Source of the DNA: Citromicrobium bathyomarinum | GTDB taxonomy: Bacteria; Pseudomonadota; Alphaproteobacteria; Sphingomonadales; Sphingomonadaceae | Direction of reading: 5' to 3' | NCBI GenBank assembly: GCA_001306305.2 | Contig: CP155577.1 | Span: 3,021,501 to 3,085,500 of the forward strand | Length of the DNA: 64,000 nucleotides | Shown: in pieces, positions 1 to 64,000 of the stretch | Layout of the letters: each line of letters opens with the position of its first letter | Numbering within the stretch: position 1 is the stretch's first letter | Made by a program: the position numbers and the translations under genes | The notes under the pieces: model-generated | What the model was told of the DNA's origin: nothing | Databases searched by the model: none | What the model saw: only the letters and a program-made list of their open reading frames with translations

Positions 1-138
1 CGGCCTGCCTACGGCAAGGGCCTGATCAACGTGCCCCTCGCGCCCTACGCCAAATGTGACGCGTGCGGGCAGCTGCGCACGGTGCCGTGCAACTATTCGG
101 CCTGCCCGATTGCAAGCGGGGAGACCAGCGATGCTTAA
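1..138 (+). CDS. Small Cys-rich protein, 5' end outside window
   Basis: An open frame enters the window in frame 1 and stops at TAA 136-138. The visible 45 residues contain four cysteines in a C-x2-C then C-x4-C arrangement, as in a small zinc-binding fold. The next gene starts at ATG 131, overlapping by 8 bp, which is the same tight overlap used further down this operon and supports translation. Function unknown; start not visible. Confidence 0.55.
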   Translation, partial: RPAYGKGLINVPLAPYAKCDACGQLRTVPCNYSACPIASGETSDA

Positions 139-364
139 GGCGGCTGTTCTTCCTCGCCCCAGCGCGCGCGAGATCCCTTTCGATCTGCGCAAGGCCAATG
201 TCGACGGCGCGATTGCGCACCTGCGGCGGCGCGGCGTCCTGGTCGACGTGGTCGATCGTACCGCGCTGATCCGCCGATACCGCGTCACCGGCAAGCGCGA
301 TCCGCGCCTTGCCGAAGAGGTGATCGAGCTGGCCTGCGAAAGCGGGTTCGAGGTGATCCGGTGA
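131..364 (+). CDS. Hypothetical early phage protein, 77 aa
   Basis: ATG 131 is chosen because it overlaps the previous stop by 8 bp, the arrangement repeated at 1666 and 1928. The product is small, basic and probably helical, with a central Leu/Val-rich stretch and many Arg residues. It may bind nucleic acid, but no recognisable domain is visible. It lies in the early operon upstream of the transposase and overlaps the next gene by 4 bp (GTGA). Confidence 0.6.
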   Translation: MLKAAVLPRPSAREIPFDLRKANVDGAIAHLRRRGVLVDVVDRTALIRRYRVTGKRDPRLAEEVIELACESGFEVIR

Positions 365-558
365 AGGGCGCGGCATTCGACACGGTGCGGCGCGATCTGC
401 GCGAGCGCGGCCTGCTGGGCAGCGACAACCGCCTGACCGAAGCGGGCCACCGGCGCGCGGTCGCGATGCTTGGCGAGCTGCGCAACGCGGAAGCGCCGAG
501 CGAGCCGCCAGCGTCTCGGGTGCGCTGGAACCACACATTCCGGCAGCGGAGGCGCTGA
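361..558 (+). CDS. Hypothetical early phage protein, 65 aa
   Basis: The gene starts at GTG 361 in a GTGA overlap with the previous stop. The product is short, Arg-rich and mainly helical in its first 45 residues, with a Pro/Arg-rich tail. I recognise no family. It is followed after 2 bp by the PAPS-reductase-like gene. Identification as a gene rests on the tight spacing and continuous frame. Confidence 0.5.
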   Translation: MKGAAFDTVRRDLRERGLLGSDNRLTEAGHRRAVAMLGELRNAEAPSEPPASRVRWNHTFRQRRR

Positions 559-560
559 CG

Positions 561-1673
561 ATGGCTGCATTTGGCCACATTGCTAGCGATCCCGCCATCG
601 ACGAAGAGATTGCAGCTGGCGCCTGGGTGATCTTCAACTTGTCGGGTGGCAAGGATTGCGGCGCGGTCTCGTCGCGCACCATGCGCTACCTTGACGGCTT
701 GGGGCACCCGCGCGCGCGTCGCTTCGCCATCCACGCCGATCTCGGGCGCGCCGAGCACACATTCAATCCCTCTCAGGTTGAGGCTCAAGCGCGGGCACTC
801 GGGTTACGGCTGGACGTGGTTCGCGCAAAGAGCGGAGATCTCGTCGACCGCTTTGAGAACCGCTGGACGCGGGGGCTTCAAGCCTACGTCGATCTGCGCC
901 TCTTCAATCTGCGCGGGCCATGGTCTTCGCCGAGTCTAAAGTTCTGCCAATCGGAGAAGAAAATTCAGGTGATGGGGCCGCATCTCGCAAGGGAATTGCG
1001 GGGCCACACAATAATCAATGTCGTTGGCATTCGGCGAGAAGAGAGCCCCGCGCGCGCCAAGACGGAAGTCGCGAAGCTGGACACTCGCTTCGCCAAGCCG
1101 GGCAATAAACACGGTACGAAGATGATGCTGTGGCACCCCGGCGTGGAGCTGCTTGAAGACGAAGTCTTCGATATCAACCGTCGCGACGCCATCCCCCTTT
1201 CGCCAATCTACGGTCGCGGTGCCACGCGGCATAGCTGCGCGCTGTGCACCATGGGATCACTCAACGACCTTGCCATCGGTGCAGAAGCGCACCCGTGGCT
1301 CTATCGGCACTACGTGAGCATGGAGGCGACGACGACGTTCTCGTTCCAGTCTCGTCGATGGCTCGCTGACATCCGCCCCGAATTGCTATCGGCTGGCCTT
1401 TTGGCCGACATCGACCGGGCGAAGGCCTTGTCCACCGAGCGCCGGGAGATAGAGGCCGCGCTCCCCGCACGGCACCGCTTCGTCAAGGGTTGGCCGCACG
1501 ATCTGCCGACGCTCGAAGAGGCAGAGCAGATCGCCGCAGGACGAGCGCGCATCCTCGCGCATCATGGGGCAGAAAACACCTACCCAACTGCACAGCACAT
1601 ACGCGATCGCTTCGCCGAGTTGCTCGCTCAGAAGCCCTCAAGGCGCACGCATGAGGGGCCTGCTGATGCCTAA
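561..1673 (+). CDS. PAPS reductase-like PP-loop family protein
   Basis: The 370-aa protein has the nucleotide-binding PP-loop SGGKDC at residues 28-33, a GIRREES motif around 157-163 of the type seen in PAPS reductase and ATP-pyrophosphatase-like enzymes, and cysteines at 129, 226 and 229 (the last two as CALC) that could hold a metal or act in sulfur transfer. The fold normally activates or transfers sulfur using an adenylated substrate. In phages such proteins are often called PAPS reductases without proof of assimilatory function; a role in nucleic acid modification, as for the related DndC, is an alternative. Here it sits in the early operon before the transposase. The equivalent part of the right prophage is outside the window. 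Confidence 0.75.
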   Translation: MAAFGHIASDPAIDEEIAAGAWVIFNLSGGKDCGAVSSRTMRYLDGLGHPRARRFAIHADLGRAEHTFNPSQVEAQARALGLRLDVVRAKSGDLVDRFENRWTRGLQAYVDLRLFNLRGPWSSPSLKFCQSEKKIQVMGPHLARELRGHTIINVVGIRREESPARAKTEVAKLDTRFAKPGNKHGTKMMLWHPGVELLEDEVFDINRRDAIPLSPIYGRGATRHSCALCTMGSLNDLAIGAEAHPWLYRHYVSMEATTTFSFQSRRWLADIRPELLSAGLLADIDRAKALSTERREIEAALPARHRFVKGWPHDLPTLEEAEQIAAGRARILAHHGAENTYPTAQHIRDRFAELLAQKPSRRTHEGPADA

Positions 1674-1935
1674 GCTGCTCGTCACTTCGCACGCGATCAT
1701 GCGCTACCAGGAGCGGGTCGAGAACGTCCCTGCGCGGGAGGTCTGCGCTCGTCTCAACGCGCCAGTGTTCCAGCGGGCTTCGGAGTTCGGCGCGCGCTAT
1801 GTGAAGCTGGCGGGTCTCCAGCGCGTCGTGATCCTTGAAGGGCGCGTCATTACGGTTCTGCCGTCCGGTCACGCGCCCGGTTCGCTCGCGCCCTCACGGG
1901 ACGCCCTGCACGATGGAGCGGGCGGCGATGGCTAA
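1666..1935 (+). CDS. Small protein with DUF4258-like pattern
   Basis: ATG 1666 overlaps the preceding stop by 8 bp and is preferred to ATG 1651 and to the in-frame ATG further upstream at 1564, which lies deep inside the previous gene. The 89-aa product has SHAIMRYQERV near the N-terminus and a later hydrophobic strand pair ending in VITVLP. This pattern resembles DUF4258-type small RNase-toxin-like folds, but the match is only by eye. No antitoxin-like partner can be named; the next gene overlaps by 8 bp. Confidence 0.6.
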   Translation: MPKLLVTSHAIMRYQERVENVPAREVCARLNAPVFQRASEFGARYVKLAGLQRVVILEGRVITVLPSGHAPGSLAPSRDALHDGAGGDG

Positions 1936-2389
1936 GGCGAAGTCGCACCCCGATCAGATCGACTTCTGTTTCGACGCACCTGCGGTGCCGTCGGGCGAGG
2001 CCGCGCTCGCGGGGTTCGAGAGGCGCACCAACGTGTTTGTGGGCGAGATGCTCAATAGCGACGGTCGCGATCGCTACCGGATCGCCGCCGAGGTCAGCAA
2101 GCTGCTGGCGGACGAAGTCTCCAAGACGATGCTCGACGCCTATGCGAGCCCCTCACGCGAGGATCACAAAATCCCCTTCTCCCGCCTGATGGCGATCGTC
2201 GTCGTCACGCGGCGTTACGATCTGCTCGACGCGCACCTGCGCGAAACCGGCTGCGGCGTGATCACCGGACGCGAGCTGGAGACAGTGGAACTCGGCAGCA
2301 TCGAACAGGAGATCAGGGCGCTCCAGGCGAAGGCGCGCGATCTGCGCCGAACCGCTCAGCCCATCCGCCGTGGAGGGGCAAGCGAATGA
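1928..2389 (+). CDS. Hypothetical early phage protein, 153 aa
   Basis: ATG 1928 is chosen because GGAG lies about 10 nt upstream and it keeps the 8-bp overlap with the previous stop. The protein is mixed charged and probably helical, with a C-terminal stretch (about 118-142) rich in Glu, Gln, Leu and Arg that looks like a coiled coil. It directly precedes the transposase gene with a 4-bp overlap (ATGA), so it is translated with it and may be a regulator or accessory protein. I recognise no family. Confidence 0.6.
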   Translation: MAKAKSHPDQIDFCFDAPAVPSGEAALAGFERRTNVFVGEMLNSDGRDRYRIAAEVSKLLADEVSKTMLDAYASPSREDHKIPFSRLMAIVVVTRRYDLLDAHLRETGCGVITGRELETVELGSIEQEIRALQAKARDLRRTAQPIRRGGASE

Positions 2390-4365
2390 GCGCAGAACTG
2401 GCAATCGCTGCGATGACGCAGGAGGACGCATGGTTCTCGGCAGCGGAGCTGGCGGAGCTGGCGCTGCCGGGCCTGCCGACCAACAAGCGCGGGATCAATC
2501 TGCGCGCGAGCGAAGAGCGCTGGGCGTCCCGCGTCGGCAATGATGGCGAAGTGCTGGTGCGCAAGCGCACGGGCCGGGGCGGCGGGACCGAGTATCACCT
2601 CGCTCTGCTGCCCGGCGAAGCGCGGCTTGAGCTGATCCGGCGCGGCCTGGTCGCGGAGGAAGCCCCGAAGACCGACGCAGCGACCCAGCGCGCAGATGCC
2701 TGGAGCTGGTTCGAGCGGCAGCCCGCCAAGGTCAAGCGCGAGGCCGAAGAGCGGCTGAGCATCATTGCCGAGGTCGAGGCACTGGAAGGGGCTGGGGCTT
2801 CGCGAATCGCCGCAGTGGCCGCGATCGCCCAAGAGAAGGACATCGGTTCCTCGACCATTTTCGGCTGGATCAAGAAGGTCCGCGGGCTCGACCGGGCCGA
2901 CCGGCTGCCCGCGCTCGCCTCGCGGCGGAAGGGCGGCGGTGCCAAGGCCGCTATCCCGGACGATCTGTGGCTTTTGTTCAAGTCGCTCGCGCTGCGTCCG
3001 TCTGCGCCCACATTGACAAGCTGTTACGAGCGGGTCGCGGCGGTGGCCGAGGAAAGGGGCGTCTCGATCCCGGTTGAGCGCACCTTCAGGCGGCGTTTGA
3101 AGGCGGAGGTTCCGCCAGAGGTCTGGACGCTCAAACGGCAAGGCGAAGAGGCGCTGGTGCGCTCGGTTCCCGCGAACCGCCGAACGGTGGCCGGCATGCA
3201 CGCGCTCGAATGGGTGAATATCGACGGACACAAGTTCGACGTGCGGGTCGCACCTCCGCCGATGCATCGCTCGAAGAAGCCGATCCGCCCGATGCTGGTC
3301 GCGATCCAGGACGTTTACAGCCGCAAGATCGTGGCGTGGCGGCTCGGCTGCGAGGAGAGCGCGATCCAGACCCGCCTCGCCTTTGCCGATCTCTTCCGCG
3401 AGTGGGGCATTCCGCATCACGCTCTGCTCGACAACAGCCGGGCCTTCTGGAGCAAGTGGATCACTGGCGGATACCGGGGCAAGCGTTTCCGGTTCAAGGT
3501 CAAGCAGGAGGAGCCTGTCGGGCTGCTCACTGGCGTCGGCGTGCAGGTTCACGCTGCGCTGCCCTATCACGGCCAATCGAAGCCGATCGAGCGGGCGTTT
3601 CGCGATCTGGAAAATTACATCGGCAAGGCCCCGGAGTGTGAGGGTGCGTACACCGGCCCCAGCCCGATGGCGAAGCCTTCGAACTACGGCACCAAGGTGG
3701 TGGAGTGGGATACCTTCTCCGCGCTGGTGGACGAGTGGATCACCCGCCATAACGCGCGCACCGGACGCCGCACCGAAGCGGCCAAGGGCCGCAGCTTCGA
3801 CGAGGTGTTTGCCGAAAGCTACGCCACTTCGCGCATTTCGAAAGCGAGCCCGGAGCACCTGCGCTGGGCGCTTCTGGCGGCGGACCAGAAGAAGCTCAAC
3901 AGCCTGAACGGCGAGATCGAGCTGCACGGTAATCGCTACTGGCATCGGGAGCTTTCCGCTTTGCGCGGCGAGCTGGTGACGGTGCGGTTCGACCCGGACG
4001 ATCTGCATTCCGAGGTCCACGTCTACGATCTGGAGGGCCGGTACATCACCGCAGCGCCGGAGCTGGTGGACAGCGGCTTTGCCGATGTCGCCGGAGCGAA
4101 GGAAGCGGCCAAGCGAACCGGCGAATACCGCAAACGGGCCAAGGCATTGGCCGAGGCGGAAGAGCTGATCTCCGCCGACGCGCTGATCGAGCTTCAGGCC
4201 GGATCGAAAGCGCAGTCGGCCAAGCCCGAGGCGGGCGTGGTCGCCCCCGTCAGACACCCGGATGCCGAGGCGCAGCGATCGCCGCGCCCCAAGGCGGCGA
4301 ACAACGCCGCGACACTCGATCGAATGCGCGCGGGACTGCTGAAGCGCGCAGCGAACAGCCAATAA
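2386..4365 (+). CDS. A: Mu-type DDE transposase A
   Basis: The 659-aa protein catalyses strand cleavage and transfer at the phage ends for integration and replicative transposition. The N-terminus (about 14-75) matches the MuA end/enhancer-binding winged helix, with WFSAAEL and later GRGGGTEYH. The RNase H-like core shows the catalytic triad D280 (NIDGHKFD), D349 (LLDNSRAF) and E402 (KPIERAF), close to the MuA spacing. The C-terminal region is basic and Ala/Glu-rich and should contact the MuB-like protein. Length matches MuA (663 aa). The start overlaps the preceding gene by 4 bp. Likely substrates are the tandem CTGGAGC-ending sites at the right end. Confidence 0.95.
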   Translation: MSAELAIAAMTQEDAWFSAAELAELALPGLPTNKRGINLRASEERWASRVGNDGEVLVRKRTGRGGGTEYHLALLPGEARLELIRRGLVAEEAPKTDAATQRADAWSWFERQPAKVKREAEERLSIIAEVEALEGAGASRIAAVAAIAQEKDIGSSTIFGWIKKVRGLDRADRLPALASRRKGGGAKAAIPDDLWLLFKSLALRPSAPTLTSCYERVAAVAEERGVSIPVERTFRRRLKAEVPPEVWTLKRQGEEALVRSVPANRRTVAGMHALEWVNIDGHKFDVRVAPPPMHRSKKPIRPMLVAIQDVYSRKIVAWRLGCEESAIQTRLAFADLFREWGIPHHALLDNSRAFWSKWITGGYRGKRFRFKVKQEEPVGLLTGVGVQVHAALPYHGQSKPIERAFRDLENYIGKAPECEGAYTGPSPMAKPSNYGTKVVEWDTFSALVDEWITRHNARTGRRTEAAKGRSFDEVFAESYATSRISKASPEHLRWALLAADQKKLNSLNGEIELHGNRYWHRELSALRGELVTVRFDPDDLHSEVHVYDLEGRYITAAPELVDSGFADVAGAKEAAKRTGEYRKRAKALAEAEELISADALIELQAGSKAQSAKPEAGVVAPVRHPDAEAQRSPRPKAANNAATLDRMRAGLLKRAANSQ

Positions 4366-4381
4366 TCAGAAGGCAGGGATC

Positions 4382-5362
4382 ATGATCAACGTAAGCCAAC
4401 TTCCGATCAACGACGACGACATCGAAGACATCCGGCTGTGGGGTATCGCCCACCGCGAGGCGACCGATCCGCCGATTCCCTGGGCGCGCTATGCCAAGGC
4501 GGTCGGGATCGCGGAGAGCACCCTCCAGGCGTTCCTGAAGGGCAGCTACAAAGGCGACAACGCCAAGTATGCGCGCAAGCTGTTCGGTTATCGTCAGACC
4601 ATCGAGGCGCAGACCAAGCGGCAAGAGAAGCTGCCGATCAACCCCGGCTTCTTCGAGACCGAGACTTCGGTGCGCCTCGAAGGCCTGCTGCTGATGGCCC
4701 ACGAAGGGCGGATCACTGCCGCAGGCACCGGCCCCGGCACCGGCAAGACGATGTCGATCCGCGAATACAAGCAGAAGGCACCGAACTGCTACGTCGCGAC
4801 GATGCGGCCCAGCTCGCAGCGGGTGCTGCCGATGATCCAGCAGGTGCAAAAGGCGCTGGGGATGCCGGGACTGCGGATGCCGACGCGGGACGCCTCGCAG
4901 ATGGTGATCGACAAGCTGATCGATCGCAAGGCGCTGCTGGTGGTCGACGAAGCCAACTACCTTTCGATCGAGGCGATCGAGGAGCTGCGCAGCTGGCATG
5001 ACGAAACCGGCGTGGGCATTGCGCTGTTCGGAAACGAGGAGCTGATCGCGCAGATCGAGAGCGGCGGTAAGTCCGACCAGCTGGCGCGGCTCAACCGCAG
5101 GATTTCGCACCGGCATATCCAGAAGGTGCCGACCGAAGGTGATGTCGAGACGTTCTGCGATGCCTGGGGGATCAAGCAGGGCGACATGCGCGGTTATCTG
5201 CGCCGGATCGCTTTGACGCCGCATGCAGGCGGGCTCGGCGAATGCCAGCAGCTGATCGAGGCGGCTTCCCTGATCGCCGATGGAGAGGACCGCGAGTTCC
5301 TCTCCGTCACGGACCTGCGCGATGCGCAGATGGCGCGTTCAACCCGCTGGGTGAAGGCATGA
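4382..5362 (+). CDS. B: Mu-type target-capture ATPase B
   Basis: The 326-aa AAA+ ATPase delivers target DNA to the transposase and gives target immunity. Walker A is GTGPGTGKT at 115-123 and Walker B is LLVVDE ending at D189-E190. The first 60 residues contain an HTH-like segment as in MuB. A GGCAGG-like RBS precedes the ATG, 16 bp after the transposase stop. The right copy is identical at the protein level by eye. That matters because MuB-dependent immunity should act between the two prophages. Confidence 0.93.
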   Translation: MINVSQLPINDDDIEDIRLWGIAHREATDPPIPWARYAKAVGIAESTLQAFLKGSYKGDNAKYARKLFGYRQTIEAQTKRQEKLPINPGFFETETSVRLEGLLLMAHEGRITAAGTGPGTGKTMSIREYKQKAPNCYVATMRPSSQRVLPMIQQVQKALGMPGLRMPTRDASQMVIDKLIDRKALLVVDEANYLSIEAIEELRSWHDETGVGIALFGNEELIAQIESGGKSDQLARLNRRISHRHIQKVPTEGDVETFCDAWGIKQGDMRGYLRRIALTPHAGGLGECQQLIEAASLIADGEDREFLSVTDLRDAQMARSTRWVKA

Positions 5363-5520
5363 TCCGCGTGTTTCGTGAACTGCGCCGCTCTGTGCGCGAA
5401 TATGATGCGCTGTTCGGTCGCGGTGCGACCGCGCGCGAGGCGCTGACCGTGTTTTCAGCCACGCTCTCATTTTACGTGCTGAGCATCCTCGCCGCATATG
5501 CCCTCGGAGAGGCGCTGTGA
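5359..5520 (+). CDS. Small single-span membrane protein, 53 aa
   Basis: ATG 5359 overlaps the MuB stop by 4 bp. The N-terminal 30 residues are charged, followed by one hydrophobic segment of about 20 residues near the C-terminus, so a single-pass inner membrane protein is predicted. The right copy is identical, indicating selection or recent exchange. Function unknown; not a typical Mu gene. Confidence 0.65.
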   Translation: MIRVFRELRRSVREYDALFGRGATAREALTVFSATLSFYVLSILAAYALGEAL

Positions 5521-5909
5521 ACGCCGTGGCCCCGGTCCTGATCGGCCCGCAGGTCGATCAGAGCGATCCGCCCGCCGAGACGGCGGAGGCGATCGCGTTC
5601 GTCGATTTCGCGCTGAGCTACGTGATGCAGGAGACCCGCGTTTCCCGAACCGAGATGGAATCGCGCCGCCGGACCCCGCACCTGGTCAACGCGCGTGCAA
5701 TGTTCGTGTGGCTGGTCAAGCACCTGCGCCCCGGCATCAGCTATCCCGCAATCGGGCGCTGGATCGGCGACCGGGACCACAAGGGGCTGATCAACCTTCA
5801 GACGCGCGCGGCCCACCTGCGCGCGAGCGATCCCGAGTTCAAGCGCGCCAGCGATGCCTTCGTGCAGGCCTGCCGCTGCGCGATGGAGGTGCCCTATGCC
5901 TGCGACTAA
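5517..5909 (+). CDS. DnaA domain IV-like DNA-binding protein
   Basis: The 130-aa protein contains a region (about 57-105) resembling the DnaA C-terminal DNA-binding domain: an Arg-rich helix, then SYPAIGRWIGDRDHKG, matching the DnaA signature around GGRDHSTV with GDRDH at 84-88. No ATPase domain is present, so it would bind DnaA-box-like DNA without initiating by itself. Lying between MuB and GemA, it may affect host initiation or phage replication; that is inference. GTG start in a GTGA overlap. Confidence 0.75.
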   Translation: MNAVAPVLIGPQVDQSDPPAETAEAIAFVDFALSYVMQETRVSRTEMESRRRTPHLVNARAMFVWLVKHLRPGISYPAIGRWIGDRDHKGLINLQTRAAHLRASDPEFKRASDAFVQACRCAMEVPYACD

Positions 5910-6603
5910 GGCAGCGCGTCCCGCCAGCTTCGATCGCACCCAGCAGGCGCGCCGTGCGATGCTGGCCAAGGTGCATATCGCGCGCAAAGAGCTGCGCCTG
6001 GACGAAGACGACTACCGCCAGATCATCGCCGACGAGACCGGCAAGACGAGCGCTGGCGACTGTTCGGCAGACGAGCTGGATGCAGTGCTGGCGCGGTTCA
6101 GGGGCCGGGGATGGCAACCGGCCACGAAGGCCGGGCGAGCCAAGCGCGCCCAGCACCCGATGGCGAAGAAGGCGCGCGCGCTGTGGATCTCGCTCTACCA
6201 GCTGGGCGAGGTGCGCGACCGGAGCGAGGCAGCGCTTGAGGCCTTCGCCAAGCGCCAGCTCGGCTGCGATCGGCTGGTCTGGGCGCGCCAATCGGATGGC
6301 TATCGCCTGATCGAGGCGCTGAAGAAGATGGCGGCGCGTGGCGGCTGGAGCCAGACAGACACGGACGGCAAGAACCTGAGTGTCCGCGACCTCAAACGCG
6401 GATTGTGCGAGGCGATTCTCGCCAAGCTGGTCGCCTGCGGGGAAGTGCCCGCGCACTGGACGATCGACATTGCCGCCCACCGCCTGTGCGGCATCGACAC
6501 CGGCTCCGGCAGGTTCGCGAATGCGGAAGGTTTCGACGATCTTGCCGAGGCGCTGGGGCGCAAGTTGCGCGAAGCTGACCCGAAACTGCGGGGCGCATCG
6601 TGA
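5896..6603 (+). CDS. gemA: GemA-like regulatory protein (DUF1018)
   Basis: The 235-aa protein resembles Mu GemA/gp16: an N-terminal helical segment with KVHIARKELRLDEDDYRQII, a central KRAQHPMAKKARALWISLYQLG segment, and a C-terminal helical part. Mu GemA modulates host gene expression and DNA topology. ATG 5896 has GGAGGT 5 nt upstream and is preferred to the in-frame ATG at 5854. It overlaps the DnaA-like gene by 14 bp. The right copy appears identical. Confidence 0.85.
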   Translation: MPATKAARPASFDRTQQARRAMLAKVHIARKELRLDEDDYRQIIADETGKTSAGDCSADELDAVLARFRGRGWQPATKAGRAKRAQHPMAKKARALWISLYQLGEVRDRSEAALEAFAKRQLGCDRLVWARQSDGYRLIEALKKMAARGGWSQTDTDGKNLSVRDLKRGLCEAILAKLVACGEVPAHWTIDIAAHRLCGIDTGSGRFANAEGFDDLAEALGRKLREADPKLRGAS

Positions 6604-6905
6604 GCCAGCATCTGTCGATCGCCGAGGCCAAGCAGCTGGTCGCGACCAGGGCGCTTGCGCCTCTGGCGCGGGCTTACGCCAGCCAACCGCGCGACCCGCT
6701 CAATTTCTACGCCCCGCAATGGCGGGAGCGCCTGCGGAACGCGGAAGCCGAGGTGATCAGGACGCTGAGAGCCGCAGGCGCTCGGATCGATATTTTCGAG
6801 GATGGGCGGGTGCGCATCCTCTTCGCGGGCGTCTGGGCAAGCTCCCGGCAGAGCCTGCGAAAGGCGCTCCAGCACTGGAAGATCAACGCGGAGGCGAAGC
6901 AATGA
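6600..6905 (+). CDS. Hypothetical early protein, 101 aa (paralogue of next gene)
   Basis: The GTG start lies in a GTGA overlap with the GemA gene. The C-terminal half (AGARIDIFEDGRVRILFAGV followed by a helix with ALQHW) resembles the C-terminal half of the next gene (GAVIHLSDSVTKIDFAGV then ALRNW), so the two look like a diverged tandem duplication. The predicted fold is helices followed by a beta hairpin and a final helix. Function unknown. Confidence 0.7.
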   Translation: MSQHLSIAEAKQLVATRALAPLARAYASQPRDPLNFYAPQWRERLRNAEAEVIRTLRAAGARIDIFEDGRVRILFAGVWASSRQSLRKALQHWKINAEAKQ

Positions 6906-7225
6906 GCGAAGAACTGAAGATGGCGATCGTCGCGGTGCGTCGGCACGGGCTGGAGCCGTTCGAGAAGGTGGCAGCGGCGATGCCTGCGAAGCTGTGCGGC
7001 CCAGCCTACGCCCGCTGGGTAGAGCGGCAGGCGCGCGAGGCTGACCGTGCCTCAACCCGCATCGCGAAGGCCGGGGCGGTGATCCACCTCTCCGATAGCG
7101 TGACGAAGATCGATTTCGCGGGGGTCGAGGCGATGTCCACGCTGGGTCTTTATCAGGCGCTGCGCAACTGGAGCGCGAAGGCGCGTAAAGTGATGCGCGC
7201 GTATAATCGGGGAGACCGCCGGTGA
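6902..7225 (+). CDS. Hypothetical early protein, 107 aa (paralogue of previous gene)
   Basis: ATG 6902 overlaps the previous stop by 4 bp. The product has an N-terminal helical half and a C-terminal half like its upstream neighbour. The right prophage copy (120 aa) keeps the N-terminus but diverges from about residue 34 onward, and its version reads GATIDVSQKEVRIVFGGI, even closer to the neighbour. Function unknown. Confidence 0.7.
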   Translation: MSEELKMAIVAVRRHGLEPFEKVAAAMPAKLCGPAYARWVERQAREADRASTRIAKAGAVIHLSDSVTKIDFAGVEAMSTLGLYQALRNWSAKARKVMRAYNRGDRR

Positions 7226-7455
7226 AACGCGCGACCGTGATCTCGCTCGCTGATCGCAAGCCGGTCCCTGCGCCAAAGCTCGCGCTGGCCACGGGCGGCT
7301 ATCAGCTGGTTTACCGCTCCGGCCAGGTCAATGACTGCCCCGGCTGCGGCGGAAGGGCGTGGCAGGTCGGGCGCAATCTGGCCGAATGCGCGAACGAGGA
7401 ATGCGGCTTCGCACTTCCTTTCGCCCCACCTGCCGACGTGTCGATCCGCTTCTGA
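7222..7455 (+). CDS. Zinc-ribbon-like small protein, left prophage only
   Basis: GTG 7222 overlaps the previous stop by 4 bp. The 77-aa protein has two cysteine pairs, C39-P-G-C42 and C56-x4-C61, with the CPGCGG knuckle typical of zinc ribbons. The right prophage passes directly from the preceding gene to the Mor-like gene, so this gene was gained or lost as a unit. Its position just before the activator is compatible with a regulatory role, but no function can be assigned. Confidence 0.7.
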   Translation: MKRATVISLADRKPVPAPKLALATGGYQLVYRSGQVNDCPGCGGRAWQVGRNLAECANEECGFALPFAPPADVSIRF

Positions 7456-7871
7456 TGAACGACAACGGCCCCGCTACCGACGATGAGGAGGTGCGCCTGA
7501 CCGGCGTGCTGACCGACATCGCGCGCGTGGCGGGGCGAGATGCGGCGATCGCGATCGCGCGCAAGTTCGGTGGGGTGCGGATGTATTTCCCGCTCAAGCC
7601 GTCGAAGGATAGCTGGCTGGTCAAGACGGTCGGCCAAGAGAAGGCGCAGGCGATCTGCGACGAGCTGACCGCCGGGCGCTGCGGCCTCGAATACGATCTG
7701 CCGCTGGGGGCCTTCGGCCACCAGGAGACCACGCGGGCGAAAGTGGACCGTCTGCTGGCCGAAGGGCGCACCCAGCGTGACATTGCGCTCGCCACGCGAT
7801 ACAGCGAACGCGGAGTGCGCAAGCGTGCCCGCATCCTGAAAGATCGCGAGCCCGACCTCTTCGACGACTGA
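7455..7871 (+). CDS. Mor/C family late transcription activator
   Basis: The 138-aa protein follows the Mor/C plan: an N-terminal dimerisation segment (DIARVAGRDAAIAIARKFGG then RMYFPLK, about 21-48) and a C-terminal helix-turn-helix around 105-127 (TQRDIALATRYSERGVRKRA). Mor and C of Mu bind dyads upstream of weak promoters and recruit RNA polymerase. Only one such gene is visible, so it may do the job of both. ATG 7455 forms a TGATG overlap with the preceding stop. A conserved dyad block begins at 7872, immediately after the stop, and a second copy lies before the capsid gene; both are likely targets. The right copy differs at 4 residues. Confidence 0.85.
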   Translation: MNDNGPATDDEEVRLTGVLTDIARVAGRDAAIAIARKFGGVRMYFPLKPSKDSWLVKTVGQEKAQAICDELTAGRCGLEYDLPLGAFGHQETTRAKVDRLLAEGRTQRDIALATRYSERGVRKRARILKDREPDLFDD

Positions 7872-7895
7872 CCACCGGAACACGTTCCGGGTCCC
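7872..7895 (+). promoter_or_regulatory. Conserved dyad block before the lysis/packaging operon
   Basis: A 24-bp block contains the dyad GGAACACGTTCC at 7877-7888, preceded by CCAC and followed by GGGTCCC. The same block stands before the capsid gene (16773-16796) and at both equivalent places in the right prophage. It lies 31 bp before the lysozyme ATG, directly behind the Mor-like activator gene. I infer it is the activator's binding site; the downstream CATAAC could be part of a -10 element. Confidence 0.65.
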
Positions 7896-7926
7896 GGCAT
7901 AACGGGATTTGCCGCATCCGGGCGGC

Positions 7927-8502
7927 ATGCAACAGCCGCTCCTCTCCGAACGTACCATGCTCGAAATTGCCGAGCATGAAGGTCTTATCCTCCAGACTTA
8001 CCGGGACAGCCGAGGCATCCTCACGTGGGGGTTCGGTGTCACCAGCGAAAGCGGGCACCGGGTCGAGCGCTACATCGACAAGCCCTCCTCGATCGTGCGT
8101 GCGATCGAGGTCTACGAATGGCTGCTGCGCACCAAGTACCTGCCCGAGGTTCTGGAAGTGTTTGAAGGTCGCGAACTCAGCGAAGCCGAACTGACTGCCG
8201 CGCTCTCGTTTCACTGGAACACCGGCGCGATCGGGCGGGCCAACTGGGTCAAGAGCTTCCTCAAGGGCGAGCGTCAGGCAGCGTTTCACGATTACATGAA
8301 CTGGGTCACGCCGCGCGAGATCATCGGGCGGCGGAAGGCCGAGCGCGCCCTCTTCTTCGAAGGCGTTTGGACAGGCGACGGCCTGGTCACGATCTACGAC
8401 AAGGTCGGCAAGATCAGCCTTCAGCCGATCTGGTCGAGCGCGCGGCAGATCGACATCTGCGACGAAGTGCGCGCGGCGCTGGCCAAGGCGCGCGGGGAGT
8501 GA
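7927..8502 (+). CDS. Endolysin, T4 lysozyme-like GH24 muramidase
   Basis: The 191-aa enzyme cleaves the glycan of peptidoglycan at lysis. The GH24 catalytic triad is visible as E18 (EHEGL), D27 (YRDS) and T33 (ILTWGFG), with exactly the T4 lysozyme spacing (11, 20, 26). There is no signal peptide, so release needs the holin downstream. ATG 7927 is used; an in-frame TTG at 7909 is also possible and the intervening sequence is kept in the right prophage, although there the enzyme is of a different family (GH108). First gene behind the late dyad. Confidence 0.9.
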   Translation: MQQPLLSERTMLEIAEHEGLILQTYRDSRGILTWGFGVTSESGHRVERYIDKPSSIVRAIEVYEWLLRTKYLPEVLEVFEGRELSEAELTAALSFHWNTGAIGRANWVKSFLKGERQAAFHDYMNWVTPREIIGRRKAERALFFEGVWTGDGLVTIYDKVGKISLQPIWSSARQIDICDEVRAALAKARGE

Positions 8503-9179
8503 ATCCTCTCGCGATCCTAAGCGGCCTCTTAGGCGTCGGTAAGTGGCTGCGGAGAGCCGCCTCACGGCTGCTCAATTGGATCTTCTCCGACTGGCGCAAC
8601 GGGCCGCTGCTGGTTCTCGTCCTGTGGGGCGCGGCGCACATCTTCCTGATCGATCCGAGCATGCGCGCCGATCTTGCGAGCGAGACTTCCCGCGCGGATC
8701 GCGAAGCGAAGAATGCTGACGACTGGATGGCCTCGGCAGAGAGCTGGGAAAAAGAGTTCAACGCCTTCGTCGCCGATGTCTCAGCCGCGCAGATCGCCGC
8801 CGCCGAAGCCGACCGCGCCAATATCGCGCGGGTCGAGGCGGAGTTTGCCGCCATCAACGAAAGGACCGCCGATGATTACGAAGCCCGGCTTGCTGGCAGC
8901 GCTGCTGCTGCTGAGCGCCTGCGCGACCGCCTCGCCCGAGCCGAAGCCGACGCTGCCCTCGCGGGTGGAAGTGGCGGCGGTTACGCGGGAGAGCCCGTCG
9001 ATCTCACCGCCCGATGCCAGGCTTTTGGAGCCGCCGACTGTGACGGACTTCTACGGCAGCTTCCGTGGGTCCTCGCCGAAGCCCAGGCCAACACCGACAA
9101 GCTCGTCCCCCTCCAGCAGTGGGTCGCCAGCTCCGCGCTGATCGACTTCTCCGGCAACGCGGAGGAGCCTGCGGAGTGA
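8499..9179 (+). CDS. Rz-like inner membrane spanin subunit
   Basis: The GTG start at 8499 is in a GTGA overlap with the lysozyme stop. The 226-aa protein has a transmembrane segment at about residues 36-52 followed by a long periplasmic Ala/Glu/Arg coiled coil (about 60-165), as in i-spanins. A second gene, a lipoprotein, is nested in another frame within it, the classic Rz/Rz1 arrangement. It is longer than lambda Rz. The N-terminal 90 residues differ from the right prophage while the coiled-coil part onward is almost identical, marking a recombination joint near 8790. Confidence 0.75.
   Translation: MNPLAILSGLLGVGKWLRRAASRLLNWIFSDWRNGPLLVLVLWGAAHIFLIDPSMRADLASETSRADREAKNADDWMASAESWEKEFNAFVADVSAAQIAAAEADRANIARVEAEFAAINERTADDYEARLAGSAAAAERLRDRLARAEADAALAGGSGGGYAGEPVDLTARCQAFGAADCDGLLRQLPWVLAEAQANTDKLVPLQQWVASSALIDFSGNAEEPAE
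8872..9141 (+). CDS. Rz1-like outer membrane spanin lipoprotein, nested
   Basis: The gene lies entirely inside the Rz-like gene in another frame. The 89-aa product begins with a lipoprotein signal: MITKPG, a Leu/Ala core and the lipobox LLSAC with Cys17, followed by a Pro/Ser-rich mature chain as in Rz1 proteins. AAAGGA 7 nt upstream of ATG 8872 is a good RBS. With Rz it should span the periplasm and fuse inner and outer membranes at lysis. The right copy is identical or nearly so. Confidence 0.8.
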   Translation: MITKPGLLAALLLLSACATASPEPKPTLPSRVEVAAVTRESPSISPPDARLLEPPTVTDFYGSFRGSSPKPRPTPTSSSPSSSGSPAPR

Positions 9180-9616
9180 GCGAGCCAATCTCTTTCTCGC
9201 ACTTCCTGCTCGGCTGGGTGCCTGCGCTGGCCGCGACCAGCGTGGTGCCCGAAGTCGCGCCGGAGCTGGCCGACACCATGCTGGTGGTGATCGGCGGCGT
9301 GCCGATCCCGCTGGTGACCTGCGTGCTCGGCTTCCTTGGCGTGATCATGGCGCGCCCGCTGGCGCGCAAGAGCGAGAGCGCGCTGAGCTGGCCGCTGTTC
9401 CTGCTGGTCACCGCGATCATGCTGATCCTGGTCGAGCTGTGGATCGTCGAGAGCCGCCCGCGCTGGCTGTTCGCCTTCGTGATCGCGATCGGGCTCGGAT
9501 TCTCCGGCTATTCGCTGATCGAGCTGCTGGGCGACCAGATGCGCGACTTTATCAAGGACATTGTCGGCAAGGCGCGCGGCGCGATCGGCATCGACAAAAA
9601 CGGAACGGACACATGA
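9176..9616 (+). CDS. Holin-like membrane protein
   Basis: The GTG start at 9176 overlaps the spanin stop. The 146-aa protein has about three or four hydrophobic segments (around 30-65 with a break at GGVPIP, then 75-95 and 98-118) and a short charged C-terminus. Position between the spanins and packaging genes suggests a holin that releases the non-secreted lysozyme. The family is not certain. Confidence 0.65.
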   Translation: MSEPISFSHFLLGWVPALAATSVVPEVAPELADTMLVVIGGVPIPLVTCVLGFLGVIMARPLARKSESALSWPLFLLVTAIMLILVELWIVESRPRWLFAFVIAIGLGFSGYSLIELLGDQMRDFIKDIVGKARGAIGIDKNGTDT

Positions 9617-10068
9617 TCGGCCCCTACCTCGAACTCGTCATCATCGCGATCATCCTCGGGGCGATCGTTTGGCTGAGCCGCCGTAATGGCGCTGCCAACC
9701 CAGTCGGCACCGGCAAGCTGCTGCACGAGATGAGCGGCATCCGGCAGGAGCATGTGGCGCATGGACGACGCCTCAAGAAGCTGGAGCAGGCGGCGGCAAG
9801 CGCGGAAGACGTCGAGAAACTAAGCGAGCAGTTCAAGGAACAGCAGACCCGCGTCGAAGCGATCGAGAGGCAGGTCAGCGGCATCGAACGGCAGGTGAGC
9901 GACATCGCCTCTACCGGGAAGGGGACGGCGGCGCGCGTGCGCGAAATGGACAAGCGGCAGGACACGATGGCGGAGTACTTGGCGGCGTTGCGGGCCGACG
10001 TGGCCGCCCAAAGGCGGCAGCTCGACCTGATCTACCAAGTCCTCGTGCCCAAGGGGATGCAGGGATGA
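9613..10068 (+). CDS. DUF2730-like membrane-anchored coiled-coil protein
   Basis: ATG 9613 overlaps the holin-like gene by 4 bp. One N-terminal transmembrane segment (about 6-22) is followed by a long charged coiled coil with repeated EAIERQVSGIERQVSDIA. This is the plan of DUF2730 proteins found at the same place in Mu-like phages (Mu gp25 region). Function unknown, possibly linked to lysis or packaging at the membrane. Confidence 0.7.
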   Translation: MIGPYLELVIIAIILGAIVWLSRRNGAANPVGTGKLLHEMSGIRQEHVAHGRRLKKLEQAAASAEDVEKLSEQFKEQQTRVEAIERQVSGIERQVSDIASTGKGTAARVREMDKRQDTMAEYLAALRADVAAQRRQLDLIYQVLVPKGMQG

Positions 10069-10373
10069 GCTTCAAGAACGACCTCGCCGCAGCCATCGCC
10101 GCAGAGGCGCGGCTGCGCATTCTCCAGCAGCTGGCCGAGCAGAATGACGGGCAGCTCTCGATTGTGATGCTCAAGCGCGTGCTCGACAGTTTCGGGTATC
10201 GCCGCGATCGCGACTGGATCGAAACCCAGCTGCGCAAGCTGGAAGCGGTCGGCGCGGTCGAGCTGTTCGCACCGGGCGGCACGATGGTCGCCCGCATCGC
10301 GCGCGCCGGGCGTGACCATATCGAAGAGCGCAGCGTGCTGGGCGGCGTGGCGCGACCGAGCGAGGCCGAATGA
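10065..10373 (+). CDS. Winged-helix-like protein (VpaChn25_0724/Mu gp26 type)
   Basis: The 102-aa protein resembles ArsR-like winged helix proteins: helices at 5-25 and 34-43, and a recognition segment RDWIETQLRKLEAVGAVELF leading into a wing (GGTMVARI). Mu-like phages carry such a gene directly before the small terminase gene. ATGA overlaps on both sides couple it to its neighbours. Role unknown; a structural DNA-binding or packaging function is as likely as regulation. Confidence 0.7.
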   Translation: MSFKNDLAAAIAAEARLRILQQLAEQNDGQLSIVMLKRVLDSFGYRRDRDWIETQLRKLEAVGAVELFAPGGTMVARIARAGRDHIEERSVLGGVARPSEAE

Positions 10374-10966
10374 GCGGGCGCGCCCGCCAGGGTCGCGGTC
10401 GGCTATCGTCGATCGACCTGCTGCCCGATGTCGCCGAGGAGGCGATCGTCTGGGCGCTGGAACAGCTGCGCGAGCGCAAGCTGCCGCAGAACGTGATCCA
10501 CGCCGAGTTCAACGAGAAGCTGCTCGACCTCAATTCCGAGCACGATCTCGACCCGCCGATCGAGCCGATCAGCAAGAGCGCCTTCAACCGCTATTCGGTG
10601 CGCAAGGCGATGATCTTCCGCAAGCTGGACGAGGCGCAGACGATCGGCGCGGAGCTGGTTCATTCGATGGACCCGAAGACGCCCGATGACGTGACGATCG
10701 CGGTGTCGGAGCTGATCAAGGCGGCGGCGTTCGAAATCCTCGAAACCAAGACGCCCGATCCGAAGGGGCTGATGGAGCTGAGCCGCGCGGTCTCCGGCGC
10801 GGTCGGCGCGCAGAAGGCGAGCGCGGAATACCGCAACCGGCTGGAGCGTGAGGTGCAGGCCGCGAAGGCGGAGGCCGCGAAGAAGATCGGCGAGCTGGGC
10901 AAGAAGAAGGGCGTTTCGCCCGAGGCGATGGCGGCAATCAACGCCGCGCTTGGGGTGCAGCCGTGA
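10370..10966 (+). CDS. Small terminase subunit-like, DUF3486 (Mu gp27 type)
   Basis: The 198-aa protein has the DUF3486 layout: an N-terminal GRGRLSSIDLLP segment, an HTH-like region up to about 70 (QNVIHAEFNEKL, KSAFNRYSVRKA), and a helical C-terminus with coiled-coil character. It should recognise phage DNA for packaging with the large subunit. The large terminase gene lies 520 bp downstream, separated by an antisense cargo gene. ATGA overlap with the preceding gene. Confidence 0.82.
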   Translation: MSGRARQGRGRLSSIDLLPDVAEEAIVWALEQLRERKLPQNVIHAEFNEKLLDLNSEHDLDPPIEPISKSAFNRYSVRKAMIFRKLDEAQTIGAELVHSMDPKTPDDVTIAVSELIKAAAFEILETKTPDPKGLMELSRAVSGAVGAQKASAEYRNRLEREVQAAKAEAAKKIGELGKKKGVSPEAMAAINAALGVQP

Positions 10967-10977
10967 GCTGCGACATC

Positions 10978-11235
10978 CTACCGCATCGGACAGAAGTAGC
11001 CGCGCGCGTTGTGGTAGAACTGGTTCCTGCCGTTGCACCCGGGCGTCAGACGGCAGGGGGTCGCCTTGCCCCACAGATCGAAGTCGAGGCCCTTCACTTC
11101 GGCAACCCGGGCAAGATCGATCTCCCGGAAGGCGGCGTTGCAGGTGTCGCACCAGACCCGCGCGCGTATGCCATGTTCGATCATCAGGCCCACCGTCGCA
11201 ACAGACGGCGGTCGGTTCACCAAAGGGGATCGCAT
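10978..11235 (-). CDS. Antisense cargo gene: small Cys-rich protein
   Basis: This 85-aa gene runs against the late operon and ends 12 bp after the small terminase stop, so it fills the gap neatly. Cysteines at 29, 32, 61, 67 and 82 (CDTC, then CRLTPGC) suggest a zinc site. The copy in the right prophage differs at only 3 of 85 residues, whereas the opposite-strand reading frame shows about twice as many changes over the same stretch. I recall similar short proteins in sphingomonad genomes but cannot verify it. Probably an independently transcribed moron expressed in the lysogen. Confidence 0.75.
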   Translation of the reverse strand: MRSPLVNRPPSVATVGLMIEHGIRARVWCDTCNAAFREIDLARVAEVKGLDFDLWGKATPCRLTPGCNGRNQFYHNARGYFCPMR

Positions 11236-11290
11236 CGCGCCCCATTGAGAACGGGCGAAGAACGAGTCAACGGCGATGCGGGCCTGCCGG
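11236..11290 (-). promoter_or_regulatory. Possible promoter of the antisense Cys-rich gene
   Basis: Reading toward the antisense gene, TTGACT is followed after about 15 bp by a CTCAAT-like hexamer (TTCAAT in the right prophage), a few bases from the start codon. The -35 is good and the -10 weak. It is kept in both prophages. A nearly leaderless transcript would result. Confidence 0.35.
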
Positions 11291-11336
11291 TCGGGGCCAG
11301 CGCGAAGATGCGCCGCGCATTCGCAGGGGCGAAGTG

Positions 11337-11489
11337 ATGGAACGCGATCCTGACCGCCTCTTCGTCGAATCCCTAGATCACGAGCCCGAGTTCGAGGACG
11401 AGTGGGATGACTGCGGCCTAATGCCGGATGGTCAGTGCTCGATGGCGGGCACCGAGTGGTGCGACTGGGATTGCGGGAGGCTCGGATGA
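11337..11489 (+). CDS. Small acidic Cys-rich protein, left prophage only
   Basis: The 50-aa product is strongly acidic in the first half and has cysteines at 26, 34, 42 and 46 in a CGLMPDGQC then WCDWDC context, likely a small metal-binding knuckle. It starts at ATG 11337 and ends in an ATGA overlap with the large terminase gene. In the right prophage the terminase start follows the common upstream sequence directly, so this gene is an insertion or deletion unit. Confidence 0.65.
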   Translation: MERDPDRLFVESLDHEPEFEDEWDDCGLMPDGQCSMAGTEWCDWDCGRLG

Positions 11490-12910
11490 CACCGCGCGGC
11501 AACGCCAAGGTCATTCCGGCCGATCCAAAGGCGATCTTCCTGCCATACCAGGCAAAGTGGATCGCGGACGGATCGCGGCTGAAGCTGATCGAGAAGAGCC
11601 GCCAGATCGGGCTGTCCTGGGCGACCGCCTACGCCACCGTCTCGCGCACCGCGCTGGCGACCGCGCGGCTGGACGAGTGGGTCAGCAGCCGCGACGATAT
11701 TCAGGCGCAGCTCTTTCTCGAGGACTGCAAGTTCTGGGCAGGCAACATGCAGATCGCCGCCGACGATCTGGGCGAGCAGATCCTCGACAATGATGCGCGC
11801 CAGACCTCCTACGTTCTGCGATTCGATAACGGGCACCGGATCAACTCGATGTCGTCCAACCCGAACGCCCAGGCCGGTAAGCGCGGCGGGCGTATCCTCG
11901 ACGAGTTCGCGCTGCACCCGGACCCGCGCAAGCTGTGGGCGATCGCCTTTCCCGGTATCACCTGGGGCGGCGCGATGGAGATCATCTCGACCCACCGTGG
12001 CAGCCACAATTTCTTCAATCAGCTGGTCCGCGAGATCAAAGAAAAGGGCAATCCGAAGGGGATCAGCCTGCACACGGTCACCTTGCAGAATGCGCTCGAC
12101 CAGGGCTTCCTGTTCAAGCTCCAGCAGGCGCTGCCGGAGGAAGACGAGCGGATCGCGATGGATGAGGCCGCCTATTTCGACTTCATCCGCAAGGGCGCAG
12201 CCGACGAAGAGAGCTTCCAGCAGGAGTTCATGTGCAAGCCGGCAGACGATGATGCGGCCTTCCTCGAATACGACAAGATCGGCGCGGCGGAATACGCCGA
12301 GGGCATCGCCTGGACGGTCACCGAAGGCGGCACGCTGTACGCCGGGATCGACATCGGGCGAAAGAAGGACCTCACCGTCCTGTGGGTGGTCGAGAAGCTG
12401 GGCGACGTGTTCTACACCCGCCACGTCGAAGCGCTGCGCAACATGCCCAAGGGCGAGCAGGAGAAGGTGCTGTGGCCTTGGGTCGAGCGGGTGCTCGCCA
12501 GTGGGGGCCGCGTGGCGCAGGATTACACCGGGCTCGGCATCGGCTGGGGCGACGATGCGCAGGCGCGGTTCGGCAAGTACCGCTATGAGAATGTCAGCTT
12601 CACCGCGCAGGCCAAGGAAGCGCTGGCCTACCCGGTGCGCGGGGCGATGGAGGACAAGCGGCTGCGCATTCCCTACGATCCGGCGATCCGCGCCGATCTG
12701 CGCAGCGTCACGAAGACCACCACCGCAGCGGGCAATATCCGCTTCACCGCCGAGCGCACGCCGGATGGCCACGCGGACCACTTCTGGGCGCTGGCGCTGG
12801 CGATCCACGCGGGCAGCGGCGAGACGGCTGCGCCGTGGCGTCCGGTCGCCGCGCCGATCGCGCAGCAGCGCGACACCCTCGATCTCGATGAAAACTGGAT
12901 TCCGGCATGA
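11486..12910 (+). CDS. Terminase large subunit
   Basis: The 474-aa packaging motor has an ATPase domain with Walker A-like EKSRQIGLSWA (36-46) and Walker B RILDE (D139, E140), and a C-terminal RNase H-like nuclease with acidic residues D289 (AGIDIGRKKDLTVLW), D346 (AQDYTGLGIG) and D431 (ADHFWALALA). It cuts and pumps phage DNA into proheads through the portal. ATG 11486 overlaps the small Cys-rich gene by 4 bp; the upstream in-frame extension is discarded. The C-terminus is about 60 residues shorter than in the right prophage. Confidence 0.9.
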   Translation: MTPRGNAKVIPADPKAIFLPYQAKWIADGSRLKLIEKSRQIGLSWATAYATVSRTALATARLDEWVSSRDDIQAQLFLEDCKFWAGNMQIAADDLGEQILDNDARQTSYVLRFDNGHRINSMSSNPNAQAGKRGGRILDEFALHPDPRKLWAIAFPGITWGGAMEIISTHRGSHNFFNQLVREIKEKGNPKGISLHTVTLQNALDQGFLFKLQQALPEEDERIAMDEAAYFDFIRKGAADEESFQQEFMCKPADDDAAFLEYDKIGAAEYAEGIAWTVTEGGTLYAGIDIGRKKDLTVLWVVEKLGDVFYTRHVEALRNMPKGEQEKVLWPWVERVLASGGRVAQDYTGLGIGWGDDAQARFGKYRYENVSFTAQAKEALAYPVRGAMEDKRLRIPYDPAIRADLRSVTKTTTAAGNIRFTAERTPDGHADHFWALALAIHAGSGETAAPWRPVAAPIAQQRDTLDLDENWIPA

Positions 12911-13068
12911 AGCAAGGCACGCACAATCTCGGCAGGCATGACGACACGATCGTCTTTGCGCAGATCGACGAGACCGGGCGGGTGACGCTGGCCGATCCGG
13001 CCCGGCCCGACGCTCGCATCCGGCTGGCGCCTGCGCAGGTCCAAGCGTTGCGGGAGCTGCTGGCATGA
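12907..13068 (+). CDS. Short conserved protein between terminase and portal, 53 aa
   Basis: The gene starts at ATG 12907 inside the terminase stop (ATGA) and ends inside the portal start. The right prophage has a 71-aa homologue with the same first 50 or so residues and an extra Gln/Ala/Leu-rich tail, so the left copy is C-terminally shorter. The sequence has a beta-hairpin-like start (TIVFAQIDETGRVTLAD) and a helical end. Function unknown. Confidence 0.7.
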   Translation: MKQGTHNLGRHDDTIVFAQIDETGRVTLADPARPDARIRLAPAQVQALRELLA

Positions 13069-15254
13069 AGTCGCTGACCAAGGGAATCGCCGCGGGCTTC
13101 GGGCGGATGCTCGATTCGGTGCGCGAGATGCGCCATCCGGGGCAGGCCACGCTGTTCGCCTCGCTGCTGCGCCGCACGCGGTTCGATTATGCGAGCGAGG
13201 TGGGAGACGGGCTGGACGCGAGCGTCGTCACCGCACCGGTTATGTGGTTGCAGCGTGCACTCACAGAAGCGACGCTGGCGATGCGCGAGATCAAGGCGGA
13301 CGGCAGCCACGAGGATCTGCACGATCACGAGCTGCTGGAGCTGATGCGCAACCCGAACCCGTTCTACGGCGACATCGCGTTGTGGGGCGCGATCGCACTG
13401 TCCTTCCTGATCGATGGCAATGCCTACCTGATCAAGGTCAAGAACGCGGCGGGCAAGCCGGTGCAGCTGTGGTGGGTGCCGTGGTGGATGATCGAGCCGC
13501 ACGCGCCGATCGACGGCGGCGACTTCATCCAGTTCTACCGCTACACGCCCGGCACCGGCGCGGGCGTGATGCTGCTGGACCCGGACGACGTGGTTCACTT
13601 CCGCGACGGCATCAACCCACGCAACATGAAGAAGGGCCTAAGTAAGCTCCAGGGCGTGCTGCGCGAGATCTTCAGCGACCTCGAAAGCAGCAACTTCATC
13701 GCCAGCCTGCTGCGCAATATGGGCGTGCCCGGCACGGTGATCAGCCCCAAGGGCGGCGCGATGCCGACGCCGGAGGATGTCAGCGCGACCAAGGCATGGT
13801 TTAGCCAGGCCTACGGCGGCGACAATCGCGGCAAGGTGCTGGTGATGGGCGGGCAGACCGAGGTGCAGAGCTTCGGCTTCAATCCCGAGCAGATGAACCT
13901 GAGCTACGGCTCCAACCGCGCCGAAGAGCGCGTCTGCGCGTGCCTGGGCATTCCGGCTGCCGTGGTCGGCTTCGGTGCGGGGCTGGAGCAGACGAAGGTC
14001 GGCGCGACGATGGAGGAGCTGCGCAAGCTCGCCTGGCACAACGGTGTGCTGCCGCTGGGTCGCCAGCTGGTCGACGAACTCCAGCGCAGCCTGCTGCCCG
14101 ACTTCCAGCGGGCGCAATCGCAGCGCGGGCGCAGGATCGAGCTTTACTGGAACACGGACGACGTGCTCGCCCTGCAAGAGGACGAGGACAAGCAGAGCGC
14201 CCGCAAGCTGAAGGAATTTCAGGCCGGGGCGATCACGCTCCACGACTACCTCACCGAGACGGGCCGCCCGGCAGACGACAGCCATCGGCTCTACATGCGA
14301 CCGATCAACTACGTGGTCGAGCCGGAAGACCGGCTTGGTCGCCTGCGCGAGCGCGAGCGGACGGCAGGCGAGCCAGCAGCTGCGCAGGCGGCACCGAAAG
14401 GCGCAAAGGCTCTGCCGCCCGCCCAGGTCAAGCATTCGGAGACGTGGCTGCCCGAGGGCGCGGGCACCGCGACCGAAGATGAGATCGCGCGTGGCGAGCG
14501 GTTCGTAACCCGGAATGAGGCGGCGTTTAGCGGCCTCTCAGCGGCGTTTGAGCAGGACCTTAAGCCCCTGTTCGAAGGCTGGGGAGACGAGGCCGCGCGG
14601 GTCGCGCTGCAAGTGCTTGAAGCGCGTGAGCTAGGCCCCAAGGCCGCGCGTCCTCCGCAAACCAAGGCCGCGAACGATCGGCTGGTGCAGGAGATCATCG
14701 ACCTGCTCAACGTCGAGGCGTGGGATCGCCAGCTCTCCGCCAAGTACCAGGCCCAGTACGTCCAGATCGCGCGCGACGTTGCCGAGGCGATCGAGCAGTC
14801 AGGCTATGGCACGATGCTGCCCGATGCGCGGATGCTGGAGGTGATCGATGCAGGCGGCACCCGCGCCGGGCTGATCGACCTGGACGAACAGACCCGCGCC
14901 GCGCTGTTCAAGGCGCTGACCGAGGGCCGCGCGGAAGGCGAAGGCGTGAACGCGCTGGCCAACCGGATCGCCAACATGATCGAGGGCGGGCCGTTCAAGG
15001 ATGCCGCCACGCGCGCCAAGGTGATCGCCCGGATCGAGACCAAGCACGCGCAGAATATCTCGACGCTGGAGAACGGCAGGTCGAACGGCTTCAGCCGCTT
15101 CATCGTTTACGACGGGCGGCTGGGGCCGGATCGATCGGAGCCCGCGCACATCGCGCGCAGCGGATCGATCGTCAGCTACGAAGACGCGATGACCATGACC
15201 ATCAACATGCGGCCCAACTGCACGCTCAGCTTCGCGCCGCACGTAGAGTTTTAG
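13065..15254 (+). CDS. HK97-type portal fused to a MuF-like domain
   Basis: The 729-aa protein is an HK97-family portal in residues 1 to about 420, with the ALWGAIALSFLIDGNAYLI and WWVPWWMIEPHAP region, the DPDDVVHFRDGINP motif and the conserved YGSNRAEERVCACLGIPAAVVGF segment. From about 490 the chain resembles the Mu gpF/SPP1 gp7 head morphogenesis family (RIETKHAQN then RPNCTLSFAPHVEF). Portal and MuF are usually separate neighbours; here they are one frame in both prophages. It forms the dodecameric DNA channel, with the MuF part expected inside the head. Confidence 0.85.
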   Translation: MKSLTKGIAAGFGRMLDSVREMRHPGQATLFASLLRRTRFDYASEVGDGLDASVVTAPVMWLQRALTEATLAMREIKADGSHEDLHDHELLELMRNPNPFYGDIALWGAIALSFLIDGNAYLIKVKNAAGKPVQLWWVPWWMIEPHAPIDGGDFIQFYRYTPGTGAGVMLLDPDDVVHFRDGINPRNMKKGLSKLQGVLREIFSDLESSNFIASLLRNMGVPGTVISPKGGAMPTPEDVSATKAWFSQAYGGDNRGKVLVMGGQTEVQSFGFNPEQMNLSYGSNRAEERVCACLGIPAAVVGFGAGLEQTKVGATMEELRKLAWHNGVLPLGRQLVDELQRSLLPDFQRAQSQRGRRIELYWNTDDVLALQEDEDKQSARKLKEFQAGAITLHDYLTETGRPADDSHRLYMRPINYVVEPEDRLGRLRERERTAGEPAAAQAAPKGAKALPPAQVKHSETWLPEGAGTATEDEIARGERFVTRNEAAFSGLSAAFEQDLKPLFEGWGDEAARVALQVLEARELGPKAARPPQTKAANDRLVQEIIDLLNVEAWDRQLSAKYQAQYVQIARDVAEAIEQSGYGTMLPDARMLEVIDAGGTRAGLIDLDEQTRAALFKALTEGRAEGEGVNALANRIANMIEGGPFKDAATRAKVIARIETKHAQNISTLENGRSNGFSRFIVYDGRLGPDRSEPAHIARSGSIVSYEDAMTMTINMRPNCTLSFAPHVEF

Positions 15255-15256
15255 CC

Positions 15257-15451
15257 ATGCCCGATGCGATCAAACTGACCTGCCGCTGTTGCAAGCGATC
15301 GCGCGACTATGACCGCCGGGTCGATCCGAGCTTGCCGTCGAACGTGGCGGCGATCGAGACCGATCTCTGCGATCACTGCGACACCGGAGACTTCGGCTCG
15401 GAGACTTGGTTCGACGCGGCGGGCAAACAGATCGAGCAATCCAGACCTTAG
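15257..15451 (+). CDS. Small zinc-finger-like protein, left prophage only
   Basis: The gene starts 2 bp after the portal stop. The 64-aa protein has cysteines at 9, 11, 12, 38 and 41 (CRCC then CDHC), suggesting one zinc site. In the right prophage the portal stop is followed within 15 bp by the protease start, so this gene is a left-only unit. Function unknown. Confidence 0.65.
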   Translation: MPDAIKLTCRCCKRSRDYDRRVDPSLPSNVAAIETDLCDHCDTGDFGSETWFDAAGKQIEQSRP

Positions 15452-15463
15452 GAGGACCCCCCG

Positions 15464-16189
15464 ATGCAAACCAAGAGCCTGACCGTCACCGAGATGGGCG
15501 AGAGCGGCAAGGGCCTCGCCCTGATCGCAACCCTCTCCGAAGTGGATCACCACGGCGACACCTACGAAAAGGGTGCATTCGGCTGGAGCGGCGATCAGTG
15601 GTGCCCGCTGCTGACCGCGCACAATGCCTGGGGCATGCCGTTCGGCAAGGCGCGCGTGTTCGAGGACGGCGATGCCGCCTACGCTGAGCTGCACCTCAAT
15701 CTGGACACGCAGACCGGCAAGGAATGGCATTCGGCGCTGAAGTTCGATCTGGCCAACGGCAAGTCGGTGCAGGAATGGAGTTACGGCTTCGACACGCTCG
15801 ACTTCGACTACCGCAAACGCGGAGATGATGACGTGCGCGTGCTCAAGCGGCTCGACGTGGTCGAAGTCTCGACCGTGGTGCGCGGCGCTGGTCGCGGGAC
15901 GCGCACGGTCGACATGAAGGGCCTCAAGGCGGCGATGAAGGATGGCGACTTCAGCACGATCACCCAGCAGCTGGGCGTGATGGCGGCGACGATCGATGCC
16001 GATCCGGCCAAGCTGAGCGCGACCGGGCTGAAGCAGCTGGGCGAGATCCACGCCAACCTGGGCACCGTCCTCGCGCTGGCCAATCGCGATCCGGAGGCCG
16101 AGGCGAAGGCGGCGGCGGAGATCGAGCGGATGGCGGGCAACGCCATCGCCCGCGATGCAATCCGGCGCGCCGAAGCCTTCATCGGCTGA
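15464..16189 (+). CDS. HK97-type prohead protease
   Basis: The 241-aa serine protease (family S78 type) matures the capsid by trimming scaffold segments. The likely catalytic residues are H53 (LLTAHNAWG) and S106 (QEWSYGF). The last 100 residues are helical and Ala-rich, as in fused protease-scaffold proteins, and may act as the delta/scaffold part. AGGAGG stands 9 nt before ATG 15464. It is the last gene of its operon: a hairpin follows. Confidence 0.88.
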   Translation: MQTKSLTVTEMGESGKGLALIATLSEVDHHGDTYEKGAFGWSGDQWCPLLTAHNAWGMPFGKARVFEDGDAAYAELHLNLDTQTGKEWHSALKFDLANGKSVQEWSYGFDTLDFDYRKRGDDDVRVLKRLDVVEVSTVVRGAGRGTRTVDMKGLKAAMKDGDFSTITQQLGVMAATIDADPAKLSATGLKQLGEIHANLGTVLALANRDPEAEAKAAAEIERMAGNAIARDAIRRAEAFIG

Positions 16190-16193
16190 GACG

Positions 16194-16223
16194 CCCTCAG
16201 AAGCCCCAGAACGGCTTCGAGGG
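16194..16223 (+). terminator. Hairpin after prohead protease
   Basis: The arms CCCTC-A-GAAGCC and GGCTTC-GAGGG pair around a 7-nt loop, giving an 11-bp stem with one bulged A. There is no clear T-run. It lies 5 bp after the protease stop and is kept in the right prophage (50608-50637). It probably ends or attenuates the packaging operon and may also serve the antisense nuclease gene on the other strand. Confidence 0.6.
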
Positions 16224-16322
16224 TACGGACGCCCCGGAAAGTTCGCCGAGGCACCCCTTAACGCGCCTTAAATGGCTCTCAGCAGGGTTTTGGATTGGAG
16301 GCGTCCGTTGATGGTGCGCAGG

Positions 16323-16688
16323 TCAGCCGCAGGGATGCCGTTCGCCCCGGTACGCTTCGGCGAGCCCCTCCCGCAGCAGCGCCTGCCCGACATCGCCCTG
16401 CGCCGTTTCGATCCGCGCCAGCGTTCGCCCGAAACAGTCGTGGCCGTCGCGGCGGATGATCACCGCCTCGCCATCGAGCAGCGCGACCAGGCGAGCGCGT
16501 GCCAGTATCGCCCGGCGGCGTTCGTCCGGGTCGGTCGCGTCCAGCTCCGGCGCGTCGATCTCCAGCAGCCTGATCTTCTCCCGATCGATCCACACCGTAT
16601 CGCCATCGTGGACGCAGGTTTCGCGCCGCGCTGGCGGCGGTGGGCAGACGGCGATCGCAAGGGCGGCGGCTGAAAGCAGGAGCGACAT
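16323..16688 (-). CDS. Antisense cargo gene: secreted thermonuclease-like (SNase) protein
   Basis: The 121-aa protein begins with a hydrophobic signal-like segment (about 2-15) ending in a Pro-rich stretch. The SNase fold is indicated by HDGDTVW (D28, D30, T31), REKIRLLEIDAPE (R40, D45, E48) and a later FGRTLARI with the second catalytic Arg. It would be exported and cut DNA/RNA with calcium. It stands antisense between the protease and capsid genes in both prophages, so it is likely transcribed from its own promoter as lysogenic cargo. Confidence 0.82.
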   Translation of the reverse strand: MSLLLSAAALAIAVCPPPPARRETCVHDGDTVWIDREKIRLLEIDAPELDATDPDERRRAILARARLVALLDGEAVIIRRDGHDCFGRTLARIETAQGDVGQALLREGLAEAYRGERHPCG

Positions 16689-16772
16689 TTCCGCTGTTTC
16701 CGCGATCGGGTTTGCCAGATCAAGCCAATCGCTCTAGTCCGGATGCAACCCGCCACCTGCGCCGCGCCCCGG

Positions 16773-16796
16773 CCACAGGAACGCGTTCCGGGTCCC
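16773..16796 (+). promoter_or_regulatory. Conserved dyad block before the head/tail operon
   Basis: This is the second copy in the left prophage of the block with dyad GGAACGCGTTCC (16778-16789), flanked by CCAC and GGGTCCC. It is 55 bp upstream of the capsid ATG, in the divergent space between the nuclease and capsid genes. I infer that the Mor-like activator binds here. Confidence 0.65.
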
Positions 16797-16851
16797 TCCA
16801 CTTCGGCACCATCGGCAAAGCGGTCTTCGTAATTCATACGGAGACAACGCA

Positions 16852-18174
16852 ATGGCCGGTATCAAGGATCTCTCGCTCAAGCAGGCGGAGGAAAAGCTCG
16901 CCACCATCCAGGACAACATGGGCACGGTGCTGAAGGAAGCATTGACCGACAATGGTCAGAAGGACTTCAGCAAGGTCACCTTCTTCGGCAGCGAAGTAAA
17001 AGGCTCGGTCGCGGTGGCCGAGAAGTTCCAGCAGCTCGACGCCGAAGCCAACGAGCTGGGCGAACACATCGACACGCTGCGCGGCGCGGAGAAGGCGGCG
17101 CAAAACTACGAAGCCCGCGAAAAGGGCATGCGCAACTTCCCGCTGCCCGGTGCCGGTGCAGATGGCCGCCCGGCCAATGTCGGCCAGTTCAAGTCGCTCG
17201 GCGCGCAGGCGGTTGAGACCAAGGCGTTCAAGCAGTGGCTCTCCGAAGGCTGCCCCGAGGGTATCTCGATGCAGTTCGAGAAGGCGCTGGCGTCCGACTT
17301 TATCGCGAGCGGCGCGCGTGGGCAGACGATCGGCAGCAAGGCGCTGATGTCGACCGCTGCGGGCTTCGCGCCGGAAAGCGTGCGGATGCCGGGCTTCGTC
17401 GAAATGCCGACCCGCCCGATCCAGCTGGTCGATATTCTTCCGCTCAACCGCACCGGCCAGACTTCCGTCAAGTACATGGAAGAAACCACCCGGACGCACG
17501 CGGCGGCGGAAACCGCCGAGGGCGCGGCGTTCAAGGAAGACGCTTTCGCCTTCACCGAACGCACCAGCGACGTGCGCAAGATCCCCACCAGCATCCCGGT
17601 GACCGACGAGCAGTTCGAAGACGTTCCGCTGATCGAGGGCTACATCAACAACCGCCTGCCCTTCAGCCTGCGCCAGCGCCTCGACTTCCAGGTCGGCATG
17701 GGCAACGGCGGCGCGCCCAACCTGCGCGGCATCTTCAACACGCCCGGCATTCTCACCCAAGCGATCGGCGCGGATGCTCCGGCAGACGCGTTCTTCAAGG
17801 CGATGACCAAGATCCGGGTCGAAGGCCGCGCGCTGCCGACGCACAACCTGATCCACCCCTACGACTGGCAGGACATCCGGCTGGAGCGCACGGCGGACGG
17901 GATATACATCTACGGTGCTCCGACCGAAGACCGCCCGGATCGCCTGTGGGGTCTGCCCGTCGTCCAGTACGAGCCGATGGGCCAAGGCAAGGGCCTGGTC
18001 GGCAGTTTCATGCCCGAATACATCGAGCTGGTCGAACGGCGCGGGATCGACATTCAGGTCGGCTACGTCAACGCGCAGTTCGCCGAGGGCAAGCGCACCG
18101 TGCGCGCCGACATGCGCGCCGCGCTGCCGGTCTATCGCCCGAGCGCCTTCTCCGAGGTCAACCTCACCGAATAG
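16852..18174 (+). CDS. Major capsid protein, HK97 fold
   Basis: The 440-aa protein has an N-terminal coiled-coil region (about 1-90, LSLKQAEEKLATIQ and EANELGEHIDTLRGAEKA) acting as scaffold, then a mature HK97-like part with PEPTIDE-like signatures such as VPVTDEQFEDVPLIEGYINNRL-type E-loop/spine segments and a C-terminal EVNLTE. Cleavage by the upstream protease is expected after about residue 100. CGGAG is the RBS for ATG 16852. The right copy (441 aa) is clearly homologous but among the more diverged pairs. Confidence 0.88.
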   Translation: MAGIKDLSLKQAEEKLATIQDNMGTVLKEALTDNGQKDFSKVTFFGSEVKGSVAVAEKFQQLDAEANELGEHIDTLRGAEKAAQNYEAREKGMRNFPLPGAGADGRPANVGQFKSLGAQAVETKAFKQWLSEGCPEGISMQFEKALASDFIASGARGQTIGSKALMSTAAGFAPESVRMPGFVEMPTRPIQLVDILPLNRTGQTSVKYMEETTRTHAAAETAEGAAFKEDAFAFTERTSDVRKIPTSIPVTDEQFEDVPLIEGYINNRLPFSLRQRLDFQVGMGNGGAPNLRGIFNTPGILTQAIGADAPADAFFKAMTKIRVEGRALPTHNLIHPYDWQDIRLERTADGIYIYGAPTEDRPDRLWGLPVVQYEPMGQGKGLVGSFMPEYIELVERRGIDIQVGYVNAQFAEGKRTVRADMRAALPVYRPSAFSEVNLTE

Positions 18175-18319
18175 CCGCCTTCGGCGATCGGGCCGCGTCC
18201 GCCCGGTCGCCGTTCCAGTCGGGGCGGGTCGATGATCCCCGATCCGTCCCGGCTCTCGGTGAGGCCCGGCTTTCCTGCCCGGCGGCCAGGCCTCTCCCAG
18301 AGCTTCAGGAGACACTCAC
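18175..18319 (+). other. GC-rich intergenic stretch after capsid gene
   Basis: This 145-bp gap separates the capsid gene from the next head gene. It contains short GC-rich inverted repeats (for example GGGATCATCGACCCGCCC on the complementary strand) but no gene or clear terminator. It is strongly conserved in the right prophage, so it may hold an mRNA processing or attenuation structure. An AGGAG RBS closes it. Confidence 0.4.
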
Positions 18320-18871
18320 ATGAAAATCGCAGGTTCGCAGGTTCGCATCCGCACGTTCGAGGCAGCGGCGATCGCGCTTGGCGGCGATGCCGACGTAGTC
18401 GCCGACACCGCGCTCGATGCTGCCGAGGACACCGAAGTGCTCGCCACCGCTTTCGACGGGCAGCCCGACGTAGCGCGCAACGTCACTGTGAAAGGCAACG
18501 ATGCCAACGTCACGGGCGACGTTGTGGTCGAAGGCTTCGATCTGGACGGCGGCGCGATCACCGAGACGATCGCCCTCAACGGCGCAACGCTGGTCGCGGG
18601 CAATCGCGCCTTCGCTGAGATCACCGCAATCACCCTGCCGCCCTACGACACCGCCAACACCGAGCGGGTCCGGATTGGCCTGGGCGCGAAGATCGGCCTG
18701 CCGGTACGTCTGAACCGCGACACGGTGATCGCCGCCTTCCTCGACAATGTGCGCGAGGCCACGCGGCCCACGGTGGCGACCTCGCTCGCTACGCTCAGCG
18801 CCAACACGGTGACGCTCGACAGCGCGCTCGATGGCAGCGGCGTGCTGGTCGACTTCTACGAGACCCAGTGA
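18320..18871 (+). CDS. Putative head decoration or stabilisation protein
   Basis: The 183-aa protein is rich in Thr, Val, Ala and Asp with many alternating beta-like segments and no Cys, lying directly behind the capsid gene. That composition and position suit a capsid decoration protein, but I see no family signature. The RBS is AGGAG at 8 nt. Conserved in the right prophage with scattered substitutions. Confidence 0.6.
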   Translation: MKIAGSQVRIRTFEAAAIALGGDADVVADTALDAAEDTEVLATAFDGQPDVARNVTVKGNDANVTGDVVVEGFDLDGGAITETIALNGATLVAGNRAFAEITAITLPPYDTANTERVRIGLGAKIGLPVRLNRDTVIAAFLDNVREATRPTVATSLATLSANTVTLDSALDGSGVLVDFYETQ

Positions 18872-18924
18872 CGCCGCTGCTGCGCGCCGCCCTGTTCGCC
18901 TTGTCCAACCAGGAGACCACGAAA

Positions 18925-19524
18925 ATGCCCAAGCACCAGATCGCCGCCCAGCGGCTTTACCTCACCGCCGACAGGCAGGCCCTCGTCCCGGCAGGCCACG
19001 ATGAAGCGGCGATCCTCTACGCCAACGAGGGCACGATCATCCCCGAATCGGCGTGCGAGATGTTCGGCCTGAAGGACGGCCAGCTGCCCGGCGGCAAGAA
19101 GGCCAGCGCGAAGGGCGCAGCCAAGGCCGCGCCGCCGCCTCCGAACAAGGGCGCGCCGCCTCCGCCGAACAAGGCCGCACCGACGCCCCCGAACAAGGGC
19201 GCGCCGCCTTCGCCGAACAAGGCCGCGAAGGTGCCGGAGGACAAGGTGATCAAGCTGGGCGAAGGCAAGGCCGACGCCGCCGATGGAGGCACGGCGAAAG
19301 CGCCCGAGCTGACCGACATCGACGGGATCGGCCCGGCGACCGCCAAGGCCCTGATCGGGGCAGGCATCGCCGGGGTCGCGGGCCTTGCCGCCGTCGACCT
19401 CGCCAACCGGCCCGAGATCGAGGGGCTGGCCAGCACCTTCGACTGGGGCAGCTCGATCGCTGCCGCCAAGGCTCTGGTTGGCTCCACCGATGACGAAGCC
19501 GCCGCGACGGACGAAGAAGAATGA
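18925..19524 (+). CDS. Pro-rich repeat protein with C-terminal helix-hairpin-helix
   Basis: ATG 18925 is chosen over an upstream GTG because AGGAG lies before it and similarity to the right copy begins here. The 199-aa protein has an N-terminal globular part (1-65), four tandem nine-residue Pro/Asn/Lys units (PPPPNKGA type, about 75-115), an acidic linker and a helix-hairpin-helix (LTDIDGIGPATAKALIGAGI, about 139-158). Such HhH domains bind DNA or proteins without sequence preference. It could be a minor head protein touching packaged DNA; this is inference. Confidence 0.65.
   Translation: MPKHQIAAQRLYLTADRQALVPAGHDEAAILYANEGTIIPESACEMFGLKDGQLPGGKKASAKGAAKAAPPPPNKGAPPPPNKAAPTPPNKGAPPSPNKAAKVPEDKVIKLGEGKADAADGGTAKAPELTDIDGIGPATAKALIGAGIAGVAGLAAVDLANRPEIEGLASTFDWGSSIAAAKALVGSTDDEAAATDEEE
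19045..19240 (+). repeat. Tandem 27-bp coding repeats
   Basis: Inside the preceding gene, four imperfect units encode a PPPPNKGA-like motif (roughly 19131-19235). The right prophage also has four units but with different substitutions. This is a low-complexity linker, not a noncoding repeat. Confidence 0.6.
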
Positions 19525-19754
19525 CGACGCGGGTCACTGTCTCCACCGGCGATCATCGCGCCGCCGTGCTCGCCTTTCCACTGAAGGATGGCGAGCCGGT
19601 CGGCGGCGAGGCGTACAGCCAGCTCGGCGTGGTGGAGCCGCATTCGACCGGCGAGTTCGCCGCTCATTCCGGCCAGGACATTCTGGTGCGCGAGGAAGCG
19701 CTGCCCGAGGCGGCTGCCGAGGCTGACACCGCGCGCGAAGAGGAAGCGGCCTGA
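19521..19754 (+). CDS. Small head protein candidate, 77 aa
   Basis: ATG 19521 overlaps the previous stop by 4 bp. The product has a beta-rich N-terminal half and a strongly acidic C-terminus. It lies among head completion genes; no family recognised. The right copy keeps the N-terminal half and diverges in the tail. Confidence 0.6.
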   Translation: MTTRVTVSTGDHRAAVLAFPLKDGEPVGGEAYSQLGVVEPHSTGEFAAHSGQDILVREEALPEAAAEADTAREEEAA

Positions 19755-20320
19755 TGTCGCTCCTCGATCGGGTCAAGGAACGCGCGGCAAGCGATCTGCC
19801 GGACGCCGAGCTGCAAGCGATGATCGATGCGATCACCGCCGAGCTTGACGGGCGTTTCGGCCCGATCGGGGAGACGACGGTCAAGATCGGCGATCCGGGT
19901 GAACCGGCATCGAGCGCGATGCGCCATCTGCGCCTGGTCAGGCCTGCCGACGCCGCGCAGCCGATCACAATCGTCGAACGCAATCCGGGCAACTCCGGGG
20001 CGGATGGCGATCGCACCACGCTGGACGCTGACGATTTCGAGCTGCTGCACGATGGCCGCACGCTGCTGCGTCTGACCAGCGGCCCGAACGGATCGCACTA
20101 CTGGGCTCCGCTGGTCGAGGTGACCTACACGCCGCAGGCCAACGCCGCCGCGCGCGAGGAGGCGACGATCAAGCTGATCCAGCTCGACCTCTCCTATCGC
20201 GGCGGGCTGAAGAGCGAGAAGGCGGGCGATTATTCGTTCACCCTCTCGGGCGACATCGCCGCCGATCGCGAGGCGATCCTGAAGACGCTGGAAGACCGGC
20301 GCGGGATGGTGATGGCTTGA
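19754..20320 (+). CDS. Head-tail connector candidate, 188 aa
   Basis: TGATG coupling with the previous gene. The first 40 residues are helical (VKERAASDLPDAELQAMIDAITAELDGRFG), like connector proteins of the gp6/adaptor type, followed by a beta-rich body. Position after the capsid genes and before the closure protein supports a head completion role. Nearly identical in the right prophage. Confidence 0.65.
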   Translation: MSLLDRVKERAASDLPDAELQAMIDAITAELDGRFGPIGETTVKIGDPGEPASSAMRHLRLVRPADAAQPITIVERNPGNSGADGDRTTLDADDFELLHDGRTLLRLTSGPNGSHYWAPLVEVTYTPQANAAAREEATIKLIQLDLSYRGGLKSEKAGDYSFTLSGDIAADREAILKTLEDRRGMVMA

Positions 20321-20511
20321 TCGCGCTCTCGATCCTCTACCTGCTCGGTGCGGCAATTGTGCTCTTTCTTAGTGCTCCGTGGGATCACTATCAGGCGAGC
20401 ACGTGGTCGGCGGCGATCGTCATTGCGATCATCTGGCCGTTGGCTGCGGTGCTGCTCCTCCTCGGGATGATTGTCGATCTCATACTCGGCCTTCGCAGGC
20501 GTCCGCGATGA
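20317..20511 (+). CDS. Small two-span membrane protein, 64 aa
   Basis: The start is TTG 20317 in a TTGA overlap. Two hydrophobic segments (about 3-20 and 32-56) and a basic C-terminal RRRPR predict an inner membrane protein, odd among head genes. It could be an extra holin/antiholin or an exclusion function. The right copy is similar with conservative changes. Confidence 0.55.
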   Translation: MIALSILYLLGAAIVLFLSAPWDHYQASTWSAAIVIAIIWPLAAVLLLLGMIVDLILGLRRRPR

Positions 20512-20855
20512 TCGCGCAGCGGCTCACCATGCGCGCCGCGATCGAGCGCGATCAGGCGACGGGCAAGGATGCCTGGGGCGGCAAGCCCGCACCGCAGTTC
20601 GAGACGCTGCACGAGGCGCTGCCGTGCTTCGCCTGGTCGAAGGCGAGCCGCGAGCTGGCGGACGGGGGTAAGACTGCGATGATCGAGGACGCGCGCGTGA
20701 TGTTCGCGAAGGGCGCGGACGTTGCCGAGGGCGATGTCATCACCGCGATCAGCGACCGCAAAGGCACCGTCCTGATCCCCGGTCGGCTGAAGATCGAAGG
20801 CCCGCCGCAGTTCAAGCACACGCACATCGAAGCCGCGCTTCAGAGGATCGGGTGA
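20508..20855 (+). CDS. Head-tail adaptor (head closure) protein
   Basis: ATG 20508 overlaps the previous stop by 4 bp. The 115-aa protein starts LTMRAAIERDQATGKDAWGG, typical of SPP1 gp16-like head-closure proteins, and continues as a beta barrel-like chain (DARVMFAKGADVAEGDVI). It should seal the connector below the portal. Conserved in the right prophage. Confidence 0.7.
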   Translation: MIAQRLTMRAAIERDQATGKDAWGGKPAPQFETLHEALPCFAWSKASRELADGGKTAMIEDARVMFAKGADVAEGDVITAISDRKGTVLIPGRLKIEGPPQFKHTHIEAALQRIG

Positions 20856-21013
20856 TGGTGATCCCTCCGGAGAAACACGACTGGCGTGGAGAGCAGATCA
20901 GAAGGCGGATGCATCGCGCTGCTCGCCGGGAAATGATCGGCTGCGCATGTGCGGCTTACGGTCTGCTTTTTGCCTTCGCTGGTTTCGCCTGGCTGCTCGG
21001 GAGCGTCTGGTGA
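20855..21013 (+). CDS. Small membrane protein, 52 aa
   Basis: TGATG coupling at 20855 and TGATG exit at 21013. A basic first half (many Arg) is followed by a hydrophobic segment (about 27-49). The right prophage has a different 45-aa single-span protein in exactly this slot, so the position is kept while the sequence is replaced. Function unknown. Confidence 0.55.
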   Translation: MVIPPEKHDWRGEQIRRRMHRAARREMIGCACAAYGLLFAFAGFAWLLGSVW

Positions 21014-21450
21014 TGGCCGAGCAGTCCCTCAAATGGAACGGCGATGCGCTCAGCGCGAAGATGAAGCGCGCGCAGATCAGGGGCGTCAACGGCACGATGG
21101 CGCTGTGCGTCCAGGACGCGAAGGCGAACCATCCCTGGCAGAACCAGACCGGCGTGCTGGAAGGCAGCTACGATATTGCCGAGGGCGCGCATCCGGAAGG
21201 CACCGGGGTCGCGGGCACGTGGGGATCGCAGGGCGTCAAATACGCGCTGGCGCAGGAGCTGGGCGCGACGATCGTGCCGGTGAAGGCGAAGGCGCTGGCG
21301 ATCCCGCAGCCCGATGGCAGCGTGCGCTTCGTCAAGCGGGTGGTGATCCCGCCGCGCCCCGCGCTGCGCCCGGCTGCCGATCGCAATTATCCCAAGCTGC
21401 CCGAGATGATCCGGCGCGCTTTCGACGCCGACGGGGAGGCCGCGCGATGA
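21013..21450 (+). CDS. HK97 gp10-like head-tail joining protein
   Basis: The 145-aa protein begins MAEQSLKWNGDALSAKMKRAQ and ends with PPRPALRPAADRNYPK, the conserved RP-x-LRPA segment of the HK97 gp10 family that joins heads to tails. The N-terminal half matches the right copy, but the C-terminal half is replaced (145 versus 167 aa). ATG 21013 is used because homology starts there. Confidence 0.75.
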   Translation: MAEQSLKWNGDALSAKMKRAQIRGVNGTMALCVQDAKANHPWQNQTGVLEGSYDIAEGAHPEGTGVAGTWGSQGVKYALAQELGATIVPVKAKALAIPQPDGSVRFVKRVVIPPRPALRPAADRNYPKLPEMIRRAFDADGEAAR

Positions 21451-21878
21451 GCGAGCCGGCCGATCTGGAAGCGGGCCTGCTCGCCTACCTGCTCAACCAG
21501 GGCACCGTCACCGCAGAGGTGGCCGGGCGCGTCTTCGCGGGCGAGCTGCCTGCCGACGAGACCGCCGCCATGCCGCGCGGCGCGATCGTGCTGAAGGCGA
21601 GCGGCGGCGTCTCGCTCACCGCCGAGAGCGAGAACGACCACGACACCCAGCGGATCGACCTGTTCACCTTCGGCGCAACCCCGCGCGAGGCCGCGACGAT
21701 CATGCGCACCGCCGCGCTCGCGCTGCGCCGCCTCAAGCGTGGGATCTACGGCGGCGTCCTGATCCACTGGGTCAACCCGGCGGGCGGCTCTGCCCAGGGC
21801 CGCGAGCCGGGCACCGAATGGCCGCGTCACTTCCAGTCTTTTCAGGCCCTGCACGGCCTCACCCAAGTCCAACCCTAG
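21447..21878 (+). CDS. Tail terminator-like protein (DUF3168 type)
   Basis: The 143-aa protein has a helical N-terminus, a GELP...PRGAIVLKASGG strand region, ENDHDTQRIDLFTFG and a helix with MRTAALALRRLKR, as in DUF3168 tail terminators (lambda gpU type). It should cap the tail tube and set its end. 4-bp overlap with the gp10-like gene. Confidence 0.7.
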   Translation: MSEPADLEAGLLAYLLNQGTVTAEVAGRVFAGELPADETAAMPRGAIVLKASGGVSLTAESENDHDTQRIDLFTFGATPREAATIMRTAALALRRLKRGIYGGVLIHWVNPAGGSAQGREPGTEWPRHFQSFQALHGLTQVQP

Positions 21879-21890
21879 GAGACCTTCGCC

Positions 21891-22499
21891 ATGACTCCCT
21901 TCGAAATCATCTGCGCCCCGCTGACGGTGTACATCGCCGATGTCGGCACCGCGTTCCCCACGCTGGACGAATCGCCCGGCGCGGGCTGGACGCTGCTGGG
22001 CACCAACGGAACCCGGTCCTACGAAGTCGGCGGGGTGACCGTCAGCCACTCGAAGACGTTCTCCAAGGTCCGCACAGACGGCGCCACCGGCCCGGTCAAG
22101 GCGAGCCTCGACGAAGAAGACCTGATGTTCCGGGTCAATATCCTCGATCTCAGCCTGGAGGCCTACAGCCACGTCCTCAACGGCAATCCGATCACCACCA
22201 CGGCGGCGGGTTCGGGCTCGATGGGGTTCAAGAAGATCGGCCTTTCGCAGAGCGTGGGCCGCACGCGTGAATTCGCGCTGATCGCGCGGGGCCTGTCGCC
22301 CTACGACGAGGCGTTCCCGCTCCAGTACTGTGTGCCGCGCTGCTACGACAGCGGCAGCCCGGAACCGGTGTTCAAGAAGGGCGGGACCGGCGCTTCGCTG
22401 CGGCTGGAGATGACCGCGCTGGAAGACCTGAGCGAAGGCGTGAGCGAAGACGAACGCTTCGGCTACATCCTCGCTGGCAACGCCGCCGCGCTCGCCTGA
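21891..22499 (+). CDS. Major tail (tube) protein
   Basis: The 202-aa protein lies between the terminator and chaperones, where siphophages encode the tube subunit. AGGAG is a strong RBS, as expected for an abundant protein. It contains paired strands around GTRSYEVGGVTV and a DLSLEAYSHVLNG segment. A clear paralogue lies at 29215 near the tail tip genes. Identical or nearly so in the right prophage. Confidence 0.75.
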   Translation: MTPFEIICAPLTVYIADVGTAFPTLDESPGAGWTLLGTNGTRSYEVGGVTVSHSKTFSKVRTDGATGPVKASLDEEDLMFRVNILDLSLEAYSHVLNGNPITTTAAGSGSMGFKKIGLSQSVGRTREFALIARGLSPYDEAFPLQYCVPRCYDSGSPEPVFKKGGTGASLRLEMTALEDLSEGVSEDERFGYILAGNAAALA

Positions 22500-22530
22500 T
22501 CCACCCGACCTCTAGACCGGAGAGCCGATC

Positions 22531-23049
22531 ATGGATCAGGCCAGCCCCGCGCCGCTGCTCGACCTCGACACGCTGACCACGCGCAATTTCATTGCGATCG
22601 ACGGCCAGCGGTATTTCATCCGATCGCCCGACGAGCTGAGCGTGATCGAGAGCCACCGCTTCGTGCGCTGGGTCGATCGCGTGCAGGCGCTGCAAAAGGC
22701 GGACCCCGGCCAAGACGAGGAGGCGCAGGACACCCGCTCTGCCGAGCTGGCGGAGCTGGTCAATACGATCGTGCGGGGCGCGGTGATCGATCTGCCCGAA
22801 GAGGTCTTCGCCAAGCTGAGCGGCGCGCAGCGCTGGTCGGTGGTGGACGTTTTTACCGCGCTCCTGATGCGGCGGGCCGTCGCCGTGTCGGGAGCGATGC
22901 ACAAGGCGGCGGGGACGTGGACTCCGGAGATGGAGAGCGCGCTCGGATCGATTGGGGCGAGCAGCTCCCCCGGCTGGTTCGGTTCTTTGGTGGCAGCCCT
23001 CTCGAATGGCTGGAAAGCACTCCGATCGGGCTGGTTCGCGCGTTCGTGA
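22531..23049 (+). CDS. Tail assembly chaperone, upstream frame (gpG-like)
   Basis: The 172-aa protein stands between tube and tape measure genes. The first 145 residues are shared with the right copy; the last 25 differ in sequence, which coincides with the overlap by the next frame. That pattern fits a chaperone whose useful extension is read in the -1 frame. RBS GGAG 9 nt upstream. It should coat the tape measure during tail assembly. Confidence 0.75.
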   Translation: MDQASPAPLLDLDTLTTRNFIAIDGQRYFIRSPDELSVIESHRFVRWVDRVQALQKADPGQDEEAQDTRSAELAELVNTIVRGAVIDLPEEVFAKLSGAQRWSVVDVFTALLMRRAVAVSGAMHKAAGTWTPEMESALGSIGASSSPGWFGSLVAALSNGWKALRSGWFARS

Positions 23050-23306
23050 CGATGATGCCGCGCCTCGACGCGCGTGAGCGCCTTGCGCGTGCCCAAGACG
23101 TGGCGCTGGGCAGCGGCACGCTCGACGAAGACGTGAAGCGCGATCTGCTGGAGGAGCTGACCAACGTCGCACGCGGCCCCCGCCGCGCCAAGGCGGCCAC
23201 GCGGCGCGACATCGCTGGCGCGGGCATCGGCATCCGCGTGAGCCCTCCCAAGGCGGAGCCCGGCCCCGCCTCAAGCAGCGAAGCGGTAGGCGACGGAAAT
23301 GTCTGA
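22917..23306 (+). CDS. Tail assembly chaperone, downstream (-1) frame (gpGT extension-like)
   Basis: This frame overlaps the previous gene by 133 bp and is in the -1 phase. The segment DWGEQLPRLVRFFGGSPLEWLESTPIGLVRAFVTMM is typical of tail chaperones and stays similar in the right copy where the 0 frame is not conserved. A candidate slip site is CTCCCCC at 22965-22971 (codons TCC CCC), kept in both prophages. Alternatively it is started independently at GTG 22917. Overlaps the tape measure start by 8 bp. Confidence 0.65.
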   Translation: MDSGDGERARIDWGEQLPRLVRFFGGSPLEWLESTPIGLVRAFVTMMPRLDARERLARAQDVALGSGTLDEDVKRDLLEELTNVARGPRRAKAATRRDIAGAGIGIRVSPPKAEPGPASSSEAVGDGNV

Positions 23307-25590
23307 GAACCTCGGCGATGCCCTGCTGACGCTGCGCACGGACGATGCGCAGTTCAACTCTGGCGTCGACAAGGCAGAGGGCCGCGCGAAGAAGCTGGGC
23401 GGCCAGCTCGACCAGACGCGTGGGCAGGCCGACCGCCTTGGCAATGAGCTGACCGACACGGGGGCCAAAGCCTCCAAGATGGGAGACAGCTTCCAGCAGG
23501 GCGGCACGAAGGTGGTGGCATCGTCGGCTGCCCAGAAGGCCGGGATGCAGCAGCTCAGCTTCCAGATCGGCGACATTGCGACGATGTATTCGATGGGCGC
23601 GCGGCCCACTCAGATCTTCGCCTCGCAGATCGGGCAGGTCACGCAGGCGATCCAACTGGCGACCGGAGGGGCAAGCAAGTTCGCCGCGTTCCTTGGCGGG
23701 CCGTGGGGCATGGCGATCACGGCGGGCGTGATCGTCCTCGCGCCGTTCATCGGCAAGCTCTTCGAAGCCGAGAAGGCGATGGAGGCGGTCGAGTTCTCCA
23801 GCCACGCGATGGGCGATGCGCAGGGCATCCTGGGCAGCGTGATCGACCTGACCACCGGCAAGATCAAGGATCAGACCAGCGCGCTGTGGAGATTAGCCGA
23901 GGCGAAGGCTGCTGCGGGGCAAATGCAGGCTCGTGAAAACGTGCAGGAACTGCGCAAGACACTGAAGGACGCGGCGGAGCAAAAGGGCGGCATTATGACG
24001 GTCGCGGGCATTCCGGTGCCGAAGCTGGGCGCGCGTGGGATCGTGGGCCTTCAGCGCAGCTCCACGCCCACCGCGAAGATTGCCCAGGGCGTGCTGGATG
24101 GCACCCTCTCGCCCCAGGCGGCACGAAAGCAGCTACAGGCGCTGGAAGGGTCGGTCTCGGGTGACAAGTTGGGTCAGCTGCTTTCCACGATCACCAGCCT
24201 CGATCTCGAACAGGTCAATGTCGAAGTTTACGAGGACCTAGAGGCCGCCTTAAGCGGCGATAAGGACGCGCTTGAGGGCTTCCTAAACCGGCCCGACGCG
24301 AAGAAGACCCGCTCCCGCACCCCGCGCACGCCGAAGGGGCCGACCCTCGCCGAGCTGCAATCCCGATTTGAGGGCGAGGACGTACAGCTCCAGCGCGAGA
24401 CCTTGCAGGCGAAGCTTCAGCTGGCGACTACCGCCGAAGAACGCGCGGACATCCAGGCGGAGCTGCTGACGCTGGAGCGTGACCAGCGGCTGGCCGAGAT
24501 CGAGGCGAGCAAGCTCAGCGAGACGCAGAAGGAAGCGCTGCGCAAGCGGGTTGAGGAGCTGTTGGGCAAGGAAACGCCCGACGATCCGGACGGCACGATC
24601 GTGGTGGGCCAGAACACCGGCCTGCAAGGTCAGCTCGACCAGCGCGCCTACGCTGCGGAGATCGAGCGCGAGATCGCCGCGCTGGCGCAGGCCCGGTTCG
24701 AGGCAGAGACCGAGGCGCTTCAGGTGCAGCTGTCGCTGGCCGACACCGAGGCGGAGCGCAAGGCCATCGCGCTCAAGCTGCTGGAGGCGGATGAACGCTA
24801 TCTGGAGCAGAAGCTTCAGCAGATCCTCGACAGCAAGGTGGCGGACGACAACGCGAAGGCCGTGGCGCAGATCGCGCTCGATGCCCAGCGCGCGACCGCA
24901 GCGGGCCGGCGCGAGGAAGTTGCCCGCGCCAACGGGACCACGGTCGATCGCTACCTGCGCGACCTCAACAAGACGCCCGAGCAGATCAACGAGGCGATCG
25001 ACGGGATCGCGATCGGCGGGCTGGAGACGTTGAACGACGGGCTGGTCGACATGCTGATGAACGCCCGGTCGGTGGGCGATGCCTTCAAGTCGATGGGCGA
25101 CCTCTTCCACTCGATGACCGAGCAGATCATCGCCGACCTTCTGCGGATCGCGATGCAGCAGATGATCGTCGCGCCGATCGCCAACTTCATCTTCGGCGCG
25201 GCGGGCGATGGTGGTGAGCGCAGTGGCGGCTTCCTGTCCAAGCTCCTGTCAGGCTTCGCAGGTCTGTTTGCGGATGGCGGGACGATCCCGACAGGGCAGT
25301 TCGGCATCGTCGGAGAAGCGGGGCCGGAGCTGGCCTTCGCCGCGCCGGGTGGCCTTGGCATCATGTCCAACTCCGACAGTCGCCGCGCGCTTGGCCGGGG
25401 CGGCGCGCAGCAGAACGGCGGCGACCAGTTCACCTTCAACATGCCGGTCGATGCGACGGGAGCGGATTCCGCGGCGATCGCGCGGCTCAATTCGCGGCTC
25501 GACCGGATGGAGCGTGATCTGCCCTCGACGATCGTCGGCACCGTGCGCGATGCGCAGGAGCGGCGTTTCCTCGCAGGAGGCGCGGCATGA
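23299..25590 (+). CDS. Tape measure protein
   Basis: The 763-aa protein sets tail length. It has an N-terminal coiled coil (about 18-60), hydrophobic segments near 115-160 (GGASKFAAFLGGPWGMAITAGV), a long Glu/Gln/Ala coiled coil at about 345-560, and a C-terminal part with GGTIPTGQFGIVGEAGPEL and a predicted helix, as in lambda gpH-like proteins. Both prophages encode exactly 763 residues, predicting equal tail length, although residues about 195-340 vary. It overlaps the chaperone frame by 8 bp. Confidence 0.88.
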   Translation: MSENLGDALLTLRTDDAQFNSGVDKAEGRAKKLGGQLDQTRGQADRLGNELTDTGAKASKMGDSFQQGGTKVVASSAAQKAGMQQLSFQIGDIATMYSMGARPTQIFASQIGQVTQAIQLATGGASKFAAFLGGPWGMAITAGVIVLAPFIGKLFEAEKAMEAVEFSSHAMGDAQGILGSVIDLTTGKIKDQTSALWRLAEAKAAAGQMQARENVQELRKTLKDAAEQKGGIMTVAGIPVPKLGARGIVGLQRSSTPTAKIAQGVLDGTLSPQAARKQLQALEGSVSGDKLGQLLSTITSLDLEQVNVEVYEDLEAALSGDKDALEGFLNRPDAKKTRSRTPRTPKGPTLAELQSRFEGEDVQLQRETLQAKLQLATTAEERADIQAELLTLERDQRLAEIEASKLSETQKEALRKRVEELLGKETPDDPDGTIVVGQNTGLQGQLDQRAYAAEIEREIAALAQARFEAETEALQVQLSLADTEAERKAIALKLLEADERYLEQKLQQILDSKVADDNAKAVAQIALDAQRATAAGRREEVARANGTTVDRYLRDLNKTPEQINEAIDGIAIGGLETLNDGLVDMLMNARSVGDAFKSMGDLFHSMTEQIIADLLRIAMQQMIVAPIANFIFGAAGDGGERSGGFLSKLLSGFAGLFADGGTIPTGQFGIVGEAGPELAFAAPGGLGIMSNSDSRRALGRGGAQQNGGDQFTFNMPVDATGADSAAIARLNSRLDRMERDLPSTIVGTVRDAQERRFLAGGAA

Positions 25591-26282
25591 TCCTGCCTCT
25601 GCCCGAAACCCCCAGCGGGATCGCCCGCGTCAAGCTGGAGATCCAGCGGGTCGATTACGGCGCGCCGGAGGCGAGCGGACGGCAGGGCGGCGTGCAGGCC
25701 GGGTTCCCGGTGTGGGGCGTCAGGCTGGAACTCGACCGGATCGACCCGGTCAGCGCGGATCTGTGGAGCGCGTTCATTGATCGGCTGCGGGGGCGCATTC
25801 GCCGGTTCTATTGCGGCGACAGTGCGCGCCCGCGCCCGGTCGCCCACGCTTACGGCATGTTGAGCCTGGCGCGGGCGGGCGGCGGCGCGTTCGACGGTGC
25901 CGCGACCGGGTGGAGCCAGACGGTGGACGCGGACGGCGATGCCACGATCACGCTGAGCGGGTTGCCCGCAGGCTTCGTGCTGACGCCGCGCGACCTGATC
26001 GGCTTCAAGTGGGATGCGGATGGCGCGGCGGCGGGCACCTTCGAACGACGCACGGTAGCGCGCTGCGTTACCTCGGCCATCGCCGATGAAGGCGGCGAAG
26101 TGAGCGTCATCGCCGAGCCGCCGCTGGATACCGAGCTGGTCCCTGCCGGAGCGATCGCCCATTTCGACGATCCGCTGTGCGTGATGCAGCAGGTGCCAGA
26201 GGAGACCGACCTCGCTCCCGTGGGTGAGGCCGGGACGATGAGCAGCGGCACCATCGTCGGCATTCAGGACCTGCGGCCATGA
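25587..26282 (+). CDS. Distal tail protein candidate, 231 aa
   Basis: ATG 25587 overlaps the tape measure stop. The beta-rich protein (VRLELDRIDPVSADLWSAFIDRLRGRIRRFYCGD) follows the tape measure directly, where siphophages encode the distal tail protein connecting tube and tip. Only a handful of differences from the right copy. Family not certain. Confidence 0.65.
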   Translation: MILPLPETPSGIARVKLEIQRVDYGAPEASGRQGGVQAGFPVWGVRLELDRIDPVSADLWSAFIDRLRGRIRRFYCGDSARPRPVAHAYGMLSLARAGGGAFDGAATGWSQTVDADGDATITLSGLPAGFVLTPRDLIGFKWDADGAAAGTFERRTVARCVTSAIADEGGEVSVIAEPPLDTELVPAGAIAHFDDPLCVMQQVPEETDLAPVGEAGTMSSGTIVGIQDLRP

Positions 26283-26914
26283 AGTCGATCGCACCTGCCG
26301 CCCTGGCCGCGCTGGAGCGCGGCGATCCGATCGTCGTCGGCGCGGTCGAGATCGCGTCCGATCCGGTGCTGTGCGTGTGGGGCGGCTATCGCGAGATCAC
26401 CTTCGACGGGCGCACCTTCGAGCCGCTACGCGATCGCACGCTGGTGCAGGTGGCGGGCGGCGCGCTGGGCGGGCAGGCGCAGTCGATCACGCTGGTGCTG
26501 TCGGGCATCGAGCCGGAAGTGCTGGAGCTGCTGGACGCGAGCGAAGTGGCCGGTGCGCCGGTCACCCTGTGGCGCACGATCTGGAATTCGAGCGGCACCC
26601 AGATGCTCGGCTACGATGTCTGGGGGCGCGGCCACCTCGACACGCTGCCGCGCGAGGAAGAGATCGGCGGTACCGCGAAGATCACCGCGACGATCGAGAC
26701 CCCGGCGCGCAGCTCCGGACGGCGGGGCGCGCGGATGCGGTCGGATGCGGACCAGCGGCTGATCGATCCGAACGACGGCTTCTTCAAGAACGTCGCCTAC
26801 GCGGGCGAGAAGAAGCTCTACTGGGGCGGTCGCCGGGCCGATCGCGCGGGCAGCGTGCTGGGTGGTGGTGGCAGGAGCGGCGGCGGCGGCGGTGGCAGGC
26901 TGGTGCAGCGATGA
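26279..26914 (+). CDS. Tail tip/baseplate hub-like protein, 211 aa
   Basis: The 211-aa protein has VVGAVEIASDPVLCVWGGYREITFDGRTFEPL followed by an LVQVAGGALGGQAQSITLVLSGIEPEVL segment and ends in a Gly-rich tail. Its position, gene order and beta-rich nature resemble the DUF2163/hub proteins of gene transfer agents and siphophages, which is a tentative family. 4-bp overlaps on both sides couple it to its neighbours. Confidence 0.6.
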   Translation: MKSIAPAALAALERGDPIVVGAVEIASDPVLCVWGGYREITFDGRTFEPLRDRTLVQVAGGALGGQAQSITLVLSGIEPEVLELLDASEVAGAPVTLWRTIWNSSGTQMLGYDVWGRGHLDTLPREEEIGGTAKITATIETPARSSGRRGARMRSDADQRLIDPNDGFFKNVAYAGEKKLYWGGRRADRAGSVLGGGGRSGGGGGGRLVQR

Positions 26915-27336
26915 CGATCAACCGCGACATCCCCGCGCTGATGCACTGGATCGCGGCGCACCGTTTCCAGCCCCACAGCTGGGGGCGAGGCGGCTGCTGT
27001 GTCAGCTACGCGCTGGGCGGCGTGCACGCACAGACCGGGATCGACCATCTGGCCGATCTACCGGGCTGGTCGACCCGAGCGGAAGCGTTGGCCGTTGCTC
27101 GCCAGCTGGGCGGGCTGACCGCAGCGCTGGATGCGCGGCTGGTGCCGATCGCGCCCGCACTGGCGCAGCGTGGCGACATTGCCGGGCTGGCCGATCGCGC
27201 GTTCGGCGTGCGGCTGATGATCGTCGAGGGCGAATTGCTCTCCGGCCCCGGCGAGCTGCGGCAGGAGCGGCTGCCGCGCAGCGCGATGGTGCGCGCTTGG
27301 TCGGCCCTGCCAGCAGGGGAGGCCGCCAGTGAGTAA
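26911..27336 (+). CDS. NlpC/P60-like (DUF6950-type) tail protein
   Basis: The 141-aa protein has HSWGRGGCCVSYALGG near residues 22-37, resembling the catalytic-Cys region of DUF6950/NlpC-P60-like tail peptidases, followed later by QRGDIAGLADR where such proteins carry the second motif. It would cut peptidoglycan locally during DNA entry. The right copy has WARGG in place of WGRGG and otherwise few changes. The His of a classical triad is not clearly identifiable. Confidence 0.65.
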   Translation: MTINRDIPALMHWIAAHRFQPHSWGRGGCCVSYALGGVHAQTGIDHLADLPGWSTRAEALAVARQLGGLTAALDARLVPIAPALAQRGDIAGLADRAFGVRLMIVEGELLSGPGELRQERLPRSAMVRAWSALPAGEAASE

Positions 27337-29215
27337 GGTGATCCAGACGATCGTCGGAATCGGCCTCGCAGTGGCGGGTGCCATCACCGGCAACTGGTCG
27401 CTGATCCTGGCGGGCGTCTCGATGGTGGGCGGCGCGCTGCTGACACCGTCGTTCAAGGGCGGCGATCGCACGGCAGCCGCCGCGACCCTCCAGATCGGCG
27501 AGATCTACCGTGAAGCGATTGTGGGCCGGGTCGCCGTTGCCGGGAGCCTGGTCGACGCGTTCAACTTCGGCGGCGAATACGGCACGGATTGGGAAGTGCT
27601 GGTGATCGCCTTGGCTGATCATCGCTGTGACGGCCTGCCGGGCTTCTTCGTCGACGATAGCTACCGCACCTTCACCGGCGATGGGCCGGTGCCCGGTTTC
27701 AATGGACAGCTTGAGGTCTACTGGCGCGATGGCCGGTGGGATCAGGAGGTGCCGCAGATCCTGCTCGACCACGGACCGGGATGGACGGCGAATGATCGCG
27801 GTCGCGGCGTGGCCTACGTGGTGGTCGCCTACAAGGCCGACGATCAGGCCGACGAGGATGCTGCGGCAATCTTTCCCGGTGGCCGCCCGCGCTTCCGCTG
27901 GGTGGTGCGCGGGATGCGCTGCTACGACGCGCGCAAAGACGACACGGTGGGCGGCAGCGGCACCCACCGGCGCAATGATCCCTCCACCTGGACTTGGAGC
28001 GAGAACCCGATCGTCGCCCGCTATAACTGGGCGCGCGGGATCTACGCAGGCGACAAGGTGGACCAGCCCGAGATGCTGCTGGTCGGGCGCGGGCTCTCCG
28101 CGATCGAGGCACCGCCGCAGAACGTCTTCGCGCGCGCCAATATCTGCGACGAGCTGGTCGGCGGTGCGCCGCGCTATCGCATCGGCGCGTTGATCAGCGG
28201 TGGCGAGACGCACCTGTCGGTCGAAGAAGAGATCGCCGCCGCCTGCGCGGGCGTGATCATCCAGCCGCAGGGTGCGGTCGAGATTGATCCGGGTGCGGCG
28301 AAGGCTCCGGTGGCGCACTTCACCGATGCGGACATGGTGGTGGGGACCAAGCGCAGCTGGTCGGACATTCTCAGCCGGGGCGATGATGGCTGGGTGAACA
28401 CCGTGGTTGCGACGTTCGTCGACCCCGCGCAGCGCTGGATCGAACGCTCTACCCCGCCCGCGCGCGTCCAGGCCGATCTGATCGCCGATGGTGGCCCGCG
28501 TGAGCAGCGTCTCAGATTGCCGATGGTGCCTTATTACGCGCAGGCCACGCGGGTGACCGAGATCGTGCGCCGTCTGGGCAGGCTGTTCGGTCGCGCGCAG
28601 GTCACCCTGCCGCCCCGGTTCGCCGCGATCGAGGAAGGCGACTGGGTGACGTGGCAGAGCGATCGCTATTTCGGCGGCGCGACGAAGACCTTCCGTGTGG
28701 ATGCCTGGGGATCGGACGAAGGCTGGCGGCACCAGCTGACCCTGCGAGAGATCGATGCCAACGCCTTCGCCGATACCGCGACGCCGGAAGATACGGCGGT
28801 GGGCGTGCAGCAGCCATCGCCCGGCGATCTGCTCGCGCCCGGCGAGACCGCCTGGACGCTGGCGGGGATCGCAATCGAAGGCCCCGGAGGTTCGACTCCC
28901 GCGCTGCGCATCACCGGCGCGATCGACAGCTCCGCCGCCTCGCTGATCAGGGTGGATTATCGGGAGTTCGGCGAAACCGAGTGGAACAGTCACGGCGATT
29001 ACAGCCGAGAGACCACCGCGCTGCTCATCTCCCCCGTCGCGGACCAGACGCAATACGAGGCCTCGATCCGCTACATCGTCGACGGCTTTCCAACACCGCG
29101 CCGCGTGCTTGGCCCGGTTACCAGCGGCACGCTGAGCGCCAATGTGGGCGGCTACGACGGCGCGACGATCGACGACATCCTCGGTCGGCTCAGCACACTG
29201 GAAGGGGCAGCCTGA
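27329..29215 (+). CDS. Central tail tip protein (gpJ-like host specificity)
   Basis: The 628-aa protein starts at GTG 27329. A hydrophobic N-terminal segment (about 8-40) is followed by a beta-rich body and, near the C-terminus, a fibronectin III-like domain (SSAASLIRVDYREFGETEW to RRVLGPVTSG). This organisation matches J-like tip proteins that pierce or dock the host. The two prophages differ mainly around residues 185-225 and elsewhere by single substitutions, so receptor use is probably the same. Confidence 0.8.
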   Translation: MSKVIQTIVGIGLAVAGAITGNWSLILAGVSMVGGALLTPSFKGGDRTAAAATLQIGEIYREAIVGRVAVAGSLVDAFNFGGEYGTDWEVLVIALADHRCDGLPGFFVDDSYRTFTGDGPVPGFNGQLEVYWRDGRWDQEVPQILLDHGPGWTANDRGRGVAYVVVAYKADDQADEDAAAIFPGGRPRFRWVVRGMRCYDARKDDTVGGSGTHRRNDPSTWTWSENPIVARYNWARGIYAGDKVDQPEMLLVGRGLSAIEAPPQNVFARANICDELVGGAPRYRIGALISGGETHLSVEEEIAAACAGVIIQPQGAVEIDPGAAKAPVAHFTDADMVVGTKRSWSDILSRGDDGWVNTVVATFVDPAQRWIERSTPPARVQADLIADGGPREQRLRLPMVPYYAQATRVTEIVRRLGRLFGRAQVTLPPRFAAIEEGDWVTWQSDRYFGGATKTFRVDAWGSDEGWRHQLTLREIDANAFADTATPEDTAVGVQQPSPGDLLAPGETAWTLAGIAIEGPGGSTPALRITGAIDSSAASLIRVDYREFGETEWNSHGDYSRETTALLISPVADQTQYEASIRYIVDGFPTPRRVLGPVTSGTLSANVGGYDGATIDDILGRLSTLEGAA

Positions 29216-29898
29216 TGGGACCCGCCGAAATCATCACCGCGCCCTACACGATCTGGACTGCGCCCTACGGCACCGCTTTCCCCGCGCCTTCGCAGGCACC
29301 GGGCGCGGGCTGGCAGCTGCTCGGCAAGCGGGGTGCGCGCAGCTATTCCGAAGACGGCGTGGCGGTGCAGCACCAGCGCCAGTTCTCCACCACGCAACCC
29401 GCTGGCACGATGGGCGCGGGCTTCGGCTTCACCACGATGGGCGGCCTGCGCGTGAGGGCGCGCGTGCTGGACCTGACGCTGGAACAGTATGCCATCGCGA
29501 TGGGCGGCAACGCCGTCACCCGCACGCGGCCCGATCTGGAGGCGGTCGGCATCCGCACGATCGGGCTGGTCCCGCGTATGCGCAACCCCGTGCCCTTTGC
29601 CGTGCTGGTGCGCGGCCCGTCGGCCTACGCTGAGGGGCAGCTCGCCCAGTACGAACTGCCGCGCTGCCTGGAAGATGGCGGCGGGGCGGAAGTCGTTTTT
29701 CGCAAGGGCAAGCCAGCCGGAATCGGGGTGACTTTCCTCGCCCTGCGCGACCCGGCTGCTCTGAGCGAAGAGACCGCCTTCGGGCAGCTGCGCGCAGCCT
29801 ACCCGGTCCAGCTGATCGAGTTCGCAGGCACCATGCAGAGCGGCGTGCTCGGCATCGACGGTTCAACCCAATCCGGCACATTCGAGAAGGACTTCTGA
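29215..29898 (+). CDS. Second tail-tube-like protein (paralogue at tail tip)
   Basis: TGATG coupling to the tip gene. The 227-aa protein aligns along its length with the tube protein at 21891: APYTIWTA...GTAFP, PGAGWQLLGKRGARSY, VLDLTLEQYAIAMGGN and an LVRGPS...YELPRC part. So it is a tube-fold paralogue moved to the tip/fibre region. It may form a collar or fibre attachment ring. Conserved in the right prophage. Confidence 0.7.
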   Translation: MGPAEIITAPYTIWTAPYGTAFPAPSQAPGAGWQLLGKRGARSYSEDGVAVQHQRQFSTTQPAGTMGAGFGFTTMGGLRVRARVLDLTLEQYAIAMGGNAVTRTRPDLEAVGIRTIGLVPRMRNPVPFAVLVRGPSAYAEGQLAQYELPRCLEDGGGAEVVFRKGKPAGIGVTFLALRDPAALSEETAFGQLRAAYPVQLIEFAGTMQSGVLGIDGSTQSGTFEKDF

Positions 29899-29899
29899 G

Positions 29900-31654
29900 A
29901 TGACCATCACCCTGAACGGTGACCCGATCAATGAGACCACGCGGCTCGAATTGCTCAGCGGGCTCGGCATCGCAGACGCTGCTGCCCAGGCTTCGCTGGC
30001 GCAAGAAGCGGCAGGCGTGGCGGCAGCTTGGTCCGAGGGCACCGAGCCCGGCGGTGCCGGAACGAAGAGCGCCAAGGAATGGGCCACTTCGATCGCCGAA
30101 TTGGTGCGGCTCGACCCTGACGGCAACGCCTTCTCCATGGGGGCGGGCAATGACAACGTCACAGGCACGGACAACACCGCAAGCGCGCTGGAAGCCTCGC
30201 GCGACCTGATGGGCGGGATCGGCAATACCCGCTATGGCCGCGCCTCGGGGCGGGGAAACCCGGATGGCAGCTACAACCTAGAAATGGCCTTCGCCTCCGG
30301 CATACTGATCACCGGGGGCGATTACAGTGTGCGCCTAGGGGCGTATGCGCAGGGCGAATATGCTGGAGTCTCTTCGCGAGTAACCGTGACCGGTGCGTTC
30401 GCGCTGCGCTATTTCCGAGGAGATGAAGCGGTCGCCGATGGCTTCAATTGCGGCGGCAATCTCATCGATGGCGTGCGCTTCACCGGGGGTGGTACCGGCG
30501 CGGGCTCCAACGCGGTGAACAATGACGCGATCACCGTCTACGGCTGGGATGCCAACATCACCGATCAAGCGCGCGATGCGGGCTACAACAACATCATCGT
30601 GATCGGCGCGAGCGCGCGCGGTACGCGGGAAAATCAGGTCGCGCTGGGTGACAATCAGATCACCGAACTGCGCATGTTCGATATGGCCGCAATGCGCGGG
30701 CTACCGGCTGCGCGGACGTGGTTCGCCGCCAATGCGGGCAACCTCAACCCCGGTAATCTTGGCTGTCTGGGCGTCGGCGAAGGCGCACTCGGCCTTTCGA
30801 CCGGCTCGACCAATATCCTCGCGCTCGGCGATCTGTGCCTTCCGAACCACGAAGGCTCTAACGGCGTCGTCGCGGGCGGCAATCGAGCGATGCAGGAAAG
30901 CATCGACATCAAGGATAGCGTCGTGTGGGGCGTGCTAGCCCTGAACAAGCGCACCACGGGCGTCGGCTTCACCATCATGGGCTACCGCTCGCAGGAGCAC
31001 GGCGTTACCAGCAACAACGTGTCCGCCTTCGGCGACAGCGCGGCTTGGCAGTACCAGGGCGATGGCGGGGTCTTCGGCGGCTACGTGGTTGCCGAGCTGA
31101 TGCAGACCGGTGATGGCGTGGTCATCCAGGGCCGCGCCGCCGCACGCCACCGCAAGAACGGCGAGCACGTCATCCTGATCGGCGAATGGGCGGGCGGCTT
31201 CCCCGATGCGCCTGGCGTCGACATCGAAGCCAACCTTGGTGCAGTCGAGGCTGGCGACCGGGTGCTGGGGATCGGTCAGCGCGCGGTCATGCAGGCTGTG
31301 GGCAGCGACATCGTGGCGCTGGGCGACCTTTCTGCCAGCGCAGTCACGCTGGGCACGAACAGCATCTTCATCGGCTCCGGTTCGGGCGCAGGCGCTGGCC
31401 AGAAGGCGGACGTGGTCAACGTCATCGTCATCGGCAAGGGAGTCGATGCCGCGAACGACAACGAGATCATCCTCGGCAGCGCGTCGAACGACAACTTCAC
31501 CGTCTGCGGCGAGAGCTTCAGCAAGACGAGGCTGCAAGATCTGAACACGCTGGCGAGCAATGCGACCGAGCTGAACAGCCTCGCCGCGAACGCCAATGAG
31601 CTGAACGATCTGGCCGCAAATGCCGCCGACCTTCTCGCGCTGTTGGCGGCCTGA
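29900..31654 (+). CDS. Tail fibre with YadA-like repeats
   Basis: The 584-aa protein has many short beta repeats of the type ALGDNQIT, GVGEGALGLSTGSTNI and FIGSGSGAGAGQ, the pattern of trimeric autotransporter (YadA-like) head domains, and ends in a heptad coiled coil (LNTLASNATELNSLAANA repeats, about 545-584). It should trimerise and contact the host surface. The N-terminal 60 residues likely attach to the tail. The copies differ most in a short patch around residues 130-180, a candidate binding region. Confidence 0.78.
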   Translation: MTITLNGDPINETTRLELLSGLGIADAAAQASLAQEAAGVAAAWSEGTEPGGAGTKSAKEWATSIAELVRLDPDGNAFSMGAGNDNVTGTDNTASALEASRDLMGGIGNTRYGRASGRGNPDGSYNLEMAFASGILITGGDYSVRLGAYAQGEYAGVSSRVTVTGAFALRYFRGDEAVADGFNCGGNLIDGVRFTGGGTGAGSNAVNNDAITVYGWDANITDQARDAGYNNIIVIGASARGTRENQVALGDNQITELRMFDMAAMRGLPAARTWFAANAGNLNPGNLGCLGVGEGALGLSTGSTNILALGDLCLPNHEGSNGVVAGGNRAMQESIDIKDSVVWGVLALNKRTTGVGFTIMGYRSQEHGVTSNNVSAFGDSAAWQYQGDGGVFGGYVVAELMQTGDGVVIQGRAAARHRKNGEHVILIGEWAGGFPDAPGVDIEANLGAVEAGDRVLGIGQRAVMQAVGSDIVALGDLSASAVTLGTNSIFIGSGSGAGAGQKADVVNVIVIGKGVDAANDNEIILGSASNDNFTVCGESFSKTRLQDLNTLASNATELNSLAANANELNDLAANAADLLALLAA

Positions 31655-31658
31655 TCCG

Positions 31659-31979
31659 ATGGTCAACTGCATCATCATCAGCGCCGCGAGCTTCGGCCCC
31701 GGAACGACGGGCAGCAATTGCGTAGTCATCGGCGATTGCATGCTGCTCGATCGTGAAGACCTTGGCGATAACCTCTTTCACGTCGCCGGGGTGTGCTCGG
31801 TTCACGTGCGGTCCGAGCACTGGCGCGATGCCGTGCATGAGGCGCGCGAGGAAATCCCGTTTCACGGCGCGCCGGTCGCGCTGGAGCCGCTGTGCGAGAT
31901 CGCCCAGGTGCCTGCCGACGATGTGCGCCGGGCGACGGTCGAAACGCTCCACCTCCTGCGCGCGAGGCCCTCGCGATGA
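31659..31979 (+). CDS. Small fibre-associated protein, 106 aa (paralogue of next gene)
   Basis: ATG 31659 is the first good start 2 bp after the fibre stop. The product has MVNCIIISAAS, NCVVIGD, DNLFHVAGVCS and a helical end. The next gene shares this layout, so the two arose by tandem duplication. Position right after the fibre suggests a chaperone or accessory protein. Conserved in the right prophage. Confidence 0.65.
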   Translation: MVNCIIISAASFGPGTTGSNCVVIGDCMLLDREDLGDNLFHVAGVCSVHVRSEHWRDAVHEAREEIPFHGAPVALEPLCEIAQVPADDVRRATVETLHLLRARPSR

Positions 31980-32413
31980 CTGACGACACCAAGCCTGCCT
32001 TTCCCACACCACGAGGAGAAGATGCGATGTACATCAACACCCTGATCATCGGCGACCAAGCCTGTCTCGACGTGATCGCAGGCAAGCACTGCGTTGTGAT
32101 CGGTGAAGGTGCCAAAGCCGGTGAGACTGACCTCGGCAAGAACCTCTTTCATGTAGAAGGCGTGATCTCGACTGTGATCGATGCCGACGGCTGGGAAGAT
32201 GCTGTGCGACAGGCCCGCAAGGAAGTGATGCGCACCGGCGACCCCGATGCGCTGGAGCCGCTGCTCGCCTTCACTAACGCCGAGGCTGACGATCTTCGGC
32301 AGGCATTTGCCGCAGCGCTCGAATACGTAGATCCGCGCGCCGCTCCGCTGCCGAAACCGTGGGAGCCGCCCGAGGCCCCCGATTTCGACGATCTCGAACC
32401 CACCCCCCTCTGA
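31976..32413 (+). CDS. Small fibre-associated protein, 145 aa (paralogue of previous gene)
   Basis: Two starts compete: ATG 31976 (4-bp overlap, conserved peptide in both prophages) and ATG 32027, which has a strong GAGGAG upstream and aligns with the start of the paralogue. From there the chain MYINTLIIGD...CVVIGEGAKAGETDLGKNLFHVEGV parallels the previous gene. The C-terminus is Pro/Glu/Asp-rich. Function unknown, probably fibre folding or attachment. Confidence 0.65.
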   Translation: MTDDTKPAFPTPRGEDAMYINTLIIGDQACLDVIAGKHCVVIGEGAKAGETDLGKNLFHVEGVISTVIDADGWEDAVRQARKEVMRTGDPDALEPLLAFTNAEADDLRQAFAAALEYVDPRAAPLPKPWEPPEAPDFDDLEPTPL

Positions 32414-32439
32414 ACCGAAACCTGAAAGGACGTTCCATC

Positions 32440-33213
32440 ATGGCCAAGAATCCAAGCAAGAAGAAAGAGGACGCGCCGCTGCGGGTCGATCTCATGAAGC
32501 CCATGCTGGGTTTCGATGGGGAGGCCGTCGTCCGCGAAGAGGCGGCGGACGATCCGCGCGAAGACCCCGAAGAAGTCCCGGTCGATCTGCGCTGGCTGGT
32601 CAAGGTTGCGCTCAACCAGAAATCCCCGCCCGGTGAATCGAAGGGCAAGGCCCTGCGGCGTGTGGATCTGCTCGACCGGCTGCGCGGCACAAAGCCGGTC
32701 AGTCTGGACACCAAGGCGACCGGCCTGATCGAAGAGGCCGTATTGGCGCAGTGGAGCCCGCTGCTGGCCCACACCATTCGCAAAGAACTGAAGCTGGTGC
32801 CGCCTGCCGAAGAGCCCCTCAATGACGCTGTCGAAGTCCACCTAGACGCGCCGATCCTCGACACTAACGACAAGCCGCAGACGCGCAAGGTTCGCGGAGA
32901 GAGCGTCCCGGTGACCGTGCGCCACGCGATTCGCGTTGCGCTCAACAATCATTCCACCGGCTGGGGAGCCGTCGTCCTCGATCAGAGCGGTCGGCTGCGC
33001 GGGCCGGTGGCACGAGAAGAGATGATCCATCGCGGCGCGCTGATAAGCCTGCTGGGCGAAGATGGGCCGGTGCAGCTAGAAACCGACGACATCAAGCTGA
33101 TCGAAGACTGCGTGCACCAGCACTCCGACATCGCAACGCTGGGTGCGGTGCGCCGCGCGATGCGCCCGGCGGCTAGCGAAAGTGGGGAAGAGGTCGCCGC
33201 AAAGGAGGCCTAA
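32440..33213 (+). CDS. Hypothetical last gene of the prophage, 257 aa
   Basis: AAAGGA precedes ATG 32440. The soluble, charged protein starts with a Lys-rich segment (MAKNPSKKKED) and has alternating helices, with VDLRWLVKVALNQ and VTVRHAIRVALNNH as similar internal segments suggesting an internal duplication. It is the last gene before the right end. Conserved in the right prophage. No family recognised. Confidence 0.65.
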   Translation: MAKNPSKKKEDAPLRVDLMKPMLGFDGEAVVREEAADDPREDPEEVPVDLRWLVKVALNQKSPPGESKGKALRRVDLLDRLRGTKPVSLDTKATGLIEEAVLAQWSPLLAHTIRKELKLVPPAEEPLNDAVEVHLDAPILDTNDKPQTRKVRGESVPVTVRHAIRVALNNHSTGWGAVVLDQSGRLRGPVAREEMIHRGALISLLGEDGPVQLETDDIKLIEDCVHQHSDIATLGAVRRAMRPAASESGEEVAAKEA

Positions 33214-33224
33214 GGCCAGTCTAA

Positions 33225-33258
33225 GGGGCCGCTTAACTAGTGATTAGGTGGCCCCTCA
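33225..33258 (+). terminator. Hairpin after the last gene, left prophage
   Basis: AGGGGCC and GGCCCCT pair around a loop of about 19 nt, 12 bp after the final stop codon. No T-run follows. The same structure is in the right prophage. It probably ends the tail operon or protects the transcript before the phage end. Confidence 0.5.
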
Positions 33259-33295
33259 ACAGCGCGCTCCGGTACTCGACCGCCCGGTCCGCAGT

Positions 33296-33343
33296 GCTCC
33301 AGACAGTCTTGTCAAACGCTCCAGAAGGTTTTGACCGGCTACA
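33296..33343 (-). other. Transposase end-binding sites R1 and R2, left prophage
   Basis: Two adjacent sites, 33318-33343 (R1, outermost) and 33296-33317 (R2), each end in CTGGAGC when read inward and match at 15 of 22 positions. Tandem sites of about 22 bp at the tip are the organisation of MuA-bound ends. A weaker third unit ending in CGGAGC may lie further in. Confidence 0.7.
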
Positions 33344-33479
33344 TTCCGGTCACTCCTGAACAATGCCCACCACCGGGCATGCATTCATATTTATGCCGCT
33401 CAATATGAACGCAAGGCGCATAGGGCCGTTCAGGATCGCATTTTTCGTGTCGCGCAATGTATCGCGCCCGCACGCACGT
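33344..33479. other. 136-bp host-like island between two prophage ends
   Basis: The island is visibly more AT-rich than the phages. It contains a hairpin ATGCCC/GGGCAT (33363-33380), a second with 8-bp arms TTCATATT/AATATGAA (33384-33409), and an outer pair TCCTGAAC/GTTCAGGA (33354-33361, 33428-33435). It could be an intergenic host region such as a terminator. I recognise no gene. The 5-bp flanks TTCCG (left phage) and CACGT (right phage) should be repeated at the far prophage ends. Confidence 0.65.
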
Positions 33480-33527
33480 TGTAGCCGGTCAAAACCTTCT
33501 GGAGCGTTTGACAAGACTGTCTGGAGC
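33480..33527 (+). other. Transposase end-binding sites R1 and R2, right prophage
   Basis: R1 is 33480-33505 and R2 33506-33527, identical to the left prophage sites. Both end in CTGGAGC. Identical sites predict that either transposase can act on either phage. Confidence 0.7.
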
Positions 33528-33564
33528 ACTGCGGGCCGGGCGGTCGGGTGCCGGAGCGCGCTGT

Positions 33565-33598
33565 TGAGGGGCCACCTAATCACTGGTTAAGCGGCCCC
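33565..33598 (-). terminator. Hairpin after the last gene, right prophage
   Basis: Same AGGGGCC/GGCCCCT stem with a loop of about 19 nt as in the left prophage, just after the final stop at 33610. No T-run. Confidence 0.5.
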
Positions 33599-33609
33599 TT
33601 AGACGGGCC

Positions 33610-34383
33610 TTAGGCTTCCTTTGCGGCGACCTCTTCGCCACTTTCGCTAGCCGCCGGGCGCATAGCGCGGCGCACCGCACCCAGCGTTGCGATGTCGGAG
33701 TGCTGGTGCACGCAGTCCTCGATCAACTTGATGTCATCGAACTCCAGATGCACCGGCCCTTCTTCGCCCAGCTGGCTGATCAGCGCGCCGCGATCGATCA
33801 TCTCCTCTCGTGCCACCGGCCCACGCAGCCGACCGCTTTGGTCGAGGACGACCGCCCCCCAGCCGGTGGGGTGGTTGTTGAGTGCGATGCGAATCGCGTG
33901 GCGCACGGTCACCGGGATGCTCTCTCCGCGAACCATGCGCGTTTGCGGCTTGTCATTGGTGCCGAGGATCGGCGCGTCCAGCTGGACTTCGACAGCGTCC
34001 TTCAGTGGCTCTTCGGCAGGCGGCACCAGCTTCAGTTCCTTGCGGATGGTGTGGGCGAGCAGCGGGCTCCACTGGGCGAGAACTGCTTCTTCGATCAGGC
34101 CGATCGCCTTGGTGTCCAGACTGACCGGCTTTGTGCCCCGCAGCCGGTCAAGCAGATCGACACGGCGCAGGGCCTTGCCCTTCGATTCACCGGGCGGGGA
34201 TTTCTGGTTGAGCGCAACCTTGACCAGCCAGCGCAGATCGACCGGGACTTCTTCCGGGTCTTCGCGAGGATCATCCGCCGCCTCTTCGCGGACGACTGTC
34301 TCCCCATCCAAACCCAGCATGGGCTTCATGAGATCGACCCGCAGCAGCGCGTCCTCTTTCTTCTTGCTCGGATTCTTGGCCAT
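33610..34383 (-). CDS. Hypothetical last gene, right prophage, 257 aa
   Basis: Homologue of the gene at 32440, same length, with scattered conservative changes (for example LGFDGEAV versus LGLDGETV). Starts with the same Lys-rich MAKNPSKKKED; RBS GAAAGG. Retention of frame and length in both phages supports a real protein of unknown function. Confidence 0.65.
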   Translation of the reverse strand: MAKNPSKKKEDALLRVDLMKPMLGLDGETVVREEAADDPREDPEEVPVDLRWLVKVALNQKSPPGESKGKALRRVDLLDRLRGTKPVSLDTKAIGLIEEAVLAQWSPLLAHTIRKELKLVPPAEEPLKDAVEVQLDAPILGTNDKPQTRMVRGESIPVTVRHAIRIALNNHPTGWGAVVLDQSGRLRGPVAREEMIDRGALISQLGEEGPVHLEFDDIKLIEDCVHQHSDIATLGAVRRAMRPAASESGEEVAAKEA

Positions 34384-34394
34384 TGAACGTCCTT

Positions 34395-34844
34395 TCAGGT
34401 GTCGGTTGAGAGGGTGGTGGGTTCGAGATCGTCGAAATCGGGGGCCTCGGGCGGCTCCCACCGTTTTGGCAGCGGAGCATCGCGGGGATCGACGGATGCG
34501 AGTGCGGCGGCGAAAGCCTGACGAAGATCGTCAGCCGGGGCGTCGGTGAAGGCGAGCAGCGGCTCCAGCGCATCGGGGTTGCCGGTGCGCATCACATCCT
34601 TCCGGGCCTTCCGCACAGCATCTTCCCAGCCGGGCGCATCGACCACGATCGAGATTACGCCCTCGACGTGAAACAGCTTCTTGCCGAGGTCGGTCTCACC
34701 CGCTTTGGCACCGTCACCGATCAAAACGCAGTGTTTACCATCGGTGATGTCGAGACCGGCACCGTCGCCGATGATCAGGGTGTTGATGTACATCGCATCT
34801 TCTCCTCCAGGTGTGGGAAAGGCGGGCTTGCTGTCGCCGGTCAT
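34395..34844 (-). CDS. Small fibre-associated protein 2, right prophage, 149 aa
   Basis: Homologue of 31976-32413 and paralogue of the next upstream gene. The stretch GKHCVLIGDGAKAGETDLGKKLFHVEGV is conserved; the C-terminus is four residues longer. The same start ambiguity exists (upstream ATG in a 4-bp overlap or an internal ATG behind GGAGAAG). Confidence 0.65.
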   Translation of the reverse strand: MTGDSKPAFPTPGGEDAMYINTLIIGDGAGLDITDGKHCVLIGDGAKAGETDLGKKLFHVEGVISIVVDAPGWEDAVRKARKDVMRTGNPDALEPLLAFTDAPADDLRQAFAAALASVDPRDAPLPKRWEPPEAPDFDDLEPTTLSTDT

Positions 34845-35161
34845 CGTGAGGCCCTCGCGCGCAGGAGGTGGAGCGTTTCGATCGTCACCCGGCGCACATC
34901 GTGGGCAGGCACCTGGGCGATCTCGCAGAGCGGCTCCAGCGCGGCAGGAGCGCCGTGGAACGGGATTTCCTCGCGCGCCTCACGCACGGTATCGGGCCAG
35001 TGCTCGGATTCCACCCGAACCGAGCACACTCCGGCGACGTGGAAGAGGTTCTCGCCAAGGTCTTCACGATCGAGCAGCGTGCAATCGCCGATGACTACGC
35101 AATTGCTGCCCATCGTGCCGGGGCCGAAGCTCGCGGCGCTGATGATGATGCAGTTCACCAT
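34841..35161 (-). CDS. Small fibre-associated protein 1, right prophage, 106 aa
   Basis: Homologue of 31659-31979, same length, about a dozen substitutions. It follows the fibre gene after 4 bp. Same paralogous relation with its downstream neighbour as in the left prophage. Confidence 0.65.
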   Translation of the reverse strand: MVNCIIISAASFGPGTMGSNCVVIGDCTLLDREDLGENLFHVAGVCSVRVESEHWPDTVREAREEIPFHGAPAALEPLCEIAQVPAHDVRRVTIETLHLLRARASR

Positions 35162-35165
35162 CGGA

Positions 35166-36920
35166 TCAGGCCGCCAGCAGTGCGAGTAGGTCGGCGGCAT
35201 TTGCGGCCAGGTCGTTCAGCTCGGTCGCGTTCGCGGCGAGGCTGTTCAGCTCGGTCGCATTGCTCGCCAGCGTGTTCAGATCTTGCAGCCTCGTCTTGCT
35301 GAAGCTCTGGCCGCAGACGGTGAAGTTGTCGTTCGACGCGCTGCCGAGGATGATCTCGTTATCGTTCGCGGCGTTGGCGCCCTTGCCGATGACGATGACG
35401 TTGACCGCGTCCGCCTTCTGGCCAGCGCCTGCGCCCGAACCGGAGCCGATGAAGATGCTGTTCGTGCCCAGCGTGACGGCGCTTGCCGAAAGGTCGCCCA
35501 GCGCGACGATGTCGCTACCCACCGCCTGCTGTAGAGCGCGCTGACCGATCCCCAGCACCCGGTCGCCAGCCTCGACTGCGCCAAGGTTGGCTTCGATGTC
35601 GACGTCGGGCGCATCGGGGAAGCCGCCCGCCCATTCACCGATCAGGATGACGTGCTCGCCGTTCTTGCGGTGGCGCGCGGCGGCGCGGCCCTGGATGACG
35701 ACGCCATTGCCGGTCTGCATCAACTCGGCGACCACATAGCCGCCGAAGACGCCACCATCGCCCTGGTACTGCCAAGCTGCGCTGTCGCCGAAGGCGGACA
35801 CGTTGTTGCTGGTAACGCCGTGTTCCTGCGCCCGGTAGCCCATGATGGTGAAGCCCACCCCCGTGGTGCGCTCGTTCAGGGCCAGCACGCCCCAGACGAC
35901 GCTATCCTTGATGTCGATGCTTTCCTGCATCGCGCGGCTGCCGCCCGCCACTACGCCGTTAGAGCCTTCGTGGTTCGCAAGGCAAAGGTCGCCGAGCCCG
36001 ATGATGTTGGTCGAGCCGGTCGACAGGCCGAGAACGCCCTCGCCGACGCCCAGACAACCAAGATTGCCGGGGTTGATGTTGCCCGCATTGGCGGCGAACC
36101 ACGTTCGTGCAGCGGGCAGACCGCGCATCGCGGCCATGTTGAACATGCGCAGTTCGGTGATCTGGTTATCACCCAGCGCGACCTGATTTTCCCGCGTGCC
36201 GCGCGCGCTGGCTCCGATCACGATGATGTTGTTGTAGCCCGCATCGCGCGCTTCATCGGTGATGTTGGCATCCCAGCCGAAAACGGTGATCGCGTCGTTG
36301 TTCACCGCGTTGGAGCCAGCGCCTGTGCCGCCTCCGGTGAAGCGCACTCCATCAACGAGGTTGCCGCCGCAGTTGTAGCCATCGGCAACCGCTTCATTGC
36401 CCCGGAAATAGCGCAGCGAGAATGCCCCGGTCGCGGTCACCCTGGACGACACACCGGCGAATCCGCTCTGCACTTCCGCCCCCAGGCGCACGCTGTAATC
36501 GCCGCCTGTGATCAGCAACCCGGCATATGCTGCCATTTCGAGGTTGTAGCTGCCATCGGGGTTCGACCGTCCGGAGGCGCGACCATAGCGGGTATTGCCC
36601 ACCCCGCTCATCAGGTCGCGAGACGCCTCCAGCGCGCTCGCAGCGTTGTCCGTGCCGGTGACGTTGTCATTGCCCGCGCCGGTGGAGAACGCGTTGTTAT
36701 TCGCATCGAGCCGCACAAGATCGGCAATCGAAGTCGCCCATTCCTTGGCGCTCTTGGTTCCGGCTCCGCCCGGCTCGGTCCCCTCGGACCATGCCAGCGC
36801 TACGTCTGCTGCTTCCTGCGCCAGCGTGGCCTGGGCAGCGGCGTCTGCGATCCCGAGCCCGCTGAGCAACTCGAGCCGCGTGGTCTCATTGATCGGGTCA
36901 CCGTTCAGGGTGATGGTCAT
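35166..36920 (-). CDS. Tail fibre with YadA-like repeats, right prophage
   Basis: The 584-aa homologue of the left fibre has the same YadA-like repeats and C-terminal heptads. Most of the chain is identical; a patch at about 130-180 (AAYAGLLITGG, LGAEVQSGFAG) differs, which may adjust receptor contact. ATG is preceded by AAGGA. Confidence 0.78.
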   Translation of the reverse strand: MTITLNGDPINETTRLELLSGLGIADAAAQATLAQEAADVALAWSEGTEPGGAGTKSAKEWATSIADLVRLDANNNAFSTGAGNDNVTGTDNAASALEASRDLMSGVGNTRYGRASGRSNPDGSYNLEMAAYAGLLITGGDYSVRLGAEVQSGFAGVSSRVTATGAFSLRYFRGNEAVADGYNCGGNLVDGVRFTGGGTGAGSNAVNNDAITVFGWDANITDEARDAGYNNIIVIGASARGTRENQVALGDNQITELRMFNMAAMRGLPAARTWFAANAGNINPGNLGCLGVGEGVLGLSTGSTNIIGLGDLCLANHEGSNGVVAGGSRAMQESIDIKDSVVWGVLALNERTTGVGFTIMGYRAQEHGVTSNNVSAFGDSAAWQYQGDGGVFGGYVVAELMQTGNGVVIQGRAAARHRKNGEHVILIGEWAGGFPDAPDVDIEANLGAVEAGDRVLGIGQRALQQAVGSDIVALGDLSASAVTLGTNSIFIGSGSGAGAGQKADAVNVIVIGKGANAANDNEIILGSASNDNFTVCGQSFSKTRLQDLNTLASNATELNSLAANATELNDLAANAADLLALLAA

Positions 36921-36921
36921 C

Positions 36922-37605
36922 TCAGAAGTCCTTCTCGAATGTGCCGGATTGGGTTGAACCGTCGATGCCGAGCACGCCGCTCTGCATGGTGCCTGCGAAC
37001 TCGATCAACTGGACCGGATAGGCTGCGCGCAGCTGTCCGAAGGCGGTCTCTTCGCTCAGCGCAGCCGGGTCGCGCAGAGCGAGGAAGGTGACCCCGATTC
37101 CGGCTGGCTTGCCCTTGCGGAAGACAACCTCCGCCCCACCGCCATCTTCCAGGCAGCGCGGCAGTTCGTACTGGGCGAGCTGGCCCTCCGCGTAGGGCGA
37201 CGGGCCGCGCACCAGCACGGCAAAGGGCACGGGGTTGCGCATACGCGGGACCAGCCCGATCGTGCGGATGCCGACCGCCTCCAGTTCGGGTCGCGTGCGG
37301 GTGACGGCGTTGCCGCCCATCGCGATCGCATACTGCTCCAGCGTCAGGTCCAACACGCGCGCCCTCACGCGCAGGCCCCCCATCGTGGTGAAGCCGAAGC
37401 CCGCGCCCATCGTGCCAGCGGGTTGCGTGGTGGAGAACTGACGCTGGTGCTGCACCGCTACGCCGTCTTCGGAATAGCTGCGCGCCCCCCGCTTGCCGAG
37501 CAGCTGCCAGCCCGCGCCCGGTGCCTGCGAAGGCGCTGGGAAAGCGGTGCCGTAGGGCGCTGTCCAGATCGTGTAGGGCGCGATGATGATTTCGGCGGGT
37601 CCCAT
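36922..37605 (-). CDS. Second tail-tube-like protein, right prophage
   Basis: The 227-aa homologue of 29215-29898 is nearly identical (for example PELE for PDLE, PSPYA for PSAYA). It is a paralogue of the tube protein at 44291. The start overlaps the tip gene stop by 1 bp. Confidence 0.7.
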   Translation of the reverse strand: MGPAEIIIAPYTIWTAPYGTAFPAPSQAPGAGWQLLGKRGARSYSEDGVAVQHQRQFSTTQPAGTMGAGFGFTTMGGLRVRARVLDLTLEQYAIAMGGNAVTRTRPELEAVGIRTIGLVPRMRNPVPFAVLVRGPSPYAEGQLAQYELPRCLEDGGGAEVVFRKGKPAGIGVTFLALRDPAALSEETAFGQLRAAYPVQLIEFAGTMQSGVLGIDGSTQSGTFEKDF

Positions 37606-39494
37606 CAGGGCGTCTCCCCTTCCAAACTGCTGAGCCGACCGAGAATATTGTCGATCGTCGCGCCGTCGTATCCGCCCACGTTCGCGCTCAGCGTCCCGCT
37701 GGTGACCGGGCCAAGCACGCGGCGCGGCGTTGGAAAACCGTCGACGATGTAGCGGATCGAAACCTCGTATTGCGTCTGGTCCGCGACCGGGGAGATCAGC
37801 AGCGCGGTGGTCTCTCGGCTGAAGTCGCCGTGACTGTTCCATTCGGTTTCGCCGAACTCTCGATAATCCACCCGGATCAGCGAGGCGGCGGCGCTGTCGA
37901 TCGCGCCGGTGATGCGCAGCGCGGGCGTCGAACCGCCGGGGCCTTCGATCGCGATCCCCGTCAGCGTCCAGGCGGTGTCGCCGGGCGCGAGCAGATCGCC
38001 TGGCGATGGCTGCTGGACGCCCACCGCCGTATCTTCCGGCGTCGCGGTATCGGCGAAGGCGTTGGCATCGATCTCACGCAGGGTCAGCTGGTGCCGCCAG
38101 CCTTCGTCCGATCCCCAGGCATCAACGCGGAAAGTCTTGGTCGCGCCGCCGAAATAGCGATCGCTCTGCCACGTCACCCAGTCGCCTTCCTCGATCGCGG
38201 CGAACCGGGGCGGCAGGGTGACCTGCGCGCGACCGAACAGCCTGCCCAGGCGGCGCACGATCTCGGTCACCCGCATGGCCTGCGCGTAATACGGCACCAT
38301 CGGCAATCTGAGACGCTGCTCACGCGGGCTACCATCGGCGATCAGATCGGCCTGGACGCGCGCGGGCGGGGTAGAGCGTTCGATCCAGCGCTGCGCGGGG
38401 TCGACGAACGTCGCCACCACCGTGTTCACCCAGCCATCATCGCCCCGGCTGAGAATGTCCGACCAGCTGCGCTTGGTCCCCACCACCATGTCCGCATCGG
38501 TGAAGTGCGCCACCGGAGCCTTCGCCGCACCCGGATCGATCTCGACCGCACCCTGCGGCTGGATGATCACGCCCGCGCAGGCGGCGGCGATCTCTTCTTC
38601 GACCGAGAGGTGGGTCTCGCCACCGCTGATCAACGCGCCGATGCGATAGCGCGGCGCACCGCCGACCAGCTCGTCGCAGATATTGGCGCGCGCGAAGACG
38701 TTCTGCGGCGGTGCCTCGATCGCGGAGAGCCCGCGCCCGACCAGCAGCATCTCGGGCTGGTCCACCTTGTCGCCTGCGTAGATCCCGCGCGCCCAGTTGT
38801 AGCGGCAGTCGATGACATTCTCGGTCCACTCCCAAGTCGATGGATCGTCCCGCCGATGCGGACCAGAACCGCCCACGCTGCTGTCAAGCCGGGCGCTGTA
38901 GCAGCGCATCCCGCGTGGCACGAAGCGAAAGCGCGGGCGACCACCGGGGAAGATCGCCGCCGCATCCTCGTCCGCCTGATCGTCGGCCTTGTAGGCGACC
39001 ACCACGTAGGCCACGCTGCGACCGCGATCATTCGCCGTCCATCCCGGCCCGTGGTCGAGCAGGATCTGCGGCACCTCCTGATCCCATCGGCCATCGCGCC
39101 AGTAAATCTTCAGCTGATTATTGAAGCCGGGCACAGCACCGTCGCCGGTGAAGGTGTGGTAGGTATCGTCGACGAAGAAGCCTTCGAGCGCGTCACAGCG
39201 ATGATCCGCCAGCGCGATCACCAGCACTTCCCAATCGGTGCCGTATTCGCCGCCGAAGTTGAACGCGTCGACCAAACTTCCGGAAACAGCGACCCGGCCC
39301 GCAATCGCTTCCCGGTAGATCTCGCCGATCTGGAGGGTCGCGGCGGCCGCCGTGCGATCGCCGCCCTTGAACGACGGTGTCAGCAGCGCGCCGCCCACCA
39401 TCGAGACGCCCGCCAGGATCAGCGACCAGTTGCCGGTGATGGCACCCGCCACTGCGAGGCCGACTCCGACGATCGTCTGGATAACCTTACTCAC
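37605..39494 (-). CDS. Central tail tip protein (gpJ-like), right prophage
   Basis: The 629-aa homologue of 27329-29215 differs mainly at about residues 185-225 (FVPRGMRCYSARLDSSVGG versus WVVRGMRCYDARKDDTVGG) and at the last residues. The fibronectin-like C-terminal part is kept. Likely contacts the host envelope. Confidence 0.8.
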   Translation of the reverse strand: MSKVIQTIVGVGLAVAGAITGNWSLILAGVSMVGGALLTPSFKGGDRTAAAATLQIGEIYREAIAGRVAVSGSLVDAFNFGGEYGTDWEVLVIALADHRCDALEGFFVDDTYHTFTGDGAVPGFNNQLKIYWRDGRWDQEVPQILLDHGPGWTANDRGRSVAYVVVAYKADDQADEDAAAIFPGGRPRFRFVPRGMRCYSARLDSSVGGSGPHRRDDPSTWEWTENVIDCRYNWARGIYAGDKVDQPEMLLVGRGLSAIEAPPQNVFARANICDELVGGAPRYRIGALISGGETHLSVEEEIAAACAGVIIQPQGAVEIDPGAAKAPVAHFTDADMVVGTKRSWSDILSRGDDGWVNTVVATFVDPAQRWIERSTPPARVQADLIADGSPREQRLRLPMVPYYAQAMRVTEIVRRLGRLFGRAQVTLPPRFAAIEEGDWVTWQSDRYFGGATKTFRVDAWGSDEGWRHQLTLREIDANAFADTATPEDTAVGVQQPSPGDLLAPGDTAWTLTGIAIEGPGGSTPALRITGAIDSAAASLIRVDYREFGETEWNSHGDFSRETTALLISPVADQTQYEVSIRYIVDGFPTPRRVLGPVTSGTLSANVGGYDGATIDNILGRLSSLEGETP

Positions 39495-39912
39495 TGGCGG
39501 GCTCCCCTGCTGGCAGGGCCGACCAGGCGCGCACCATCGCGCTGCGCGGCAGCCGCTCCTGCCGCAGCTCGCCGGGGCCGGAGAGCAATTCGCCTTCGAC
39601 GATCATCAGCCGCACGCCGAACGCGCGATCGGCCAGCCCGGCAATGTCGCCACGCTGCGCCAGCGCGGGCGCGATCGGCAACAGCCGCGCATCCAGCGCT
39701 GCGGTCAGCCCGCCCAGCTGGCGGGCGACGGCCAAGGCTTCCGCTCGGGTCGACCAGCCCGGCAGATCGGCCAGATGGTCGATCCCGGTCTGTGCGTGCA
39801 CGCCGCCCAGCGCGTAGCTGACACAGCAGCCACCGCGCGCCCAGCTGTGGGGCTGGAAACGGTGCGCCGCGATCCAGTGCATCAGCGCGGGGATGTCGCG
39901 GTTGATCGTCAT
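39487..39912 (-). CDS. NlpC/P60-like tail protein, right prophage
   Basis: The 141-aa homologue of 26911-27336 has the HSWARGGCCVSYALGG segment. It is coupled by overlaps to its neighbours as in the left copy. Confidence 0.65.
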   Translation of the reverse strand: MTINRDIPALMHWIAAHRFQPHSWARGGCCVSYALGGVHAQTGIDHLADLPGWSTRAEALAVARQLGGLTAALDARLLPIAPALAQRGDIAGLADRAFGVRLMIVEGELLSGPGELRQERLPRSAMVRAWSALPAGEPASE

Positions 39913-40544
39913 CGCTGCACCAGCCTGCCACCGCCGCCGCCGCCGCTCCTGCCACCACCACCCAGCACGCTGCCCGCGCGATCGGCCCGGCGACCGCCCC
40001 AGTAGAGCTTCTTCTCGCCCGCGTAGGCGACGTTCTTGAAGAAGCCGTCGTTCGGATCGATCAGGCGCTGGTCCGCATCCGATCGCATCCGCGCGCCCCG
40101 CCGTCCGGAGCTTCGCGCCGGGGTCTCGATCGTCGCGGTGATCTTCGCAGTGCCGCCGATCTCTTCCTCGCGCGGCAGCGTATCGAGGTGGCCGCGCCCC
40201 CAGACATCGTAACCGAGCATCTGGGTGCCGCTCGAATCCCAGATTGTGCGCCAAAGGGTGACCGGCGCACCGGCCACTTCGCTCGCGTCCAGCAGCTCCA
40301 GCACTTCCGGCTCGATGCCCGACAGCACCAGCGTGATCGACTGCGCCTGCCCGCCCAGCGCGCCGCCCGCCACCTGCACCAGCGTGCGATCGCGTAGCGG
40401 CTCGAAGGTGCGCCCGTCGAAAGTGATCTCGCGATAGCCGCCCCACACGCACAGCACCGGATCGGACGCGATCTCGACCGCGCCTACGACGATCGGATCG
40501 CCGCGTTCCAGCGCGGCCAAGGCGGCGGCGGCGATAGACTTCAT
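39909..40544 (-). CDS. Tail tip/hub-like protein, right prophage
   Basis: The 211-aa homologue of 26279-26914 has very few changes (SIAAAAL for SIAPAAL, WDSSG for WNSSG) and keeps the Gly-rich C-terminus. Confidence 0.6.
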   Translation of the reverse strand: MKSIAAAALAALERGDPIVVGAVEIASDPVLCVWGGYREITFDGRTFEPLRDRTLVQVAGGALGGQAQSITLVLSGIEPEVLELLDASEVAGAPVTLWRTIWDSSGTQMLGYDVWGRGHLDTLPREEEIGGTAKITATIETPARSSGRRGARMRSDADQRLIDPNDGFFKNVAYAGEKKLYWGGRRADRAGSVLGGGGRSGGGGGGRLVQR

Positions 40545-41236
40545 GGCCGCAGGTCCTGAATGCCGACGATGGTGCCGCTGCTCATCGTCCCGGCCTCACC
40601 CACGGGAGCGAGGTCGGTCTCCTCGGGCACCTGTTGCATTACGCACAGCGGATCGTCGAAATGGGCGATCGCTCCGGCAGGGACCAGCTCGGTATCCAGC
40701 GGCGGCTCGGCGATGACGCTCACTTCGCCGCCTTCATCGGCGACTGCCGAGGTAACGCAGCGAGCCACCGTGCGTCGTTCGAAGGTGCCCGCCGCCGCGC
40801 CGTCCGCATCCCATTTGAAGCCGATCAGGTCGCGCGGCGTCAGCACGAAGCCTGCGGGCAACCCGCTCAGCGTGAGCGTGGCATCGCCATCCGCATCCAC
40901 CGTCTGGCTCCACCCGGTCGCGGCACCGTCGAACGCGCCGCCGCCCGCCCGCGTCAGGTTCAACATGCCGTAAGCGTGGGCGACCGGGCGCGGGCGCGCA
41001 CTGTCGCCGCAATAGAACCGGCGAATGCGCCCCCGCAGCCGATCGATGAACGCGCTCCACAGATCCGCGCTGACCGGGTCGATCCGGTCGAGTTCCAGCC
41101 TGACGCCCCAAACCGGGAACCCGGCCTGCACCCCGCCTTGCCGTCCGCTCGCCTCCGGCGCGCCGTAATCGACCCGCTGGATCTCCAGCTTGACGCGGGC
41201 GATCCCGCTGGGGGTTTCGGGCAGAGGCAGGATCAT
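40541..41236 (-). CDS. Distal tail protein candidate, right prophage
   Basis: The 231-aa homologue of 25587-26282 is almost identical (LNLTRAGG for LSLARAGG, ATLTLSG for ATITLSG). Confidence 0.65.
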   Translation of the reverse strand: MILPLPETPSGIARVKLEIQRVDYGAPEASGRQGGVQAGFPVWGVRLELDRIDPVSADLWSAFIDRLRGRIRRFYCGDSARPRPVAHAYGMLNLTRAGGGAFDGAATGWSQTVDADGDATLTLSGLPAGFVLTPRDLIGFKWDADGAAAGTFERRTVARCVTSAVADEGGEVSVIAEPPLDTELVPAGAIAHFDDPLCVMQQVPEETDLAPVGEAGTMSSGTIVGIQDLRP

Positions 41237-43524
41237 GCCGCGCCTCCCGCCAGAAACCGCCGCTCCTGCGCATCGCGCACGGTGCCGACGATGGTCGTGG
41301 GCAGATCACGCTCCATCCGGTCGAGACGCGAATTGAGCCGCGCGATCGCCGCTGAATCCGCTCCCGTCGCATCGACCGGCATGTTGAAGGTGAACTGGTC
41401 GCCGCCGCTCTTCTGACCGCCGCCCCGGCCAAGCGCGCGGCGACTGTCGGAGTTGGACATGATGCCAAGGCCACCCGGCGCGGCGAAGGCCAGTTCCGGC
41501 CCCGCCTCGCCGACGATGCCGAATTGCCCTGTCGGAATCGTCCCGCCATCCGCGAACAGACCTGCGAAGCCTGACAGGAGCTTGGACAGGAAGCCGCCGC
41601 TGCGATCGCCACCAGCGCCCACCGCGCCAAACAGCGCGTTGGCGATCGGCGCGACGATCATCTGCTGCATCGCGATCCGCAGCAGGTCGGCGATGATCTG
41701 CTCGGTCATCGAGTGGAAGAGATCGCCCAGCGAGCCGAAGACATCGCCCAGCGATCGGGCGTTCATCAGCGCCTCGACCAGCCCGTCATTCAACGTCTCC
41801 AGCCCGCCGATCGCGATCCCGTCGATTGCCTCGTTGATCTGCTCGGGCGTCTTGTTGAGGTCGCGCAGGTAGCGATCGACCGTGGTCCCGTTGGCGCGGG
41901 CAACTTCCTCGCGCCGCCCCGCTGCGGTCGCGCGCTGGGCATCGAGCGCGATCTGCGCCACGGCCTTCGCGTTGTCGTCCGCCACTTGGCTATCGAGGAT
42001 CTGCTGAAGCTTCTGCTCCAGATAGCGTTCGTCCGCCTCCAGAAGCTTGAGTGCGATGGCCTTGCGCTCCGCCTCGGTGTCGGCCAGCGACAGCTGCACC
42101 TGAAGCGCCTCGGTCTCTGCCTCAAACCGGGCCTGCGCCAGCGCGGCGATCTCGCGCTCGATCTCCGCCGCGTAGGCGCGCTGGTCGAGCTGACCTTGCA
42201 GGCCGGTGTTCTTGCCCACCACGATCGTGCCGTCCGGATCGTCGGGCGTTTCCTTGCCCAGCAGCTCCTCGACCCGCTTGCGCAGCGCTTCCTTCTGCGT
42301 CTCGCTGAGCTTGCTCGCCTCGATCTCGGCCAGCCGCTGGTCACGCTCCAGCGTCAGCAGCTCCGCCTGGATGTCCGCGCGTTCTTCGGCGGTGTTCGCC
42401 AGCTGAAGCTTCGCCTGCAAGGTCTCGCGCTGGAGCTGCACGTCCTCGCCCTCGAACCGGGATTGCAGCTCGGCGGCGGTCGGCCCCTTCGGCGTGCGCG
42501 GTTTGCGGGTGCGGGTCTTCTTCGGATCGGGCCGGTTGAGGAAGCCCTCAAGCGCGTCCTTATCGCCGTCTAAGGCGGCCTCAAGGTCCTCGTAAACCTT
42601 CGCATTGAGCTGCTCGACATTGAGGTTGGCGACCGTGGAAAGAAGCTGGCCCAGCTTGTCGCCCGGCAGCGCGCCTTCCAGCGCCTGAAGCTGCTTGATC
42701 GCCGCCTCGGGAGAGAGGGTGCCGTCCAGCACGCCCTGGGCGATCTTCGCGGTGGGCGTGGAGCTGCGCTGAAGGCCCACGATCCCGCGCGCGCCCAGCT
42801 TCGGCACCGGAATGCCCGCGACGGTCATGATGCCGCCCTTTTCGTCCGCCGCGTCCTTCAGCGTGCGGCGCAGCTCCTGCGCCCGCTCGCGTGCCTGGAT
42901 CTGCCCGGCGACGGCCTGCGCGCGGGCGAGCGCCCACAGCGCGCTGGTCTGATCCTTGATCTTGCCGGTGGTCAGGTCGATCACGCTGCCCAGGATGCCC
43001 TGCGCATCGCCCATCGCGTGGCTGGAGAACTCGACCGCCTCCATCGCCTTCTCGGCTTCGAACAGCTTGCCGATGAACGGCGCTAGGACGATCACGCCCG
43101 CCGTGATCGCCATCCCCCACGGCCCACCGAGGAACGCGGCGAACTTGCTCGCCCCTCCGGTCGCGAGCTGGATCGCCTGGGTGACCTGCCCGATCTGCGA
43201 AGCGAAGATCTGAGTGGGCCGCGCGCCCATCGAATACATCGTCGCAATGTCGCCAACCTGATAGCTGAGCTGCTGCATCCCGGCCTTCTGGGCAGCCGAC
43301 GATGCCACCACCTTCGTGCCGCCCTGCTGGAAGCTGTCTCCCATTTTGGAGGCCTTGGCCCCCGTTTCCGTCAGCTCATTGCCAAGCCGATCCGCCTGCC
43401 CACGCGTCTGGTCGAGCTGGCCGCCCAGCTTCTTCGCGCGGCCCTCTGCCTTGTCGACGCCAGAGTTGAACTGCGCATCGTCCGTGCGCAGCGTCAGCAG
43501 GGCATCGCCGAGGTTCTCAGACAT
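41233..43524 (-). CDS. Tape measure protein, right prophage
   Basis: The 763-aa homologue of 23299-25590 has exactly the same length. The ends and the long coiled coil are nearly identical, while about residues 195-340 vary (ALARAQAVAGQIQARERAQE versus RLAEAKAAAGQMQARENVQE), a typical mosaic patch. Equal length implies equal tail length. Confidence 0.88.
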   Translation of the reverse strand: MSENLGDALLTLRTDDAQFNSGVDKAEGRAKKLGGQLDQTRGQADRLGNELTETGAKASKMGDSFQQGGTKVVASSAAQKAGMQQLSYQVGDIATMYSMGARPTQIFASQIGQVTQAIQLATGGASKFAAFLGGPWGMAITAGVIVLAPFIGKLFEAEKAMEAVEFSSHAMGDAQGILGSVIDLTTGKIKDQTSALWALARAQAVAGQIQARERAQELRRTLKDAADEKGGIMTVAGIPVPKLGARGIVGLQRSSTPTAKIAQGVLDGTLSPEAAIKQLQALEGALPGDKLGQLLSTVANLNVEQLNAKVYEDLEAALDGDKDALEGFLNRPDPKKTRTRKPRTPKGPTAAELQSRFEGEDVQLQRETLQAKLQLANTAEERADIQAELLTLERDQRLAEIEASKLSETQKEALRKRVEELLGKETPDDPDGTIVVGKNTGLQGQLDQRAYAAEIEREIAALAQARFEAETEALQVQLSLADTEAERKAIALKLLEADERYLEQKLQQILDSQVADDNAKAVAQIALDAQRATAAGRREEVARANGTTVDRYLRDLNKTPEQINEAIDGIAIGGLETLNDGLVEALMNARSLGDVFGSLGDLFHSMTEQIIADLLRIAMQQMIVAPIANALFGAVGAGGDRSGGFLSKLLSGFAGLFADGGTIPTGQFGIVGEAGPELAFAAPGGLGIMSNSDSRRALGRGGGQKSGGDQFTFNMPVDATGADSAAIARLNSRLDRMERDLPTTIVGTVRDAQERRFLAGGAA

Positions 43525-43873
43525 TGTCGGGCTCCGCCTTGGGAGGGCTCACGCGGATGCCGATGCCCGCGCCAGCGATGTCGCGCCGCGTTGCCGCCTT
43601 GGCGCGCCGGGGGCCGCGTGCGCGGTTGGTCAGCTCTTCCAGCAGCTCGCGCTTCACGTCTTCGTCGATCGTGCCGCTGCCCAGCGCCACGTCCTGGGCA
43701 CGCGCAAGGCGCTCACGCGCGTCGAGGCGCGGCATCATCGTCACGAACGCGCGAACAAGCCCGACAGGAAGCTCAGCCAGCCAGGCTTGCGGGTCTCCGC
43801 CGTAGAACCGCTGGAGCCGGGGGAGCTGTTCGCCCCAATCGATCCGAGCGCGCTCTCCATCTCCGGAGTCCAC
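43517..43873 (-). CDS. Tail assembly chaperone, -1 frame, right prophage
   Basis: The 118-aa frame overlaps the upstream chaperone gene by 133 bp. Its LQRFYGGDPQAWLAELPVGLVRAF is conservative against the left LVRFFGGSPLEWLESTPIGLVRAF, although the same DNA in the 0 frame diverges. The slip candidate CTCCCCC is at 43819-43825 on the complementary strand. The C-terminus is 11 residues shorter than on the left. Confidence 0.65.
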   Translation of the reverse strand: MDSGDGERARIDWGEQLPRLQRFYGGDPQAWLAELPVGLVRAFVTMMPRLDARERLARAQDVALGSGTIDEDVKRELLEELTNRARGPRRAKAATRRDIAGAGIGIRVSPPKAEPDNV

Positions 43874-44259
43874 GTCCCCGCCGCCTTGTGCATCGCTCCC
43901 GACACGGCGACGGCCCGCCGCATCAGGAGCGCGGTAAAAACATCCACCACCGACCAGCGCTGCGTGCCGCTCAGCTTGGCGAAGACGTCATCGGGCAGAT
44001 CGATCACCGCGCCGCGCACGATCGTATCGACCAGCTCCGCCAGCTCGGCAGAGCGCGTGTCCTGAGCGTCCTCGTCTTCGCCGGGGTCCGCCTTTTGCAG
44101 CGCCTGCACGCGATCGACCCAGCGCACGAAGCGGTGGCTCTCGATCACGCTCAGCTCGTCGGGCGATCGGATGAAGTACCGCTGGCCGTCGATCGCGATG
44201 AAATTGCGCGTGGTCAGCGTGTCGAGGTCGAGCAGCGGCGCGGGGCTGGCCTGGTCCAT
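43741..44259 (-). CDS. Tail assembly chaperone, upstream frame, right prophage
   Basis: The 172-aa homologue of 22531-23049 is near-identical up to about residue 147, after which the sequence is different (SGSTAETRKPGWLSFLSGLFARS), ending in a similar FARS. Confidence 0.75.
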   Translation of the reverse strand: MDQASPAPLLDLDTLTTRNFIAIDGQRYFIRSPDELSVIESHRFVRWVDRVQALQKADPGEDEDAQDTRSAELAELVDTIVRGAVIDLPDDVFAKLSGTQRWSVVDVFTALLMRRAVAVSGAMHKAAGTWTPEMESALGSIGANSSPGSSGSTAETRKPGWLSFLSGLFARS

Positions 44260-44290
44260 GATCGGCTCTCCGGTCTAGAGGTCGGGTGGA

Positions 44291-44899
44291 TCAGGCGAGC
44301 GCGGCAGCGTTGCCAGCGAGGATGTAGCCGAAGCGTTCGTCTTCGCTCACGCCCTCGCTCAGGTCCTCCAGCGCGGTCATCTCCAGCCGCAGCGAAGCGC
44401 CGGTGCCACCCTTCTTGAACACCGGTTCCGGGCTGCCGCTGTCGTAGCAGCGCGGCACACAGTACTGGAGCGGGAACGCCTCGTCGTAGGGCGACAGGCC
44501 CCGCGCGATCAGCGCGAATTCACGGGTGCGGCCCACGCTCTGCGAAAGGCCGATCTTCTTGAACCCCATCGAGCCCGAACCCGCCGCCGTGGTGGTGATC
44601 GGATTGCCGTTGAGGACGTGGCTGTAGGCCTCCAGGCTGAGATCGAGGATGTTGACCCGGAACATCAGGTCTTCTTCGTCGAGGCTCGCCTTGACCGGGC
44701 CGGTCGCGCCGTCCGTGCGAACCTTGGAGAACGTCTTGGAGTGGCTGACGGTCACCCCGCCGACTTCGTAAGACCGGGTTCCGTTGGTGCCCAGCAGCGT
44801 CCAGCCCGCGCCGGGCGATTCGTCCAGCGTGGGGAACGCGGTGCCGACATCGGCGATGTACACCGTCAGCGGGGCGCAGATGATTTCGAAGGGAGTCAT
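44291..44899 (-). CDS. Major tail (tube) protein, right prophage
   Basis: The 202-aa protein appears identical to the left tube protein (21891-22499), including AGGAG upstream. Identity here against divergence in neighbouring connectors shows mosaic exchange. Confidence 0.75.
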   Translation of the reverse strand: MTPFEIICAPLTVYIADVGTAFPTLDESPGAGWTLLGTNGTRSYEVGGVTVSHSKTFSKVRTDGATGPVKASLDEEDLMFRVNILDLSLEAYSHVLNGNPITTTAAGSGSMGFKKIGLSQSVGRTREFALIARGLSPYDEAFPLQYCVPRCYDSGSPEPVFKKGGTGASLRLEMTALEDLSEGVSEDERFGYILAGNAAALA

Positions 44900-44911
44900 G
44901 GCGAAGGTCTC

Positions 44912-45340
44912 CTAGGGTTGGACTTGAGTGAGGCCGTGCAGGGCCTGAAAGGACTGGAAGTGGCGCGGCCATTTGGTGCCCGGCTCACGGCCCTGGGCAG
45001 AGCCGCCCGCCGGGTTGACCCAGTGGATCAGGACGCCGCCGTAGATCCCGCGCTTGAGGTGGCGCAGACCGCGCGCGGCGATCCGCATCAGCACCCCGGC
45101 CTCGCGCGGGGTCGCACCGAAGGTGAAAAGGTCGATCCGCTGGGTGTCGTGGTCGTTCTCGCTCTCGGCGGTCAGCGAGACGCCGCCGCTCGACTTCAGC
45201 ACGATCGCACCGCGCGGCATGGCGGCGGTCTCGGCAGCAGGCAGCTCGCCCGCGAAGACGCGGCCCCCGATCGCGGAGAGCGGCGCGTAGTCCAGCAGGT
45301 AGGCGCGCAGGCCCGCTTCCAGATCGGCCGGTTCGCTCAT
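44912..45340 (-). CDS. Tail terminator-like protein, right prophage
   Basis: The 142-aa homologue of 21447-21878 differs in the first 35 residues (LRAYLLDYAPLSAIGGRVF) and around residue 95, and is one residue shorter. DUF3168-type features are kept. Confidence 0.7.
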   Translation of the reverse strand: MSEPADLEAGLRAYLLDYAPLSAIGGRVFAGELPAAETAAMPRGAIVLKSSGGVSLTAESENDHDTQRIDLFTFGATPREAGVLMRIAARGLRHLKRGIYGGVLIHWVNPAGGSAQGREPGTKWPRHFQSFQALHGLTQVQP

Positions 45341-45840
45341 TTCTTGCCGCCTGTCGCTGGCGGCAGATCGGGACCTTCCATCGCCTCAAATGCCGCCTTC
45401 ACATTCTTGGCGAGTTCGGGGTATCGTGTGTCCGCTGCAGGCCGCAGGTAGGGCCGCGCAGGCACTACGATCTCGTGCGGCTTCGTCTTCGGCAAATTGG
45501 CTGCCTCGGGATCGTCCTTGGAAACGAAGACAGCCATCCCGCCGTCGACGATCTTGTAAGGCGTGCCCCCCGGGTGCTCGATCGTGCCGCCGAGTTCGTG
45601 GATGCGGGCATACTTGACGCCCTTCGATCCCCACGTTCCCTCGACACCATTCGCGACGACGGTTGCGCCTTCCGCGATGTCGATCGATCCTTCGAGAACG
45701 CCGGTGCGATTGAGCCAGGCGTGATCGTTCTTCGCGTCTTGGACGCACAGCGCCATCGTGCCGTTGACGCCCGCGATCTGCGCGCGGCGCATCTTGGCGC
45801 TGAGCGCATCGCCGTTCCACTTGAGGGACTGCTCGGCCAT
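45337..45840 (-). CDS. HK97 gp10-like head-tail joining protein, right prophage
   Basis: The 167-aa homologue shares the first 80 or so residues with the left copy, but the C-terminal half is different and longer (ARIHELGGTIEHPGGTPYKI, PARPYLRPAADTRYPE). It still has the RP-x-LRPA motif, so a homologous segment was exchanged. Confidence 0.75.
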   Translation of the reverse strand: MAEQSLKWNGDALSAKMRRAQIAGVNGTMALCVQDAKNDHAWLNRTGVLEGSIDIAEGATVVANGVEGTWGSKGVKYARIHELGGTIEHPGGTPYKIVDGGMAVFVSKDDPEAANLPKTKPHEIVVPARPYLRPAADTRYPELAKNVKAAFEAMEGPDLPPATGGKK

Positions 45841-45977
45841 TACCCGGCGACCCAATTTGCGAGCTGCACCAGCGCGACGATAGCCGGGAGCGAGAGTGCC
45901 CCGGTCAGGATGAGGAGGCCGCAACCGGGCTCGCGCTCGGTCGGCCATTCGGTTGCGGGATCGGTCTGCTTCACCAT
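45840..45977 (-). CDS. Small membrane protein, 45 aa, right prophage
   Basis: This gene occupies the slot of the 52-aa left protein but is unrelated in sequence: a polar N-terminus with TEWPTEREPG then one hydrophobic segment (about 19-43). Coupled by TGATG-type overlaps on both sides. Function unknown. Confidence 0.55.
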   Translation of the reverse strand: MVKQTDPATEWPTEREPGCGLLILTGALSLPAIVALVQLANWVAG

Positions 45978-46324
45978 CACCCGATCCTCTGAAGCGCGGC
46001 TTCGATGTGCGTGTGCTTGAACTGCGGCGGGCCTTCGACCTTCAGCCGACCGGGGATCAAAACGGTGCCTTTGCGGTCGCTGATCGCGGTGATGACATCG
46101 CCCTCGGCAACGTCGGCGCCCTTCGCGAAGATCACGCGCGCGTCCTCGATCATCGCGGTCTTTGCCCCGTCCACCAGCTCGCGGCTCGCCTTCGACCAAG
46201 CGAAGCACGGCAGCGCCGCGTGCAGCGTCTCGAACTGCGGTGCGGGCTTGCCGCCCCAGGCATCCTTGCCCGTCGCCTGATCGCGCTCGATCGCGGCGCG
46301 CATGGTGAGCCGCTGCGCGATCAT
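45977..46324 (-). CDS. Head-tail adaptor (head closure) protein, right prophage
   Basis: The 115-aa homologue of 20508-20855 has few changes (HAALP for HEALP, VDGAKTA for ADGGKTA). Confidence 0.7.
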   Translation of the reverse strand: MIAQRLTMRAAIERDQATGKDAWGGKPAPQFETLHAALPCFAWSKASRELVDGAKTAMIEDARVIFAKGADVAEGDVITAISDRKGTVLIPGRLKVEGPPQFKHTHIEAALQRIG

Positions 46325-46515
46325 CGCGGACGCCTGCGAAGGCCGAGGATGAGATCGACCAGCATCCCGATCAGGAGCAGAGTCGCGGCTAGCGGCCAGA
46401 TGATCGCAATGACGATCGCAGCCGCCCAAGTGCTCGCCTGATAGTGACCCCAAGGGGCACTAAGAAAGAGCACAATTGCCGCGCCGAGAAGGTAGAGGAT
46501 GGCGGGTGCGATCAA
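46321..46515 (-). CDS. Small two-span membrane protein, right prophage
   Basis: The 64-aa homologue of 20317-20511 also starts with TTG in a TTGA overlap. Conservative substitutions inside the membrane segments support real protein selection. Confidence 0.55.
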   Translation of the reverse strand: MIAPAILYLLGAAIVLFLSAPWGHYQASTWAAAIVIAIIWPLAATLLLIGMLVDLILGLRRRPR

Positions 46516-47078
46516 GCCATCACCATCCCGCGCCGGTCGGCCAGCGTCTGCATGATCGCCTCGCGATCGGCGGCGATGTCGCCCGACAGCGTGAACGAAT
46601 AATCGCCCGCCTTCTCGCTCTTCAGCCCGCCGCGATAGGAGAGGTCGAGCTGGATCAGCTTGATCGTCGCCTCCTCGCGCGCGGCGGCGTTGGCCTGCGG
46701 CGTGTAGGTCACCTCGACCAGCGGAGCCCAGTAGTGCGATCCGTTCGGGCCGCTGGTCAGGCGCAGCAACGTGCGGCCATCGTGCAGCAGCTCGAAATCG
46801 TCGGCGTCCAGCGTGGTGCGATCGCCATCCGCGCCGGAGTTACCCGGATTGCGTTCGACGATCGAAATCGGCAGCGCGGCGTCGGCAGGCCTGACCAAGC
46901 GCAGGTGGCGCATCGTGCTCGATGCCGGTTCACCCGGATCGCCGATCTTGACCGTCGTCTCCCCGATCGGGCCGAAACGCCCGTCAAGCTCGGCGGTGAT
47001 CGCATCGATCATCGCTTGCAGCTCGGCGTCCGGCAGATCGCTCGCCGTGCGTTCCTTGACCCGATCGAGGAGCGACAT
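46512..47078 (-). CDS. Head-tail connector candidate, right prophage
   Basis: The 188-aa homologue of 19754-20320 has only a few changes (ALPISIVE for AQPITIVE, MQTLADR for LKTLEDR). Confidence 0.65.
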   Translation of the reverse strand: MSLLDRVKERTASDLPDAELQAMIDAITAELDGRFGPIGETTVKIGDPGEPASSTMRHLRLVRPADAALPISIVERNPGNSGADGDRTTLDADDFELLHDGRTLLRLTSGPNGSHYWAPLVEVTYTPQANAAAREEATIKLIQLDLSYRGGLKSEKAGDYSFTLSGDIAADREAIMQTLADRRGMVMA

Positions 47079-47308
47079 CAGGCCGCTTCCTCGGCCTGCG
47101 CGTCGGAGTCGGCAGCCGCCTCGGGCAGCGCCTCCTGACGCACCAAAATGTCCTGGTCGGCATCGGCGTGAAAGATCAGCTGCGATTGCGGAGGCACCAC
47201 ACCAAGCTGCGAATAGCGCTCACCGCCGACCGGCTCGCCATCCTTCAGCGGGAAGGCGAGCACGGCAGCCGGGTGGTCGCCGGTGGTGACGGTGACGGTG
47301 GTGGTCAC
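47078..47308 (-). CDS. Small head protein candidate, 76 aa, right prophage
   Basis: Homologue of 19521-19754. The N-terminal 35 residues match; the rest diverges (VVPPQSQLIFHADADQDILVRQEAL) but keeps the acidic end. Confidence 0.6.
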   Translation of the reverse strand: MTTTVTVTTGDHPAAVLAFPLKDGEPVGGERYSQLGVVPPQSQLIFHADADQDILVRQEALPEAAADSDAQAEEAA

Positions 47309-47904
47309 GCCGCGTCTCCGGTCGCGGCGGCTTCGTCATCGGTGGAACCGACCAGCGCCTTGGCGGCGGCGATCGAGCTGCCCCAGTCGAAGGTGCTGGC
47401 CAGCCCCTCGATCTGGGGCCGGTTGGCGAGGTCGACGGCGGCAAGGCCAGCGACCCCAGCGATGCCCGCCCCGATCAGGGCCTTGGCGGTCGCCGGGCCG
47501 ATACCGTCGATGTCGGTCAGCTCGGGCGCTTTCGCCGTGCCTTCATCGGCGGCGGCGGCGATGCCATCGCCCAGCTTGATCACCTTGTCCTCCGGCACCT
47601 TCACGGCCTTGTTCGGCGGAGGCGGCGCGCCCTTGTTCGGGGGCGGCGGGGCGCTCTTGTTGGGCGGGGCGGGCTCGCCCTTGTTCGGCGGCGGCGGCGC
47701 GGCCTTTGTTCCGCCCTTCACGCTGGCCTTCTTGCCACCGGGCAGCTTGCCGTCCTTCAGGCCGAACATCTCGCACGCCGATTGGGGAATGATCGTGCCC
47801 TCGTTGGCGTAGAGGATCGCGGCTTCATCATGGCCTGCCGGGACGAGGGCCTGCCTGTCGGCGGTGAGGTAAAGCCGCTGGGCGGCGATCTGGTGCTTGG
47901 GCAT
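47305..47904 (-). CDS. Pro-rich repeat protein with helix-hairpin-helix, right prophage
   Basis: The 199-aa homologue of 18925-19524 has four Pro/Asn/Lys units with other substitutions (EPAPPNKSAPPPPNK) and the same C-terminal HhH. Sequence upstream of the ATG is unrelated to the left prophage, confirming the start. Confidence 0.65.
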   Translation of the reverse strand: MPKHQIAAQRLYLTADRQALVPAGHDEAAILYANEGTIIPQSACEMFGLKDGKLPGGKKASVKGGTKAAPPPPNKGEPAPPNKSAPPPPNKGAPPPPNKAVKVPEDKVIKLGDGIAAAADEGTAKAPELTDIDGIGPATAKALIGAGIAGVAGLAAVDLANRPQIEGLASTFDWGSSIAAAKALVGSTDDEAAATGDAA

Positions 47905-47956
47905 TTCAGGCGTCTCCTGGTTGAGATGGAGGGTGGTCGGTCGGGGTGGTCTGCCC

Positions 47957-48508
47957 TCACTGGGTCTCGTAGAAATCGACCAGCACGCCGCTGCCATCGA
48001 GCGCGCTGTTGAGCGTCACCGTGTTGGCGCTGAGCGTGTCGAGCGACGTCGCCACCGTGGGCCGCGTGGCTTCGCGCACATTGTCGAAGAAGGCGGCGAT
48101 CGCCGTGTCGCGGTTCAGGCGCACCGGCAGGCCGATCTTCGCGCCCAGGCCGATGCGGACCCGCTCGGTGTTGGCGGTGTCGTAGGGCGGCAGGGTGATT
48201 GCGGTGACCTCCGCGAAGGCGCGATTGCCCGCGACCAGCGTTGCGCCGTTGAGGGCGATCGTCTCGCTGATGATCGCGCCGTCCAGATCGAAGCCTTCGA
48301 TCACGACGTTGCCGCTTACGTTGGCGTCGTTGCCCTTGACGGTCACGTTGCGCGCGACGTCGGGCTGGCCGTCGAGATTGGCGGCGAGCACTTCGGTGTC
48401 CTCGGCAGCATCGAGCGCGGTGTCGGCGAGTAAGTCGGCATCGCCACCGAGCGCGATCGCCGCTGCCTCGAACGTGCGGATGCGAACCTGCGAACCTGCG
48501 ATTTTCAT
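47957..48508 (-). CDS. Putative head decoration protein, right prophage
   Basis: The 183-aa homologue of 18320-18871 has the same length with scattered changes (LLADTALDAAEDTEVLAANLDG). AGGAG upstream. Confidence 0.6.
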   Translation of the reverse strand: MKIAGSQVRIRTFEAAAIALGGDADLLADTALDAAEDTEVLAANLDGQPDVARNVTVKGNDANVSGNVVIEGFDLDGAIISETIALNGATLVAGNRAFAEVTAITLPPYDTANTERVRIGLGAKIGLPVRLNRDTAIAAFFDNVREATRPTVATSLDTLSANTVTLNSALDGSGVLVDFYETQ

Positions 48509-48653
48509 GTGAGTGTCTCCTGAAGCTCTGGGAGAGGCCTGGCTGCCGGGCGGGAAAGCCGGGCCTCACCAAGAGCCGGGACGGATCGGGGATCATCGAC
48601 CCGCCCCGACTGGAGCGGCGACCGGGCGGACGCGGCCCGATCGCCGGAGGCGG
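48509..48653 (-). other. GC-rich intergenic stretch after capsid gene, right prophage
   Basis: This is the counterpart of 18175-18319, 145 bp and strongly conserved. No gene seen. Confidence 0.4.
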
Positions 48654-49979
48654 CTAGTTCTGGAGGTCGACCTCGCTGAAGGCGCTGGGGCGATAGACCG
48701 GCAGCGCCTCACGGATGTCGCCACGCACCGTGCGCTTGCCCTCTGCGAACTGGGCGTTGACGTAGCCGACCTGAATGTCGACGCCGCGGCGCTCGACCAG
48801 CTCGATATACGGAGCCAGGAAGCTGCCGGTCATGCCCCGACCCTGGCCCATCGGCTCGTACTGAACGACGCCGAGGCCCCAGAGACGCTCCGGCCCCGCT
48901 TCGGTGGGCGCGCCGAAAATGTAGACGCCGTCTGCGGTCCGCGTCAGGCGGATTTCCTGCCAGTCGAGCGGATGGATAAGGTGGTGCGTCGGCATCGCGC
49001 GCCCGTTGACGCGGACTTTGGTCATCGCCTTGAAGAAGGCGTCCATCACCGGGCCGGCACCCTTCGCCTGGGTGAGGATGCCCGGAGTGTTGAAGATCCC
49101 GCGCAGCTCGGGTGCAGTGCCAGTACCCACACCGACCTGCCGGTCCAGCTCCTGCCGGATGCCGAAGGGCAGGCGATTGTTGATGTAGCCTTCGATCAGC
49201 GGAACGTCTTCGAACTGCTCGTCGGTGACCGGAATGCTGTCCGTGATCTTGCGCACGTCGCTGGTCCGCTCGGTGAAAGCGAACGCGCTTTCCTTGTACG
49301 TCCCGCCTTCGGCAGTCGCACCTGCGCCGTGCGTGCGGGTGGTTTCCTCCATGTACTTCACGACATCCTTGCTGGTCCGGTTGACCGGCAGGATGTCGAT
49401 CAGCTGCACAGGGCGGGTCGGCATTTCGACAAAGCCCGGCATCCGGATGCTTTCGGGCGCGAAGCCCGAGGTGGTCGACATCAGCGCCTTGCTGCCAATC
49501 GTCTCGCCGCGTGCGCCGCGTGCGAGGTAATCAGACGCAAGCGCCTTTTCGAACGGCAAGACCACATGCCCGTGACATCCGTTGCCGATCCAATCCTTGA
49601 ACTGCTTGGTCTCGATCGCCTGCTCGCCGATCGACTTGAACTGGCCCTGGTTGGCGGGCAGCCCACCCTGGCCACCAGCACCGGGCAGCGGGAAGTTGCG
49701 CAGGCCCTTTTCGCGCGCTTCGTAGTTCTGCGCCGCCTTCTCGGCACCGCGCAGCGTGTCGATGTGCTCGCCCAGCTCGTTGGCCTCGGCGTCCTTCTGC
49801 TTGAACTTCTCGGCCACCGCGACCGAGCCTTTGACGTTGTCGCCGAAGAAGGTGACCTTATTGAAGTCGAGGCTGCCGTCGTCGGCTTTCGCCTCCGTCA
49901 GCACCTTGCCCATCTCGTCCTGGATGGTGGCGAGCTTTTCCTCCGCCTGCTTGAGCGAGAGATCCTTGATACCGGCCAT
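48654..49979 (-). CDS. Major capsid protein, HK97 fold, right prophage
   Basis: The 441-aa homologue of 16852-18174 is one of the more diverged pairs: differences run through the scaffold part (TEAKADDGSLDFNKVTFFGD) and the mature part (IGNGCHGHVVLPFEKAL). N-terminal 20 residues and several blocks (FEDVPLIEGYINNRLPF) are identical. RBS GGAG. Confidence 0.88.
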   Translation of the reverse strand: MAGIKDLSLKQAEEKLATIQDEMGKVLTEAKADDGSLDFNKVTFFGDNVKGSVAVAEKFKQKDAEANELGEHIDTLRGAEKAAQNYEAREKGLRNFPLPGAGGQGGLPANQGQFKSIGEQAIETKQFKDWIGNGCHGHVVLPFEKALASDYLARGARGETIGSKALMSTTSGFAPESIRMPGFVEMPTRPVQLIDILPVNRTSKDVVKYMEETTRTHGAGATAEGGTYKESAFAFTERTSDVRKITDSIPVTDEQFEDVPLIEGYINNRLPFGIRQELDRQVGVGTGTAPELRGIFNTPGILTQAKGAGPVMDAFFKAMTKVRVNGRAMPTHHLIHPLDWQEIRLTRTADGVYIFGAPTEAGPERLWGLGVVQYEPMGQGRGMTGSFLAPYIELVERRGVDIQVGYVNAQFAEGKRTVRGDIREALPVYRPSAFSEVDLQN

Positions 49980-50034
49980 TGCGTTGTCTCCGTGTGAATT
50001 ACGAAGACCGCTTTGCCGATGGTGCCGAAGTGGA

Positions 50035-50058
50035 GGGACCCGGAACGCGTTCCTGTGG
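50035..50058 (-). promoter_or_regulatory. Conserved dyad block before the capsid gene, right prophage
   Basis: Third copy of the 24-bp block, dyad GGAACGCGTTCC at 50042-50053, same flanks as at 16773 and same distance to the capsid ATG to within 1-2 bp. Likely target of the Mor-like activator. Confidence 0.65.
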
Positions 50059-50142
50059 CCGGGGTGCGGCGCAGGTGGCGGGTTGCATCCGGACTAGAGC
50101 GATTGGCTTGATCTGGCAAACCCGATCGCGGAAACAGTCGCA

Positions 50143-50508
50143 ATGTCGCTCCTGCTCTCAGCCGCCGCCCTCGCGATCGCCGTCTGCCCACCGCCGCCCG
50201 CGCGCCGCGAAACCTGCGTCCACGATGGCGATACGGTGTGGATCGATCGGGAGAAGATCAGGCTGCTGGAGATCGACGCGCCAGAGCTGGACGCGACCGA
50301 CCCGGACGAACGCCGCCGGGCGATCCTGGCACGCGCTCGTCTGGTCGCGCTGCTCGATGGCGAGGCGGTGATCATCCGCCGCGACGGCCACGACTGTTTC
50401 GGGCGCACGCTGGCGCGGATCGAAACGGCGCGGGGCGATGTCGGGCAGGCGCTGCTGCGTGAGGGGCTCGCCGAAGCGTATCGGGGCGAACGGCATCCCT
50501 GCGGCTGA
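50143..50508 (+). CDS. Antisense SNase-like secreted nuclease, right prophage
   Basis: The 121-aa homologue of 16323-16688 differs at about one residue (ARGDVGQ for AQGDVGQ). Signal-like N-terminus and HDGDTVW / IRLLEIDAPE / GRTLARI motifs are present. Its near-identity beside diverged capsid genes suggests it moves or is exchanged separately. Confidence 0.82.
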   Translation: MSLLLSAAALAIAVCPPPPARRETCVHDGDTVWIDREKIRLLEIDAPELDATDPDERRRAILARARLVALLDGEAVIIRRDGHDCFGRTLARIETARGDVGQALLREGLAEAYRGERHPCG

Positions 50509-50607
50509 CCTGCGCGCCATCACCGGACGCCTCCAATCCAAAACCCTGCTGAGAGCCATTTAAGGCGCGTTAAGGGGTGCCTCGACGAACTTTCCGGGGC
50601 GTCCGTA

Positions 50608-50637
50608 CCCTCGAAGCCGTTCTGGGGCTTCTGAGGG
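50608..50637 (-). terminator. Hairpin after prohead protease, right prophage
   Basis: Same CCCTC-A-GAAGCC / GGCTTC-GAGGG stem as at 16194, 4-5 bp after the protease stop. Confidence 0.6.
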
Positions 50638-50641
50638 CGTC

Positions 50642-51364
50642 TCAGCCGATGAAGGCTTCGGCGCGCCGGATCGCATCGCGGGCGAACAGGAGTGAAGCCA
50701 TCTGCTCGATCTCCGCCGCCGCCTTCGCCTCGGCCTCCGGATCGCGATTGGCCAGCGCGAGGACGGTGCCCAGGTTGGCGTGGATCTCACCCAGCTGCTT
50801 CAGCCCGGTCGCGCTCAGCTTGGCCGGATCGGCATCGATCGTCGCCGCCATCACGCCCAGCTGCTGGGTAATGGTGCTGAAGTCGCCTTCCTTCATCGCT
50901 GCCTTGAGGCCCTTCATATCGACCGTGCGCGTTCCGCGACCAGCGCCGCGCACCACGGTGGAGACCTCCTGCACGTCGAGCTGCTTCAGGTGTCGGCCTT
51001 CGGCAAGGCCGCGCATCACCTTGTCGAAGCGCATCGCGTCATAGCCGTAGGACCATTCCTGCACGGCGTTGCCGGTCTTCAGATCGAACTGGAGAGCCGA
51101 GTGCCATTCCTTGCCCACCTGCGTGTCGAGGTTGAGGTGCAGCTCGGCATAGGCGGCATCGCCATCCTCGAACACGCGCGCCTTGCCGAACGGCATGGCG
51201 AAACGGTTGTGCGCGGGCAGCAGGGGCACCCACTGCTCTTTCCACGAGAACGCGCCGGGCTCGTAGCTATCGCCGTCGCTGTCCACGCCGGTGAGGTCGG
51301 CGATCAACGCCAGCCCCTTGCCGCTCTCGCCCATCTCGGTGACGGTCAGGTTCTTGGTCTGCAT
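50642..51364 (-). CDS. HK97-type prohead protease, right prophage
   Basis: The 240-aa homologue of 15464-16189 has catalytic His in LLPAHNRFG-like context (LLPAHNRFAMPFG) and Ser in EWSYGYD. The middle part varies (residues 22-60 and 95-135); the helical C-terminus is almost identical. RBS GGAGG. Confidence 0.88.
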   Translation of the reverse strand: MQTKNLTVTEMGESGKGLALIADLTGVDSDGDSYEPGAFSWKEQWVPLLPAHNRFAMPFGKARVFEDGDAAYAELHLNLDTQVGKEWHSALQFDLKTGNAVQEWSYGYDAMRFDKVMRGLAEGRHLKQLDVQEVSTVVRGAGRGTRTVDMKGLKAAMKEGDFSTITQQLGVMAATIDADPAKLSATGLKQLGEIHANLGTVLALANRDPEAEAKAAAEIEQMASLLFARDAIRRAEAFIG

Positions 51365-51377
51365 CGGGAGGTCCTTC

Positions 51378-53552
51378 CTAAAACTCGACGTGCGGCGCGA
51401 AGCTCAGCGTGCAGTTTGGCCGCATGTTGATGGTCATGGTCATCGCGTCTTCGTAGCTGACGATCGATCCGCTGCGCGCGATGTGCGCGGGCTCCGATCG
51501 ATCCGGCCCCAGCCGCCCGTCGTAAACGATGAAGCGGCTGAAGCCGTTCGACCTGCCGTTTTCCAGCGTCGAGATGTTCTGCGCGTGCTTGGTCTCGATC
51601 CGGGCGATCACCTTGGCGCGCGTGGCGGCATCCTTGAACGGCCCGCCCTCGATCATGTTGGCGATCCGGTTGGCCAGCGCGTTCACGCCTTCGCCTTCCG
51701 CGCGGCCCTCGGTCAGCGCCTTGAACAGCGCGGCGCGGGTCTGTTCGTCCAGGTCGATCAGCCCGGCGCGGGTGCCGCCTGCATCGATCACCTCCAGCAT
51801 CCGCGCATCGGGCAGCATCGTGCCATAGCCTGACTGCTCGATCGCCTCGGCAACGTCTCGCGCGATCTGGACGTACTGGGGCTGGTACTTGGCGGACAGC
51901 TGGCGATCCCACGCCTCGACGTTGAGCAGGTCGATGATCTCCTGCACCAGCTGATCGTTCGCGGCCTTGGTTTGCGGAGGGCGCGCGGCCTTGGGGCCTA
52001 GCTCACGCGCTTCAAGCACTTGCAGCGCGACCCGCCCCGCCTGATCCCCCCAGCCTTCGAACAGGGGCTTAAGGTCCTGCTCAAACGCGGCTGAGAGGCC
52101 GCTAAACGCTGCCTCATTCCGGGTGACGAAACGCTCGCCCCGAGCGATCTCGTCTTCGGTCGCGGTGTCCGCGTCTTCGGGCAGCCACGTCTCCGAATGC
52201 TTGACCTGGGCGGGCGGCAGAGCCTTCGCGCCCTTCGGCGTGTCCTGCGCAGCCGCCTGCTCGCGCTCGCGCATCCTGCCAAGCCGGTCCTCGGGCTCGA
52301 TGATCATGTTGATCGGTCGCATGTAGAGCCGGTGGCTGTCGTCCGCCGGGCGGCCCGTCTCGGTCAGGTAATCGTGCAGCGTGATCGCCCCGGCCTGAAG
52401 TTCCTTCAGCTTGCGGGCGCTTTGCTTGTCCTCGTCCTCTTGCAGGGCGAGCACGTCGTCCGTGTTCCAGTAAAGCTCGATCCTGCGCCCGCGCTGCGAT
52501 TGCGCCCGCTGGAAGTCGGGCAGCAGGCTGCGCTGGAGTTCGTCGACCAGCTGGCGACCAAGCGGCAGCACGCCGTTGTGCCAGGCGAGCTTGCGCAGCT
52601 CCTCCATCGTCGCACCGACCTTCGTCTGCTCCAGCCCCGCGCCGAAGCCGACCACGGCAGCCGGGATGCCGATGCACGCGCAGACGCGCTCTTCGGCGCG
52701 GTTGGAGCCGTAGCTCAGGTTCATCTGGTCGGGATTGAAGCCGAAGCTCTGCACCTCGGTCGGCCCGCCCATGACCAGCGCCTTGCCGCGATTGTCTCCG
52801 CCGTAGGCCTGCTGGAACCACGCCTTGGTCGCGCTGACATCCTCCGGCGTCGGCATTGCGCCGCCCTTCGGGCTGATCACCGTGCCCGGCACGCCCATGT
52901 TGCGCAGCAGGCTGGCGATGAAGTTGCTGCTTTCGAGATCGCTGAAGATCTCGCGCAGCACCCCCTGCATCGGGCTCAGGCCCTTCATCATGTTGCGCGG
53001 GTTGATGCCGTTGCGGAAGTGGACCACGTCGTCCGGGTCCAGCAGCATCACGCCCGCGCCGGTGCCGGGCGTGTAGCGGTAGAACTGGATGAAGTCGCCG
53101 CCGTCGATCGGCGCGTGCGGCTCGATCATCCACCACGGCACCCACCACAGCTGCACCGGCTTGCCCGCCGCGTTCTTGACCTTGATCAGGTAGGAATTGC
53201 CATCGATCAGAAAGGACAGCACGATCGCGCCCCACAGCGCGATGTCGCCGTAGAACGGGTTGGGGCTGCGCATCAGCTCCAGCAGCTCGTGATCGTGCAG
53301 ATCCTCGTGAGCGCCATCCGCCTTGATCTCGCGCATCGCCAGCGTGGCTTCGGGGATCGATCGCTGCATCCACATCACCGGCGCGGTGACGACGCTCGCG
53401 TCCAGCCCGTCGCCCACCTCGCTCGCATAATCGAACCGCGTGCGGCGCAGCAGCGAGGCGAACAGCGTGGCCTGCCCCGGATGGCGCATCTCGCGCACCG
53501 AATCGAGCATCCGCCCGAAGCCCGCGGCGATTCCCTTGGTCAGCGCGTTCAT
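51378..53552 (-). CDS. HK97-type portal fused to a MuF-like domain, right prophage
   Basis: The 724-aa homologue of 13065-15254 is in the same fused form; the linker between portal and MuF parts (about 420-460) is shorter by five residues. Presence in both phages shows the fusion is not an assembly error. Confidence 0.85.
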   Translation of the reverse strand: MNALTKGIAAGFGRMLDSVREMRHPGQATLFASLLRRTRFDYASEVGDGLDASVVTAPVMWMQRSIPEATLAMREIKADGAHEDLHDHELLELMRSPNPFYGDIALWGAIVLSFLIDGNSYLIKVKNAAGKPVQLWWVPWWMIEPHAPIDGGDFIQFYRYTPGTGAGVMLLDPDDVVHFRNGINPRNMMKGLSPMQGVLREIFSDLESSNFIASLLRNMGVPGTVISPKGGAMPTPEDVSATKAWFQQAYGGDNRGKALVMGGPTEVQSFGFNPDQMNLSYGSNRAEERVCACIGIPAAVVGFGAGLEQTKVGATMEELRKLAWHNGVLPLGRQLVDELQRSLLPDFQRAQSQRGRRIELYWNTDDVLALQEDEDKQSARKLKELQAGAITLHDYLTETGRPADDSHRLYMRPINMIIEPEDRLGRMREREQAAAQDTPKGAKALPPAQVKHSETWLPEDADTATEDEIARGERFVTRNEAAFSGLSAAFEQDLKPLFEGWGDQAGRVALQVLEARELGPKAARPPQTKAANDQLVQEIIDLLNVEAWDRQLSAKYQPQYVQIARDVAEAIEQSGYGTMLPDARMLEVIDAGGTRAGLIDLDEQTRAALFKALTEGRAEGEGVNALANRIANMIEGGPFKDAATRAKVIARIETKHAQNISTLENGRSNGFSRFIVYDGRLGPDRSEPAHIARSGSIVSYEDAMTMTINMRPNCTLSFAPHVEF

Positions 53553-53764
53553 GCCAGCAGCTCCAGCAGCGCTTGGGCCTGGGCGGGCGTGAGGGGAATT
53601 TGCGCATTCAGCAGATCCCGCAGCGCTTTCACCTGTTCGGGTGCCAGCCGGATGCGAGCGTCGGGCCGGGCCGGATCGGCCAGCGTCACCCGCCCGGTCT
53701 CGTCGATCTGCGCAAAGACGATCGTGTCGTCATGCCTGCCGAGATTGTGCGTGCCTTGCTTCAT
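53549..53764 (-). CDS. Short conserved protein between terminase and portal, 71 aa
   Basis: Homologue of 12907-13068 with an additional C-terminal segment NAQIPLTPAQAQALLELLA-like. Overlaps terminase and portal genes by 4 bp each. Confidence 0.7.
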   Translation of the reverse strand: MKQGTHNLGRHDDTIVFAQIDETGRVTLADPARPDARIRLAPEQVKALRDLLNAQIPLTPAQAQALLELLA

Positions 53765-55359
53765 GCCGGTATCCAGTGCTCTTCCGTTTCTCGTAGGCCG
53801 TCGGCGGTCAGCTTCAGCTGACCGTCCGCTCCCGGTGCCATGTACTTGGGCACCAGCACCTCTCTCAACATCGGCCCGATCGGCTCGTGATCATCGTCGA
53901 ACTGTTCGATCGTGACGCTCTGCCCAGTATTCAGAACGTACTTGAGCGCCTGCTTGTCGGAGCTGTTGAGCGGCCTGCTAGGCTGCTCGAACTGTTGAAC
54001 CGGTCGCCAGGGCGCAGCGCTTTCGCCGCTGGCCGCGTGGATCGCCAGCGCCAGCGCCCAGAAGCGGTCCGCGTGGCCATCGGGCGTGCGCTCGGCGGTG
54101 AAGCGGATATTGCCCGCTGCGGTGGTGGACTTGGTCACGCTGCGCAGATCGGCGCGGATGGCCGGGTCGTAGGGAATACGCAGCCGCTTGTCCTCCATCG
54201 CCCCGCGCACCGGGTAGGCCAGCGCTTCCTTGGTCTGCGCGGTGAAGCTGACATTCTCGTAGCGGTATTTGCCGAAGCGCGCCTGCGCATCGTCGCCCCA
54301 GCCGATGCCGAGCCCGGTGTAATCCTGCGCCACGCGGCCACCAGAAGCGAGCACGCGCTCGACCCACGGCCACAGCACCTTCTCCTGCTCTCCCTTGGGC
54401 ATGTTGCGCAGCGCTTCGACGTGGCGGGTGTAGAACACGTCGCCCAGCTTCTCGACCACCCACAGGACGGTGAGGTCGTTCTTTCGCCCGATGTCGATCC
54501 CGGCATACAGCGTGCCGCCTTCGGTGACCGTCCAGGCGATGCCCTCGGCATATTCCGCCGCGCCGATCAGGCCGTATTCGAGGAAGGCCGCATCATCGTC
54601 TGCCGGCTTGCACATGAACTCCTGCTGGAAGCTCTCTTCGTCGGCTGCGCCCTTGCGGATGAAGTCGAAATAGGCGGCCTCGTCCATCGCGATCCGCTCG
54701 TCTTCCTCCGGCAGCGCCTGCTGCAGCTTGAAGAGGAAGCCCTGGTCGAGCGCATCCTGCAAGGTGACCGTGTGCAGGCTGATCCCCTTTGGATTGCCCT
54801 TTTCCTTCACCTCGCGGATCAGCTGATTGAAGAAGTTGTGGCTGCCCCGGTGGGTCGAGATGATCTTCAGCGAACCGCCCCAGGTGATGCCGGGATAGGC
54901 GATCGACCAGAGCTTGCGCGGATCGGGATGCAGCGCGAACTCGTCCAGAGTGCGCCCGCCGCGCTTACCGGCCTGCGCGTTCGGGTTCGACGACATCGAG
55001 TTGATCTTGTGACCATTGTCGAAGCGCAGGGTAAACGCGGTGTGGCGCGCATCATTGTCGAGGATCTGCTCGCCCAGATCGTCGGCGGCGATCTGCATGT
55101 TGCCTGCCCAGAACTTGCAGTCCTCCAGAAAGAGCTGCGCCTGAATATCGTCGCGGCTGCTGACCCACTCGTCGACCGTGGCAGTGGCAAGGGCGGTCTG
55201 TGAAACATTGTCGTAGGCCGTCGCCCAGGTGAAGCCGAGCTGGCGGCCCTTCTGGCAGAGCTTGATCCGCGAGCGATCCGCGATCCAGCGCGACTGGAAC
55301 GGCAGGAAGATCGCCTTGGGATCGGCGGGGATGACCTTGGCGTTGCCGCGTAGCTTCAT
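53761..55359 (-). CDS. Terminase large subunit, right prophage
   Basis: The 532-aa protein has the same ATPase and nuclease motifs as the left copy (GKRGGRTLDE, AGIDIGRKNDLTVLW). The C-terminus is extended by about 60 residues (LNSSDKQALKYVLNTGQ onward) before the common WIPA end. The start is ATG at 55359; the longer upstream open frame crosses the antisense gene and is not credible. Confidence 0.9.
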   Translation of the reverse strand: MKLRGNAKVIPADPKAIFLPFQSRWIADRSRIKLCQKGRQLGFTWATAYDNVSQTALATATVDEWVSSRDDIQAQLFLEDCKFWAGNMQIAADDLGEQILDNDARHTAFTLRFDNGHKINSMSSNPNAQAGKRGGRTLDEFALHPDPRKLWSIAYPGITWGGSLKIISTHRGSHNFFNQLIREVKEKGNPKGISLHTVTLQDALDQGFLFKLQQALPEEDERIAMDEAAYFDFIRKGAADEESFQQEFMCKPADDDAAFLEYGLIGAAEYAEGIAWTVTEGGTLYAGIDIGRKNDLTVLWVVEKLGDVFYTRHVEALRNMPKGEQEKVLWPWVERVLASGGRVAQDYTGLGIGWGDDAQARFGKYRYENVSFTAQTKEALAYPVRGAMEDKRLRIPYDPAIRADLRSVTKSTTAAGNIRFTAERTPDGHADRFWALALAIHAASGESAAPWRPVQQFEQPSRPLNSSDKQALKYVLNTGQSVTIEQFDDDHEPIGPMLREVLVPKYMAPGADGQLKLTADGLRETEEHWIPA

Positions 55360-55414
55360 CACTTCGCCCCTGGGAAGGCGCGGCGGATTTTCGCGCTGGC
55401 CCCGACCGGCAGGC

Positions 55415-55460
55415 CCGCATCGCCGTTGACTCGTTCTTCGCCCGTTTTCAATGGGGCGCG
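55415..55460 (+). promoter_or_regulatory. Possible promoter of the antisense Cys-rich gene, right prophage
   Basis: TTGACT is followed by TTCAAT with a spacing of about 15 bp, directly before the gene, as in the left prophage. Confidence 0.35.
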
Positions 55461-55718
55461 ATGCGATCCCCTTTGGTGAACCGACCGCCGTCTGTCGCGA
55501 CCGTGGGCCTGATGATCGAACATGGCGTACGCGCGCGGGTCTGGTGCGACACCTGCAACGCCGCCTTCCGGGAGATCGATCTTGATCGGGTTGCCGAAGT
55601 GAAGGGCGTCGACTTCGATCTGTGGGGCAAGGCGACCCCCTGCCGTCTGACGCCAGGGTGCAACGGCAGGAACCAGTTCTACCACAACGCGCGCGGCTAC
55701 TTCTGTCCGATGCGGTAG
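55461..55718 (+). CDS. Antisense cargo gene: small Cys-rich protein, right prophage
   Basis: The 85-aa homologue of 10978-11235 has three substitutions (I/V, A/D, L/V) and all five cysteines kept. It converges on the small terminase gene with an 11-bp gap. Confidence 0.75.
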   Translation: MRSPLVNRPPSVATVGLMIEHGVRARVWCDTCNAAFREIDLDRVAEVKGVDFDLWGKATPCRLTPGCNGRNQFYHNARGYFCPMR

Positions 55719-55729
55719 GCTGTCGCAGC

Positions 55730-56326
55730 TCACGGCTGCACCCCAAGCGCCGCGTTGATTGCCGCCATCGCCTCGGGCGAAACGCCCTTCTTCTTGCCCA
55801 GCTCGCCGATCTTCTTCGCCGCCTCCGCTTTCGCGGCCTGCACCTCACGCTCCAGCCGGTTGCGATATTCCGCGCTCGCCTTCTGCGCGCCGACCGCGCC
55901 GGAGACCGCGCGGCTCAGCTCCATCAGACCCTTGGGATCGGGCGTCTTGGTTTCGAGGATTTCGAACGCCGCCGCCTTGATCAGCTCGGACACCGCGATG
56001 GTCACATCGTCGGGCGTCTTCGGGTCCATCGAATGAACCAGCTCCGCGCCGATCGTCTGCGCCTCGTCCAGCTTGCGGAAGATCATCGCCTTGCGCACCG
56101 AATAGCGGTTGAAGGCGCTCTTGCTGATCGGCTCGATCGGCGGGTCGAGATCGTGCTCGGCATTGAGGTCGAGCAACTTCTCGTTGAACTCGGCGTGGAT
56201 CACGTTTTGCGGCAGCTTGCGCTCGCGCAGCTGCTCCAGCGCCCAGACGATCGCCTCCTCGGCGACATCGGGCAGCAGGTCAATCGACGATAGCCGACCG
56301 CGACCCTGGCGGGCGCGCCCGGTCAT
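55730..56326 (-). CDS. Small terminase subunit-like (DUF3486), right prophage
   Basis: The 198-aa homologue of 10370-10966 differs at about two residues (MTGRA for MSGRA, LNAEHD for LNSEHD). Confidence 0.82.
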   Translation of the reverse strand: MTGRARQGRGRLSSIDLLPDVAEEAIVWALEQLRERKLPQNVIHAEFNEKLLDLNAEHDLDPPIEPISKSAFNRYSVRKAMIFRKLDEAQTIGAELVHSMDPKTPDDVTIAVSELIKAAAFEILETKTPDPKGLMELSRAVSGAVGAQKASAEYRNRLEREVQAAKAEAAKKIGELGKKKGVSPEAMAAINAALGVQP

Positions 56327-56631
56327 TCGGCTTCGCTCGGTCGCGCCACGCCGCCCAGCACGCTGCGCTCTTCGATATGGTCGCGACCGGCGCGCGCGAT
56401 GCGGGCGACCATCGTGCCGCCCGGTGCGAACAGCTCGACCGCGCCGACCGCCTCCAGCTTGCGCAGCTGGGTCTCGATCCAGTCGCGATCGCGGCGATAC
56501 CCGAAACTGTCGAGCACGCGCTTGAGCATCACGATCGAGAGCTGCCCGTCATTCTGCTCGGCCAGCTGCTGGAGAATGCGCAGCCGCGCCTCTGCGGCGA
56601 TGGCTTCGGCGAGGTCGTTCTTGAAGCTCAT
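56323..56631 (-). CDS. Winged-helix-like protein (Mu gp26 type), right prophage
   Basis: The 102-aa homologue of 10065-10373 has a single visible change near the start (AEAIAAE for AAAIAAE). Confidence 0.7.
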   Translation of the reverse strand: MSFKNDLAEAIAAEARLRILQQLAEQNDGQLSIVMLKRVLDSFGYRRDRDWIETQLRKLEAVGAVELFAPGGTMVARIARAGRDHIEERSVLGGVARPSEAE

Positions 56632-57062
56632 CCCTGCATCCCCTTCGGCACGATCACCTGATAGATCAGCCCGATCTGCTGCGCCGAGTTGCTGATGTCG
56701 GCCCGCGCGGCGGCGAGGTCTGTCGCCATCACGTCCTGCCGAGAATCGATCGCCCGCACGCTCTCGGCAGTGGACCTTGCGATCTGCGCCACCTCAGCAA
56801 CCTCGCGCTCGATCGCTTCGACCCGGCCTTGCTGCCTTTCGAAGGCAGCGCGCAGCAGATCGACATCCTCCGCCGACGCCGCCGCCTGCTCCAGCTTCTT
56901 CAGCCTCCGCCCGTGGGCGATATGCTCTTGCCGCATGCTGCTGACATCGTGCAGCAGCTTGCCCGTTCCCACCGGGTTTGCCGCACCGCCCCTCCAGACC
57001 AGGAACACGATGCCGCCGATGATGATCGCGATGATCAGGAGTTCGAGATAGGGGCCGATCAT
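56628..57062 (-). CDS. DUF2730-like membrane coiled-coil protein, right prophage
   Basis: The 144-aa homologue of 9613-10068 has the same N-terminal membrane segment and first 65 residues. The coiled coil beyond differs and is shorter by seven residues (VDLLRAAFERQQGRVEAIER), one heptad. Confidence 0.7.
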   Translation of the reverse strand: MIGPYLELLIIAIIIGGIVFLVWRGGAANPVGTGKLLHDVSSMRQEHIAHGRRLKKLEQAAASAEDVDLLRAAFERQQGRVEAIEREVAEVAQIARSTAESVRAIDSRQDVMATDLAAARADISNSAQQIGLIYQVIVPKGMQG

Positions 57063-57499
57063 GTGTCCGTTCCGTCTTTGCCCAGGCCGATCGCACCACG
57101 CGCCTTGCCCACGATGTCCTTGATGAAGTCGCGCATCTGGTCCCCCAGAAGCTCGATCAGCGAATAGCCAGAGAAGCCGAGGCCCAGCGCGATCACGAAC
57201 GCGAACAGCCAGCCGGGGCGGCTCTCGATGATCCACAGCTCGACCAAGATCAGCATGATCGCGCTGACCAGCGCGAACAGCGGCCAGCTCAGGGCGCTCT
57301 CGCTCTTGCGGGCGAGCGGGCGCGCCATCAGCACGCCCAGCAGGCCCAGAGCACATGTCACCAGCGGCACCGGCACCCCGCCGATCACCACCAGCATCGC
57401 ATCGGCCAGCGGCGGCGCGGCGTCGGGCACCACGCTGCTCGCGGCCAGCGCGGGCACCCAGCCGAGCAGGAACTGCGGGAAGCTCAGCGGCTCGCTCAC
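57059..57499 (-). CDS. Holin-like membrane protein, right prophage
   Basis: The 146-aa homologue of 9176-9616, with a GTG start and the same hydrophobic profile. Substitutions are mostly hydrophobic for hydrophobic. Confidence 0.65.
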   Translation of the reverse strand: MSEPLSFPQFLLGWVPALAASSVVPDAAPPLADAMLVVIGGVPVPLVTCALGLLGVLMARPLARKSESALSWPLFALVSAIMLILVELWIIESRPGWLFAFVIALGLGFSGYSLIELLGDQMRDFIKDIVGKARGAIGLGKDGTDT

Positions 57500-58188
57500 T
57501 GCGCGGGCTCCTCCGCGTTGCCGGAGAAGTCGATCAGCGCGGAGCTGGCGACCCACCGCTGGAGGGGGACGAGCTTGTCGGTGTTGGCCTGGGCTTCGGC
57601 GAGGACCCACGGAAGCTGCCGTAGAAGTCCGTCACAGTCGGCGGCTCCAAAAGCCTGGCATCGGGCGGTGAGATCGACGGGCTCTCCCGCGTCACCGCCG
57701 CCACTTCCACCCGCGAGGGCAGCGTCGGCTTCGGCTCGGGCGAGGCGGTCGCGCAGGCGCTCAGCAGCAGCAGCGCTGCCAGCAAGCCGGGCTTCGTAAT
57801 CATCGGCGGTCCTTTCGTTGATGGCGGCAAACTCCGCCTCGACCCGCGCGATATTGGCGCGGTCGGCTTCGGCGGCAGCGATCTGCGCGGCCATCACCAG
57901 CTGGACGAAGTCGCTGTAACCTTGCTTCCACTCCTCGCCCCAGGCCATCCAGGCGTCGGCGTTCTCCGCCTCGCGATCGGCGCGGGCGGTTTCGATCCTC
58001 GCGTCTGCCTTCAGGCCAGGGATAGTGACCAGCTGCGGCCAGACGGCGGCGATCCCCAGCACGAAGATTGCCACATGGCGAAAGTCCGCCAGCAGCCAGT
58101 CAAGCAACTTGCCGAGCAGTTTCCAGAGGCCGCTGAGCAGCCATTTACCGACGCCTAAGAGGCCGCTTAGGATTGGGATCGCGTTCAT
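57496..58188 (-). CDS. Rz-like inner membrane spanin subunit, right prophage
   Basis: The 230-aa homologue has an ATG start. The first 95 residues, including the membrane segment (IFVLGIAAVWPQLV), are different from the left copy, while the coiled coil from AAQIAAAEADRANIARVEAEF on is almost identical. The joint coincides with the border of the replaced lysozyme module. Confidence 0.75.
   Translation of the reverse strand: MNAIPILSGLLGVGKWLLSGLWKLLGKLLDWLLADFRHVAIFVLGIAAVWPQLVTIPGLKADARIETARADREAENADAWMAWGEEWKQGYSDFVQLVMAAQIAAAEADRANIARVEAEFAAINERTADDYEARLAGSAAAAERLRDRLARAEADAALAGGSGGGDAGEPVDLTARCQAFGAADCDGLLRQLPWVLAEAQANTDKLVPLQRWVASSALIDFSGNAEEPAQ
57534..57803 (-). CDS. Rz1-like spanin lipoprotein, nested, right prophage
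   Basis: The 89-aa lipoprotein is nested in the Rz-like gene with lipobox LLSAC (Cys17). It differs from the left copy at about one position near the end. Confidence 0.8.
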   Translation of the reverse strand: MITKPGLLAALLLLSACATASPEPKPTLPSRVEVAAVTRESPSISPPDARLLEPPTVTDFYGSFRGSSPKPRPTPTSSSPSSGGSPAPR

Positions 58189-58832
58189 CGACCGAGCCGA
58201 TCGGCCCGGTTGAGCCAGCCCCGGAGGAACTTCGCCTGGCTTGGGTTGGCGCGGACGATCGCGTGGTAGCGATCTTTCACCGCCTGGCGGTACGCCTCTA
58301 CGATCGCTTCCTCGCCGAACCGGGCGAGGTAGGTGTCCAGCCGGTCGCGCGTCAGATCGCCGATCGCGCCGTCAACCTTCAGCGGGATCGTGCGGAAGCG
58401 CTTCTCGCGCGTGATCGCATTGAGCGCCCGCTGAAGGAGCTTCGCCGCCGCCTTCAGCCCGCCATTGACCGCCTGATCAAACAGCATCTCGCCGATCGGC
58501 TCGGGGAAGCTCCCGCAGTCGAGCCGGTTCCAGAAGCACTCCTTGTAGAGGATCTTCGCGTCGAGGATGGTCAGGGCGCGGATGTCCGCCCCGTCGATGT
58601 CGCCGTCCATGTCGAGATCGAAGTCGGCGAAACCGTCGCCATCATCGTCTAGCTTGCCTTCGGTCGCGAGGAACCGCAGCGAAATTCCGTATTTGGTCGC
58701 GCCGCCGCGATCGACCTTGTCGTTCACGTAGCCGCCTTCGATGCCGAGAAGGTGCGCGAAGGCGCGCAGGTATCGGTCGGTGAAAGCCTTCACCACGATC
58801 GGCTTGTTGGGGTCGATGTCTTCGGTCGCCAT
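58185..58832 (-). CDS. Endolysin, GH108-type muramidase with calcium-loop-like insert
   Basis: The 215-aa enzyme shows the GH108 signature IEGGYVNDKVDRGGATKYGIS with catalytic Glu32. An acidic stretch at about 62-83 (DDDGDGFADFDLDMDGDIDG) resembles EF-hand/dockerin calcium loops. The C-terminal part (RFGEEAIVEAYRQAVKDRY, ANPSQAKFLRGWLNRA) matches the peptidoglycan-binding end of this family. It replaces the GH24 enzyme of the left prophage at the same locus. ATG 58832 used; TTG 58850 possible. Confidence 0.88.
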   Translation of the reverse strand: MATEDIDPNKPIVVKAFTDRYLRAFAHLLGIEGGYVNDKVDRGGATKYGISLRFLATEGKLDDDGDGFADFDLDMDGDIDGADIRALTILDAKILYKECFWNRLDCGSFPEPIGEMLFDQAVNGGLKAAAKLLQRALNAITREKRFRTIPLKVDGAIGDLTRDRLDTYLARFGEEAIVEAYRQAVKDRYHAIVRANPSQAKFLRGWLNRADRLGR

Positions 58833-58863
58833 GCCGCCCGGATGCGGCAAATCCCGTTATGCC

Positions 58864-58887
58864 GGGACCCGGAACGCGTTCCTGTGG
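58864..58887 (-). promoter_or_regulatory. Conserved dyad block before the lysis operon, right prophage
   Basis: Fourth copy of the block, dyad GGAACGCGTTCC at 58871-58882, directly abutting the activator stop at 58888. The sequence from here to the lysozyme ATG is the same as in the left prophage although the lysozyme itself is unrelated. Confidence 0.65.
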
Positions 58888-59304
58888 TCAGTCGTCGAAG
58901 AGGTCGGGGTCGCGATCCCGCAGGATGGCGGCGCGCTTGCGCACTCCGCGTTCGCTGTATCGCGTGGCGAGCGCAATGTCACGCTGGGTGCGCCCTTCGG
59001 CCAGCAGACGGTCCACTTTCGCCCGCGTAGTCTCCTGGTGCCCGAAGGCCCCCAGCGGCAGATCATATTCGAGGCCGCAGCGCCCGGCGGTCAGCTCGTC
59101 GCAGATCGCCTGCGCCTTCTCCTGGCCGACCGTCTTGGCCAGCCAGCTGTCCTTCGACGGCTTGAGCGGGAAATACATCCGCACCCCGCCGAACTTGCGC
59201 GCGATCGCGATCGCCGCATCCCGCCCCGCCACGCGCGCGATGTCGGTCAGCACGCCGGTCAGGCGCACTTCCTCATCGTCGGTAGCGGGGCCGTTGTCGT
59301 TCAT
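58888..59304 (-). CDS. Mor/C family late activator, right prophage
   Basis: The 138-aa homologue of 7455-7871 differs at four residues, none in the core of the predicted helix-turn-helix recognition helix. Cross-activation between the prophages is therefore expected. Confidence 0.85.
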   Translation of the reverse strand: MNDNGPATDDEEVRLTGVLTDIARVAGRDAAIAIARKFGGVRMYFPLKPSKDSWLAKTVGQEKAQAICDELTAGRCGLEYDLPLGAFGHQETTRAKVDRLLAEGRTQRDIALATRYSERGVRKRAAILRDRDPDLFDD

Positions 59305-59663
59305 CGCACAGGATCGCCCAAGACAGGAGCAACCACAGCGACATTCAGGTCCGCGCGATTGTAGGCGCGCATTTGCTTGGCGGCTTTGGAGCGCCAGTTT
59401 ACGAGCGCCTGCAAAAGACCGAGGTAAGAGCGAGCCTCGATCCCGCCGAACACGATCCGAACCTCTTTCTGGGAGACGTCGATAGTTGCGCCCTGCTTGC
59501 GGAGCCGTTCACATACCTCAGCGGTCACACGCGCCTGCCTTCGAACCCAGCGAGCATACGCCGGGCCAATGAGGCTTTGCGGCATCGCCGCCACCACCTT
59601 CTCGAACGGCTCCAGCCCGTGCCGACGCACCGCGACGATCGCCATCTTCAGTTCTTCGCTCAT
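59301..59663 (-). CDS. Hypothetical early protein, 120 aa, right prophage
   Basis: Homologue of 6902-7225: the first 33 residues match, the rest is diverged and the C-terminus is longer (NRADLNVAVVAPVLGDPVR). It overlaps the activator gene directly, because the zinc-ribbon gene of the left prophage is missing here. Confidence 0.68.
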   Translation of the reverse strand: MSEELKMAIVAVRRHGLEPFEKVVAAMPQSLIGPAYARWVRRQARVTAEVCERLRKQGATIDVSQKEVRIVFGGIEARSYLGLLQALVNWRSKAAKQMRAYNRADLNVAVVAPVLGDPVR

Positions 59664-59965
59664 TGCTTCGCCTCCGCGTTGATCTTCCAGTGCTGGAGAG
59701 CCTTTCGCAGGCTCTGCCGGGAGCTTGCCCAGACGCCCGCGAAGAGGATGCGCACCCGCCCATCCTCGAAAACATCGATCCGAGCGCCTGCCGCTCTCAG
59801 CGTCTCGATCACCTCGGCTTCCGCGTTCCGCAGTCGCTCGCGCCATTGCGGGGCGTAGAAATTGAGCGGGTCGCGCGGTTGGCTGGCGTAAGCCCGCGCC
59901 AGCGGGGCAAGCGCCCTGGTCGCGACCAGCTGCTTGGCCTCGGCGATCGGCAGATGCTGGCTCAC
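59660..59965 (-). CDS. Hypothetical early protein, 101 aa, right prophage
   Basis: Homologue of 6600-6905 with about four substitutions; GTG start in a GTGA overlap. Paralogue of its downstream neighbour. Confidence 0.7.
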   Translation of the reverse strand: MSQHLPIAEAKQLVATRALAPLARAYASQPRDPLNFYAPQWRERLRNAEAEVIETLRAAGARIDVFEDGRVRILFAGVWASSRQSLRKALQHWKINAEAKQ

Positions 59966-60669
59966 GACGCGCCCCGCAGTTTCGGGTCGGCTTCGCGCAA
60001 CTTGCGCCCCAACGCTTCGGCAAGATCGTCGAAACCTTCCGCATTCGCGAACCTGCCGGAGCCGGTGTCGATGCCGCACAGCCGGTGCGCGGCGATGTCG
60101 ATCGTCCAGTGTGCGGGCACTTCCCCGCAGGCGACCAGCTTGGCGAGAATCGCCTCGCACAATCCGCGTTTGAGGTCGCGGACACTCAGGTTCTTGCCGT
60201 CCGTGTCTGTCTGGCTCCAGCCGCCACGCGCCGCCATCTTCTTCAGCGCCTCGATCAGGCGATAGCCATCCGATTGGCGCGCCCAGACCAGCCGATCGCA
60301 GCCGAGCTGGCGCTTGGCGAAGGCCTCAAGCGCTGCCTCGCTCCGGTCGCGCACCTCGCCCAGCTGGTAGAGCGAGATCCACAGCGCGCGCGCCTTCTTC
60401 GCCATCGGGTGCTGGGCGCGCTTGGCTCGCCCGGCCTTCGTGGCCGGTTGCCATCCCCGGCCCCTGAACCGCGCCAGCACTGCATCCAGCTCGTCTGCCG
60501 AACAGTCGCCAGCGCTCGTCTTGCCGGTCTCGTCGGCGATGATCTGGCGGTAGTCGTCTTCGTCCAGGCGCAGCTCTTTGCGCGCGATATGCACCTTGGC
60601 CAGCATCGCACGGCGCGCCTGCTGGGTGCGATCGAAGCTGGCGGGACGCGCTGCCTTAGTCGCAGGCAT
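59962..60669 (-). CDS. gemA: GemA-like regulatory protein, right prophage
   Basis: The 235-aa protein appears identical to the left GemA-like protein; same GGAGGT RBS. Confidence 0.85.
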   Translation of the reverse strand: MPATKAARPASFDRTQQARRAMLAKVHIARKELRLDEDDYRQIIADETGKTSAGDCSADELDAVLARFRGRGWQPATKAGRAKRAQHPMAKKARALWISLYQLGEVRDRSEAALEAFAKRQLGCDRLVWARQSDGYRLIEALKKMAARGGWSQTDTDGKNLSVRDLKRGLCEAILAKLVACGEVPAHWTIDIAAHRLCGIDTGSGRFANAEGFDDLAEALGRKLREADPKLRGAS

Positions 60670-61048
60670 AGGGCACCTCCATCGCGCAGCGGCAGGCCTG
60701 CACGAAGGCATCGCTGGCGCGCTTGAACTCGGGATCGCTCGCGCGCAGGTGGGCCGCGCGCGTCTGAAGGTTGATCAGCCCCTTGTGGTCCCGGTCGCCG
60801 ATCCAGCGCCCGATTGCGGGATAGCTGATGCCGGGGCGCAGGTGCTTGACCAGCCACACGAACATTGCACGCGCGTTGACCAGGTGCGGGGTCCTGCGGC
60901 GCGATTCCATCTCGGTTCGGGAAACGCGGGTCTCCTGCATCACGTAGCTCAGCGCGAAATCGACGAACGCGATCGCCTCCGACGTCTCGGCGGGCGGATC
61001 GCTCTGATCGACCTGCGGGCCGATCAGGACCGGGGCCACGGCGTTCAC
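60656..61048 (-). CDS. DnaA domain IV-like protein, right prophage
   Basis: The 130-aa homologue of 5517-5909 differs at one visible residue (ETSEAI for ETAEAI). Confidence 0.75.
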   Translation of the reverse strand: MNAVAPVLIGPQVDQSDPPAETSEAIAFVDFALSYVMQETRVSRTEMESRRRTPHLVNARAMFVWLVKHLRPGISYPAIGRWIGDRDHKGLINLQTRAAHLRASDPEFKRASDAFVQACRCAMEVPYACD

Positions 61049-61206
61049 AGCGCCTCTCCGAGGGCATATGCGGCGAGGATGCTCAGCACGTAAAATGAGA
61101 GCGTGGCTGAAAACACGGTCAGCGCCTCGCGCGCGGTCGCACCGCGACCGAACAGCGCATCATATTCGCGCACAGAGCGGCGCAGCTCACGAAACACGCG
61201 GATCAT
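61045..61206 (-). CDS. Small single-span membrane protein, right prophage
   Basis: The 53-aa protein appears identical to the left copy (5359-5520); ATGA overlap with the MuB gene. Confidence 0.65.
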   Translation of the reverse strand: MIRVFRELRRSVREYDALFGRGATAREALTVFSATLSFYVLSILAAYALGEAL

Positions 61207-62183
61207 GCCTTCACCCAGCGGGTTGAACGCGCCATCTGCGCATCGCGCAGGTCCGTGACGGAGAGGAACTCGCGGTCTTCTCCATCGGCGATCAGGGAAG
61301 CCGCCTCGATCAGCTGCTGGCATTCGCCGAGCCCGCCTGCATGCGGTGTCAGCGCGATCCTGCGCAGATAACCGCGCATGTCGCCCTGCTTGATCCCCCA
61401 GGCATCGCAGAACGTCTCGACATCACCTTCGGTCGGCACCTTCTGGATATGCCGGTGCGAAATCCTGCGGTTGAGCCGCGCCAGCTGGTCGGACTTACCG
61501 CCGCTCTCGATCTGCGCGATCAGCTCCTCGTTTCCGAACAGCGCAATGCCCACGCCGGTTTCGTCATGCCAGCTGCGCAGCTCCTCGATCGCCTCGATCG
61601 AAAGGTAGTTGGCTTCGTCGACCACCAGCAGCGCCTTGCGATCGATCAGCTTGTCGATCACCATCTGCGAGGCGTCCCGCGTCGGCATCCGCAGCCCCGG
61701 CATCCCCAGCGCCTTTTGCACCTGCTGGATCATCGGCAGCACCCGCTGCGAGCTGGGCCGCATCGTCGCGACGTAGCAGTTGGGTGCCTTCTGCTTGTAT
61801 TCGCGGATCGACATCGTCTTGCCGGTGCCGGGGCCGGTGCCTGCGGCAGTGATCCGCCCTTCATGGGCCATCAACAGCAGGCCTTCGAGGCGCACCGAAG
61901 TCTCGGTCTCGAAGAAGCCGGGGTTGATCGGCAGCTTCTCTTGCCGCTTGGTCTGCGCCTCGATCGTCTGACGATAACCGAACAGCTTGCGCGCATACTT
62001 GGCGTTGTCGCCTTTGTAGCTGCCCTTCAGGAACGCCTGGAGGGTGCTCTCCGCGATCCCGACCGCTTTGGCATAGCGCGCCCAGGGAATCGGCGGATCG
62101 GTCGCCTCGCGGTGGGCAATACCCCACAGCCGGATGTCTTCGATGTCGTCGTCATTGATCGGAAGTTGGCTTACGTTGATCAT
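61203..62183 (-). CDS. B: Mu-type target-capture ATPase B, right prophage
   Basis: The 326-aa protein appears identical to the left MuB-like protein, with Walker A GTGPGTGKT and Walker B VVDE. The DNA differs at scattered silent sites, so the identity is protein-level. Confidence 0.93.
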   Translation of the reverse strand: MINVSQLPINDDDIEDIRLWGIAHREATDPPIPWARYAKAVGIAESTLQAFLKGSYKGDNAKYARKLFGYRQTIEAQTKRQEKLPINPGFFETETSVRLEGLLLMAHEGRITAAGTGPGTGKTMSIREYKQKAPNCYVATMRPSSQRVLPMIQQVQKALGMPGLRMPTRDASQMVIDKLIDRKALLVVDEANYLSIEAIEELRSWHDETGVGIALFGNEELIAQIESGGKSDQLARLNRRISHRHIQKVPTEGDVETFCDAWGIKQGDMRGYLRRIALTPHAGGLGECQQLIEAASLIADGEDREFLSVTDLRDAQMARSTRWVKA

Positions 62184-62199
62184 GATCCCTGCCTTCTGA

Positions 62200-64000
62200 T
62201 TATTGGCTGTTCGCTGCGCGCTTCAGCAGTCCCGCGCGCATTCGATCGAGTGTCGCGGCGTTGTTCGCCGCCTTGGGGCGCGGCGATCGCTGCGCCTCGG
62301 CATCCGGGTGTCTGACGGGGGCGACCACGCCCGCCTCGGGCTTGGCCGACTGCGCTTTCGATCCGGCCTGAAGCTCGATCAGCGCGTCGGCGGAGATCAG
62401 CTCTTCCGCCTCGGCCAATGCCTTGGCCCGTTTGCGGTATTCGCCGGTTCGCTTGGCCGCTTCCTTCGCCCCGGCGACATCGGCAAAGCCGCTGTCCACC
62501 AGCTCCGGCGCTGCGGTGATGTAGCGCCCCTCCAGATCGTAGACGTGGACCTCGGAATGCAGATTGTCCGGGTCGAACCGCACCGTCACCAGCTCGCCAC
62601 GCAAAGCGGAAAGCTCCCGATGCCAGTAGCGATTGCCGTGCAGCTCGATCTCGCCGTTCAGGCTGTTGAGCTTCTTCTGGTCCGCCGCCAGAAGCGCCCA
62701 GCGCAGGTGCTCCGGGCTCGCTTTCGAAATGCGTGAAGTGGCGTAGCTTTCGGCAAACACCTCGTCGAAGCTGCGGCCCTTGGCCGCTTCGGTGCGGCGT
62801 CCGGTGCGCGCGTTGTGGCGGGTGATCCACTCGTCCACCAGCGCGGAGAAGGTATCCCACTCCACCACCTTGGTGCCGTAGTTCGAAGGCTTCGCCATCG
62901 GGCTGGGGCCGGTGTACGCACCCTCACACTCCGGGGCCTTGCCGATGTAATTTTCCAGATCGCGAAACGCCCGCTCGATCGGCTTCGATTGGCCGTGATA
63001 GGGCAGCGCCGCGTGAACCTGCACGCCGACGCCAGTTAGCAACCCGACAGGCTCCTCCTGCTTGACCTTGAACCGGAAACGCTTGCCCCGGTGTCCGCCA
63101 GTGATCCACTTGCTCCAGAAGGCCCGGCTGTTGTCGAGCAGAGCGTGATGCGGGATGCCCCACTCGCGGAAGAGATCGGCAAAGGCGAGGCGAGTCTGGA
63201 TCGCGCTCTCCTCGCAGCCGAGCCGCCACGCCACGATCTTGCGGCTGTAAACGTCTTGGATCGCGACCAGCATAGGGCGGATCGGCTCCTTCGAGCGATG
63301 CATCGGCGGAGGTGCGACCCGCACGTCGAACTTGTGTCCGTCGATATTCACCCATTCGAGCGCGTGCATGCCGGCCACCGTTCGGCGGTTCGCGGGAACC
63401 GAGCGCACCAGCGCCTCTTCGCCTTGCCGTTTGAGCGTCCAGACCTCTGGCGGAACCTCCGCCTTCAAACGCCTCCTGAAGGTGCGCTCAACCGGGATCG
63501 AGACGCCCCTTTCCTCGGCCGCCGCCGCGACCCGCTCGTAACAGCTTGTCAAAGTGGGCGCAGACGGACGCAGCGCGAGCGACTTGAACAAAAGCCACAG
63601 ATCGTCCGGGATCGCTGCCTTGGCGCCGCCGCCCTTCCGCCGCGAGGCGAGCGCGGGCAGCCGGTCGGCCCGGTCGAGCCCGCGGACCTTTTTTATCCAG
63701 CCGAAAATGGTCGAGGAACCGATGTCCCTCTCTTGGGCGATCGCGGCCACAGCGGCGATACGCGAAGCGCCAGCGCCTTCCAGTGCCTCGACCTCGGCAA
63801 TGATGCTCAGCCGCTCTTCGGCCTCCCGCTTCACCTTGGCGGGCTGCCGCTCGAACCAGTTCCAAGCGTCTGCGCGCTGGGTCGCTGCGTCGGTTTTCGG
63901 GGCTTCCTCCGCGACCACGCCGCGACGGATCAGCTCAAGCCGCGCTTCGCCGGGCAGCAGAGCGAGGTGATACTCGGTCCCGCCGCCCCGGCCCGTGCGC
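62200..64000 (-). CDS. A: Mu-type DDE transposase A, right prophage, 5' end outside window
   Basis: 599 residues are visible, corresponding to left residues 61-659, from the RTGRGGGTEYH segment on. The DDE residues (NIDGHKFD, LLDNSRAF, KPIERAF) and C-terminus are kept. Only a handful of substitutions (WNWF for WSWF, GGHRGKRF for GGYRGKRF). The N-terminal start codon lies beyond 64000. Confidence 0.94.
   Translation of the reverse strand, partial: RTGRGGGTEYHLALLPGEARLELIRRGVVAEEAPKTDAATQRADAWNWFERQPAKVKREAEERLSIIAEVEALEGAGASRIAAVAAIAQERDIGSSTIFGWIKKVRGLDRADRLPALASRRKGGGAKAAIPDDLWLLFKSLALRPSAPTLTSCYERVAAAAEERGVSIPVERTFRRRLKAEVPPEVWTLKRQGEEALVRSVPANRRTVAGMHALEWVNIDGHKFDVRVAPPPMHRSKEPIRPMLVAIQDVYSRKIVAWRLGCEESAIQTRLAFADLFREWGIPHHALLDNSRAFWSKWITGGHRGKRFRFKVKQEEPVGLLTGVGVQVHAALPYHGQSKPIERAFRDLENYIGKAPECEGAYTGPSPMAKPSNYGTKVVEWDTFSALVDEWITRHNARTGRRTEAAKGRSFDEVFAESYATSRISKASPEHLRWALLAADQKKLNSLNGEIELHGNRYWHRELSALRGELVTVRFDPDNLHSEVHVYDLEGRYITAAPELVDSGFADVAGAKEAAKRTGEYRKRAKALAEAEELISADALIELQAGSKAQSAKPEAGVVAPVRHPDAEAQRSPRPKAANNAATLDRMRAGLLKRAANSQ

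Follow-up and report, generated by a model that had tools for sequence, protein, structure and literature searches.

Two distinct Mu-like phages, A and B, were each integrated by their own transposition, with their own target duplication, into the intergenic DNA that separates an rcnB-family gene from phoH, and the two prophages face each other right end to right end across 136 bp of host DNA. Their arrangement is well supported and unusual; the phages themselves are ordinary Mu-like elements, and the spacing is what surprises. The window, that is, the whole stretch of 64,000 bases analysed (3,021,501-3,085,500 of a one-contig chromosome of 3,298,986 bases), holds the junction and part of each prophage; the outer ends lie beyond it, at window-scale positions -4481 for A and 70487 for B.

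Structure of the paired prophages

The features are given on the scale of the window, with chromosome positions (C1) where an element extends beyond it.

1-33343, plus strand: prophage A, in-window part (ends, 5-bp duplications, Mu-type proteins); entire element -4481 to 33343, C1:3017019-3054843, 37,825 bp
33480-64000, minus strand: prophage B, in-window part (ends, 5-bp duplications; MuA on the minus strand); entire element 33480 to 70487, C1:3054980-3091987, 37,008 bp
33344-33479: host island between the right ends, 136 bp, 55% G+C, native rcnB/phoH intergenic DNA
33344-33348, plus strand: inner copy of TTCCG (duplication of A); outer copy immediately left of -4481
33475-33479, plus strand: inner copy of CACGT (duplication of B); outer copy immediately right of 70487
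2386-4365, plus strand: MuA-type transposase of A, 659 aa; Pfam DDE_2, HTH_Tnp_Mu_1 and _2, Mu-transpos_C
62200-64000 and on to 64179, minus strand: MuA-type transposase of B, differing from that of A at 7 of 659 residues
4382-5362, plus strand: MuB-type ATPase of A, 326 aa; AAA_22 (PF13401) and Phage-MuB_C (PF09077) above cut-off
61203-62183, minus strand: MuB-type ATPase of B, protein identical to that of A
33289-33343, minus strand: right terminus of A, 55 bp shared without mismatch by B; contains two candidate transposase sites
33480-33534, plus strand: right terminus of B, the identical 55 bp
32359-33213, plus strand: last gene of A before its right end, 284 aa, no family found
33610-34461, minus strand: last gene of B before its right end, 283 aa
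C1:1755791-1757587 (L053, with L054 and L010): third Mu-like prophage of the same genome

The prophages lie in opposite orientations, and the mapped right ends at 33343 and 33480 confirm the original prediction of inverted elements 136 bp apart. A is flanked on both sides by TTCCG and B on both sides by CACGT, each a perfect 5-bp duplication, and the outer copies were found at the outer ends of A and B as predicted. The MuB-type proteins, which had been described as identical, show 0 differences in 326 residues, the 13 of 981 bases that differ between their genes leaving the protein unchanged. The terminal transposase sites had likewise been called identical; this holds for the right ends (55 bp), whereas the left ends differ by one mismatch in the first 28 bp.

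The transposases are of the MuA-type DDE class, with PF02914, PF09039, PF09299 and PF02316 all above their cut-offs, and share 98.9% identity between A and B. The MuB-type protein of A is 29% identical to MuB of phage Mu. Head and tail genes of Mu-like or tailed-phage type were present (portal, major head protein, protease, tape measure and tail fibre), as was GemA. With a MuA-type transposase, an adjoining MuB-type ATPase, 5-bp duplications and head genes, A and B add to a known kind, the Mu-like transposable phages. Judged by MuA, the nearest named relative among the best 80 of 158 relatives was Erythrobacter ramosus (62%); IMG/VR contigs reached 82% and the best cultured-phage record, Microcystis phage Mwe-Yong1, 44%. 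Mosaic relatives are present in IMG/VR: two contigs of one virus record (L073 and L166) resemble A at about 94-98%, and for two others (L169 and L170) the match, at about 94%, is to the right-hand portion of the third Mu-like prophage.

About 32.4 of the 37.8 kb of A could be aligned with B, at 92.9% identity and in mosaic blocks, and inverted arms of this length far exceed chance expectation. A and B together make up an imperfect palindrome of about 75 kb, with 37-kb arms and a 136-bp spacer. The early regions differ at one matching position, which is occupied in A by a PAPS-reductase-like gene (PF01507, 561-1673) and in B by another gene of 317 aa (window-scale 64892-65845), an exchange that may involve cargo or defence-like genes.

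The integration site in related genomes

The island lies between the rcnB-family gene (RcnB, PF11776) and the divergent phoH gene (PhoH, PF02562). The empty site was rebuilt by linking the two outer flanks via the island and keeping a single copy of each duplication, which yields this intergenic region. In seven of the nine other genomes of the genus (G001 and G003-G008) the island was uninterrupted by any large insert, with identities of 98% in G001, 95% in G008 and 70-78% in G003, G004, G005, G006 and G007; the alignments were inspected in six of these seven (all but G003). In G001 and G008 the island is continuous with both flanks, gap-free and colinear, and a MuA search gave no match. An uninterrupted version with its flanks, as the original prediction envisaged, is thus present in related strains. 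G009 matched on the phoH side alone. In G002, which belongs to the same species, 1,223 bp (L013:1830-3052) replace 22 bp that include the target of B; this insert had no match to the A/B region, and it contains an open reading frame for a glycine-rich, apparently secreted protein. The island itself holds an inverted repeat at 33384-33409, TTCATATT-N10-AATATGAA with outer TCCTGAAC/GTTCAGGA, which likely serves the rcnB-family gene as its operator.

The locus is native and unrearranged: the matching duplications and the colinear island in relatives argue against a fold-back artefact, an adjacent inversion, an inversion of the island and a joining of distant insertions. A rearrangement could in principle have brought together two distant insertions, or a copy and its replicative daughter, by inversion or recombination. 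Replicative intramolecular transposition of Mu can yield inverted copies, and recombination between inverted prophages is possible. However, an inversion of the island or next to it would mismatch the 5-bp sequences, and both pairs match; in G001 and G008 the island is colinear with its flanks, and the identity of 92.9% where A and B align shows that they are not sister copies. We therefore consider this origin very unlikely. Equally improbable is an assembly error by which the junction or one of the prophages would be artefactual. Two 37-kb near-repeats are difficult to assemble and the assembly was judged without reads, but a false join would not produce four matching duplications together with a colinear empty site in relatives, and a fold-back would make equal arms, whereas those of A and B differ in sequence. 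Identity through the junction is also seen in an IMG/VR record, which was rejected as an independent sighting: the identity is 100% across 13,752 bases, a copy identical to the third prophage of this genome accompanies it, and the record evidently comes from the same strain. The checks that the original interpretation had asked for favour two real insertions, and the rearrangement and the assembly join that it had offered are, given the matching outer duplications and the uninterrupted island, both very unlikely.

Close insertion, cis-immunity and target choice

In wild-type Mu early after induction, there are zero insertions within 1.5 kb of the ends and bulk levels are reached at about 7 kb, and in Mu lacking MuB late insertions start 98 bp from the ends (PMC7350765). 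A distance of 136 bp is thus physically possible, yet falls within the strictly immune zone of Mu. With MuB identical, MuA at 98.9% and the right-terminal 55 bp identical, Mu-type cis-immunity should apply between A and B, and lost recognition is not the reason for their proximity. The 1.5-kb exclusion was nevertheless absent here, where right ends with the same sites are 136 bp apart, in a single case that is set against a Mu value from induced cells.

This could mean that the group is wholly without cis-immunity, its MuA-MuB pair failing to clear MuB near the ends. The spacing itself and the low identity of MuB to that of Mu are in line with such a loss, and 136 bp would be feasible if clearing fails, as the 98-bp insertions of MuB-less Mu illustrate. 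We regard it as improbable, since MuB is present with both its AAA and its C-terminal domain, Mu-like phages of a related family spare their own genome during replication, though by genome immunity and not cis-immunity (PMC12486242), and the surveys described here yielded no other close pair.

The main rival is chance. Here cis-immunity would be working but leaky, and a rare second hit at 136 bp, in an intergenic site tolerated by the host, would have been noticed through the many windows scanned. That only one close pair emerged across the surveys agrees with this, as does the leaky self-insertion immunity of phage Ab30, with 0.4% of events (PMC5977238). If insertion were uniform, however, a given pair would come within 136 bp of each other with a probability of 8.4e-5, and any one of the three pairs with 2.5e-4, even before immunity is allowed for, and the insertion-free 1.5 kb of wild-type Mu weighs in the same direction. 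We take chance to be possible but rather unlikely.

MuA was found at E <= 1e-60 in 11 of 397 family genomes, with more than one copy in the present genome (G000) only; its third Mu-like prophage, with a MuA 56% identical, lies about 1.27 Mb away with the duplication GCCAA, apparently within a gene. Among 389 class genomes, 14 contained PF02914 and five contained at least two copies (G000, G426, G676, G728 and G756); G000 apart, only in G676 do both share a contig, at a distance of 3.5 Mb. The phylum sample, which shares genomes with the class and family samples, gave 13 of 396, and besides G000 the genomes G426, G756 and G1091 carried two on separate contigs. For the species collection, no two occurred on one contig among the best 80 of 158 relatives. 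Across these four surveys no second close Mu-like pair was found, a result of low power, since multi-copy genomes are mostly drafts and short-read assemblies break where near-identical copies lie side by side. A search of the plasmid collection for the A/B junction gave no hit, and no report of closely spaced Mu-like pairs was found among the titles and abstract openings listed in literature searches. In E. coli, taken as a control for double lysogens of Mu, 99 places in 86 of 5,426 genomes were counted, a count of places and not of spacings.

Eleven further prophages of the group were considered, and both end regions were taken for ten of them (G378 was left out). Equal 5-bp duplications bounded nine of the ten, G261 being the exception. 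Eight insertions with long flanks were read by hand: six were intergenic (G390, G341, G245, G007, G361 and G035) and two lay in genes (the third prophage of G000 and that of G073), and the binomial figure (6/8 against 12-15%) depends on this hand reading. A strict screen for high-GC3 open reading frames left just two of the eight other sites (G007 and G361) free of spanning frames; as it also flags the sites of A and B, it is over-strict. The target consensus NYSRN is fitted by five of nine other sites and misfitted by both TTCCG and CACGT, and a target motif was thereby ruled out as the cause of the clustering. The island folds slightly better than shuffled sequences (z = -2.1). Around ten insertion sites, A and B included, folding strength was unremarkable when set against other places within those flanks (mean fractions 0.49, 0.54 and 0.66), G361 alone being extreme. 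A hairpin hot spot as a general rule was rejected, these ten sites not being enriched for strong hairpins; the flanks of some relatives resemble what we take to be repeated palindromes. A hot spot common to relatives was also rejected, as neither phoH nor rcnB was found in the flank loci taken for the other ten group prophages or in two virus contigs with similar right ends. At the locus itself, two insertions within 136 bp in this genome stand beside nine genus relatives, of which seven are uninterrupted, one is uninformative and one has an unrelated insert.

The repressors of A and B are both of the Peptidase_S24 family and are 60% identical overall. In their N-terminal part 40 of 66 residues are identical, a divergence not above that of the rest of the protein, and the DNA from the repressor to the next gene is dissimilar between A and B. 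The 60% identity suggests that A and B are heteroimmune, and differing repressors would offer a way for the second phage to establish. The original interpretation makes no mention of this difference, nor could it draw on the integration hot spots of Mu-like phages in Citromicrobium (PMC12486242).

The reading we prefer, with a probability of about one half, is that the second phage, a heteroimmune sibling of the first, entered a preferred site at a time when too little MuA was bound to the ends of the resident for immunity. The repressor of the resident would fail to silence the newcomer. The site would lie in a stretch preferred at integration and not in replication, as in Mu-like phages of Citromicrobium, whose replicative transposition is chromosome-wide and whose integration is strongly site-biased: all lysogens of phiA (n = 24) were in one 40-bp zone, and phiB had six integration hot spots (n = 20) (PMC12486242). 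If the same bias holds here, two hits in one short region are unsurprising, and we infer a hot spot at the rcnB-phoH locus. Cis-immunity requires MuA on the ends of the resident, of which a repressed resident and a freshly injected newcomer would supply little; it would have been inactive at the second insertion, owing to low MuA occupancy of those ends. It would then protect during lytic-cycle transposition but scarcely when a sibling lysogenises. Two of the options originally listed, a hot-spot target and immunity that is weak or absent, may have acted jointly. Against this combined reading stand the seven of nine uninterrupted relatives, the misfit to NYSRN, the lack of hairpin enrichment, the two of eight sites passing the strict screen and the lack of a second pair. 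A wider generalisation, which we advance tentatively and with some doubt, is that integration and replication follow different target rules, lysogenic integration being directed to few short intergenic zones and blind to cis-immunity, so that heteroimmune siblings would stack and build giant palindromes.

Palindromes are acted upon in E. coli by the nuclease subunit SbcD together with SbcC. SbcD (TIGR00619) gave no match in this genome and matched in 13 of 14 control genomes; only eight of 60 relatives had a match, one of them above cut-off, and its absence is thus usual in this group. SbcC gave weak matches alone, below cut-off. One might speculate that the absence of SbcD helps the palindrome to persist.

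Significance and comparison with known systems

Induced laboratory cells have provided good measurements of Mu cis-immunity, and what it does in nature is a matter of debate; one possibility put forward is that it may be no more than a by-product (PMC2837660). Packaging reaches on average 1.5 kb beyond the right end of Mu (PMC7350765). In situ packaging of either A or B would accordingly cut the DNA of its neighbour, and averting such an arrangement is a suggested function of cis-immunity. As two intact insertions whose phages have MuB and right ends in common, separated by 136 bp, the pair is a natural counterexample with clean molecular evidence. It makes testable both immunity during a second lysogenisation and the choice of target in integration as against replication.

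The phages phiA and phiB share with A and B a marine host of the Sphingomonadales, the order of Citromicrobium. They are Mu-like with 5-bp duplications, occur in polylysogens, are mitomycin-inducible and show a strong integration bias of the kind proposed for A and B, a likeness drawn from their description; they differ in that no inverted pair is reported in the passages considered and that the phiA zone lies within a hypothetical gene (PMC12486242). On the reading preferred here, phage Ab30 of the D3112 group, from Pseudomonas, resembles A and B in having hot spots on top of broad targeting and a leaky self-immunity, but its hot spots adjoin REP/BIME palindromes (PMC5977238), and no such general link emerged for the A/B group.

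Few chromosomes carry very large inverted repeats with close spacing: five of 1,368 circular genomes contain them at an identity of at least 98% (PMC5345009). These chromosome-terminus repeats are similar to A and B in extending over tens of kb, closely spaced, on a circular chromosome. They differ in being at least 98% identical and located at the terminus, whereas A and B are two prophages of about 93% identity; the junction, at 3,055 kb, is not opposite dnaA, which lies at 792 kb. A further close reference is phage Mu (Muvirus mu; Walker and Harshey 2020, PMC7350765), with which A and B have in common the MuA and MuB homologues, the 5-bp duplication and a genome of about 37 kb. In Mu about 1.5 kb beside the ends is spared early after induction, whereas A and B have near-identical ends 136 bp apart.
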